DNA of 32,818 nt from Flavobacteriales bacterium. GTDB taxonomy: Bacteria; Bacteroidota; Bacteroidia; Flavobacteriales_D; Sanyastnellaceae. The notes below the pieces were generated by a model. The model was given only the letters and a program-made list of their open reading frames with translations, was not told the origin of the DNA and made no database searches. Below are positions 1 through 32,818 of this stretch, piece by piece; within the stretch, counting starts at the first letter, position 1, and every line of letters starts with the position of its first letter. Made by a program: the position numbers and the translations under genes. The stretch is from assembly GCA_015665315.1 (NCBI GenBank), contig JADFAK010000045.1, positions 1 to 32,818 on the forward strand, read 5' to 3'.

Positions 1-1
1 C

Positions 2-265
2 TACAACTTAGGTGCGCTTTATTTCAACCAGGCCGTAGAGCTTGTGAATAAGGCAAATGAAATTCCTGCTAACCAAAACAGCAAATACAAAGCTGCCATG
101 GAAGAGGCGAATGCAGTTTTTGCTCAAGCGCTTCCTTTTTTGGAAAAGGCATATGTGCTTAACGATACAGACGAAGGAACTATCCGCTCGTTGAAAGACA
201 TCTATATCCGTGTTGGAAATGATGAGAAGTACATGGAAATGAAGAACAAATTAGAAGGTAAATAA
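2..265 (+). CDS. TPR-repeat protein, C-terminal fragment
   Basis: The frame is already open at base 2 and runs to TAA at 263-265, so only the last 87 residues of a longer protein are present; the GTG at 44 is internal, not a start. The visible part is helical and has the amphipathic spacing of tetratricopeptide repeats (for example LGALYFNQAVELV near the start, then ALPFLEKAYVLNDTDEGTIRSL, which I read as the last repeat). TPR proteins of this kind are usually secreted or periplasmic scaffolds in Bacteroidetes; the signal sequence and any partner domain lie outside the window. A good intrinsic terminator follows 12 bp after the stop, so this is the last gene of its transcript. Confidence 0.75.
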   Translation, partial: YNLGALYFNQAVELVNKANEIPANQNSKYKAAMEEANAVFAQALPFLEKAYVLNDTDEGTIRSLKDIYIRVGNDEKYMEMKNKLEGK

Positions 266-277
266 ACCTTAGAGTGG

Positions 278-304
278 GCCATCAGTTAATTCTGGTGGCT
301 TTTT
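278..304 (+). terminator. Intrinsic terminator after the TPR gene
   Basis: An 8-bp stem GCCATCAG / CTGGTGGC (278-285 with 292-299, one G:U pair) with a 6-nt loop is followed at once by five T (300-304). It sits 12 bp after the stop of the upstream gene. On the minus strand no T-run follows the stem, so it probably acts only on rightward transcription. Confidence 0.8.
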
Positions 305-322
305 CTTGAACTGTCTATTTAA

Positions 323-338
323 CATAATATATATTATG
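323..338. repeat. 16-bp AT-rich perfect palindrome
   Basis: CATAATATATATTATG is its own reverse complement. It lies between the terminator of the TPR gene and the 3' end of the leftward subtilase gene. It has no T-run on either side and no assigned role; it could be a weak hairpin protecting the 3' end of the subtilase mRNA or simply chance in AT-rich spacer. Confidence 0.5.
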
Positions 339-379
339 CGGTAATAGTGAATAAGCCATTTATCACAGGTAGCTCTGAA

Positions 380-1969
380 TTATTCCTGCAATCGCTGCAA
401 AACCTCCCAACCACTCAACTTACTGAATTCATTCCTGATTGTCTGGATTACAAATGCTTTACATTCGGCTTTATCTGGAGCGAATTCAGGAGATAATAAT
501 TTCTCGGCGTCTAATATGCCTTTAAACGTCGACTTGTTTTCAGCCGACCAATGTGATGGCGTATTCATAGACTTGTAAAGAGCAAATCGAAATGCTTCGA
601 CAATTCGGTGGCGATGTCCCGGTTTGTCGTAATATTCATCCTTGAGCTTGTCTGCATAATACGATCTCCACAAAGCAGCTGCAGATGCCACATGAACTGT
701 TGCCTGTGATGTTGCACCCCCAAACTTGTATAGGTTTCCATCTCCGGCTTTTTCTTTGAGATCTCCGTGTTCAGCATCTGGATCAATTCGCCTTGGGTCC
801 AACTTATAGGCTGTGTAGATATACTTTCCAGGCGCTGATATATCTGTTTGCATGCCTTTTCCCGATTCAGGCCATGGTTCCAGTCTGACCTTTTCGCCGA
901 CTTTCTTGGGCATGATCGCCGAAACAGCAATCGTTTCACGGAATTCGGCGGGTTCTATTACGCCAAATGCTTTGTCTGCTTTAAAAGAATTTCCCGCCGC
1001 GCAAACGATAATAATTCCCGATCGATATGCATGTTTGATGCTCTTTCTCACCGATACAGGGAAAAACTCACCTCCCATACTCATTGTAATAATGTGCGCA
1101 TGGCCGATGGCATGGTCAATAGCTCGGTTAATATTCCGTGCGTTTCCCACATTTTTCAGGAAGGCTCGACCGATCGTTCCACTTAAAGATACTGTACGTG
1201 ACAGTAAAATCGGGACAAATTTGACAAAGGGATAGAGTCCGCCGCTTAAATTATTGGTAAACGTATTATTCAAATAAGGCAAGGCTTTTGGCCCCTCGGC
1301 CCACTCCCCTTTCGGAACGCCTTTCCTTCCTATCATCGTGAAAGCCGTAGCTGTTCCATGACAGGGCTTTTGAAACGCCTTGCTTGCCAGTTCATAGCTT
1401 CGTCTATCGTCTTTAGCCGAGTTCACGTTGACAATGGCTGAGACAGATAAATCATCAGAAATACTCTTGTTTTGAGAGAAATAACCTTCGTAAGCGTGAA
1501 TATCTGGGTGTTTGGAGTATCCGGTGTCAAACTGATAAACAGTGATTCCTGATGCTAAATAGCCCAAACTAGGATCCAATCGCTTTGTGCCTTCTAGTCC
1601 AGCCTTGGCAAGCGCGATGGCTTCAGGAAACTTGACAGCGTCGTGGTTCCACATGAAATTGGTAGTTCCATTGGCCAATTTAGGAATATGGGTACTCCAT
1701 TCTTCCCCAGATGCGCTTCCCGGACTTTTCGTGCTTAGCCGTTTGGTATTGTAAAAGTTGACATAATGAGAATCGGCTTTAAGGTTGTTCAGTCGGCGTG
1801 TAAGTCCCGATCGCTTGGCAGGATCGAAACCGGCGTCATTCACTCGGATCTTTATATTGTCGTCAACCTGGCGAAAAGAGTAGTCAAATCCTTCTAATTT
1901 GGACTTGATCATATCACGAATAATCTGATCGTCTTCTTGGATGGCACTAGTGATCACTATCTCTTTCAT
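380..1969 (-). CDS. Subtilisin-like serine protease (S8), no signal peptide
   Basis: A 529-residue S8 peptidase with a complete catalytic set: Asp148 in QFDTGYSKHPD, His204 in CHGTATA, oxyanion Asn327 in CAAGN and Ser421 in GGATSQATVHVA. The chosen start (MKEIVITS) is internal to a longer open frame reaching 2080; the extra 37 residues (RDLERDFLKAESPIS...) look neither like a signal peptide nor like a conserved domain and run up against the palindrome at 2084, so I prefer the later ATG. Residues 1-100 are a charged N-terminal region that could act as an inhibitory or adaptor segment, and about 85 helical residues follow the Ser motif. With no Sec, Tat or lipoprotein signal the enzyme is predicted cytoplasmic, unlike the usual secreted subtilases of this phylum. 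The substrate is unknown. It is alone, in the same direction as ahpC but separated from it by a likely terminator. Confidence 0.88.
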   Translation of the reverse strand: MKEIVITSAIQEDDQIIRDMIKSKLEGFDYSFRQVDDNIKIRVNDAGFDPAKRSGLTRRLNNLKADSHYVNFYNTKRLSTKSPGSASGEEWSTHIPKLANGTTNFMWNHDAVKFPEAIALAKAGLEGTKRLDPSLGYLASGITVYQFDTGYSKHPDIHAYEGYFSQNKSISDDLSVSAIVNVNSAKDDRRSYELASKAFQKPCHGTATAFTMIGRKGVPKGEWAEGPKALPYLNNTFTNNLSGGLYPFVKFVPILLSRTVSLSGTIGRAFLKNVGNARNINRAIDHAIGHAHIITMSMGGEFFPVSVRKSIKHAYRSGIIIVCAAGNSFKADKAFGVIEPAEFRETIAVSAIMPKKVGEKVRLEPWPESGKGMQTDISAPGKYIYTAYKLDPRRIDPDAEHGDLKEKAGDGNLYKFGGATSQATVHVASAAALWRSYYADKLKDEYYDKPGHRHRIVEAFRFALYKSMNTPSHWSAENKSTFKGILDAEKLLSPEFAPDKAECKAFVIQTIRNEFSKLSGWEVLQRLQE

Positions 1970-2078
1970 AGTGACTAATGTAGTTGATTGAGAGCAAATA
2001 CGACATCTCGAACAAAAGAATAATTCGGAGGAACTAATGGGGCTTTCCGCCTTAAGGAAATCGCGCTCCAAGTCCCTC

Positions 2079-2127
2079 AAAAACGTTGATTAAACGCATA
2101 TAAACGTTTATATGCGTTTAATCAACG
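2079..2127 (-). terminator. 44-bp perfect palindrome plus T5, probable ahpC terminator
   Basis: Bases 2084-2127 form a perfect 22-bp inverted repeat with no spacer, centred between 2105 and 2106. Each arm carries the hexamer TAAACG twice (the arm reads CGTTGATTAAACG then CATATAAACG). On the minus strand the stem is followed directly by TTTTT (2083-2079), the arrangement of an intrinsic terminator for the leftward ahpC transcript, whose stop codon is about 115 nt upstream. The stem is long and AT-rich for a terminator, and it also lies just 5' of the subtilase gene, so a protein-binding or cruciform role is possible. Confidence 0.6.
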
Positions 2128-2243
2128 ACTTATGTCGACAGCTCTTTCTAATTTTGCGTTAGGGCTTGAGGGTACCGCCCCTTGGGACGATCATTGTCTC
2201 TTTTTACCTTGCGGCAAAGAGAAAGACATTCACGATAATCGGG

Positions 2244-2792
2244 TTACAAAGTCTGCTCCCCAGGTGTCCAGTTGCATGGCGTAAGTTCCCCTGTTTGTAA
2301 TGCTGAAAGCACGCGGACTACCTCTTCGACATTTCGACCAATATTCAAATCGTTCACGCTTACCCAACGGATAACACCTGTTGGATCGACAATGAATGTT
2401 GCTCTGAGCGCAACTTCTTCATCAGCAGTCAGTATTCCCAATTCACGCGCCAACTTTTTATTTGTATCGGCTAGCATCGGGTAGTCAAGGCTCTTCAATT
2501 GCTGATTGGTCTGCCGCCAGGCCAAATGGGCATATTCACTATCCGTCGAGGCTCCGATCAACACTGTCTCTTGGTCTTCAAGTTGGGCGCGGATTTCGTT
2601 GAATTCGACTAGTTCGGTTGGGCAGACAAAGGTGAAATCTTTAGGCCACCAGAACATCACCATCCATTTGCCGGAGGCTGAATAGATTGTATTGTTGACT
2701 TGTTGAAACTCCTGGCCATGGTTCAGACTGACTACAGCCAACTTATCAAATTGTGGAAACTCATTTCCTACACTTAAAACTCTATTTTCCAT
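2244..2792 (-). CDS. ahpC: AhpC-type 2-Cys peroxiredoxin
   Basis: This 182-residue peroxiredoxin reduces hydrogen peroxide and organic hydroperoxides in the cytoplasm. The peroxidatic Cys57 sits in DFTFVCPTE, with the conserved Thr54 and Arg130 (VALRATFIVD); the resolving cysteine is Cys173 in ELTPCNW near the C-terminus. The sequence (GASTDSEYAHLAWR, GRNVEEVVRVLSALQ) resembles the actinobacterial AhpC subgroup, which has two C-terminal cysteines; here the first is replaced by Thr171. The open frame extends upstream to 3110, but that extension crosses the oxyR coding region, and the family begins at MENRVLSVG, so 2792 is the start. It is divergent from oxyR with 87 bp between start codons, the classical arrangement for peroxide-induced expression. 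No ahpD or ahpF reductant gene is in the window. Confidence 0.93.
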   Translation of the reverse strand: MENRVLSVGNEFPQFDKLAVVSLNHGQEFQQVNNTIYSASGKWMVMFWWPKDFTFVCPTELVEFNEIRAQLEDQETVLIGASTDSEYAHLAWRQTNQQLKSLDYPMLADTNKKLARELGILTADEEVALRATFIVDPTGVIRWVSVNDLNIGRNVEEVVRVLSALQTGELTPCNWTPGEQTL

Positions 2793-2835
2793 TTGCTCGT
2801 TTTTTTTGGCAAATTTCAGTCTGCACCACCTATTA

Positions 2836-2864
2836 ATCAAATTGATACTGTCTATCTTTGGATA
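2836..2864. promoter_or_regulatory. ahpC/oxyR control region: oxyR -7 element and candidate OxyR half-sites
   Basis: Within the 87-bp divergent spacer, TATCTTTG (2853-2860) matches the Bacteroidetes -7 consensus TAnnTTTG in the oxyR direction, about 20 nt before its ATG. Overlapping it are a series of two-fold symmetric blocks: ATCAAATTGAT (2836-2846), GATA/TATC (2844-2847 and 2853-2856) and TATCTTTGGATA (2853-2864). ATA/TAT half-sites spaced near one helical turn are what LysR-type OxyR tetramers bind, so this is a candidate operator that would also block oxyR's own promoter. No clear -33 element is seen. The operator assignment is inference. Confidence 0.4.
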
Positions 2865-2879
2865 AAGAAAACTGATGCA

Positions 2880-3812
2880 ATGACAATCAAGCAATTGGAA
2901 TATGTAGTGGCAATAGCCAATTTCAGAAGTTTTACCAAGGCTGCCGAGAATTGTATGGTGACACAGCCCACGCTCACAATGCAGGTTCAAAAGTTGGAGG
3001 ATGAGATAGGGATAAAGTTGTTCAATCGCGGACAAAAGCCTCTTGTTCCAACAGCCGCTGGCGAGCATTTCATTGTTCGGGCCAGACAAATCACTAGAGA
3101 TATTGACCAATTGCGCGATTTTGTGAGTACAGACAAGGAATCGGTTTCGGGAAGCTTTACGATTGGCGTAATTCCGACAATTGCCCCTTACCTACTCCCA
3201 CTTGTATTGCCCAAATTCATTGTAGATTTTCCGGATACCCATCTCGTATTGGAGGAACTTCAAACAGCCGATATAATTCGACGTTTGGCAGCGGGAACAT
3301 TGGATGTAGGAATCCTTGTCACTCCACTGGATGAGAAACAGATCCGAGAAATACCGTTGTATAACGAGCCTTTTCTGCTATTTGGAAATCCCGCAGACAC
3401 GGTCATGCATCACGACCATATTTCAGCCAATGAGTTGGATTCCTCCAAAGCCTTGTTATTGAATGAAGGACATTGTTTTAGGGAGCAGACATTAAATATT
3501 TGCGGTAAATCCAATGAGAGCGAATTTCAGGGATTTGAGTATGCTAGTGGTTCTTTGGAGGGCTTGAAATCCTTGGTGAAACAGGGATTGGGATACACAC
3601 TAGTCCCCGAATTATCAATAAGTAAAGAAGCTGATGCTGACTATTTGAAAAGATTCGAGAAGCCTGAACCAATCAGAGAAGTTAGTTTGGCCGTTCACAC
3701 CGCTTTTTCAAAAGAGGCACTCATCGAGGCATTGAGAGATACAATACAGTCTGTCGTTCCAGAAGAGTTCAACAAAGCTCATCACTTCAAGCGCATTCGT
3801 TGGAGACTATGA
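2880..3812 (+). CDS. oxyR: OxyR peroxide-sensing LysR-type regulator
   Basis: This is a 310-residue LysR-family regulator. Residues 1-60 form the winged helix-turn-helix ([20 protein letters not shown], then [17 protein letters not shown]). The effector domain has the OxyR redox pair: Cys199 and Cys208 in [12 protein letters not shown], with the same eight-residue spacing and the same residue numbers as the E. coli protein, so H2O2 should form a 199-208 disulfide that activates it. Start: the open frame begins at 2793, but the LysR family begins at MTIKQLEY and a -7 element lies inside the extra stretch, so 2880 is preferred. It is divergent from ahpC, its likely target. The stop codon overlaps the 3' end of the convergent sensor-kinase gene by 6 bp. 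Confidence 0.95.
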
Positions 3813-5924
3813 GGCTAGCTTGAACTTCTTTATCTGCAACGTAATCGATGTTCCATTCGCCGAATCGACAGTCCATTCGGCGTCGAGTTTATTGGCAAAA
3901 GCCTGAATCATTTTCGTTCCAAAAGATGCGGAATCCTCATCATGGGCCGCGTTCTTGATTCCTATTCCGTCATCGGCCACTTCCAATTCTAGGGACTCCC
4001 CTATTTGTTGCAACCGGATCATTATGTGCCCCTTACGTTCATGAGGAAAGGCGTATTTCAAGGCGTTGGTAATAAGTTCGTTCAAAATCAAGCCCAAGGG
4101 TATACTAGTATCCACGTCAAGTCGCAACTCATCGATGTTCGTGTCTAGCTGAACTCGGTCTTCGTCTATGCGGTATGAGTTAAACAGACTCCGAGTCAGC
4201 TTACCTATGTACTCATGCGCTTCGATCCCCATCAAGTTGTCTTCTCTATAAAGGTCTTGATGAATAAGCGCCATCGACTTCACTCGGTTTCGACTAACAT
4301 TCACGGCTTCCAATGCCCGTTTATCCTCGATTCCACGGCTTTGGATACTGAGCAGACTAGATATTATTTGAAGGTTGTTTTTCACTCTGTGGTGAATTTC
4401 TCTTAAGAGGAGTTCCTTTTCTTCAAGATTCTTGGAGATAATTTGATTCTTCTCGCGGATTTCTGAATTGGCTCTTTTCGATGCGTAGTACAGTCTGAGA
4501 ATTAATAGGATGATCAACAAAGACAAAATTCCGCCGACAACGCTGAGCATGAGTTGATTGCTCTTGCGTTCTAGCTTGAGGGCTTGCGCTTGGTTTGCAG
4601 AATCAAGCTGAGCAATTTCACGTTCTTTATTGGCTCGGTCGTATTTGGCTTCTATGTCCTGCACGATGTAATTCTGCTCTGCCTTGTACAGTGAATCATC
4701 CATTACCCGAGCACGTTCCAATTCAACAATAGCCTTTTCGAGATTCCCACGCTTGCGCTCAAGTTCAAATGACAAGTTGAGCAATTGTCGGGTGAGATAC
4801 GGTGAGTGTTGCAGACTGGGGTCTGATTTTAATCGGCTTATGCGCTCATCGGCCAGTTCATACTGACCTCGTTCAATATTCATCCTCGCATGAACGAGTT
4901 CATGGACTGAGACAATTACATCGGGCCCCATTTCTTCATAGATACTATCGGCAGCAAGCATTTCTGGCACAGCCTTTTCCAAAAGGCCCTGTTTGAGCCA
5001 AAGTCCGGCCAACAGGTTATGTGTAATCAATAGTTGCCTTTTCCTTTTGGATAGGGCCGCTAATTCTTGGGCTTCCGTGAAATAAGCTTGTGCCGTTCCG
5101 TAATCATTGAGAGACATGGCAATTTCACCCAAAAGAATCAAGCATTCACTTTGAGCGTTCTTTAGTTTATGTTCTTTAGCAAGAGCTAGTGCTTTATCCC
5201 CATATTCCTTTGCCTTTGGGATATTGTACATGGTGAGAAATAGCGCACCTATATCTTGGTATAAAGAGGCCAACTTAAATCCCTCTTTTTCTTTATCAAG
5301 CCATTCTAGTCCGCTCAAATACTTTTCCAAGGCTAGCTCATTCAAGCCCCTGTGAGCGTAACATTCACCTAAGCGGGCATAGTTAAATGGGATGCTTCGG
5401 TGGTTATTGCTGAGGCTATCAAGCGTAATTGCTTTCTGAAAATAGTAGAGTGACGAATCTAGATCTTTGAGCACGTAGTAATAATCTCCAAGCACTGTGT
5501 AAGCATCTGAGATATAGGTGGTGTCTGAAGTGGCTCCTGCCAGTATTTGCCAACTGATTTTAGCGCTTTCTTCAGGGCTTCCAAGAAAATTTTGGCATAT
5601 AGCTTGGGCATTCAAACTGGCTCCAACCAATGCAAGATCGCCTATATTTTTTCCGATTCTTTCGACAGATTGGTATGTTTCGAGGGCGTCCTTGAGGTTG
5701 TACTGATGGGTTTGAGCCTTGGCGACAAGAAGAAGCGACTGCCCGTAATTCAAAGAATCATTGAGCTCTAGATATTCCTTGGCACCAGTTGTATAGTGCG
5801 AAAGTGCTTTATCGTAGTCACCATCGGCAAAAGCCGTGTTACCCTCTTCAATTTGGCGATTGTTTTGGCCAAATGTTAGCGAGCAAATAAGAAAAACGGA
5901 AAGAAAAGAGATAAATTTCTTCAT
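3807..5924 (-). CDS. TPR-containing sensor histidine kinase (HisKA_2 type)
   Basis: This is a 705-residue membrane kinase. Residues 1-20 are a Sec signal peptide ([20 protein letters not shown]); about 25-420 are periplasmic TPR repeats, then a charged coiled coil, one membrane segment at about 458-480 and a cytoplasmic kinase core. The core has the HWE/HisKA_2-type phospho-acceptor box EIHHRVKNN (His511/512), an N box [12 protein letters not shown] (Asn near 615), a G box ADDGIGI (near 651) and GTS near the end, so it looks active. TPR-HisKA_2 kinases of this phylum usually signal to a LytTR-type regulator, but none is adjacent. The start MKKF is preferred to the upstream ATG at 5954 because it begins the signal peptide. 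It lies 87 bp after the metallophosphoesterase gene with its own candidate promoter. The 3' end overlaps oxyR by 6 bp. Confidence 0.92.
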
Positions 5925-5959
5925 GTACCTAGGCAAGATAGGACTTCCTATCACTCCGA

Positions 5960-5967
5960 CAAAAGTA
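5960..5967 (-). promoter_or_regulatory. Candidate -7 element for the sensor kinase
   Basis: On the minus strand this reads TACTTTTG, matching TAnnTTTG, 35 nt before the kinase ATG. No convincing TTG is present 19-21 nt upstream, so strength is uncertain. Confidence 0.4.
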
Positions 5968-5988
5968 CACCTTCAATCTACTAACTGG

Positions 5989-6006
5989 TTCACCCGAATG
6001 GGTGAA
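5989..6006. repeat. 7-bp stem-loop in the metallophosphoesterase-kinase spacer
   Basis: TTCACCC (5989-5995) and GGGTGAA (6000-6006) form a perfect stem with a GAAT/ATTC loop. It lies just after the stop of the leftward metallophosphoesterase gene. On the minus strand no T-run follows the stem, so if it ends transcription it is not a standard intrinsic terminator; it may be a 3'-end stabilising hairpin. Confidence 0.45.
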
Positions 6007-6011
6007 AAAGA

Positions 6012-7262
6012 TCAAGCTAGTTTGCGGCGTAGTTCGAGCACCGTTATTTCGGGCATGACTCCTACTCTACCCGGATACCCAATAAACCCAAAGCCACGAT
6101 TTACGTAAAGTCTTTGGTTTCCTTCCTCATAGAGGCCGGCCCATCGAGGGTAAACATACTGCACTGGACTCCATTTCAACCAAGGAATTTCCACACCGAA
6201 CTGCATGCCGTGCGTATGTCCAGCCAAGGTTAAATCTACTTGTTTCGGATGGTCAATGATTTTCTCATCCCAATGGTGCGGGTCATGCGACATGAGGATG
6301 GTGAATTCACGATCTAAATTTGGAAACGTCTTGTCCAAATCGCCTTTCGAAGGAAATGGTGGATTGCCCCAATTCTCCGATCCAGCAAGTCGAATGGAGT
6401 CGGTTCCTTTGTTTAAGAGCAGACTTTCATTGTTGAGCAAGTTGAATCCCATGGTCTTGTGGTGATCCATGATTTTTTGTGTGTTGTCGATCTTGTGTTG
6501 GGGAGTTTCCCATTCTTCGTACTCGCCATAATCGTGGTTCCCCAAGGTGGAATATTTGCCGAATGGCGCATTAAGCTTACCAAACATATCTAAGTAAGGC
6601 ACAATTTCAGACTCCATTCCATTCACCAAGTCACCGGTAAAAAGAATCAGATCGGAATTCTGCTTAGCGATAAGATCGACGCCTAATTGCACGGCCTCCA
6701 TGTTGTCAAAACTTCCTGAATGGATGTCTGAAATTTGGGTAATGGTAAATCCGTCAAAGGCTTCTGGGAGATCGTCGTAGTACAAAACTTGTCGGTGCAC
6801 TTTGTAGTTGTACTTTCCCTTAACCATGCCCCAAAGCATTGATGTAAAGGGTAAAGCCGCCAAAACAAGCCCCGTTTGCCCTATAAATCTTCGTCGCGAT
6901 TCATTCACTGGGGTGCGTCCTTGTTTGCGGACGGCCCGGACAGTCCTATTGCCAAGTCCGATTGCGTCCTGAATAAGTAAAAAGGCAATGTAAAATAACT
7001 TGCTTACTAGGAAGGTCATGAACAGACCGGTAACCAAATTTTCGGAAAAGTCTCTATCGTACATTCCATCCCTTGGATCGACGTACATGTTGAAGAGGAT
7101 GATTGAGCTATTCACCCATGAAATAATATTTAGGAACCATATTGTTCTGCGAACCAAGGGGTTGACCCTTTTCAAACTTCCTTTTAGGCTAATTGCAACG
7201 TAGATATCTACAAGAATAACTACGCTCGTCACTATTAATAATACTATTGTCTGCTCTGACAT
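6012..7262 (-). CDS. Membrane-anchored calcineurin-like metallophosphoesterase
   Basis: This 416-residue protein has three N-terminal membrane helices (about 5-25, 40-60, 74-98), then a twin-arginine-like motif at 121-127 (ESRRRFIG) followed by another hydrophobic segment (127-145), then a metallophosphoesterase domain. Metal-binding motifs are all present: SDIH (178-181), GD (210-211), GNHD (241-244), SHDPH (325-329) and GHTHG (348-352). It resembles the YaeI/YkuE branch of the family, whose members act at the cell surface on phosphate esters such as lipid A intermediates or UDP-diacylglucosamine; the actual substrate here is unknown. The start MSEQTIVLL is the first Met of the frame and leads straight into helix 1. 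The following gene on the strand is the sensor kinase. Confidence 0.9.
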   Translation of the reverse strand: MSEQTIVLLIVTSVVILVDIYVAISLKGSLKRVNPLVRRTIWFLNIISWVNSSIILFNMYVDPRDGMYDRDFSENLVTGLFMTFLVSKLFYIAFLLIQDAIGLGNRTVRAVRKQGRTPVNESRRRFIGQTGLVLAALPFTSMLWGMVKGKYNYKVHRQVLYYDDLPEAFDGFTITQISDIHSGSFDNMEAVQLGVDLIAKQNSDLILFTGDLVNGMESEIVPYLDMFGKLNAPFGKYSTLGNHDYGEYEEWETPQHKIDNTQKIMDHHKTMGFNLLNNESLLLNKGTDSIRLAGSENWGNPPFPSKGDLDKTFPNLDREFTILMSHDPHHWDEKIIDHPKQVDLTLAGHTHGMQFGVEIPWLKWSPVQYVYPRWAGLYEEGNQRLYVNRGFGFIGYPGRVGVMPEITVLELRRKLA

Positions 7263-7285
7263 TCTTTCCCTATTTTCAAGACAGA

Positions 7286-7293
7286 CGAAGGTA
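7286..7293 (-). promoter_or_regulatory. Candidate -7 element for the metallophosphoesterase
   Basis: On the minus strand this reads TACCTTCG, the TAnnTTCG variant also seen before the propeller lipoprotein at 22054. It lies 23 nt before the ATG. No clear -33 TTG was found. Confidence 0.4.
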
Positions 7294-7423
7294 GTCCTAT
7301 TTTGTGTCAGAATAGGTTGTTAAAACGTGCAAATTATTAGGTACAACAGTATTTAAATGGCTCTTTAGTACGGTCGCAATCTCGACGATTATTTTGGTAA
7401 TTTAGGGGGCATAAATAAAGGGC

Positions 7424-8545
7424 ATGAAGCGTAACTATATCAATACTAGAGGTTACCTGAATACAGCAGGAGCCGGACTCGTTTCCTCTTCTGCTGCAGA
7501 AGCTGGGATTCAGTTTATGCGAGATATGCATAGTTCGGGAAGCGGTGCATTTTTTAAGTGGCGCGAGGAGCAAATGCCATTGTTGTACGCAAGAACTGCT
7601 GAGTTGCTTGATGCGCAAAAATCTGAGATTGCTTTCCCGCCCAATTTCTCGTTTGCCCTTCAAGGAATAATTTCGGGCATCCCAGATCATGCAAGGGTTC
7701 TCTTGATTGAAGATGACTATCCTTCCTTGACGCTTCCATTTAAGCTTGGAGGCTATAATATATTCAGGACTAAAGAGGCCACGTCGAATGATTTTCAAGA
7801 TGTGATTGAGGATGCGATTCTGTCACATGGTATTGATGTACTGGCTGTTAGCCACGTTCAGTACAAGTCAGGGTTCACCCTTGATCTCAGCAGACTAGGA
7901 TCGTTTTGTCAGGAAAATGGAGTGAAGTCAATTGTAGATTGCACGCAAAGCTTGGGCGCGATACCTATTTCATTTGCCAATAGTAAAGTTGATGTATTGA
8001 TAGCGAGCAATTACAAATGGATGAACGCGGGTTTCGGTTCGGGGATTGTAGCTGCTCGTGCCGACTTCTTTGATGAATACCCCAGTAAATTTGGAGGATT
8101 TGGCAGCTTTCATCCCTTCAATGGAAAGCTCGCGTACGCCGCTGGAATCCGTGCCTTGGAGCCTGGTCATCAGGCCTACGCTACTTTGTCGACTTTGAAT
8201 ACGGCCATTCAAGAGCGATTGGAAATGGGGGTACAAAAGATCTGGGAGCACAACAATCTGCTCAGTAGGCAATTGGTTGCTGGAATTCGTGAGATGGGAA
8301 TTGCACACAGGAGTGTCGGCTCGGCAACCCTAGGGTCAGCAATTACTGTGATTGCTTGCGAAGAGGAAATTGGCCAAGGATTGGATAAACGAGGAATTGC
8401 AAACACTTGGAGAGAAGGACATTTGCGTATAGCGCCTCATTTTTACAATGACCAAGGTGATATTGAACTTTTTCTAACCGCTTTAAAAGAGACTATCGAA
8501 GAATCAACTGAGCCAATGTCCCAATTGTTTCTTGGTAAAAAGTAA
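7424..8545 (+). CDS. Class-V aminotransferase-fold PLP enzyme (EgtE-like candidate)
   Basis: This 373-residue fold-type I PLP enzyme of the aminotransferase class V/NifS group has the PLP-clamping Asp172 in VDCTQSLG, His144 in SHVQYKSG, and Schiff-base Lys198 in ASNYKWMN. The N-terminus YLNTAGAGLVS is the usual substrate-loop region. The C-terminal part reads LRIAPHFYN and lacks the conserved catalytic cysteine loop of SufS/IscS cysteine desulfurases, so it is more likely a C-S lyase, epimerase or kynureninase-like enzyme. It is convergent with the egtB-egtD-unknown operon, and the ergothioneine pathway needs a PLP C-S lyase (EgtE) for its last step, so that role is a reasonable inference, not proven. 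Its last 53 bp overlap the unknown gene on the other strand. A tryptophan dioxygenase 11 kb away leaves a kynureninase-like activity as an alternative, though the protein is short for one. Confidence 0.85.
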   Translation: MKRNYINTRGYLNTAGAGLVSSSAAEAGIQFMRDMHSSGSGAFFKWREEQMPLLYARTAELLDAQKSEIAFPPNFSFALQGIISGIPDHARVLLIEDDYPSLTLPFKLGGYNIFRTKEATSNDFQDVIEDAILSHGIDVLAVSHVQYKSGFTLDLSRLGSFCQENGVKSIVDCTQSLGAIPISFANSKVDVLIASNYKWMNAGFGSGIVAARADFFDEYPSKFGGFGSFHPFNGKLAYAAGIRALEPGHQAYATLSTLNTAIQERLEMGVQKIWEHNNLLSRQLVAGIREMGIAHRSVGSATLGSAITVIACEEEIGQGLDKRGIANTWREGHLRIAPHFYNDQGDIELFLTALKETIEESTEPMSQLFLGKK

Positions 8546-9269
8546 GCATTTGAGGCACGGTAAGCTCTGTAGCGGGTAAAACTGCTCCATTCCAATCTGG
8601 ATTTTTCCACTGACCCATCGTCAAAATGGGCATATTGCTTAGCTCTACACCGTCCCGTTTCCATGCGCTAGCATACAAGTAGAAATCATCAACCATTTTG
8701 TCAGGGACAGCCATGCCGAGGCCAATTGACGAAGTGATCAAGTTCCCCTCTACGCCTGTGATAATCAAGGATGCAATGTCAAAATGATGCGGCCAAATAC
8801 GGATCTCCTGTGCTGCTGCTATAGGTTCTATCACGGTATTCATGGCGTCTTGGACATGCGTGAAAAGATCGGCCAGTAATTCAAGTTCGTTGCTATCCTC
8901 TTCGGGAAAAACCATATCCATTTCCATGGCAGGATAAGGCAATTCATAATGTAAGTCAAAGTCAAAATCTCCATCAAATCCAAGGATGTCGGCTTGTTCC
9001 TGGATCCAAAATAGGATGGCGTCATGTCGGCTCCCTCCCAAATACAACGAGGCTAATACATCAACCTGTGTGTCGACAAATTCCAATGAATAGGAAGCGA
9101 AATTCAGGGCAACTGAGATCTCCTTGGCTTCATCAAGCGGTCGGCCAACCATTGCCCGCGCAGTTGAATCCCAACGCATATTGGTATGGCTATCGTCAGG
9201 AAGCTGAGGCAGGAAACTCTTACCAGCCATGGCCACGTATTGGGCTGCTTGATGCATTATATCGTACAT
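8493..9269 (-). CDS. Conserved protein of unknown function in the egt operon
   Basis: This is a 258-residue soluble protein without signal peptide or membrane segment. Distinct motifs are DDSHTNMRWD (near residue 27), a hydrophobic mid-region, IWPHHFDIASLI (near 165), a DDFYLYASAW segment and GQWKNPDWNGAVLP close to the C-terminus. I recall the same motif order (SHTN.W, WPHHFDLA, P.YVSPWP-like, G.W....GAVLP) in uncharacterised proteins of other phyla, but I cannot assign a function. The His/Asp/Trp-rich motifs could form a ligand or metal site. The frame is open to 9350, but that would overlap egtD by 55 bp; MYDIMHQAA (9269) lies 26 bp after the egtD stop and fits operon spacing. It is third in the egtB-egtD run and overlaps the PLP gene tail-to-tail by 53 bp. 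Confidence 0.85.
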   Translation of the reverse strand: MYDIMHQAAQYVAMAGKSFLPQLPDDSHTNMRWDSTARAMVGRPLDEAKEISVALNFASYSLEFVDTQVDVLASLYLGGSRHDAILFWIQEQADILGFDGDFDFDLHYELPYPAMEMDMVFPEEDSNELELLADLFTHVQDAMNTVIEPIAAAQEIRIWPHHFDIASLIITGVEGNLITSSIGLGMAVPDKMVDDFYLYASAWKRDGVELSNMPILTMGQWKNPDWNGAVLPATELTVPQMLTFYQETIGTLAQLILR

Positions 9270-9295
9270 ATTCGGTGCTTTTTTCTTGGTGGGTC

Positions 9296-10270
9296 TTAGT
9301 GTTTCTCCAGGATAATGTCTGCGAAGTATTCCTTCGAATCGGTAATCCAAGCTTCAATCTCCAAATCGGTACTTTCAATCAGCTGGTCTACCAAAGGACG
9401 ATCATATTTCCTAGAAATCTCAGTGTGAATGACTTCGCCTTCGGCAAATGAGAACGTACAGCCGAGACATGAAATATTTACCGTTTGATCTTCAGTGCTT
9501 CGCAGGTAGCTCAAGGCAATACCTTTTGTTTCATCGTATACCGGTTGGTGTTCAAACTTACTCAGGTCAAAATCGGCTTCCAACTCCTCGTTTATTCTCC
9601 GAAGCAAATTCAAATTGAATTCACGGGTAAAACCTTGTGCATCGTTGTATGCAGGAAGGATAATGTCGGCACTCTTCTTCAAGTCCAGACCGAGCAGTAC
9701 TTTATCGCCTTTCCTCAGGCACTTGGCCAATTGACTTAAAAACTCCTTCGCCCGGTCGTCGAGCATGTTACCCAGCGAGGAACCAAGAAATAGCACCAAT
9801 TTGGGATTCTCTGATTCCGTTGTTTTAATCGCCGAGAAATACTCCAAGTTTCTTGTTTCGATTTCCAAGTCGGGCATGGCCTTTTTCATGCGTTGACTCA
9901 ATAGGTCAAGCGCATTGCTCGAGATATCTACCGGGATGTACTTGAAATTAGACTTGGGTAAAGCTTTCAGCAAATGAATCGTTTTCGTACCATCACCTGC
10001 GCCTAATTCAATGAGGTCAAACTTGCGATCAAAATTCACCAACTTCACCAGTTCGTCGGTACGGTCTGTGAAAATCTCCATTTCCGAATCGGTGAGATAG
10101 TATTCGGGCGTGTCCATGATTTTCACGAACAGATCATCTCCTATCTCATCGTAAAAATACCGTGAGGGCAAGGTTTTATTGTCCTTGCTTAGTCCGTCGC
10201 GGACATCTTTTGCAAATTCTGTCAGTGTTTCAATCACTTCTTGACTAGTCTTATTCCAGTAACCTGCCAA
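9296..10270 (-). CDS. egtD: EgtD, SAM-dependent histidine N-alpha-methyltransferase
   Basis: This 324-residue enzyme trimethylates histidine to hercynine, the first committed step of ergothioneine synthesis. Family hallmarks are all present: SRYFYDEIGDDLF (36-48), PEYYLTDSE (55-63), the SAM loop ELGAGDGTKT (88-97), FLGSSLGNM (161-169, with the substrate-binding Asn168), and HTEISRKY (282-289, carrying the Glu/Ser pair that binds histidine in the mycobacterial enzyme). Length matches the family. The start MAGYWNKT lies inside egtB, giving a 37-bp overlap, which implies coupled translation. Downstream comes the unknown protein. The alternative of a plain DUF2260 methyltransferase is unlikely given the egtB neighbour. 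Confidence 0.95.
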   Translation of the reverse strand: MAGYWNKTSQEVIETLTEFAKDVRDGLSKDNKTLPSRYFYDEIGDDLFVKIMDTPEYYLTDSEMEIFTDRTDELVKLVNFDRKFDLIELGAGDGTKTIHLLKALPKSNFKYIPVDISSNALDLLSQRMKKAMPDLEIETRNLEYFSAIKTTESENPKLVLFLGSSLGNMLDDRAKEFLSQLAKCLRKGDKVLLGLDLKKSADIILPAYNDAQGFTREFNLNLLRRINEELEADFDLSKFEHQPVYDETKGIALSYLRSTEDQTVNISCLGCTFSFAEGEVIHTEISRKYDRPLVDQLIESTDLEIEAWITDSKEYFADIILEKH

Positions 10271-11436
10271 CGCAAGTCTGGATGGAAAAAATTTCTATAT
10301 GTATGTCGGCTATGACCTTCTGCGCTTGCTGTAGAAGCCCCGCGGAGGACCATTTGGTTTATCATGAACTTTCCATTGTATTCTCCAACAGCTCCTGCTG
10401 GTCTTACATATCCAGGATACGGCAAGTAAGCGCTATTTGTCCATTCCCATCTGGTTCCCCAATCAAGTTGAGAAGAAGCGACCTCCCATTCAAATTCAGT
10501 AGGCAGCCTCATGCCCTTCCATTCGGCAAATGCAGCAGCTTCGTAATAGCTAATATGCGCAAGTTGATCATCGGGGCGTACGGCGATATAACCATTGAGC
10601 GTATAATGGAACCAGTTTTTTTCCTCTTTGAACCAATAGATTGGTGCTTTGTACCCATTTTCCTGAACCCAGCTCCAACCTTCATCGAGCCACAGGTCGC
10701 TGTTTTCATACCCTCCAGCTTCGATGAATTCAATGTAATCGGCATTGGTGACCAGTGATTTTGCGATCTCAAACTGATGTAAAAAGACCTTGTGCGCTCC
10801 GAATTCGTTGTCGTATGCAAATCCATCACCGCTAGCCCCAATAGCATATACTCCTTCGTCAATTGAAATAAATCCTGAACTGAAATTGGTTTGATGGACA
10901 AGGCTCGTAGTCTCGTCGTAAGCGGGCAAGAGCGGATTGGAACCGAGAATATATTTAATATCCGTGAGCATCAATTCCTGGTGTTGTTGCTCATGGTTTA
11001 ACCCTATGGTGAGCAGGTCTACAAGTTCTTCCGAAAGTTCAACTGCCTCCAACAGCAATTTCATATGGCGGTCGACGTGATCCCTGTACTGATAAACTTC
11101 ATGGGTCGTTGGTCGCGATAGGTTGCCTCGATCTGAGCGCAGAACACGACTTCCCATGGCATTGTAGTAGCTATTGAAAACAAAGGCGTACGATGGATAA
11201 AAAGCTTCGTAGTTGGGTAGGGATTTTTCGAGAATAAAAGCTTCAAAGAACCAAGACGTGTGTCCTAAATGCCATTTCGCCGGGCTCACAAAGATGGCCG
11301 GTTGTACAACGTAGTCTTCGGTTTTAAGCGGACGGCAAATATCGGTTGTCCGCTTCCGGACATTGGAGTACCACGTAACCAGAGCTTCATGTGGATAGCT
11401 TTGTTTTGGTTCAGGACTTAACTCGGAAATCTCCAT
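10234..11436 (-). CDS. egtB: EgtB, ergothioneine sulfoxide synthase
   Basis: This 400-residue non-heme iron enzyme joins hercynine to a thiol (cysteine or gamma-glutamylcysteine) with O2. The N-terminal DinB-like helical domain supplies the three iron ligands: His59 in KWHLGHTSWFFE and His148/His152 in NHEQQHQELM. The C-terminal half is an FGE-sulfatase domain (RLPTEFEWE, then LRGAS and HSRHTYRNFF, ending TGIRLV). No egtA or egtC is in the window, which fits either direct use of cysteine or genes elsewhere; I cannot tell the thiol substrate from sequence alone. First gene of the operon: its 3' end overlaps egtD by 37 bp. The ATG lies four bases after a TTTG of a candidate -7 element, suggesting a very short or absent 5' leader. 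Confidence 0.95.
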   Translation of the reverse strand: MEISELSPEPKQSYPHEALVTWYSNVRKRTTDICRPLKTEDYVVQPAIFVSPAKWHLGHTSWFFEAFILEKSLPNYEAFYPSYAFVFNSYYNAMGSRVLRSDRGNLSRPTTHEVYQYRDHVDRHMKLLLEAVELSEELVDLLTIGLNHEQQHQELMLTDIKYILGSNPLLPAYDETTSLVHQTNFSSGFISIDEGVYAIGASGDGFAYDNEFGAHKVFLHQFEIAKSLVTNADYIEFIEAGGYENSDLWLDEGWSWVQENGYKAPIYWFKEEKNWFHYTLNGYIAVRPDDQLAHISYYEAAAFAEWKGMRLPTEFEWEVASSQLDWGTRWEWTNSAYLPYPGYVRPAGAVGEYNGKFMINQMVLRGASTASAEGHSRHTYRNFFHPDLRWQVTGIRLVKK

Positions 11437-11440
11437 TGTG

Positions 11441-11448
11441 CAAAGGTC
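11441..11448 (-). promoter_or_regulatory. Candidate -7 element directly before egtB
   Basis: The minus strand reads GACCTTTG then CACA and the egtB ATG. It matches TAnnTTTG at all but the first base. Transcription starting 5-7 nt after TTTG would make the egtB mRNA leaderless or nearly so. The 13-mer TTTGCACAATGGA occurs at exactly the same position in front of truC on the other strand. Confidence 0.45.
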
Positions 11449-11578
11449 GAAACAAAAAAGGGTATAATATCATGAAATTGTAACGAAGGATCAAACATCT
11501 ATCCCGAATTAACATTCCTTAAGCGGATTGCAGATGGTCATAGCGCAAAAGGAGTGAGTAAGTATTGAATAGAAGTTT

Positions 11579-11606
11579 ATAGCTTGGAACGAAGAAGCTA
11601 TGTTTG
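11579..11606 (+). promoter_or_regulatory. truC -7 element with overlapping inverted repeat
   Basis: TATGTTTG (11599-11606) fits TAnnTTTG and is followed by CACA and the truC ATG, again implying a leaderless transcript. A 7-bp inverted repeat ATAGCTT (11579-11585) / AAGCTAT (11595-11601) runs into the -7 element and is a possible operator. No good -33 TTG is seen at 20 nt. Confidence 0.45.
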
Positions 11607-11610
11607 CACA

Positions 11611-12318
11611 ATGGAAATCCTATTCGAGGATACATATCTCATAGCTGTCAACAAACCACATGGTTTGCTCCTCCATCGATCCCCTATCGCGCGAGATGCG
11701 ACTGAATTTGCCGTGCAGGTTGTACGTGATTTATGTGGACAGACGGTATTTCCAGCACATCGACTTGATCGCAAGACAAGTGGAGTGCTCCTCTTTGCCA
11801 AGCAACCGAGTATACTTCGCGACTTGGGAAAGCAATTTCAAGAAAAAACGATTGACAAGGAATACTTGGCTTTGGTGAGGGGTTTCACAGAAGATGAGTT
11901 TTCGCTGGATTATCCCCTTGCTCACGAATCAGGAAAAATGCAAGAGGCACTGACTCACTTTGTGACATTGAGTAAATTTGAAATCCCAGTAGCTCACGGC
12001 CGACATCAAACTTCTCGGTATAGTCTGCTTAAAGTAGTTCCCATGACTGGCCGGATGCATCAGATTCGTCGACACTTAGCACATCTTCGGCATCCTATTA
12101 TTGGTGACCGACCGCATGGCTGCAATAAGCAGAACAGGCTATGGAAGGAGCAATGGAATATGACCACGATGATGTTGCATGCCCAAAGTCTGACATTTAA
12201 CCATCCGCAGACTGGTGAAAGGCATGAGATAAGCGCTGAGAAATCGTCTGAATTTACGCGAGCTTTGAATATAGTACGACAAGAAGAAACTACAACGAGG
12301 AAACAGAATATGGCATGA
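11611..12318 (+). CDS. truC: TruC-like tRNA pseudouridine synthase (RluA family)
   Basis: This 235-residue RluA-family pseudouridine synthase has the catalytic Asp53 in AHRLDRKTSGVL, the early motif VNKPHGLL and the RNA-binding segment TGRMHQIRRHLAHLRHPIIGD. The loop after HPIIGD (RPHGCNKQNRLWKE) resembles TruC, which modifies U65 of tRNAs, more than the rRNA-specific RluC/D; the exact target is inferred. An in-frame TTG at 11584 would add nine residues (MERRSYVCT), but the -7 element TATGTTTG would then lie inside the gene, and the family begins at MEILFED, so ATG 11611 is preferred. The stop codon overlaps the next start (ATGA), so it forms an operon with the SDR. It is divergent from egtB. 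Confidence 0.88.
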   Translation: MEILFEDTYLIAVNKPHGLLLHRSPIARDATEFAVQVVRDLCGQTVFPAHRLDRKTSGVLLFAKQPSILRDLGKQFQEKTIDKEYLALVRGFTEDEFSLDYPLAHESGKMQEALTHFVTLSKFEIPVAHGRHQTSRYSLLKVVPMTGRMHQIRRHLAHLRHPIIGDRPHGCNKQNRLWKEQWNMTTMMLHAQSLTFNHPQTGERHEISAEKSSEFTRALNIVRQEETTTRKQNMA

Positions 12319-13079
12319 TGAATTTGACTGGAAGAATTGCATTGATCACAGGCGCCACTTCGGGCATTGGCCAGGCTACAGCTCGTCGATTGGCATCCTT
12401 AGGGATGAAGATAATAGCATGTGGAAGAAGGCCAGAACGCCTGGCAGCTTTAAAGGACGAACTTGGAGAAGAAAACCTGCTCACCTTGGAATTTGATGTT
12501 AGGAATCAGGATGAAGTGAACGGGGCATTGAACCATTTGCCGAAGGCTTGGAAAAACGTATATATGCTGGTGAACAACGCAGGAAATGCCCACGGACTGG
12601 GCTCTATGCAGGAGGGTGATACGAATGATTGGGATACCATGATCGATGTCAATGTGAAAGGGCTTCTTTATGTTTCGAAAGCTATATTGCCTGGAATGGT
12701 TGTTCGCAACGAGGGACAAATCGTAAACATAGGATCAATCGCGGGAAAAGAAGTGTATCCTAACGGTGGTGTCTATTGCGCGTCAAAACATGCTGTAGAT
12801 GCTATAAATAAGGGGATGCGCTTGGACTTGAACCCCTACGATATTCGTGTTTCAGCTATTCATCCAGGGCTTGTTGAGACCGAGTTTTCGCTTGTTCGAT
12901 TCAAAGGTGATCAAGAAAAGTCTAGCTCTGTGTATCAGGGCTACTCTCCGCTTCAAGCAGACGATATTGCCGATGCGCTTGAATTTATAGTCACGAGGCC
13001 ATCTCATGTAAACATCGCCGATGTGCTCATTCTTCCGGCAGAACAAGCATCATCGACCATGGTGAGGAAATCACTGTGA
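12315..13079 (+). CDS. YdfG-like NADP-dependent short-chain dehydrogenase
   Basis: This 254-residue classical SDR has the Rossmann motif TGATSGIG (12-19), NNAG (87-90) and the catalytic Ser141, Tyr154, Lys158 (NIGS; YCASK). Arg38/39 after the second strand (ACGRRPERL) points to NADP rather than NAD. The stretch HPGLVETEFSLVRFKGD is diagnostic of the YdfG group, which oxidises 3-hydroxy acids such as L-allo-threonine and serine and also reduces malonic semialdehyde. The ATG overlaps the truC stop; a second ATG at 12318 is an equal candidate. The last 9 bp overlap the convergent beta-helix gene. Confidence 0.92.
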   Translation: MMNLTGRIALITGATSGIGQATARRLASLGMKIIACGRRPERLAALKDELGEENLLTLEFDVRNQDEVNGALNHLPKAWKNVYMLVNNAGNAHGLGSMQEGDTNDWDTMIDVNVKGLLYVSKAILPGMVVRNEGQIVNIGSIAGKEVYPNGGVYCASKHAVDAINKGMRLDLNPYDIRVSAIHPGLVETEFSLVRFKGDQEKSSSVYQGYSPLQADDIADALEFIVTRPSHVNIADVLILPAEQASSTMVRKSL

Positions 13080-14477
13080 TTGTTTGCGCGTACGATCAGG
13101 ACGGGTTGCCTTCTTTTTAGGTTGTAGAATCGGAATGTAGTGCGTCACAATCTTACCTTCTGCATCATTCATGATGTAAGGAATAACCTGAATGATTTCG
13201 TAATTCTTTAGATCGATAGCTTTTGACAAGTCTTTCATATCCGTATTCATAATCGAAGCGGCATTCGTCGAAATGCGATCACCCTTCAATCCGAAGTTGC
13301 CGGTAGGTGTTGTTAAACCATTGGAGAAGCCGTGATCTACTTCAAAAATCGCGTCGTTTTGACGGTGACATACATACCAAGGAATCTCGCCGTTGTTCCA
13401 AAATTCTGCGCCTCGGTAGTCATCTTCAGCCATATTCCAGTTGTTGTCAAACCACCACATGCCCGAATTCTCGGTTTTGAAACCTCCACCAGGGTAGTAC
13501 GGCCAATGTGTTACGAAGAGTCGGCGGCAATCTTTGGCATGGACTTGCGGCACTCGACCAAACTGCGAATAGATATTGTCCAATTCGACCGATGCGATTC
13601 CACGGATATAGATCAGTGATTCACAATCGGCTTCATTTCCGTTGAACTCTATGTGAATATTTCGGATGATTGAACTTACTACTGTGGTACTCAATCGACT
13701 ATCCATGTGAATGGCGTGTTTCATGGGAGCTCCTTCAATGACCGTGTTCTCAATTGTAATATTCGAGCTCGAATATGTCCTGATGCCGATTTTCCCCGGA
13801 GCATTGGCAAAAATTCGACAGTTCTGAATCGTGCTAATATTGCTTTGGCTGTTGCTCCCAGTCGCATTCGTAAAGAATTTACCCTCTCCAGTTAGCGCAT
13901 CTCCTTCTCCACTTCGAAGTAAAATTCCTTCGCCTTTAAAACTGTTCACCCAACAATCGCGAATAGAAGTTTGCAAAGCAAAGATCCCATCAATACCTCG
14001 ATACCCACCAACAAACTGACATTGCTCGATTACAGAAAGAAAAGTACTCACAAGTCTAAATTGCGTTCTTCCACCTTCAAATCGCACATCGCGAATGGTA
14101 ACATGATCATTATCTTCGAGAGCATCTCCCACTGATCTTCCGCGATAGCTTGACAATCCATTGGCATCAGATTTTCCCGGGACCAACACATCGTAATCTT
14201 GTCCGCGTGCCTTCAAAGTCGCGTTGTTGCCATGGATCAAGGTAGTTCGGTCATTGTATTTTGGATAATAAACCGTTGACAGCAAATCGTAGACACCAGT
14301 ATTCAGCACAATCGTTACGCGGCGTGAATCTTTCTCGATGGCATTGAACATTTCTTGAAAGGCTTTGGAGTCATCCTTTCCGTCGTTGACTTTTGCTCCA
14401 TAATCTTCAGGTTTAAAGACTTGTGCATGGAGGGTAAATTGAATAGCGATAAACGCAAATGCTAGTAGCTCTTTCAT
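13071..14477 (-). CDS. Secreted right-handed beta-helix protein (pectate-lyase-3 superfamily)
   Basis: This 468-residue protein starts with a Sec signal peptide (MKELLAFAFIAIQFTLHAQ) and then the DYGAKVNDGKDDSKAFQ motif that opens pectate lyase superfamily 3 / phage-tailspike-like beta helices. The middle shows many short-strand repeats with N and I/V ladders (for example ITIENTVIEG, VTIRDVRFEGG), as expected of a parallel beta helix. The last about 20 residues (KKKATRPDRTRKQSQ) are highly basic and there is no type-IX secretion tail, so the protein may stay periplasmic or associate with acidic polymers. No catalytic residues can be assigned; a polysaccharide lyase or hydrolase is possible. 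It is convergent with the SDR (9-bp overlap) and divergent from the SRAP-like gene. Confidence 0.85.
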   Translation of the reverse strand: MKELLAFAFIAIQFTLHAQVFKPEDYGAKVNDGKDDSKAFQEMFNAIEKDSRRVTIVLNTGVYDLLSTVYYPKYNDRTTLIHGNNATLKARGQDYDVLVPGKSDANGLSSYRGRSVGDALEDNDHVTIRDVRFEGGRTQFRLVSTFLSVIEQCQFVGGYRGIDGIFALQTSIRDCWVNSFKGEGILLRSGEGDALTGEGKFFTNATGSNSQSNISTIQNCRIFANAPGKIGIRTYSSSNITIENTVIEGAPMKHAIHMDSRLSTTVVSSIIRNIHIEFNGNEADCESLIYIRGIASVELDNIYSQFGRVPQVHAKDCRRLFVTHWPYYPGGGFKTENSGMWWFDNNWNMAEDDYRGAEFWNNGEIPWYVCHRQNDAIFEVDHGFSNGLTTPTGNFGLKGDRISTNAASIMNTDMKDLSKAIDLKNYEIIQVIPYIMNDAEGKIVTHYIPILQPKKKATRPDRTRKQSQ

Positions 14478-14523
14478 GATTCCAGGTTTTTTCTAAATAG
14501 GCAGGCAAATATCCGTCCAAAAA

Positions 14524-14554
14524 TTGAGGCAGTGAAGTTCGATGGCTATTTTTG
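14524..14554 (+). promoter_or_regulatory. Promoter of the SRAP-like gene
   Basis: TTG (14524-14526), a 20-nt spacer and TATTTTTG (14547-14554) match the Bacteroidetes -33/-7 consensus well. Start of transcription is expected at about 14559-14561, on the ATG at 14560. The -7 element would fall inside the gene if the earlier ATG at 14542 were used, so this promoter decides the start. Confidence 0.6.
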
Positions 14555-14559
14555 TGTCA

Positions 14560-15291
14560 ATGACCGACAATTCACCCCCTCTCCTTGCGCTTACTTGTGC
14601 CTCATCTCTTGAAGCGATTAAGCGAAGCTTTGATTTGGATGATCTTGAAGCATACGCTCCTAATTACCGGATGCGAGCAAACGAAAAGGTCCCTATCATT
14701 ATTCCAGGAATTCAAGGTAACTCACTGGTGGAAGCTACTTGGGGTATTTCTGTAAAAGGAGAGCGTACGGTTTATAGCATTGGGGGCAAACAAGCCTTGT
14801 CTAAACGACCCTACTCGATTCTCGTTCGCAAAACGAGGTGTTTAGTTCCTGTCAATTGCATGGTTTTTGCCTCTAATAAGGAAAATCCTACCTTGATTCG
14901 GATTTTGGGAGAGCGGATTGTGGGCCTAGGCGGGATTTATTCGGTGAAGAAATCATTCTCTGGAATGAAGTATGAAATGAGCCTCTTTGAAACTGCAGCT
15001 CCGGACATACTTCGTTCGGTGACGAAAACGGTACCAGCCATTTTTTCACCGGAGAAAGGCAACAAATGGATAGCACCATCAACATTAGAGGAGATTTTTT
15101 ATCGGAGTGACAGGACGACTGGTTATTGGTTTGACTATTTCTCGATTTCACCCGATTATCTTCAAAAGGAAAGCTGTGTCGCCCACGATTTACAACCAGT
15201 TGGACTCAGCAGTTATGAGATACGTGTTCGTGGTGAAAGGTTGCGTGAGATTGAAATTGGAAAAATACGGCAGAACAGGACGGGCAAATAG
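14560..15291 (+). CDS. Degenerate SRAP (YedK/HMCES-like) family protein
   Basis: This 243-residue protein aligns over its length with SRAP proteins, which crosslink to abasic sites in single-stranded DNA: AP-x-EKVPIIIPG and ATWGISVKG match the family's YNVAPG...WGL strands, RCLVPVNCMVF matches the RCLIPADGFYEW strand, and VPAIFSPEKGNKW matches the RMPVILSPE motif. However, the active site is gone. The family's N-terminal MCGR is replaced by MTDNSPPLLALTC, so the cysteine is internal; the NARxET asparagine position reads IGGKQAL; the YEW glutamate position is in CMVFASN; and the H of the H-x-R-x-P motif is in VTKTVP. It therefore probably cannot form the thiazolidine crosslink, though it may still bind DNA. 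The start at 14560 rests on the promoter. It stands alone, divergent from the beta-helix gene. Confidence 0.75.
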   Translation: MTDNSPPLLALTCASSLEAIKRSFDLDDLEAYAPNYRMRANEKVPIIIPGIQGNSLVEATWGISVKGERTVYSIGGKQALSKRPYSILVRKTRCLVPVNCMVFASNKENPTLIRILGERIVGLGGIYSVKKSFSGMKYEMSLFETAAPDILRSVTKTVPAIFSPEKGNKWIAPSTLEEIFYRSDRTTGYWFDYFSISPDYLQKESCVAHDLQPVGLSSYEIRVRGERLREIEIGKIRQNRTGK

Positions 15292-15406
15292 TCTATAATA
15301 ATTTATGGATAATTGTTGCATTTCATCGATATTTGAGGACATGGTAATAGCTTAATCATTCCTGTCAGTTGTAATTGCTTTACACATTCATTTAAATATT
15401 TAAGCT
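15292..15406. other. Intergenic spacer without recognised element
   Basis: This 115-bp AT-rich spacer lies between the SRAP-like gene and the small protein. I find no clear terminator stem with T-run and no good TAnnTTTG before 15407; TTAAATATTTAAG just before the ATG is AT-rich and partly symmetric but is not assigned. Confidence 0.4.
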
Positions 15407-15682
15407 ATGATATACCAACCAACGTGTACGCTATCTGTTGCACAAGCTCCAAATTGGACTTTGAGAACAGTAGTAGGAGTCGCTCAGAATGAGGGACTGA
15501 AATTAATATCAAATACTGTTGCAAATGGAACTCGCACTGTCGTTTACGACGTGATTGGTGGTGCTGGCGGGACCATTGTGGAACTGCTATCTATTGTGCG
15601 ACAAGCAGGAGAAAATGAGGTTACTGTTGAAGTTGTTAAAGACAAGAAAAAGAAAGGCGAGTCTACTATTATTTATGGCTAG
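15407..15682 (+). CDS. Small protein of unknown function upstream of the TPR pseudo-kinase
   Basis: This 91-residue protein has no signal peptide or membrane segment. It has alternating beta-rich stretches (WTLRTVVGVAQ, GTRTVVYDVIGGAGGTIVELL) and a Lys-rich end (VVKDKKKKGES). I do not recognise a family; the composition and clean frame look like a real gene. Its last 68 bp overlap the likely start region of the TPR protein in another reading frame, so the two are probably translated in a coupled way, and it may be a cytoplasmic partner of that protein. Confidence 0.6.
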   Translation: MIYQPTCTLSVAQAPNWTLRTVVGVAQNEGLKLISNTVANGTRTVVYDVIGGAGGTIVELLSIVRQAGENEVTVEVVKDKKKKGESTIIYG

Positions 15683-17222
15683 CATTCTTTCCTATGCAAG
15701 TATTGCTCAGGATTTCTCGGTGCCTTTTGATCGAGGTGAAGAAAGTTCGGGTAGCATAGAAATGTACCACTTTAATCTCGGAAAACAATTGCGCAAAGGG
15801 ATGGATCTAGATTCATCCCTTTGGCATTTGCATCAAGCGGAGTCTATCTTTAAGGAGAAACAAGCACTTAATAAATTGGGGGAGTGTTATAAGGAAATTG
15901 GTGTCGTTCACTGTATGATAGGTCAGTTTAGCGAGGGAAAAGAACATTTCAAGAAAGCCAAAGGCCTATTCGAAACTTTGAAGGACACCTTGATGATCAG
16001 TAAATGTCTGATGAATATGGGAGCTGCGGCATCTGATCAAGATAAGTATGATGAAGCATTCGGCTACTTCAATCAAGCGGTGCAAATCACTAAGAAAACT
16101 AAAGATTACACCCATTACAGCGGCTTACTTCAGAATATAGGGGTAATTCATCTTGAGCAAGAAATTCACTGGGATAGCGCACTTTATTACTTTAATGAAT
16201 CAAAACGAATAGCCATTGAACAAGACGCGCATCACATTAGAGCAAGCACATTGATAAATATCGGTGTTTTGTTTTTTCGTCAAGATCAAAATGATTCAGC
16301 CTTGTTTTATTTCGGTGAAGCATTGAATGTTTCCAACAAACATGGTGTTTCGGATAAGAAGCTCTCGGCACTTACAAACTTGAAAGAGGTCTACTACTAC
16401 ATGGACAATATGGAAGGTGCGTTTCATTTTCAAGAAGCGTATTACCTTTTAAAGGACTCATTGTTGGGTGCCACAACCCAAGATCATATCTCTGAATTGG
16501 AGATTCAGTACCAGACGAGTGAAAACGAGGCAATGCTAGCGAAGTTGGAGTCAACGAATTCCATTAAAACGGTCATAATTGCTGCATTGATCATTATATT
16601 CTCCATTCTGTTAATCGGAGGATGGAGATTTTATGTGAACCGAAAGAAACGCATGTTTGAAATTGCCGAAGCGCTTTATCGCGGACGAAAAATAGAGCAT
16701 AAGAATGTAGCCTCTCACTTGGTCAATGATGTTGGTGGCGCTATTGAAGCTGCTACTTATCTCATGACTGACGACGCTGGAAAGGCGCGCGCCTATCTCG
16801 AGTTGGCCAATTTAAAAATACATCGTCTGGCCAATTTGAATTACTCACAGGCCTTGCAAACAAGTGGGATCCGGGGTGCTTTGGAAGAGTTGATTCGCTC
16901 CATGCATGAAGAATCGGGTAAGCTTATTGATTCAAGGATCATCCTTGCTGAGGAGCCAGGTGAAGAAAAACAGGAAGATATTTTTGAGCTAACGGAGAAG
17001 ATCTTACTTCATACCATCAAAATCAACAATCCTGAAAAGATTGACCTTGAAGTCAGGTTTAAGGATGGCGAAGCCAGAATCATCGTCAAACGGCTTACGG
17101 AGAAACCAGCACAGAGTTCAACTGTATTTAGAAATATAGAGGCCACCGTAGACCATCTCTTGGGATCGATCAATACAACTATTGAGAAAAATAATTTAAC
17201 TACCACCACCATCGTGATTTAG
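15615..17222 (+). CDS. TPR membrane protein with degenerate histidine-kinase core
   Basis: This protein has about 535 residues: an N-terminal signal segment (RLLLKLLKTRKRK followed by SLLLFMASILSYASIAQ), five or more TPR units in the periplasmic part, one membrane helix (about 318-340) and a cytoplasmic domain laid out like HisKA_3 kinases. The expected H box (ELHDDLGG type) reads SHLVNDVGG at about 366-374, with valine where the phospho-acceptor should be, and the ATP-binding D box (DNGxG) is replaced by VKRLTEKPAQSS; only N-terminal-box-like and final G-strand-like segments remain. It should therefore not phosphorylate itself. The start at 15615 is chosen because AGGAG lies 5 nt upstream and it gives a complete signal peptide; ATG 15675 would leave a very short one, and 15555 is less likely. 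It overlaps the 91-aa gene. Confidence 0.8.
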   Translation: MRLLLKLLKTRKRKASLLLFMASILSYASIAQDFSVPFDRGEESSGSIEMYHFNLGKQLRKGMDLDSSLWHLHQAESIFKEKQALNKLGECYKEIGVVHCMIGQFSEGKEHFKKAKGLFETLKDTLMISKCLMNMGAAASDQDKYDEAFGYFNQAVQITKKTKDYTHYSGLLQNIGVIHLEQEIHWDSALYYFNESKRIAIEQDAHHIRASTLINIGVLFFRQDQNDSALFYFGEALNVSNKHGVSDKKLSALTNLKEVYYYMDNMEGAFHFQEAYYLLKDSLLGATTQDHISELEIQYQTSENEAMLAKLESTNSIKTVIIAALIIIFSILLIGGWRFYVNRKKRMFEIAEALYRGRKIEHKNVASHLVNDVGGAIEAATYLMTDDAGKARAYLELANLKIHRLANLNYSQALQTSGIRGALEELIRSMHEESGKLIDSRIILAEEPGEEKQEDIFELTEKILLHTIKINNPEKIDLEVRFKDGEARIIVKRLTEKPAQSSTVFRNIEATVDHLLGSINTTIEKNNLTTTTIVI

Positions 17223-17321
17223 TCAGTTCAGGTTTAGGCATTTTTAACACGGGTATACCATCAATACGGCTAACTTGGAAATAATCTTTTCCAAATTTCC
17301 GTTCATTTGAAAACCAACGCC

Positions 17322-18431
17322 ATGAGCCTGCAAAATTTCTTCTTAACCTGTTCCGGAGTAGACCGGAACTTACTTCGCCGCTGTCCTACTGAAACCAATA
17401 AATACGTCGGCATAGGCGGAACAGTATTCTTTACTGCCATCCTTGCCACTCTAGCTGGAGGATACGCCATCTACACTGTATTTGATTCCATTTTCTTTGC
17501 CACAGTCTTCGGACTTGTTTGGGGATTCATGATCTTCAACTTGGATCGATTCATTGTGTCGAGCATGAAAAATCGCGGGAAATTCATGCAGGACTTTCTG
17601 GTCGCTGCTCCTCGAATTGCATTGGCAGTGGTCATTGCTCTTGTCATTTCCCGACCGATAGAATTAAGACTTTTCGACAAGGAAATTCAAGCTGAATTGG
17701 TGACCATGGAGCAAGAGATCATGCTGGAACAAGAGGCTCAACTCCGATTGCGTTATACAGATCAGATAGCCACCAATAAGCTGGCTATTAATCAGCTGCA
17801 AGGTTCAATTGATCAAAAGGCACTATTGCGTGACAATCTCATTGATCAAGCGATTAAGGAGGCCGATGGAACGGGTGGTTCGCTTAAAAGAAATATGGGA
17901 CCGATATACAAGGCCAAGCGGGCTGAGGCTGATAGAGCTATTGCCGAATACCAGTCTGAATTGGATAGAGCCACGCCACTGATAATTCAAGCTCAGGACA
18001 AAATAGCAGACCTAAACGAACAGGCTGAAACCGAGTTGGCGGCCATTGAACGTGTACCATACAATGGCATGGCTGCACGCATGGAAGCCTTGGATCGTGT
18101 GAGTAACCGCAGCGAGGCTGTTGCTACGGCACATATTTTCATCATTTTGCTCTTCTTAATTATTGAATCGGCACCGGTTCTTGTAAAGCTGATAAGTAGA
18201 AGAAGTCCGTACGACTTGTTGCTACACAAGCATGAGCATGAATTTGAAATGTTTCATCACGAAAAGACAAGCTTGAACGAGAACAGCACGATGAACAAGG
18301 TCAAGTACGAGACAGAAGTAGGAACACATGTCACACATGCGAGAATTCGGGAAGAACGGGCTAAAATTGACCATGAAGTTGGACAAAAGATCGAGGGGCT
18401 CAAGCAGTCCATTGGTTGGGGTCGAAGCTAG
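17322..18431 (+). CDS. DUF4407 membrane protein
   Basis: This 369-residue protein has the layout of the DUF4407 family: membrane helices at about 29-51, 55-73 and 93-112, the family motif LDRFIVSS (74-81), a long charged coiled coil (about 118-245) with the conserved glycine-rich turn GTGGSLKRNMGPIYK (183-197), a fourth helix (about 270-291), and a charged cytoplasmic tail. The function of the family is not established; the coiled coil would lie on one side of the membrane as an extended arm. An ATG 15 bp upstream (17307) is possible, but MSLQNFFLTCSGVD is the conserved beginning. A TTG-containing stem (17275-17294) precedes it. It follows the pseudo-kinase by 99 bp on the same strand and ends before a terminator. 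Confidence 0.88.
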   Translation: MSLQNFFLTCSGVDRNLLRRCPTETNKYVGIGGTVFFTAILATLAGGYAIYTVFDSIFFATVFGLVWGFMIFNLDRFIVSSMKNRGKFMQDFLVAAPRIALAVVIALVISRPIELRLFDKEIQAELVTMEQEIMLEQEAQLRLRYTDQIATNKLAINQLQGSIDQKALLRDNLIDQAIKEADGTGGSLKRNMGPIYKAKRAEADRAIAEYQSELDRATPLIIQAQDKIADLNEQAETELAAIERVPYNGMAARMEALDRVSNRSEAVATAHIFIILLFLIIESAPVLVKLISRRSPYDLLLHKHEHEFEMFHHEKTSLNENSTMNKVKYETEVGTHVTHARIREERAKIDHEVGQKIEGLKQSIGWGRS

Positions 18432-18505
18432 GATAGTTCAATACAACGAGGGGTGTTTCCTCGACGAGAGAACATCATCATTTGCGTATGCTAAAAAGTA
18501 TTGAA

Positions 18506-18543
18506 GAGATCAAGAAAGGCTCACCCCGGACTTGGTCTCTTTT
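18506..18543 (+). terminator. Intrinsic terminator after the DUF4407 gene
   Basis: GAGATCAAG (18506-18514) pairs with CTTGGTCTC (18531-18539, one G:U), giving a 9-bp stem, and TTTT follows (18540-18543). The T-run doubles as the -33 element of the next promoter, so the two genes are separated with no spare DNA. Confidence 0.65.
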
Positions 18544-18570
18544 GGATTTCGGGCATTTAAACTAGATTTA
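18541..18570 (+). promoter_or_regulatory. Promoter of the S33 peptidase lipoprotein
   Basis: TTTG (18541-18544), an 18-nt spacer and TAGATTTA (18563-18570) fit the Bacteroidetes promoter pattern. CCCT and then the ATG at 18575 follow, so the mRNA is predicted to be leaderless or nearly so. Confidence 0.6.
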
Positions 18571-18574
18571 CCCT

Positions 18575-19597
18575 ATGTATAGATCAATTGCGATTTTTTG
18601 TGCGTGTGCTTTTTTGGCGGCATGTACTCCCCCACCTGTTGAGCAAGTAGTGGTTCAAGAGGATTGTCATTATTTGGATTCGAATACCGATCAAGCCGTT
18701 CAAACTGGTGGCGTTCAGATGATTGAGCTTGAGGAAGGGTATCGTGTGTGGACCAAGAAACATGGAAATAGTCCGATGAAGGTGTTGATATTGCATGGCG
18801 GACCGGCGGGTACACATGAATATCTGGAGAGTTTTCAGAGCTTTTTTCCTCAGGCAAATATTGAGTTTTATGAATACGATCAACTGGGGTCTTATTATTC
18901 GGATCAGCCTACCGATACGTCACTTTGGACGATAGAGAGATTTGTAGAAGAGGTTGAGCAAGTGCGAGTGGCCTTAGGACTTAACTCCGATAATTTCTTT
19001 TTGCTCGGCCAGTCATGGGGTGGAATCTTGGCCATGGAATACGCGCTAAAATACCAGGACAACCTGAAAGGACTGATAATTTGTAATATGACGGCAGATT
19101 TCCACAAGTATGCCGACTACAATGCGAAGCTTCGATCACAACTACGTCCTAGCCTAATTGACAGTCTGCTCGCCTATGAAAACGCTGGCGACTACTCCAA
19201 TCCCGTATATGTGCAGCTCGTCGAAGATGAATTTTACACCAAGCATATTTGTAGGCTCGAAGTATGGCCTGAACCTGTCGTACGAAGCTTTGGTCATTTC
19301 AACATGGATGTGTACACGTATATGCAAGGACCGAGTGAATTTGTACCTGGTGGAATCCTCAAAGACTGGTCGGTATGGGACCGCTTAGGTGAATTGCGCG
19401 TTCCAACATTGACGGTAGGAGCCAAGTATGACAGCATGAATCCCGAAGAAATGAAAGAGATGGCTTCATTGGTGCAACATGGCGAGTACCACTATTGCCC
19501 CAATGGCAGTCACATGGCCTTGTGGGATGACCAACAAGTGTTTATGGATGGCGTAATCGACTTCATACATAAGCATGGCGATTCTGCAGAAAAGTAG
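18575..19597 (+). CDS. Proline-iminopeptidase-like alpha/beta hydrolase lipoprotein
   Basis: This 340-residue S33-family hydrolase has a lipoprotein signal ending in the lipobox LAAC (Cys17), so it is anchored in a periplasmic or outer-membrane leaflet. The hydrolase has the oxyanion motif HGGPAGTHEY (74-83), YDQLGSYYSD (101-110), the nucleophile Ser147 in GQSWGG, Asp286 in AKYDSMNP and His313 in NGSHMALW. HGGPG and DQxGxG-S motifs are typical of proline iminopeptidases and related tripeptidyl peptidases, which remove N-terminal proline from peptides; a broader esterase role is possible. The start is supported by the signal peptide and by the promoter just upstream. It is convergent with the tryptophan dioxygenase gene (47 bp apart). 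Confidence 0.9.
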   Translation: MYRSIAIFCACAFLAACTPPPVEQVVVQEDCHYLDSNTDQAVQTGGVQMIELEEGYRVWTKKHGNSPMKVLILHGGPAGTHEYLESFQSFFPQANIEFYEYDQLGSYYSDQPTDTSLWTIERFVEEVEQVRVALGLNSDNFFLLGQSWGGILAMEYALKYQDNLKGLIICNMTADFHKYADYNAKLRSQLRPSLIDSLLAYENAGDYSNPVYVQLVEDEFYTKHICRLEVWPEPVVRSFGHFNMDVYTYMQGPSEFVPGGILKDWSVWDRLGELRVPTLTVGAKYDSMNPEEMKEMASLVQHGEYHYCPNGSHMALWDDQQVFMDGVIDFIHKHGDSAEK

Positions 19598-19644
19598 ACT
19601 TGCCCTGCCCTATTTCAATGGCTTGTGTTCAATGCGAATGAAGC

Positions 19645-20670
19645 TTACGCTCCGAAACCGAGGTGTGCACTCATTTCATCTGGCAAGCGAGGCAATTTCG
19701 ATCGCTCAGTGAGGAACGAAGTTAACTCGGCCAATTCGGTGAATATATAGTGGCTGTCCATGGCATTCTTGAGGTAGTTCTTTCCAGTCGATCCACCAGT
19801 TCCAACACGTTTACCGATCATGCGGTGAACCATGTTCATATGGCGGTATCTCCAAGTGGCCATTTGTTCATCAATTTCAAGGAGATGGCCCAGGATGCGA
19901 TAAGGAAGGTGCAATAAGGGGAAACCTCTGTAAAGCATGATGAAAAGGGCTGAGCGTCGGGCTGCCATTGACAATTTCCGATCAGGGTCTTCAACATCCT
20001 CGAAGAAGAGTAAATCGAAAGTCTCCATGTTATTCATTTCGGCATCGGACAGACTGGAAACATAAACTTCGCGGTACTGTGCCCAAAAAGGGTGAACACC
20101 TTCTTGATCCGATTCTCCCCACAGCTTATCCTGGTTGGCAAAAGGCATTCTTGTGAGCCAATTGTTGATCAAATCAATCAAAGTCTCCTCGCCATCTAGG
20201 TCTAGGATTTGTTGTCTGTCATGCGGCTTGAGCTGAGAAACGTAATACTCTTTCCCGAAGCGATCTTTGGACTTAAGACCTAATTTGGCCTCCAAGATTT
20301 TGAACTGCATACTTTGGAATCCCGAAGCAGGGCGAAGCAAGTCACGGAAGTCGAGGAAGTCCAGAGGCGTCATCGTTTCGATGATGTCGATTTGCTGAAC
20401 CAATAATTTCAGGATTTCAACTACTCTGTACAGTCGGTGAGCGACCAGCTGAAGCTCGGGTGAATTGTCGTTGATCTTTGGCTTATTCATAATGGTCATC
20501 ACTGATCCTGCTTCGTGCAAGATTTGTTTGAACCACAACTCATAGGCCTGGTGAATGATAATGAAGAGCATTTCATCGTGCGCTTCTTTGTTGATGAGGT
20601 CGCTCTCAGGTCGTTGGGCACCAAGAACTTTATCTAGTTGGAGATATTCTCCATAATATACATTTGACAT
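19645..20670 (-). CDS. kynA: Tryptophan 2,3-dioxygenase
   Basis: This 341-residue heme enzyme opens the indole ring of L-tryptophan to N-formylkynurenine, the first step of the kynurenine pathway. Hallmarks are YGEYLQLDKVLGAQ at the N-terminus, DEMLFIIIHQAYELWFKQIL with active-site His40, FRDLLRPASGFQS (108-120), the proximal heme ligand His282 in MVHRMIG and the substrate loop GTGGSTG (290-296). It is a little longer than the bacterial enzymes of about 280 residues, in line with Bacteroidetes forms. No formamidase, kynureninase or 3-hydroxyanthranilate gene is adjacent, so the pathway is scattered. It has its own -7 element in the spacer after the M28 peptidase gene. Confidence 0.96.
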   Translation of the reverse strand: MSNVYYGEYLQLDKVLGAQRPESDLINKEAHDEMLFIIIHQAYELWFKQILHEAGSVMTIMNKPKINDNSPELQLVAHRLYRVVEILKLLVQQIDIIETMTPLDFLDFRDLLRPASGFQSMQFKILEAKLGLKSKDRFGKEYYVSQLKPHDRQQILDLDGEETLIDLINNWLTRMPFANQDKLWGESDQEGVHPFWAQYREVYVSSLSDAEMNNMETFDLLFFEDVEDPDRKLSMAARRSALFIMLYRGFPLLHLPYRILGHLLEIDEQMATWRYRHMNMVHRMIGKRVGTGGSTGKNYLKNAMDSHYIFTELAELTSFLTERSKLPRLPDEMSAHLGFGA

Positions 20671-20689
20671 ATTAGACGTTTTAGGCCGC

Positions 20690-20697
20690 CAAATCTA
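20690..20697 (-). promoter_or_regulatory. -7 element of the tryptophan dioxygenase gene
   Basis: The minus strand reads TAGATTTG, an exact TAnnTTTG match, 19 nt before the ATG. No TTG is found at the usual 19-21 nt further upstream, so the promoter may need an activator. Confidence 0.5.
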
Positions 20698-20736
20698 AAC
20701 TTATTGGCAACATTATATACTGAGAAAAATCAGAGC

Positions 20737-21999
20737 TTAGTCCCAAGTGACGGGTACGACGATCTCCACCCCGTCTCGAAGAACGACTACATCGGTCGTC
20801 TCTTCAGGGGCAAACATGCCCAGACCTTCCATGTAGGTGTACATATCGGTTACTTCATGATCTCCCATTCGGATAACGATATCCCCTTTTTGAAGTCCGG
20901 CCTTTTCAGCAGGTCTTTCGGCATTGACGCCATCAATGCGCATACCTACGTCGCTGTACATATAGTCGGGCATTACACCTAAAGTAACTTTGAAGTCGGG
21001 CGTTTCTTCCTTTTCGTCATTGGTACGCACGAATTCCAATCTTCCTTTATCATCGCATCGCGCAAGTACTTGTTCGATATAGTCAATAACCGATTCGAGT
21101 CCGTCGAAGTTGATTTTATCTACGTCGTCGGAAGGTTTGTGGTAATCTTCATGCTGACCGGTAAAGAAGTGAAGAACAGGAATATCTTCCATGTAGAAAG
21201 ATGTGTGATCGCTAGGACCTACTCCACTTTCTGTAGTTGTGATCGAGATGCTATCGACCTCTATGCCTGGCAAGATTTCCATCCATGTGGGCGAAGTTCC
21301 TACTCCGTAGACTGCAAGTTTCTTTTCTTCGTTCAAACGGCCCACCATATCCATGTTGAGCATGAAATTGACGCTATCCAATGCAATGGTCGGATGCTCG
21401 CAGAAATAATTCGATCCCCAAAGTCCTTTTTCCTCGCCAGAAAAGGCCATGATTAAGTAGTTGTTGGATGTATACTTTCCTTTCAGACGTTTGGCGATAG
21501 CCAACAGAGCAGCTACGCCGCTAGCATTGTCATCGGCCCCGTTGTGGATGGCCTTCTCACCTGAATGCAAACTGTTTTCATCGCCGTATCCCAAGTGATC
21601 GTAGTGTGCTCCAATGATTACGGTGCGGTCTTTTCCATTGTCAAGGAAACCGATAATGTTGTTTCCCGCCATTTCTTGAACTAGCGACATGGCTAATCGA
21701 CTAGAGTCACCAGCTCCATGTTTGGTGATGGATCCATGTGGGCGGTACGTAAATGATTGTCTCCAACTGGCGCTATCTCCCATTGGAGTCAGACCAATCT
21801 TTTCAAATTCACGAATAATAAAATCTCCTGCCAAGCGCTCTCCTGGAGAACCAGTTCCTCGTCCTTCAAGGCTGTCTGATGCCAGATATTCAATAGATGA
21901 CTTCAAAAAGTCGCCTTCTTTGTCAACTGTTTGAGCTTCGTTGCAACCAATCCAGGCTAGGGAAGTTAGGATAATAGCTCCAGAGAGAATTTTCTTCAT
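20737..21999 (-). CDS. M28 zinc aminopeptidase with C-terminal PDZ domain
   Basis: This 420-residue protein has a signal sequence ending IGC (Cys19), so it is probably a lipoprotein although the lipobox is not standard. The di-zinc M28 site is complete: His132 in GAHYDHLG, Asp156 in NGADDNASG, Glu189/190 in FSGEEKG, Asp217 in NMDMVG and His287 in DYHKPSDD. Residues about 330-415 form a PDZ domain (ERPAEKAGLQKGDIVIRMGDHEV) that may bind peptide ends or restrict access. It should trim peptides in the periplasm. ATG 21999 begins the signal sequence; the frame is open to 22077 but that extension is not signal-like and would overlap the divergent gene's control region. It is divergent from the propeller lipoprotein with 81 bp between the starts. 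Confidence 0.92.
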   Translation of the reverse strand: MKKILSGAIILTSLAWIGCNEAQTVDKEGDFLKSSIEYLASDSLEGRGTGSPGERLAGDFIIREFEKIGLTPMGDSASWRQSFTYRPHGSITKHGAGDSSRLAMSLVQEMAGNNIIGFLDNGKDRTVIIGAHYDHLGYGDENSLHSGEKAIHNGADDNASGVAALLAIAKRLKGKYTSNNYLIMAFSGEEKGLWGSNYFCEHPTIALDSVNFMLNMDMVGRLNEEKKLAVYGVGTSPTWMEILPGIEVDSISITTTESGVGPSDHTSFYMEDIPVLHFFTGQHEDYHKPSDDVDKINFDGLESVIDYIEQVLARCDDKGRLEFVRTNDEKEETPDFKVTLGVMPDYMYSDVGMRIDGVNAERPAEKAGLQKGDIVIRMGDHEVTDMYTYMEGLGMFAPEETTDVVVLRDGVEIVVPVTWD

Positions 22000-22019
22000 G
22001 GTTAAGAATTTTAAGATTT

Positions 22020-22027
22020 CAAATCTA
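22020..22027 (-). promoter_or_regulatory. -7 element of the M28 peptidase gene
   Basis: The minus strand reads TAGATTTG, an exact consensus match 20 nt before the ATG at 21999, identical to the element before the tryptophan dioxygenase gene. Confidence 0.5.
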
Positions 22028-22053
22028 TGACAATTAGAATTTGAATGAATGAT

Positions 22054-22061
22054 TACCTTCG
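22054..22061 (+). promoter_or_regulatory. Candidate -7 element of the propeller lipoprotein gene
   Basis: TACCTTCG is the same TAnnTTCG form found before the metallophosphoesterase gene. It lies 19 nt before ATG 22081 and inside the upstream part of the longer open frame, supporting the later start. Confidence 0.4.
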
Positions 22062-22080
22062 CGCTGAATTTGAACAAATC

Positions 22081-23196
22081 ATGAAGAATACATTTCTAGT
22101 TTTCGTCACCTTGGCATTATTTTCATGCGGTGACCACCAAGACTCAGCTGAAACTGAGCATACTGGGCACGATCATGCTTCAGGAGCGACTAAGCCAAGC
22201 GAGCTTCATTACAAGGAAGAAGTTCATTTGAAGAATGTACGACAGCTCACCTATGGCGGCGACAATGCTGAAGCCTATTGGAGTTATGATGATACGCGAT
22301 TGGTTTTTCAAGCGACCAATCCAAAATGGGGCGTGTCATGCGATCAGATTTATGTTATGAACGTTCTAGGTGAGAAAGACAGCTTGCCATTGGACATGAT
22401 AAGCACAGGAAACGGACGAACAACTTGCTCATACTTCATGCCGGGCGATACAACCATTGTTTATGCATCCACTCACCTACTGCATGATAGCTGTCCGCCA
22501 GTACCTGCACGCGAGCCCGGTGGTAATTACGTATGGCCGATTTACAAGGAATTTGACATTTTCGTAAGTGACTTGGAGGGCAATATCCTTTCGCAACTGA
22601 CCGATGACCCTGGTTACGATGCTGAAGCAACGCTTTCACCCAATGGAGATAAGATTGTATTTACCTCGATGCGCACGGGCGACTTGGAGTTATGGCTTAT
22701 GGATATCGACGGATCGAATCAAATTCAGTTAACCGACGAGCTGGGCTATGATGGCGGAGCATTTTTCTCGCCTGACGGATCGAAGATTGTGTGGCGTGCT
22801 TCTCGACCTAAAACTCCCGAAGATGTGGAGCTTTATCAGAGTTTGTTGGATATAGATCAGGTTCAGCCTATCGCCATGGAGTTGTTTGTGTGCAATGCCG
22901 ATGGTAGCGATCAACGCCAAATAACAAACTTGGGAGGTGCCAATTGGGCCCCCTTCTTCCACCCTTCTGGGGAGAAAATTTTGTTTTCGACCAATCACAA
23001 CAACGAAAAGGGATTTCCCTTCAACTTATTCCTGATCAATTTGGATGGAACAGGATTGGAGCAAGTCACATACGACGGCGTATTTGATTCATTCCCCATG
23101 TTCTCCTACGACGGAAAGCATTTGGTGTGGGGGTCAAATCGAAACAACGGAAGAACTCGAGACACCAATTTATTCTTGGCCGAGTGGGTAGATTAG
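22081..23196 (+). CDS. TolB-like beta-propeller lipoprotein
   Basis: This 371-residue lipoprotein has a signal of MKNTFLVFVTLALFSC with Cys16 as the lipid-modified residue. A short His/Asp-rich linker follows (TEHTGHDHASG), then a propeller built of PD40/TolB-type blades: recurring pairs such as LSPNGDKIVFTSMRTGDLELWLMDIDG, FSPDGSKIVW, HPSGEKILFSTN and FSYDGKHLVWGSNR at about 40-50-residue spacing. Such proteins bind peptides or envelope components, and some carry peptidase partners; the neighbouring divergent M28 peptidase makes peptide handling plausible but unproven. The start 22081 gives a canonical lipoprotein signal; an earlier in-frame ATG at 22045 does not. Only 3 bp separate its stop from that of the convergent queD. 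Confidence 0.88.
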   Translation: MKNTFLVFVTLALFSCGDHQDSAETEHTGHDHASGATKPSELHYKEEVHLKNVRQLTYGGDNAEAYWSYDDTRLVFQATNPKWGVSCDQIYVMNVLGEKDSLPLDMISTGNGRTTCSYFMPGDTTIVYASTHLLHDSCPPVPAREPGGNYVWPIYKEFDIFVSDLEGNILSQLTDDPGYDAEATLSPNGDKIVFTSMRTGDLELWLMDIDGSNQIQLTDELGYDGGAFFSPDGSKIVWRASRPKTPEDVELYQSLLDIDQVQPIAMELFVCNADGSDQRQITNLGGANWAPFFHPSGEKILFSTNHNNEKGFPFNLFLINLDGTGLEQVTYDGVFDSFPMFSYDGKHLVWGSNRNNGRTRDTNLFLAEWVD

Positions 23197-23199
23197 GGC

Positions 23200-23655
23200 T
23201 TACACCTGATCTTCTGCATACCATTGAGCCAGACTCGTAGCGGTTTCGCGCAGCTCTAAATGATGGAGTTTTACCGTATTTGGCAGGTCATTCATCAGCC
23301 ATTCGGCAAATAGACCAAGTAAGTTCTCACACGTGGGCTGGAAGTCGACCGTGATCAACTTCTGCTGGTTATTGCGTATTTCGTCGGTTACAAATGGGGA
23401 CCTATCCCATAGCACTAGCGCGTGGTCGAATCGGTCGACGATGCGGGTTGAAACGATCTTCTTCAAGTCTCCAAAATCCATGACCATGCCATTTTTGGGA
23501 TGACCTTCTTGTTGAATGGGCAGACCAGTGAGGCAGACTTTGAGCACGTAAGAGTGACCGTGAATATTCTTGCACTTGCCGTCATGGTCATCTAATGCAT
23601 GAGCCATTTCAAAATCGAAGGTCTTTTCAATACGGATTATTTGGGGCTTGAGCAT
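23200..23655 (-). CDS. queD: 6-carboxy-tetrahydropterin synthase QueD
   Basis: This 151-residue PTPS/QueD-family enzyme converts dihydroneopterin triphosphate to 6-carboxy-tetrahydropterin on the way to queuosine. Zinc ligands are His19 (EMAHAL), His32 and His34 (NIHGHSY); catalytic Cys28 (GKCKNIHGH) has the QueD CxxxHGH spacing. Other motifs are MDFGDLK (59-65), RFDHAL (75-80), PTCEN (107-111) and the substrate-binding ETATS (136-140 region). The start MLKPQIIR follows a promoter with both elements. queC, queE and queF are not in the window. Confidence 0.94.
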   Translation of the reverse strand: MLKPQIIRIEKTFDFEMAHALDDHDGKCKNIHGHSYVLKVCLTGLPIQQEGHPKNGMVMDFGDLKKIVSTRIVDRFDHALVLWDRSPFVTDEIRNNQQKLITVDFQPTCENLLGLFAEWLMNDLPNTVKLHHLELRETATSLAQWYAEDQV

Positions 23656-23673
23656 GGCTTTAAATTATCGGCG

Positions 23674-23704
23674 CAAAAGTCGAACTATGAAATGACTAAA
23701 TCAA
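23674..23704 (-). promoter_or_regulatory. Promoter of queD
   Basis: On the minus strand TTG (23704-23702), a 20-nt spacer and GACTTTTG (23681-23674) fit the -33/-7 pattern with one mismatch in the -7. The ATG is 18 nt downstream. Confidence 0.5.
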
Positions 23705-23757
23705 CTACTTGTTGAGATCTTATTGCTTTTCGGGCAAATTTTATTCAGCTGAATTCC

Positions 23758-23765
23758 GACATTTG
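23758..23765 (+). promoter_or_regulatory. Candidate -7 element of the 51-aa membrane protein
   Basis: GACATTTG has one mismatch to TAnnTTTG and is followed by GGGC and the ATG at 23770, the same four-base spacing as before egtB and truC. No -33 TTG is seen. Confidence 0.3.
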
Positions 23766-23769
23766 GGGC

Positions 23770-23925
23770 ATGTCTGACGAGGGAGATTCAACAAAGAAAA
23801 AGGGACTAATCAATTGGCTGAAGGGATTTGGGCTTGCTGCTTTTCTTTTTTTTCTGGTGAAAGGCTTGGTTTGGCTGGCCATCTTCTGGTTTGGAACAGA
23901 AGCTATATTTAAGGGCTGCAATTAA
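23770..23925 (+). CDS. Small membrane protein, 51 residues
   Basis: This short gene encodes a charged N-terminus (MSDEGDSTKKKGLINWLKG) followed by a long hydrophobic helix, about residues 20-41 (LAAFLFFLVKGLVWLAIFWF), and ends TEAIFKGCN. The Lys-rich positive side before the helix predicts a cytoplasmic N-terminus. The clean hydrophobic pattern and position make it a likely real gene, of a type of single-pass small proteins common in Flavobacteriia; I cannot name a function. It starts 4 nt after a -7-like element and its stop overlaps the end of the convergent prmC by 4 bp. Confidence 0.7.
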   Translation: MSDEGDSTKKKGLINWLKGFGLAAFLFFLVKGLVWLAIFWFGTEAIFKGCN

Positions 23926-24779
23926 ACCTTGCTTGCGCGCAGCATGCGTTGTTTTCCTTGCATATCGGTGCGGAGCTCTACTTCCTTCATCCCCATTTCA
24001 ACTACCATCTCGTACACCTTTAAGGCATGTTCTTCATGGCATTCGAAGTACAGCTTTCCACCAGAAACAAGTAAGTCATTTGCTACTTCTGTAATCTTTC
24101 GGTAGAACTGCAAGGGATCATTGGTAGTGGTGAACAGTGCGGCATGGGGCTCATGATCAAGCACATTTTGCGGCATCGACTTAGACTCCTCTTGCAAGAT
24201 GTAGGGCGGATTGGAAATAATGCGAGTGAAAGACTTTTTTGGCGGTAGATCGGTTAAGATATCGTGCAGGATGAATTCTACATCCAATTTTAGACCTTGC
24301 CCATTGTCTTTGGCGATTTGGAGGGCTTCATTCTGGCTGTCGCTCGCCAAGACATTTGCCGAAGGCTTATCCTTTTTAATAGCCAATGCGATGCAACCTG
24401 ACCCCGTGCCAATATCCCAAACATCTTCATTTTCCTGGGCTTCACTTAAAAACCAGGCGACCAACTCTTCGGTTTCTGGGCGCGGAATGAGTACTCCCGG
24501 GGCTACTTTTATTTCCAGGTCGTAAAACATCGTGGAGCCGAGAATATATTGCAAAGGTTCACCTCTCAATAATTGATCTCTATGTTTGAATGATGTGACA
24601 ATCTGTGACTCACTTAACTTCTGATCGGCCTTCGTGATTAGGTCGAGTCTTGAAACATTAAATGCTGAGTGCATGACTTGGTAAGCCATACTTTGGGCTT
24701 CACGCTCGCCGTACACGGGGATTAGTTCGGCTTTCAAGAACTCAAAAACAGCAGCGATTGAATTATTAGCCGGGTTCAT
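23922..24779 (-). CDS. prmC: Release factor glutamine methyltransferase PrmC
   Basis: This 285-residue enzyme methylates the glutamine of the GGQ motif in peptide-chain release factors RF1/RF2. It shows EPLQYILG (74-81), IPRPETEELV (98-107), the SAM loop DIGTGSGCIALA (122-133) and the catalytic NPPY (190-193). The frame is open to 24896, but the family starts near MNPANNSIAAVFEFL; the ATG at 24779 overlaps the 3' end of the upstream amylase-like gene by 14 bp, typical of coupled operon genes. It is the last gene of the parE-parC-lipoprotein run and its 3' end meets the 51-aa gene from the other side. Confidence 0.95.
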   Translation of the reverse strand: MNPANNSIAAVFEFLKAELIPVYGEREAQSMAYQVMHSAFNVSRLDLITKADQKLSESQIVTSFKHRDQLLRGEPLQYILGSTMFYDLEIKVAPGVLIPRPETEELVAWFLSEAQENEDVWDIGTGSGCIALAIKKDKPSANVLASDSQNEALQIAKDNGQGLKLDVEFILHDILTDLPPKKSFTRIISNPPYILQEESKSMPQNVLDHEPHAALFTTTNDPLQFYRKITEVANDLLVSGGKLYFECHEEHALKVYEMVVEMGMKEVELRTDMQGKQRMLRASKV

Positions 24780-26097
24780 TGCCGAAACGAGATTTTTGTT
24801 TGATAAATACCCAGTAAGAGAAAGGCTTAAGGACGAGCGTTCCATTGGTATGTTGAGAAAACAACACGGCTTTATCGTCAATCGAAACGTATTCATGCTT
24901 CACAGGATCCGAGAGCTCCACGCGCACAGGTTGCTCGGAACAATTCATCATAGTGAGCACCTCATCCTCTTTATTGAATCTAGAGAAGGCTATGAGGGAC
25001 AAGGACTTAGTGTCTTTCATTTCAATCTTTCCTCCATAGAAACCGTTCCAAAGGACTTCGTTCTTTACTTTGAGTTGGCCCAGCATGGCTACAAGTTTTG
25101 GATCGAGTCCAGACTTAAATTTAGGCACGAAAGTTTGGGTGGAATCTGCGATCCAGTACAGGCCTTCGCATACGGGCAGACTTTTGGAAGTATAGGCGAA
25201 AACTGTTTTTAGTGGCTGAATATTTGCAGCGTGGCTTGAATCAGCTTCAGGTTTCAAATGATGTAATCTGTACGCATTGACGAGAAATTGCTCGATTTCA
25301 TGACGAATCATCTCATCGGATTTCTGCTTGATGAAGTGCAGGGAATTTTCGTTGAATAGGTCCTCAAACGTGTGGTTCCTACTAGCATGGAAAGCAACAC
25401 TGTGGACAGTGGGATCAAAATTATCGGTAAACGCGAGAATGGTCTTGTTTCGCGATTCGAATGAACGAATTAATTCCTCCCAAAATAGTAGAGGTTGTAT
25501 GCTTGAATGACGGCTATAGTACCCATTGAATCCGCAGCTGTCGACCCATTGAGTAATAGCCTTTTTCTGGATCTGTGAAAGTTCGGGTTGCGTGAAAAGT
25601 GGGTAATACGCTAGTTTTCCATCATCTAAGGTGTCGCCGACAAAGCATTCAGGGCATTGAGTCAGCCAGGGATTCTTCTTGCCAAGAGCTTCTACGTCCC
25701 AATTGAATAGAACATGAATACCGTGGCCATTGGCTTCAGATATGATTCTTTTGACGGAGTCTTTTTGGAGGACCATGTAGCTATCAATAGGTTCTAAGCA
25801 ATTCTGCAAACGACTTACTCTAGTAATAGGAAGATCTAGGACCAACAAATCAAATTCAAGATCTTGAATCGATCTCCATATCGCCCTTGAACCGACCAAC
25901 TCAAATCCAGCTAACAGGTCGGCCCACGTTGATGTCACGGCGATGCTCTTCTTGGTCCAAGTCGGATGTTGGATTACCTCCGTTTCAAAAGTCTCGCTCA
26001 CTTGCACGGCGACAGAAGTATGTTCTGGACGTTCACAAGACGTTAGAATGAAGACGAGCAATGTAGCCCACAGGATTCCGGGGTTTAATCGGAGCAT
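24766..26097 (-). CDS. Catalytically degenerate GH13 (alpha-amylase-like) lipoprotein
   Basis: This 443-residue lipoprotein has a signal ending LTSC (Cys21). The rest follows the alpha-amylase (beta/alpha)8 layout: FDLLVLDLPI at 82-91 matches the strand before the ...PI...SPY segment, IISEANGHGIHVLFNWD (118-134) matches the EAH..G..VILD strand, PLFTQPELSQIQKKAITQWV (166-185) matches the NPELR segment, CGFNGYYSRHSS (188-199) matches the DGFR-D nucleophile strand, and LAFTDNFDP (221-229) matches the acid/base LAEWEDP strand. The nucleophile Asp is Arg/His here, the acid/base Glu is missing, and the NH of the first conserved region is lost. The last about 90 residues resemble an amylase C-terminal beta domain. 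It probably binds a glycan or has another surface role. It starts directly at the parC stop and overlaps prmC. Confidence 0.78.
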   Translation of the reverse strand: MLRLNPGILWATLLVFILTSCERPEHTSVAVQVSETFETEVIQHPTWTKKSIAVTSTWADLLAGFELVGSRAIWRSIQDLEFDLLVLDLPITRVSRLQNCLEPIDSYMVLQKDSVKRIISEANGHGIHVLFNWDVEALGKKNPWLTQCPECFVGDTLDDGKLAYYPLFTQPELSQIQKKAITQWVDSCGFNGYYSRHSSIQPLLFWEELIRSFESRNKTILAFTDNFDPTVHSVAFHASRNHTFEDLFNENSLHFIKQKSDEMIRHEIEQFLVNAYRLHHLKPEADSSHAANIQPLKTVFAYTSKSLPVCEGLYWIADSTQTFVPKFKSGLDPKLVAMLGQLKVKNEVLWNGFYGGKIEMKDTKSLSLIAFSRFNKEDEVLTMMNCSEQPVRVELSDPVKHEYVSIDDKAVLFSQHTNGTLVLKPFSYWVFIKQKSRFGNEPG

Positions 26098-28857
26098 CTA
26101 GAAGAGGGTTGGTTGATCGTCAGAACCCTTTTTCTTTTCTTTTTCATCTCCTTTTGGTATCTCGATCTCAAATTCCACGTCTTTGGGATTTTGTTGAACA
26201 TCAGCATCCGAGTTCTCTTCAGAATCAGTTGAATCCTCTTCCTCACTTTCTTCAGACGAATCCTCTTCCTTCTTCTTGGAGCCTTCTATAGCTAGCTTCA
26301 AAGCAGCTTCGGCCTTAGCTTCCAGTTCCTCGTCAGGATCGGCTAGAACAGCGTCTTTCACGGGGAGTGCAGATAATTTATTGCCCAGTGCCTTGAGTCC
26401 TTTAACCGAAATGAATTCGCTTAGATCAATGATCTCGTCTTCTTTGTCGCGCGTTTGTTTGAATTTTCTGTTGTAGACAATTTGCGCCATGGGATGGTGA
26501 TGTGTCGACGCAATTGCCAGGCGAGACTTTTCGTTTTCGGTTATGAAAAGGACAGGCTTGGAAGAAGGTTCGGCCAAGAATCTCTTGACAAACCAAGTTT
26601 CCTTTTCTCCATCATAATATACCACAGAAATAGGCTTTTCGGGCACCCATTTTTCGAGATGAATCATTGTGTCGGCGAAATGCGTGCTGAGGTCGAAACC
26701 AGTCATAACGTATTCACCCGTGGACATAAGGACAATAATCTTGTCATCCGGCCGGAATTCACCAAGGAAAGTTCCCCTTTGGTCGGCATTGAGTCGCCTC
26801 ACCGTTTCATCGAACCATATTTTTCGAGCACCAAGTGTAGAGATTCCCTTTTCCTTGATTTCAATCCGTTTTACCGGGTACTTCGACAGCATATTTCCAC
26901 CTGCTGCCCGTCCTTTAATGGCCAAGTCTGCAAAGTCGAAATCAAACTTGAGCTTCTTGACGCGTTGAATCTGACGTAACAAAACAGTTACAACTTCGGC
27001 CTCACCGTTCGGGTTGGCGCTGAAGTAGAGCACTTCAGACCCTGGAGTCCCCTTGGTTAAATCGTATTCTTTGTCTCGAGTAATTGACGTTACCGCAAAT
27101 CGCTTGACTCGGGTTGCCCCCGATTTTCCATCTCTGAAAATGAGGTTGTAGGTCATGCGCGTATCTCCCTTTTTCCATACGCGGACGTGGATAATGTTTT
27201 TGCCGACAAATGCCTTTTGGGATACTTTGGTGACCATCATTTTTCCATCACGTCGAATGACTATGATGTCATCTATATCGGAGCAATCACTTATGTAGTC
27301 GCCCTCTCCCCTTTTCAGACCTATACCTATAAAACCCTCTTCTAGGTTGGCATGCAGCTTTTCATTTGAAACAGCTACGCGCGCAGCAACGATGGTGTCG
27401 AAGGTGGCGATTTCAGTTTTTCTTTCTCGTCCTTCGCTGTATTTCGCCTTTAGATTTTTGAAATAGTCTATGGCGTAGTCTGTCAAATTCTCCAAATGGA
27501 ACTTGATTTTCTCCAACTCATCTTCCAATGACCTGATCTTCTCATCGGCCTTGAAACCGTCAAATCGAGAGATTCTCTTGATCTTTATTTCCGTGAGTCG
27601 GGCGACATCATCATCGGTTACTTTTCGCAACAAATGTTTGATATGCGGCTTGAGTCCTTTGTGGATCGTGGCTATTATCTCATCCCAGGTCTCACATTCT
27701 TCAATATCGCGGTATACACGCTTTTCTATGAAAATTTTCTCTAGCGACGAAAAGTGCCAAGATTCTTCCAGCTCTCCCTTCCGAATTTCAAGTTCCCACT
27801 TGAGCATGTCTTTGGTTCGTTGGGTAGACCTTGCAAGCAATTCATTGACACCGAGAAATTTCGGGCGATCATCTTCAATCACGCAGGCATTGGGAGCAAT
27901 GGATATTTCACAATCTGAAAATGCGAAGAGTCCGTCGATTGTTTTGTCAGGAGATACGCCTTTCGGCAAATGCACAAGAATCTCGACAAATTCGGCGGTA
28001 TTGTCTTCTACTTTACGGACTTTGATTTTGCCTCTATCATTGGCTTTGAGAATAGATTCAATGAGTGAGGTTGTGGTTGTGTTGTATGGGACTTCTGTAA
28101 TGCACAAAGTACGATCATCGACCTTTTTAATCTTGGCTCGTACTTTGACTCGCCCTCCTCGCAGACCGTCGTTGTAATTGGTGAAATCGGCTTGGCCGCC
28201 CGTTTGAAAGTCAGGGAAAATACTTACCTTCTTCCCTTTGAGGATATCTATGGAGCCGTCGATGAGTTCAATGAAGTTATGCGGGAGGATTTTACAGGCT
28301 AGTCCGACTGCGATACCTTCCACCCCATGTGCTAAAAGTATCGGAAACTTGGCGGGCAGTGTGTCGGGTTCGTCATTTCGTCCGTCATAGGACGCAAGCC
28401 ATTTGGTCGTTTTGGCATTGAATATGACCTCAAGGGCAAACTTGCTCAATTTCACCTCGATATACCTGGGTGCTGCTGCTCGGTCACCGGTCAAAATATT
28501 TCCCCAGTTTCCTTGTGTATCGAGCAGGATTTCCTTTTGTCCCACTTGCACCATGGCATCGCCAATAGCGGCGTCACCGTGTGGGTGGTACTTCATGGTA
28601 TTACCAATTACGTTGGCAACTTTGTGGAAGCGGCCATCGTCAAGTTCTTTGAGCGAGTGAAGGATACGACGTTGCACAGGTTTAAAGCCGTCGTAAACGT
28701 GCGGCACAGCTCTTTCAAGGATAACATACGATGCGTAGTCCAAAAACCACTCATTGTACATTCCGCTTACCTGGATGACATTCTCGAGTTTACTATCCTC
28801 TTGGTTGTCGTCGAAGTCTTCGTCGTGTTCTAGATCATCGTTTATCTCTTCATTCAT
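26098..28857 (-). CDS. parC: DNA topoisomerase IV subunit A (ParC)
   Basis: This 919-residue type IIA topoisomerase A subunit cuts and rejoins the DNA duplex during chromosome decatenation. The active-site Tyr132 follows Arg131 in AAAPRYIEV; the quinolone-determining stretch is GNTMKYHPHGDAAIGDAM (85-102); a long coiled coil lies mid-protein. The GyrA box (QRRGGKG) is absent, so it is topo IV rather than gyrase; a related GRAAGGNML occurs in the C-terminal domain. Both ends are unusual: the first about 25 residues are very acidic, and the last about 90 are a Glu/Ser/Lys-rich, probably disordered tail ending in QPTLF, which resembles the sliding-clamp-binding motif. The stop codon is directly followed by the ATG of the amylase-like gene; its ATG overlaps the stop of a 32-aa ORF. 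Confidence 0.94.
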   Translation of the reverse strand: MNEEINDDLEHDEDFDDNQEDSKLENVIQVSGMYNEWFLDYASYVILERAVPHVYDGFKPVQRRILHSLKELDDGRFHKVANVIGNTMKYHPHGDAAIGDAMVQVGQKEILLDTQGNWGNILTGDRAAAPRYIEVKLSKFALEVIFNAKTTKWLASYDGRNDEPDTLPAKFPILLAHGVEGIAVGLACKILPHNFIELIDGSIDILKGKKVSIFPDFQTGGQADFTNYNDGLRGGRVKVRAKIKKVDDRTLCITEVPYNTTTTSLIESILKANDRGKIKVRKVEDNTAEFVEILVHLPKGVSPDKTIDGLFAFSDCEISIAPNACVIEDDRPKFLGVNELLARSTQRTKDMLKWELEIRKGELEESWHFSSLEKIFIEKRVYRDIEECETWDEIIATIHKGLKPHIKHLLRKVTDDDVARLTEIKIKRISRFDGFKADEKIRSLEDELEKIKFHLENLTDYAIDYFKNLKAKYSEGRERKTEIATFDTIVAARVAVSNEKLHANLEEGFIGIGLKRGEGDYISDCSDIDDIIVIRRDGKMMVTKVSQKAFVGKNIIHVRVWKKGDTRMTYNLIFRDGKSGATRVKRFAVTSITRDKEYDLTKGTPGSEVLYFSANPNGEAEVVTVLLRQIQRVKKLKFDFDFADLAIKGRAAGGNMLSKYPVKRIEIKEKGISTLGARKIWFDETVRRLNADQRGTFLGEFRPDDKIIVLMSTGEYVMTGFDLSTHFADTMIHLEKWVPEKPISVVYYDGEKETWFVKRFLAEPSSKPVLFITENEKSRLAIASTHHHPMAQIVYNRKFKQTRDKEDEIIDLSEFISVKGLKALGNKLSALPVKDAVLADPDEELEAKAEAALKLAIEGSKKKEEDSSEESEEEDSTDSEENSDADVQQNPKDVEFEIEIPKGDEKEKKKGSDDQPTLF

Positions 28858-28952
28858 AGCATTTCGCCAATAATTGGGTTATTCGGCTGAGGTATTTCGA
28901 CCGGCTTGAACTTGCCACGGCGGTCGGTTCTTTTCGTGCTGTTGTTCATCAT
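28854..28952 (-). CDS. Possible 32-aa ORF between parE and parC
   Basis: This ORF starts with two ATG codons and encodes a basic, proline-containing peptide (NSTKRTDRRGKFKPVE, then PQPNNPIIGEML). Its TGA overlaps the parC ATG by four bases (ATGA), the classical coupling geometry, and it fills most of the 130-bp parE-parC spacer. The frame stays open upstream of the ATG toward parE with a hydrophobic stretch (VVIVTVCYF), so a longer product from a rare start cannot be excluded. No family is recognised; it may be a leader peptide tuning parC translation or only a chance frame. Confidence 0.4.
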   Translation of the reverse strand: MMNNSTKRTDRRGKFKPVEIPQPNNPIIGEML

Positions 28953-28987
28953 TTGCCAGCGGCTAAAGTAGCAGACCGTAACAATGA

Positions 28988-30850
28988 CTACGCAACTTCC
29001 TCTTCCTCAACTCTATCTTTTTCAACTTTCAAATTCTCAATAATAAACTCTTGTCTTTCGGGTGTGTTCTTGCCCATGAAGAAGTCGAGCAATTCCGAGA
29101 TCTGTTCGTCCTTACCGAGCACCACTGGATCGAGTCGGATGCTGTCACCGATAAAAAACTTGAACTCATCGGGCGAGATCTCTCCCAATCCTTTGAAACG
29201 TGTTATTTCTGGTTTGCCCGACAACTTATCCATTGCATCTTGCTTTTCCGTTTGGCTGTAACAGTAATACGTTTCCTTCTTGTTCCTCACGCGAAATAGT
29301 GGGGTTTGCAGCACATACAGATGACCATTTTTCACCAATTCGGGAAAGAATTGCAGGAAGAATGTGATAAGCAGAAGGCGAATGTGCATGCCGTCGACAT
29401 CGGCATCTGTTGCGATAACCACCTTATTGTAGCGCAGATCTTCTAGACCTTCTTCAATATTCAGTGCTGCTTGGAGGAGATTGAATTCTTCATTTTCGTA
29501 GACCACTTTTTTGGTGAGTCCGAAGCAATTCAAGGGTTTTCCTTTCAAGCTAAAAACGGCTTGCGAATTGACGTCTCTGGCCTTTGTAATCGATCCAGAA
29601 GCGGAATCTCCCTCGGTAATGAATATGGTAGAATCAGGCGCCTTGTCATTCTTCGAGTCGCTGTAATGAATGCGACAATCGCGTAATTTCTTGTTGTGCA
29701 CGCTAGCTTTTTTGGCGCGGTCTCGAGCCAGTTTCTTGATTCCAGCCAAGTCTTTTCGCTCATGCTCACTTTGCAAAATCCGCTTTTGAATCTCGGTAGC
29801 TACATCGGTATTCCTGTGCAGGAAATTATCCAACTTGGTTTTGAGGAAATCCAGCACGAAAGTCCGCATAGTAGGCCCGTCCGGACCAACATCTGCCGAA
29901 CCGAGCTTGGTTTTTGTCTGCGATTCAAACACAGGCTCCATCACTTTGACAGCCAAGGCGGCTACAAGTCCAGCGCGGACATCCACGGCGTCATAATCCT
30001 TTCCAAAAAACTCTCGAATCACCTTTACGTAGGCTTCTCGAAATGCTGCTTGATGGGTTCCGCCTTGGGTGGTGTATTGGCCGTTGACGAAGGAATAGTA
30101 ATCTTCTCCGTATGCATTGGTATGCGTAATAGCGACCTCAATGTCCTCTCCGAGCAGGTGAATAACAGGATAGCGCTTGTTCTCGTTGATGTTTGCCTCC
30201 AGCAAGTCTTTTAGTCCGTGCTCAGAATGGTATTTCTGTCCGTTAAAATATATGGTAAGCCCCGTATTCAGGTAGCAATAATTCCAAATCAGTTTTTCGA
30301 CATGTTGGAGTTTGAAATGGTAATCGTTAAAAATGCTTGAGTCAGGGATAAAGGTAGTTTTTGTCCCCTTTCTGCCTGTCGATTCAACAATCTTGGCATC
30401 GTCAATTAATTCCCCCTTCTCAAAAGTAGCGGCTTTGATCTTTCCTTCGCGGACAGATTCAACAAGGAAGTGTGACGACAGGGCATTTACAGCCTTGGTT
30501 CCGACGCCATTTAGTCCGACAGACTTTTTAAATGCGCGTGAATCGTACTTACCACCTGTATTGATTTTGGACACGCAGTCTACCACTTTACCAAGCGGAA
30601 TACCTCTTCCGAAATCACGGACTTTAACCACATTCTCGCGAATATTGATCTCAATGGTTTTTCCGTGCCCCATGACAAACTCATCAATAGAGTTGTCAAG
30701 CACCTCTTTGAGCAATACGTATATGCCGTCATCGTAAGCTGATCCATCGCCAAGCTTTCCGATATACATCCCTGGTCTTAACCGAATATGTTCTTTCCAA
30801 TCCAGTGAACGGATATTGTCTTCCGTATACTGTACAGTTTCCTCACTCAT
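28988..30850 (-). CDS. parE: DNA topoisomerase IV subunit B (ParE)
   Basis: This 620-residue ATPase subunit partners ParC. The GHKL ATP site has Glu49/Asn53 in [21 protein letters not shown] (81-88) and [12 protein letters not shown] (112-123). The transducer carries QTKTKLG (311-317), and the TOPRIM region has EGDSASG (413-419) and DADVDG (482-487), which binds Mg2+ for cleavage. The length and lack of the GyrB insert fit a ParE-type protein. The start [23 protein letters not shown] matches the family. It is the first gene of the leftward run and is preceded by a 407-bp gap without genes. The last residues are acidic (EEEEVA). Confidence 0.95.
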
Positions 30851-31257
30851 TCCAACTCATTTAGGATTCCAAGGAGAATCGTAGCAAATCCGTTTGATTT
30901 AAAACGTGATAACCACCGAAATTCTCGAAGCAATAAAATTAACAAAGCATTAGCGTCTACAGGGGCTCTGAGCTCCCATTTATTAACATTATTCGGTGGT
31001 TTTCAAAAAAGGGGGATTAAAAAATGGTGAAAAGGGGAAGAAGCAGACAATTCGCAGATTTATTATGCACGCAGAATAATCAAAATGGAACAAAGCAAGC
31101 CCTTGCTACGTATGACTTAGTCAACTTAAAAATCATCGCAATTCAACTGATTCATTACAACATAAGGCCACGAATTGTGCTCAATCCATGCTAGATTACC
31201 AAAATATGGTTGTATTTTTAGCGCGCAAGTACTATTTACCGATTTTAACCAAATTCT
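30851..31257. other. 407-bp divergent spacer between parE and the secreted protease
   Basis: This spacer holds no gene I can support. It contains a 10-bp perfect inverted repeat, AACCACCGAA (30911-30920) with TTCGGTGGTT (30992-31001), whose 71-bp interior includes a small GC-rich hairpin (GGGGCTCTGAGCTCCC, 30962-30977). An ORF of 56 codons (31024-31194) follows an AGGGGG but has poor coding character. Promoters for parE and the protease must lie here, but no strong TAnnTTTG was found near either start. Confidence 0.5.
30911..31001. repeat. Inverted repeat upstream of parE
   Basis: Two 10-bp arms (30911-30920 and 30992-31001) are perfect reverse complements, 71 bp apart, about 60-150 bp upstream of the parE start. 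They could bring a regulator dimer or loop together, or form a long RNA stem in the parE leader if transcription starts beyond 31001. Confidence 0.45.
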
Positions 31258-32818
31258 ATGATTCTCCGATTTACACGGCTAGCTGTGCTATTATGTGCCG
31301 TCCTACAATTTAGTTCACTTCACTCTCAAGTTTCTTACGGTGGTCGACCGTTATCTTGGACCAACAATAAGATCGACTGGCACTACCCTGTTGTAGAAAT
31401 GCCTGCCTTTGATGTCGACGTCTTAATGGCGGAAGATGAGATCAACAATGAATTCAAAGACGCCCCTTATCGATTTGCGAATAATTTTTATCCAGGTCTG
31501 AACACCGACAACAGCGGAGTTTGGCACGAATTGCCCAATGGTGATCGCGTATGGATTGTTTCTATAGTTTCTACAGGAGCTTATTCCTTGAACCTAGGAT
31601 TCGATTTGTTCGAAATTCCCGTGGGTGGTCAGCTCTTCATCTATACAGCAGATCATAGCGAGCTGATAGGATGTTTTGATCATAGAAGTAACAATGCAGA
31701 TCAAGAACTGGGAACTTGGCCTTTACCAGGTGAGAATTTGATTGTTGAATATTACGAACCCGCTGCGGCGATGGGGACAACCCTTTTGCAAATTGGTCGG
31801 GTTTCTCATGCCTATCGAGACTTGGAAAAAATTGCACGCGGACTGGGAGATTCGGGCGCATGTAACAACAATGTGATTTGTCCGGAAGGAAATCCTTGGA
31901 CGAACGAAATTAATTCGGTCGCGATGATTGTGGTCAACGGTAGCGGAATATGCACCGGCTCTTTGATTAACAATGCTGCAAACGACGGTCATCCATACTT
32001 CATGACTGCCAATCACTGCCTTGGAGGTTCTGTAGCTAGCTGGTCTTTCCGTTTTAACTGGCAGAGCACTACCTGTGTTGGTGACAATCCGGGTAGTTAT
32101 GACACTGTATCCGGCGCAACCTTGTTGGCCAGTGATGCTGGTTCAGACTTTGCATTATTGCGCATCAACAACGGGGCTGAAGTTCCTCCAGCTTACAATC
32201 CGTTTTATGCAGGTTGGGATGCAACGGGAAACACGCCTTCTTCTCAAGTGGGAGTCCACCATCCATCGGGAGACATTAAGAAAATTTCGTTTGACAATCA
32301 ATCGGCTGGACAAGCCAACTGGGGCGGTGCTGATTGTTGGAGAATATTTGCCTGGGAAGATGGTACGACGGAGCCCGGTTCTTCTGGATCGCCATTGTAC
32401 GATCAGAACCATCGATTTATTGGTCAGCTGTACGGAGGTCAAGCATCTTGTGCAAACAATGTGAATGACTATTATGGCCGATTTGACGTCACTTACCCTA
32501 GTGTATGCGCTTGGATCGATCCAGGCTGTGTGGCTGGCGTGATTGACGGGTACGACCCAAATACTCCGACATCAAACTTAGATGCGCAACTGTTGAATGT
32601 TTCGGCGCCTACTGGAACTATTTGTGGAGATCAAATTACGCCACAAGTAACGGTTAGAAATGCTGGCGTGACTACGATTACCTCATTCACATTAACTTAT
32701 GATGTGGACGGCAGTGGTAGTCAAACATATAACTGGACGGGACCATTAGCTTCTGGAAACACAACGAATATTGCATTGCCTGCAATGACTGTTGGAGCCG
32801 GTGCTCACACCTTCAATG
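31258..32818 (+). CDS. Secreted lysyl-endopeptidase-like serine protease, 3' end missing
   Basis: The first 520 codons are present; the gene runs off the window. A Sec signal peptide (about MILRFTRLAVLLCAVLQFSSLHS) is followed by QVSYGGRPLSW, a mature start common in secreted proteins of this phylum, then a propeptide-like region to about 215 and a trypsin-fold domain with His253 (MTANHCLGG), Asp297 (GSDFALLRI) and Ser377 (EPGSSGSPLYD). The domain and its cysteine spacing resemble Achromobacter lysyl endopeptidase (S1E). From about 440 a CARDB-like beta-sandwich begins (LDAQLLNVSAPTGTICG, then VTVRNAG), which usually precedes a type-IX secretion C-terminal signal; that part is outside. The start is the ATG that opens the signal peptide. 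It is preceded by the 407-bp spacer and divergent from parE. Confidence 0.88.
   Translation, partial: MILRFTRLAVLLCAVLQFSSLHSQVSYGGRPLSWTNNKIDWHYPVVEMPAFDVDVLMAEDEINNEFKDAPYRFANNFYPGLNTDNSGVWHELPNGDRVWIVSIVSTGAYSLNLGFDLFEIPVGGQLFIYTADHSELIGCFDHRSNNADQELGTWPLPGENLIVEYYEPAAAMGTTLLQIGRVSHAYRDLEKIARGLGDSGACNNNVICPEGNPWTNEINSVAMIVVNGSGICTGSLINNAANDGHPYFMTANHCLGGSVASWSFRFNWQSTTCVGDNPGSYDTVSGATLLASDAGSDFALLRINNGAEVPPAYNPFYAGWDATGNTPSSQVGVHHPSGDIKKISFDNQSAGQANWGGADCWRIFAWEDGTTEPGSSGSPLYDQNHRFIGQLYGGQASCANNVNDYYGRFDVTYPSVCAWIDPGCVAGVIDGYDPNTPTSNLDAQLLNVSAPTGTICGDQITPQVTVRNAGVTTITSFTLTYDVDGSGSQTYNWTGPLASGNTTNIALPAMTVGAGAHTFN

Follow-up and report, generated by a model that had tools for sequence, protein, structure and literature searches.

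Is a lipoprotein that resembles an alpha-amylase, and whose gene is wedged between those for topoisomerase IV and a release factor methyltransferase, still an enzyme, and if it is not, how did it come to this place and why has it been kept? The locus lies in a 32,818-nt stretch of a Flavobacteriales contig (JADFAK010000045.1; hereafter the window), where an open reading frame (ORF) of 443 aa occupies positions 24766..26097 of the minus strand. On the basis of the ORF call, GH13 homology, and the state of the catalytic triad, its product is described here as a degenerate GH13 (alpha-amylase family) lipoprotein.

An ORF with GH13 homology between parC and prmC

The ORF starts with an ATG at 26097 and its stop codon ends at 24766 on the minus strand. 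The stop codon of parC (topoisomerase IV subunit A; 26098..28857, minus) begins at 26098, leaving 0 bp between the two genes, and the start of prmC (release factor glutamine methyltransferase; 23922..24779, minus) at 24779 falls inside the ORF and overlaps it by 14 bp. These coordinates confirm the placement reported in the initial annotation, which had been made from the letters of the window alone. Two further in-frame ATGs are available upstream in the window prmC. The neighbour of parC on its far side is parE (topoisomerase IV / gyrase subunit B family; 28988..30850, minus). The transcript that the initial annotation has the ORF share with parC and prmC is a putative one. A scan for promoters and terminators around parC, the ORF, and prmC returned signal at background level, and a SusC/SusD pair, by which a Sus-like locus would be recognized, was absent from the near neighbours (parE, parC, prmC, and a QueD-like gene).

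The protein had also been called a lipoprotein, and this description holds. A type II (lipoprotein) signal peptide was read by eye at 26035..26097 (minus), with the lipobox L-T-S-C at residues 18-21. The column of Cys21 contains Cys in 91 of 103 aligned intact rows (84 from the bacterial family of the window and 19 from outside it), as well as in both dead congeners and in G047. In this nomenclature G000 is the window's own genome, G028 is its only congener among 114 family genomes, and G047 belongs to another genus.

PF00128 gave no match to the window protein up to E = 10, and Pfam returned just sub-threshold matches to C-terminal amylase domains. The best of these was a weak match to Malt_amylase_C (E 7.6e-5, 23.1 bits, under the 27-bit cut-off) over a putative C-terminal beta domain (residues 356-427; 24817..25032, minus). 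A PDB sequence search with the window protein alone returned no GH13 chain, and a taxon search with the same single query found nothing. Since the Pfam matches are only sub-threshold and the PDB search yielded no GH13 chain, annotation by family models would largely miss this ORF.

Relatives of the window protein were found in 71 of the 114 genomes of its bacterial family. The standard GH13 motifs are present in 25 of 29 aligned rows; the four that deviate are those of G000, G028, G047, and, to some extent, G002. The ORF scores 116.4 bits against a model made solely from intact members of the family, and hhalign aligned the dead pair (G000 and G028) to 13 intact proteins over 412 columns with a probability of 99.95% (E 6.6e-38); both results support the proposed derivation from GH13. 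A profile of the three degenerate proteins (the dead pair and that of G047) retrieved alpha-amylase 4gkl as its top match in the PDB (E 5e-9); when the profile was limited to the dead pair, alpha-amylases appeared only with E values of 0.04 to 0.7. The best solved relatives of an intact orthologue are the alpha-amylase structures 4gkl and 3dhu (E about 1e-56), which differ from the window protein in that both are deposited as alpha-amylases. A taxon search with the dead pair gave the congener, the MAG 'Flavobacteriales bacterium isolate HKST-UBA114', as its sole match.

From this homology, a (beta/alpha)8 barrel with a C-terminal beta domain would be expected. AlphaFold2, run on a two-sequence alignment of the window protein and relative L155, returned a pLDDT of 36.5 and a pTM of 0.31. 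Chance similarity and assembly artefact were both rejected as explanations, since the gene recurs at the corresponding position in a second genome. A second weak match in the window's genome (C18, E 0.011), a 351-aa ORF that by eye is not GH13-like, was dropped.

Catalytic residues in the window protein and its orthologues

The strands GYYSRHSS and LAFTDNFDP, which the initial annotation had assigned to the nucleophile and acid/base positions of a dead enzyme, are present as quoted and lie on those strands, with the catalytic residues lost. GYYSRHSS aligns with GFRCDVA of the intact proteins, placing Arg196 at the position of the nucleophile Asp (strand residues 193-200, YYSRHSSI; 25498..25521, minus). 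LAFTDNFDP aligns with MLAEAEN and has Asp225 in place of the acid/base Glu; this strand and the stretch following it span residues 221-240 (LAFTDNFDPTVHSVAFHASR; 25378..25437, minus). The third Asp of the triad is replaced by Ala, as is the His of region I, and Tyr takes the place of the Arg that stands two positions ahead of the nucleophile; Arg196 is followed by His. Asn/His of region I, this Arg, and His of region IV are all lost.

The family contains 94 orthologues, a count that leaves out L109-L112 (best matches resembling GH13 paralogues, 72-105 bits). The triad could be scored in 91 of them, the contig-edge fragments G037, G013, and G110 being left out, and is Asp/Glu/Asp in 85. It is likewise DED in 19 of 19 out-of-family homologues, hand-picked among the matches listed. 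With 85/91 orthologues intact, loss of the triad is therefore a local event and not a family trait. The six altered orthologues read RDA (G000), HDP (G028), RDE (G047), DDD (G002 and G102), and DAD (G112). Complete loss is confined to the first three genomes, of which G028 encodes a protein 40% identical to the window protein, and all three also lack the Arg that precedes the nucleophile as well as the region I and region IV His. Of the 122 columns conserved to at least 90% in the 103 intact rows, 24 are kept by both dead congeners. An intact lipoprotein GH13 beside prmC (L005, in G048) illustrates the other state: it shares with the window protein the prmC neighbour, a similar length, a signal peptide, and a full-length alignment, but its Asp/Glu/Asp triad is intact and it matches PF00128 at 110 bits, where the window copy has no match.

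The initial annotation had set orthologues with an intact triad against its reading of a dead enzyme. Such orthologues are indeed the rule, but the window copy itself is still without a triad. It had also suggested looking for the same substitutions in related genomes, and the congener is triad-less as well, with different replacements at the nucleophile and stabiliser. By descent the window protein is a GH13 protein, and judged by its residues (Arg, Asp, Ala) it is catalytically dead.

Intermediate states were also observed among the orthologues. L009 (G002, a genome 99% complete) is a possible half-dead orthologue with Arg to Ser and acid/base Glu to Asp. L129 (G102) has acid/base Glu to Asp and region I His to Tyr, and its genome has one other GH13. 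In L097 (G112) the acid/base Glu is replaced by Ala, and the one other GH13 of that genome is a short fragment.

Gene order, other GH13 genes, and the number of losses

To account for what it took to be a surface lipoprotein at this position, the initial annotation had proposed either historical accident or a link to growth rate, and had pointed to synteny in related genomes as a check. Synteny is conserved: prmC lies within the fetched flank of 69 of the 94 family GH13 loci, several of the misses being short flanks, and parE, parC, GH13, and prmC are consecutive in several genera. Outside the family, a tblastn search with the window's PrmC (E 1e-10) placed prmC near GH13 in 0 of 19 hand-picked loci from other families of the order (flanks about 1-3 kb). 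Since prmC flanks 69/94 loci within the family and 0/19 outside it, the most plausible view of the neighbourhood is that the family inherited this gene order and that it is no new wiring. The pseudoenzyme is in turn best read, on alignment and synteny, as a vertically inherited orthologue that decayed in place. Historical accident was therefore right insofar as the gene order is inherited, several of these GH13 genes also standing directly after parC; the growth-rate link found no support.

The gap between GH13 and prmC measures 304-727 bp at 51 of 70 measurable loci. Three gaps that were read (L005, L004, and L009) hold like genes, and the copy tested, that of L005, is methylglyoxal synthase. 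Further loci listed for this gene are L048 (9749-10108) and L238 (1543-1890), and in G071, which has no GH13 there, it lies between parC and prmC. G000, G028, and G047 have no room for it between GH13 and prmC. In G047, a 430-aa ORF on the opposite strand (L037, 7165-8457) separates parC from the dead GH13.

PF00128 matches occur in 98 of the 114 family genomes. Among the 16 without them, a clear relative of the window protein is kept only in G000, G028, and G047; two of the 13 others gave marginal 16-bit matches only, and some of the 13 are just 62-67% complete. No other GH13 was detectable in G000, G028, or G047, nor a second GH13 in G002, which is to say none recognizable, as PF00128 is blind to strongly decayed members. 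The orthologue is altered in 4/4 genomes without another GH13 (these same four) and in 2/87 genomes with at least one other, counts of genomes and not of independent events. Judged from the numbers of matches, another GH13 accompanies the orthologue in all 85 intact cases. Another GH13 was credited at three or more PF00128 matches, no orthologue having given more than two pieces among the matches listed; for the low-count genomes G065, G099, G001, G024, G054, and G075 it was confirmed by match positions.

Other markers of alpha-glucan metabolism added little to this picture. PF08323 (glycogen/starch synthase marker) is present in 105 of 114 genomes and does not discriminate, and none of the 114 genomes gave a match to glycogen phosphorylase (PF00343) or GH77 (PF02446) at E 1e-5; any loss of alpha-glucan metabolism is therefore gauged from the GH13 genes alone. 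The open frames listed for the GT5-type protein in the 105 genomes are mostly near 280-300 aa.

On a parC tree of 26 rows, the altered state needs five changes. Set against GH13 loss, it yields two supported independent pairs, with an average of 1.9 in the expected direction and none opposite, which is not significant. In a GH13 tree the three fully dead proteins fall together (92/91), on end branches of 1.4, 2.3, and 3.8, and the stem leading to the two congeners is 9.5 changes per column long. A single origin of the dead state was considered and rejected, as the parC tree places G047 away from the window's genus and rejects one clade (p-AU 0.001) and long-branch attraction is likely in the GH13 tree. 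G047 shares its genus code with two genomes whose copies are intact. At least two independent losses are the better reading.

Apparent selection on the dead protein and possible explanations for its retention

When G000 is compared with G028, the dead gene (pS 0.755) and each of seven neighbours show saturation at synonymous sites. The dead gene has a pN of 0.41 and 41% identity, prmC a pN of 0.38 and 47% identity, and the non-synonymous divergence of parC is 0.11. The dead genus type consists of two sequences, both from draft genomes, and because these are synonymously saturated against each other dN/dS is not exactly measurable. Simulation under a constraint that kept only the frame open, at 1.36 substitutions per site (a value worked out by hand from differences at 32 of 51 fourfold sites), gave an expected identity of 13% (maximum of 200 runs, 17%) against the 41% observed. 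Without any constraint about 20 stops would be expected, and none is observed. By these comparisons the protein seems to be still under selection. PrmC, at 47% against 83% for parC and 85% for parE, was seen to diverge almost as fast as the dead amylase.

Of the 169 residues identical in the dead pair, 74 occur in fewer than 10% of intact rows, and another five occupy columns absent from most intact rows. The rare shared residues are densest in the 20-residue bin 221-240, where they account for 11 of 20 positions. Two of the remainder form a CxxC (Cys148 and Cys151; 25645..25656, minus) that is common to the two dead congeners and unusual in intact rows and in G047. These new residues could in part be relics of the stem or changes that keep the fold. 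The dead pair is 40% identical where parC is 83% identical, and six pairs at parC 80-85% that exclude the dead genomes are 65-82% identical; such fast divergence would also fit relaxed constraint. Since no clear relative was found, at the threshold of the search, in the 13 other genomes lacking PF00128, some of which are incomplete, some related bacteria seem able to do without the protein.

On balance we lean towards a pseudoenzyme, an in-place descendant of an ancestral lipoprotein GH13 that may have been retained to serve in the envelope without catalysis, probably by binding. Loss of the other GH13 genes would have ended selection for catalysis, the active site would then have decayed, and the exported protein would have been retained for a role that needs no catalysis. 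This role would most likely be that of an envelope-anchored binding or scaffold protein acting through the remodelled mouth of the barrel, where the shared new residues are densest.

The strongest rival, although we think it unlikely, is that the protein is a passenger with no function of its own, kept by translational coupling to prmC and still foldable as it is always made and exported. With the prmC start lying within the ORF, any frameshift or stop that arose in the dead gene would curtail the synthesis of PrmC. Speaking for this rival, 7 of the 70 measurable loci have a GH13 frame that runs into prmC, and five of these seven are altered (G000, -14; G028, -4; G047, -1; G102, -8; G112, -8), with one altered (G002, 367 bp) and one unscorable (G037) among the 63 non-overlapping loci. 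However, two overlapping orthologues are intact (G107 and G094), and the association amounts to three supported independent pairs with unmeasured spacings entered as non-overlapping, which is not significant. Spacing also hinges on the prmC start chosen; G111, entered as non-overlapping (+4), has an alternative start at -8. Coupling failed to prevent loss in G101, the sister of G112 on the parC tree, which shows no GH13 at this locus and in which parC is 83 bp from prmC, and a constraint on the open frame only falls well short of the observed identity (about 13% predicted, not 41%). A non-catalytic function and retention by coupling can both be partly true.

That the gene is a pseudogene in slow decay, with catalysis lost first, the remainder drifting, and no current function, appears distinctly improbable. 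Its accelerated divergence, the graded states seen in G002 and G102 (DDD) and G112 (DAD), and the want of a clear relative in 13 other PF00128-less genomes, some of them incomplete, are consistent with such decay, but neither of two genomes at saturated synonymous divergence has a stop or frameshift where some 20 stops are expected, the lipobox is kept, and identity is close to that of prmC. We give very little weight to residual action on a glycosidic bond through an aberrant active site. BmaN1, a bacterial GH13 with replaced catalytic residues, is reported to be active on starch with Lys standing in for its nucleophile (a basic residue, as in the window protein) and His for its stabiliser (PMC5347038). 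However, BmaN1 is described as keeping the acid/base Glu and having an Asp beside the replaced nucleophile (PMC5347038), whereas the window protein has all three triad residues changed and a His after Arg196, and the nucleophile and stabiliser replacements of its congener are different ones. The BmaN1 group is named GH13_45 in one abstract, and the BmaN1 report also lists a few bacterial GH13 proteins, forming a small group, in which the entire triad is irregularly changed (PMC5347038).

The pseudoenzyme reading has a parallel in the 4F2hc ectodomain (SLC3A2), a membrane-anchored GH13 homologue without all three catalytic residues, for which no activity was detected and in which glycan arrays revealed no carbohydrate binding (PMC8537225). 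This is a likeness of state and not of membership: 4F2hc is the heavy chain of vertebrate amino-acid transporters and has a transmembrane segment, unlike the window protein. Among the top listings of an open-access literature search, mainly titles and the starts of abstracts, none described a bacterial GH13 pseudoenzyme whose function is known. A broader and doubtful extension is that loss of alpha-glucan metabolism repeatedly turns the prmC-linked amylase into a new envelope lipoprotein, which in the window genus would have gained a conserved site (FTDNxDPxVHSVAFHASR and the CxxC) for non-catalytic binding or scaffolding and would be kept in step with prmC by overlapping translation.

Earlier reports have already described a vertebrate GH13 homologue that is catalytically dead (4F2hc, PMC8537225) and listed bacterial GH13 proteins whose triads are irregular (PMC5347038). 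The family of the window offers a natural series in one conserved neighbourhood, from live enzymes (85/91) through single losses (G002, G102, and G112) to full pseudoenzymes (G000, G028, and G047). With such a series one can ask which roles other than catalysis a secreted enzyme performs, and whether a gene is lost later when its translation is coupled to that of an important gene.
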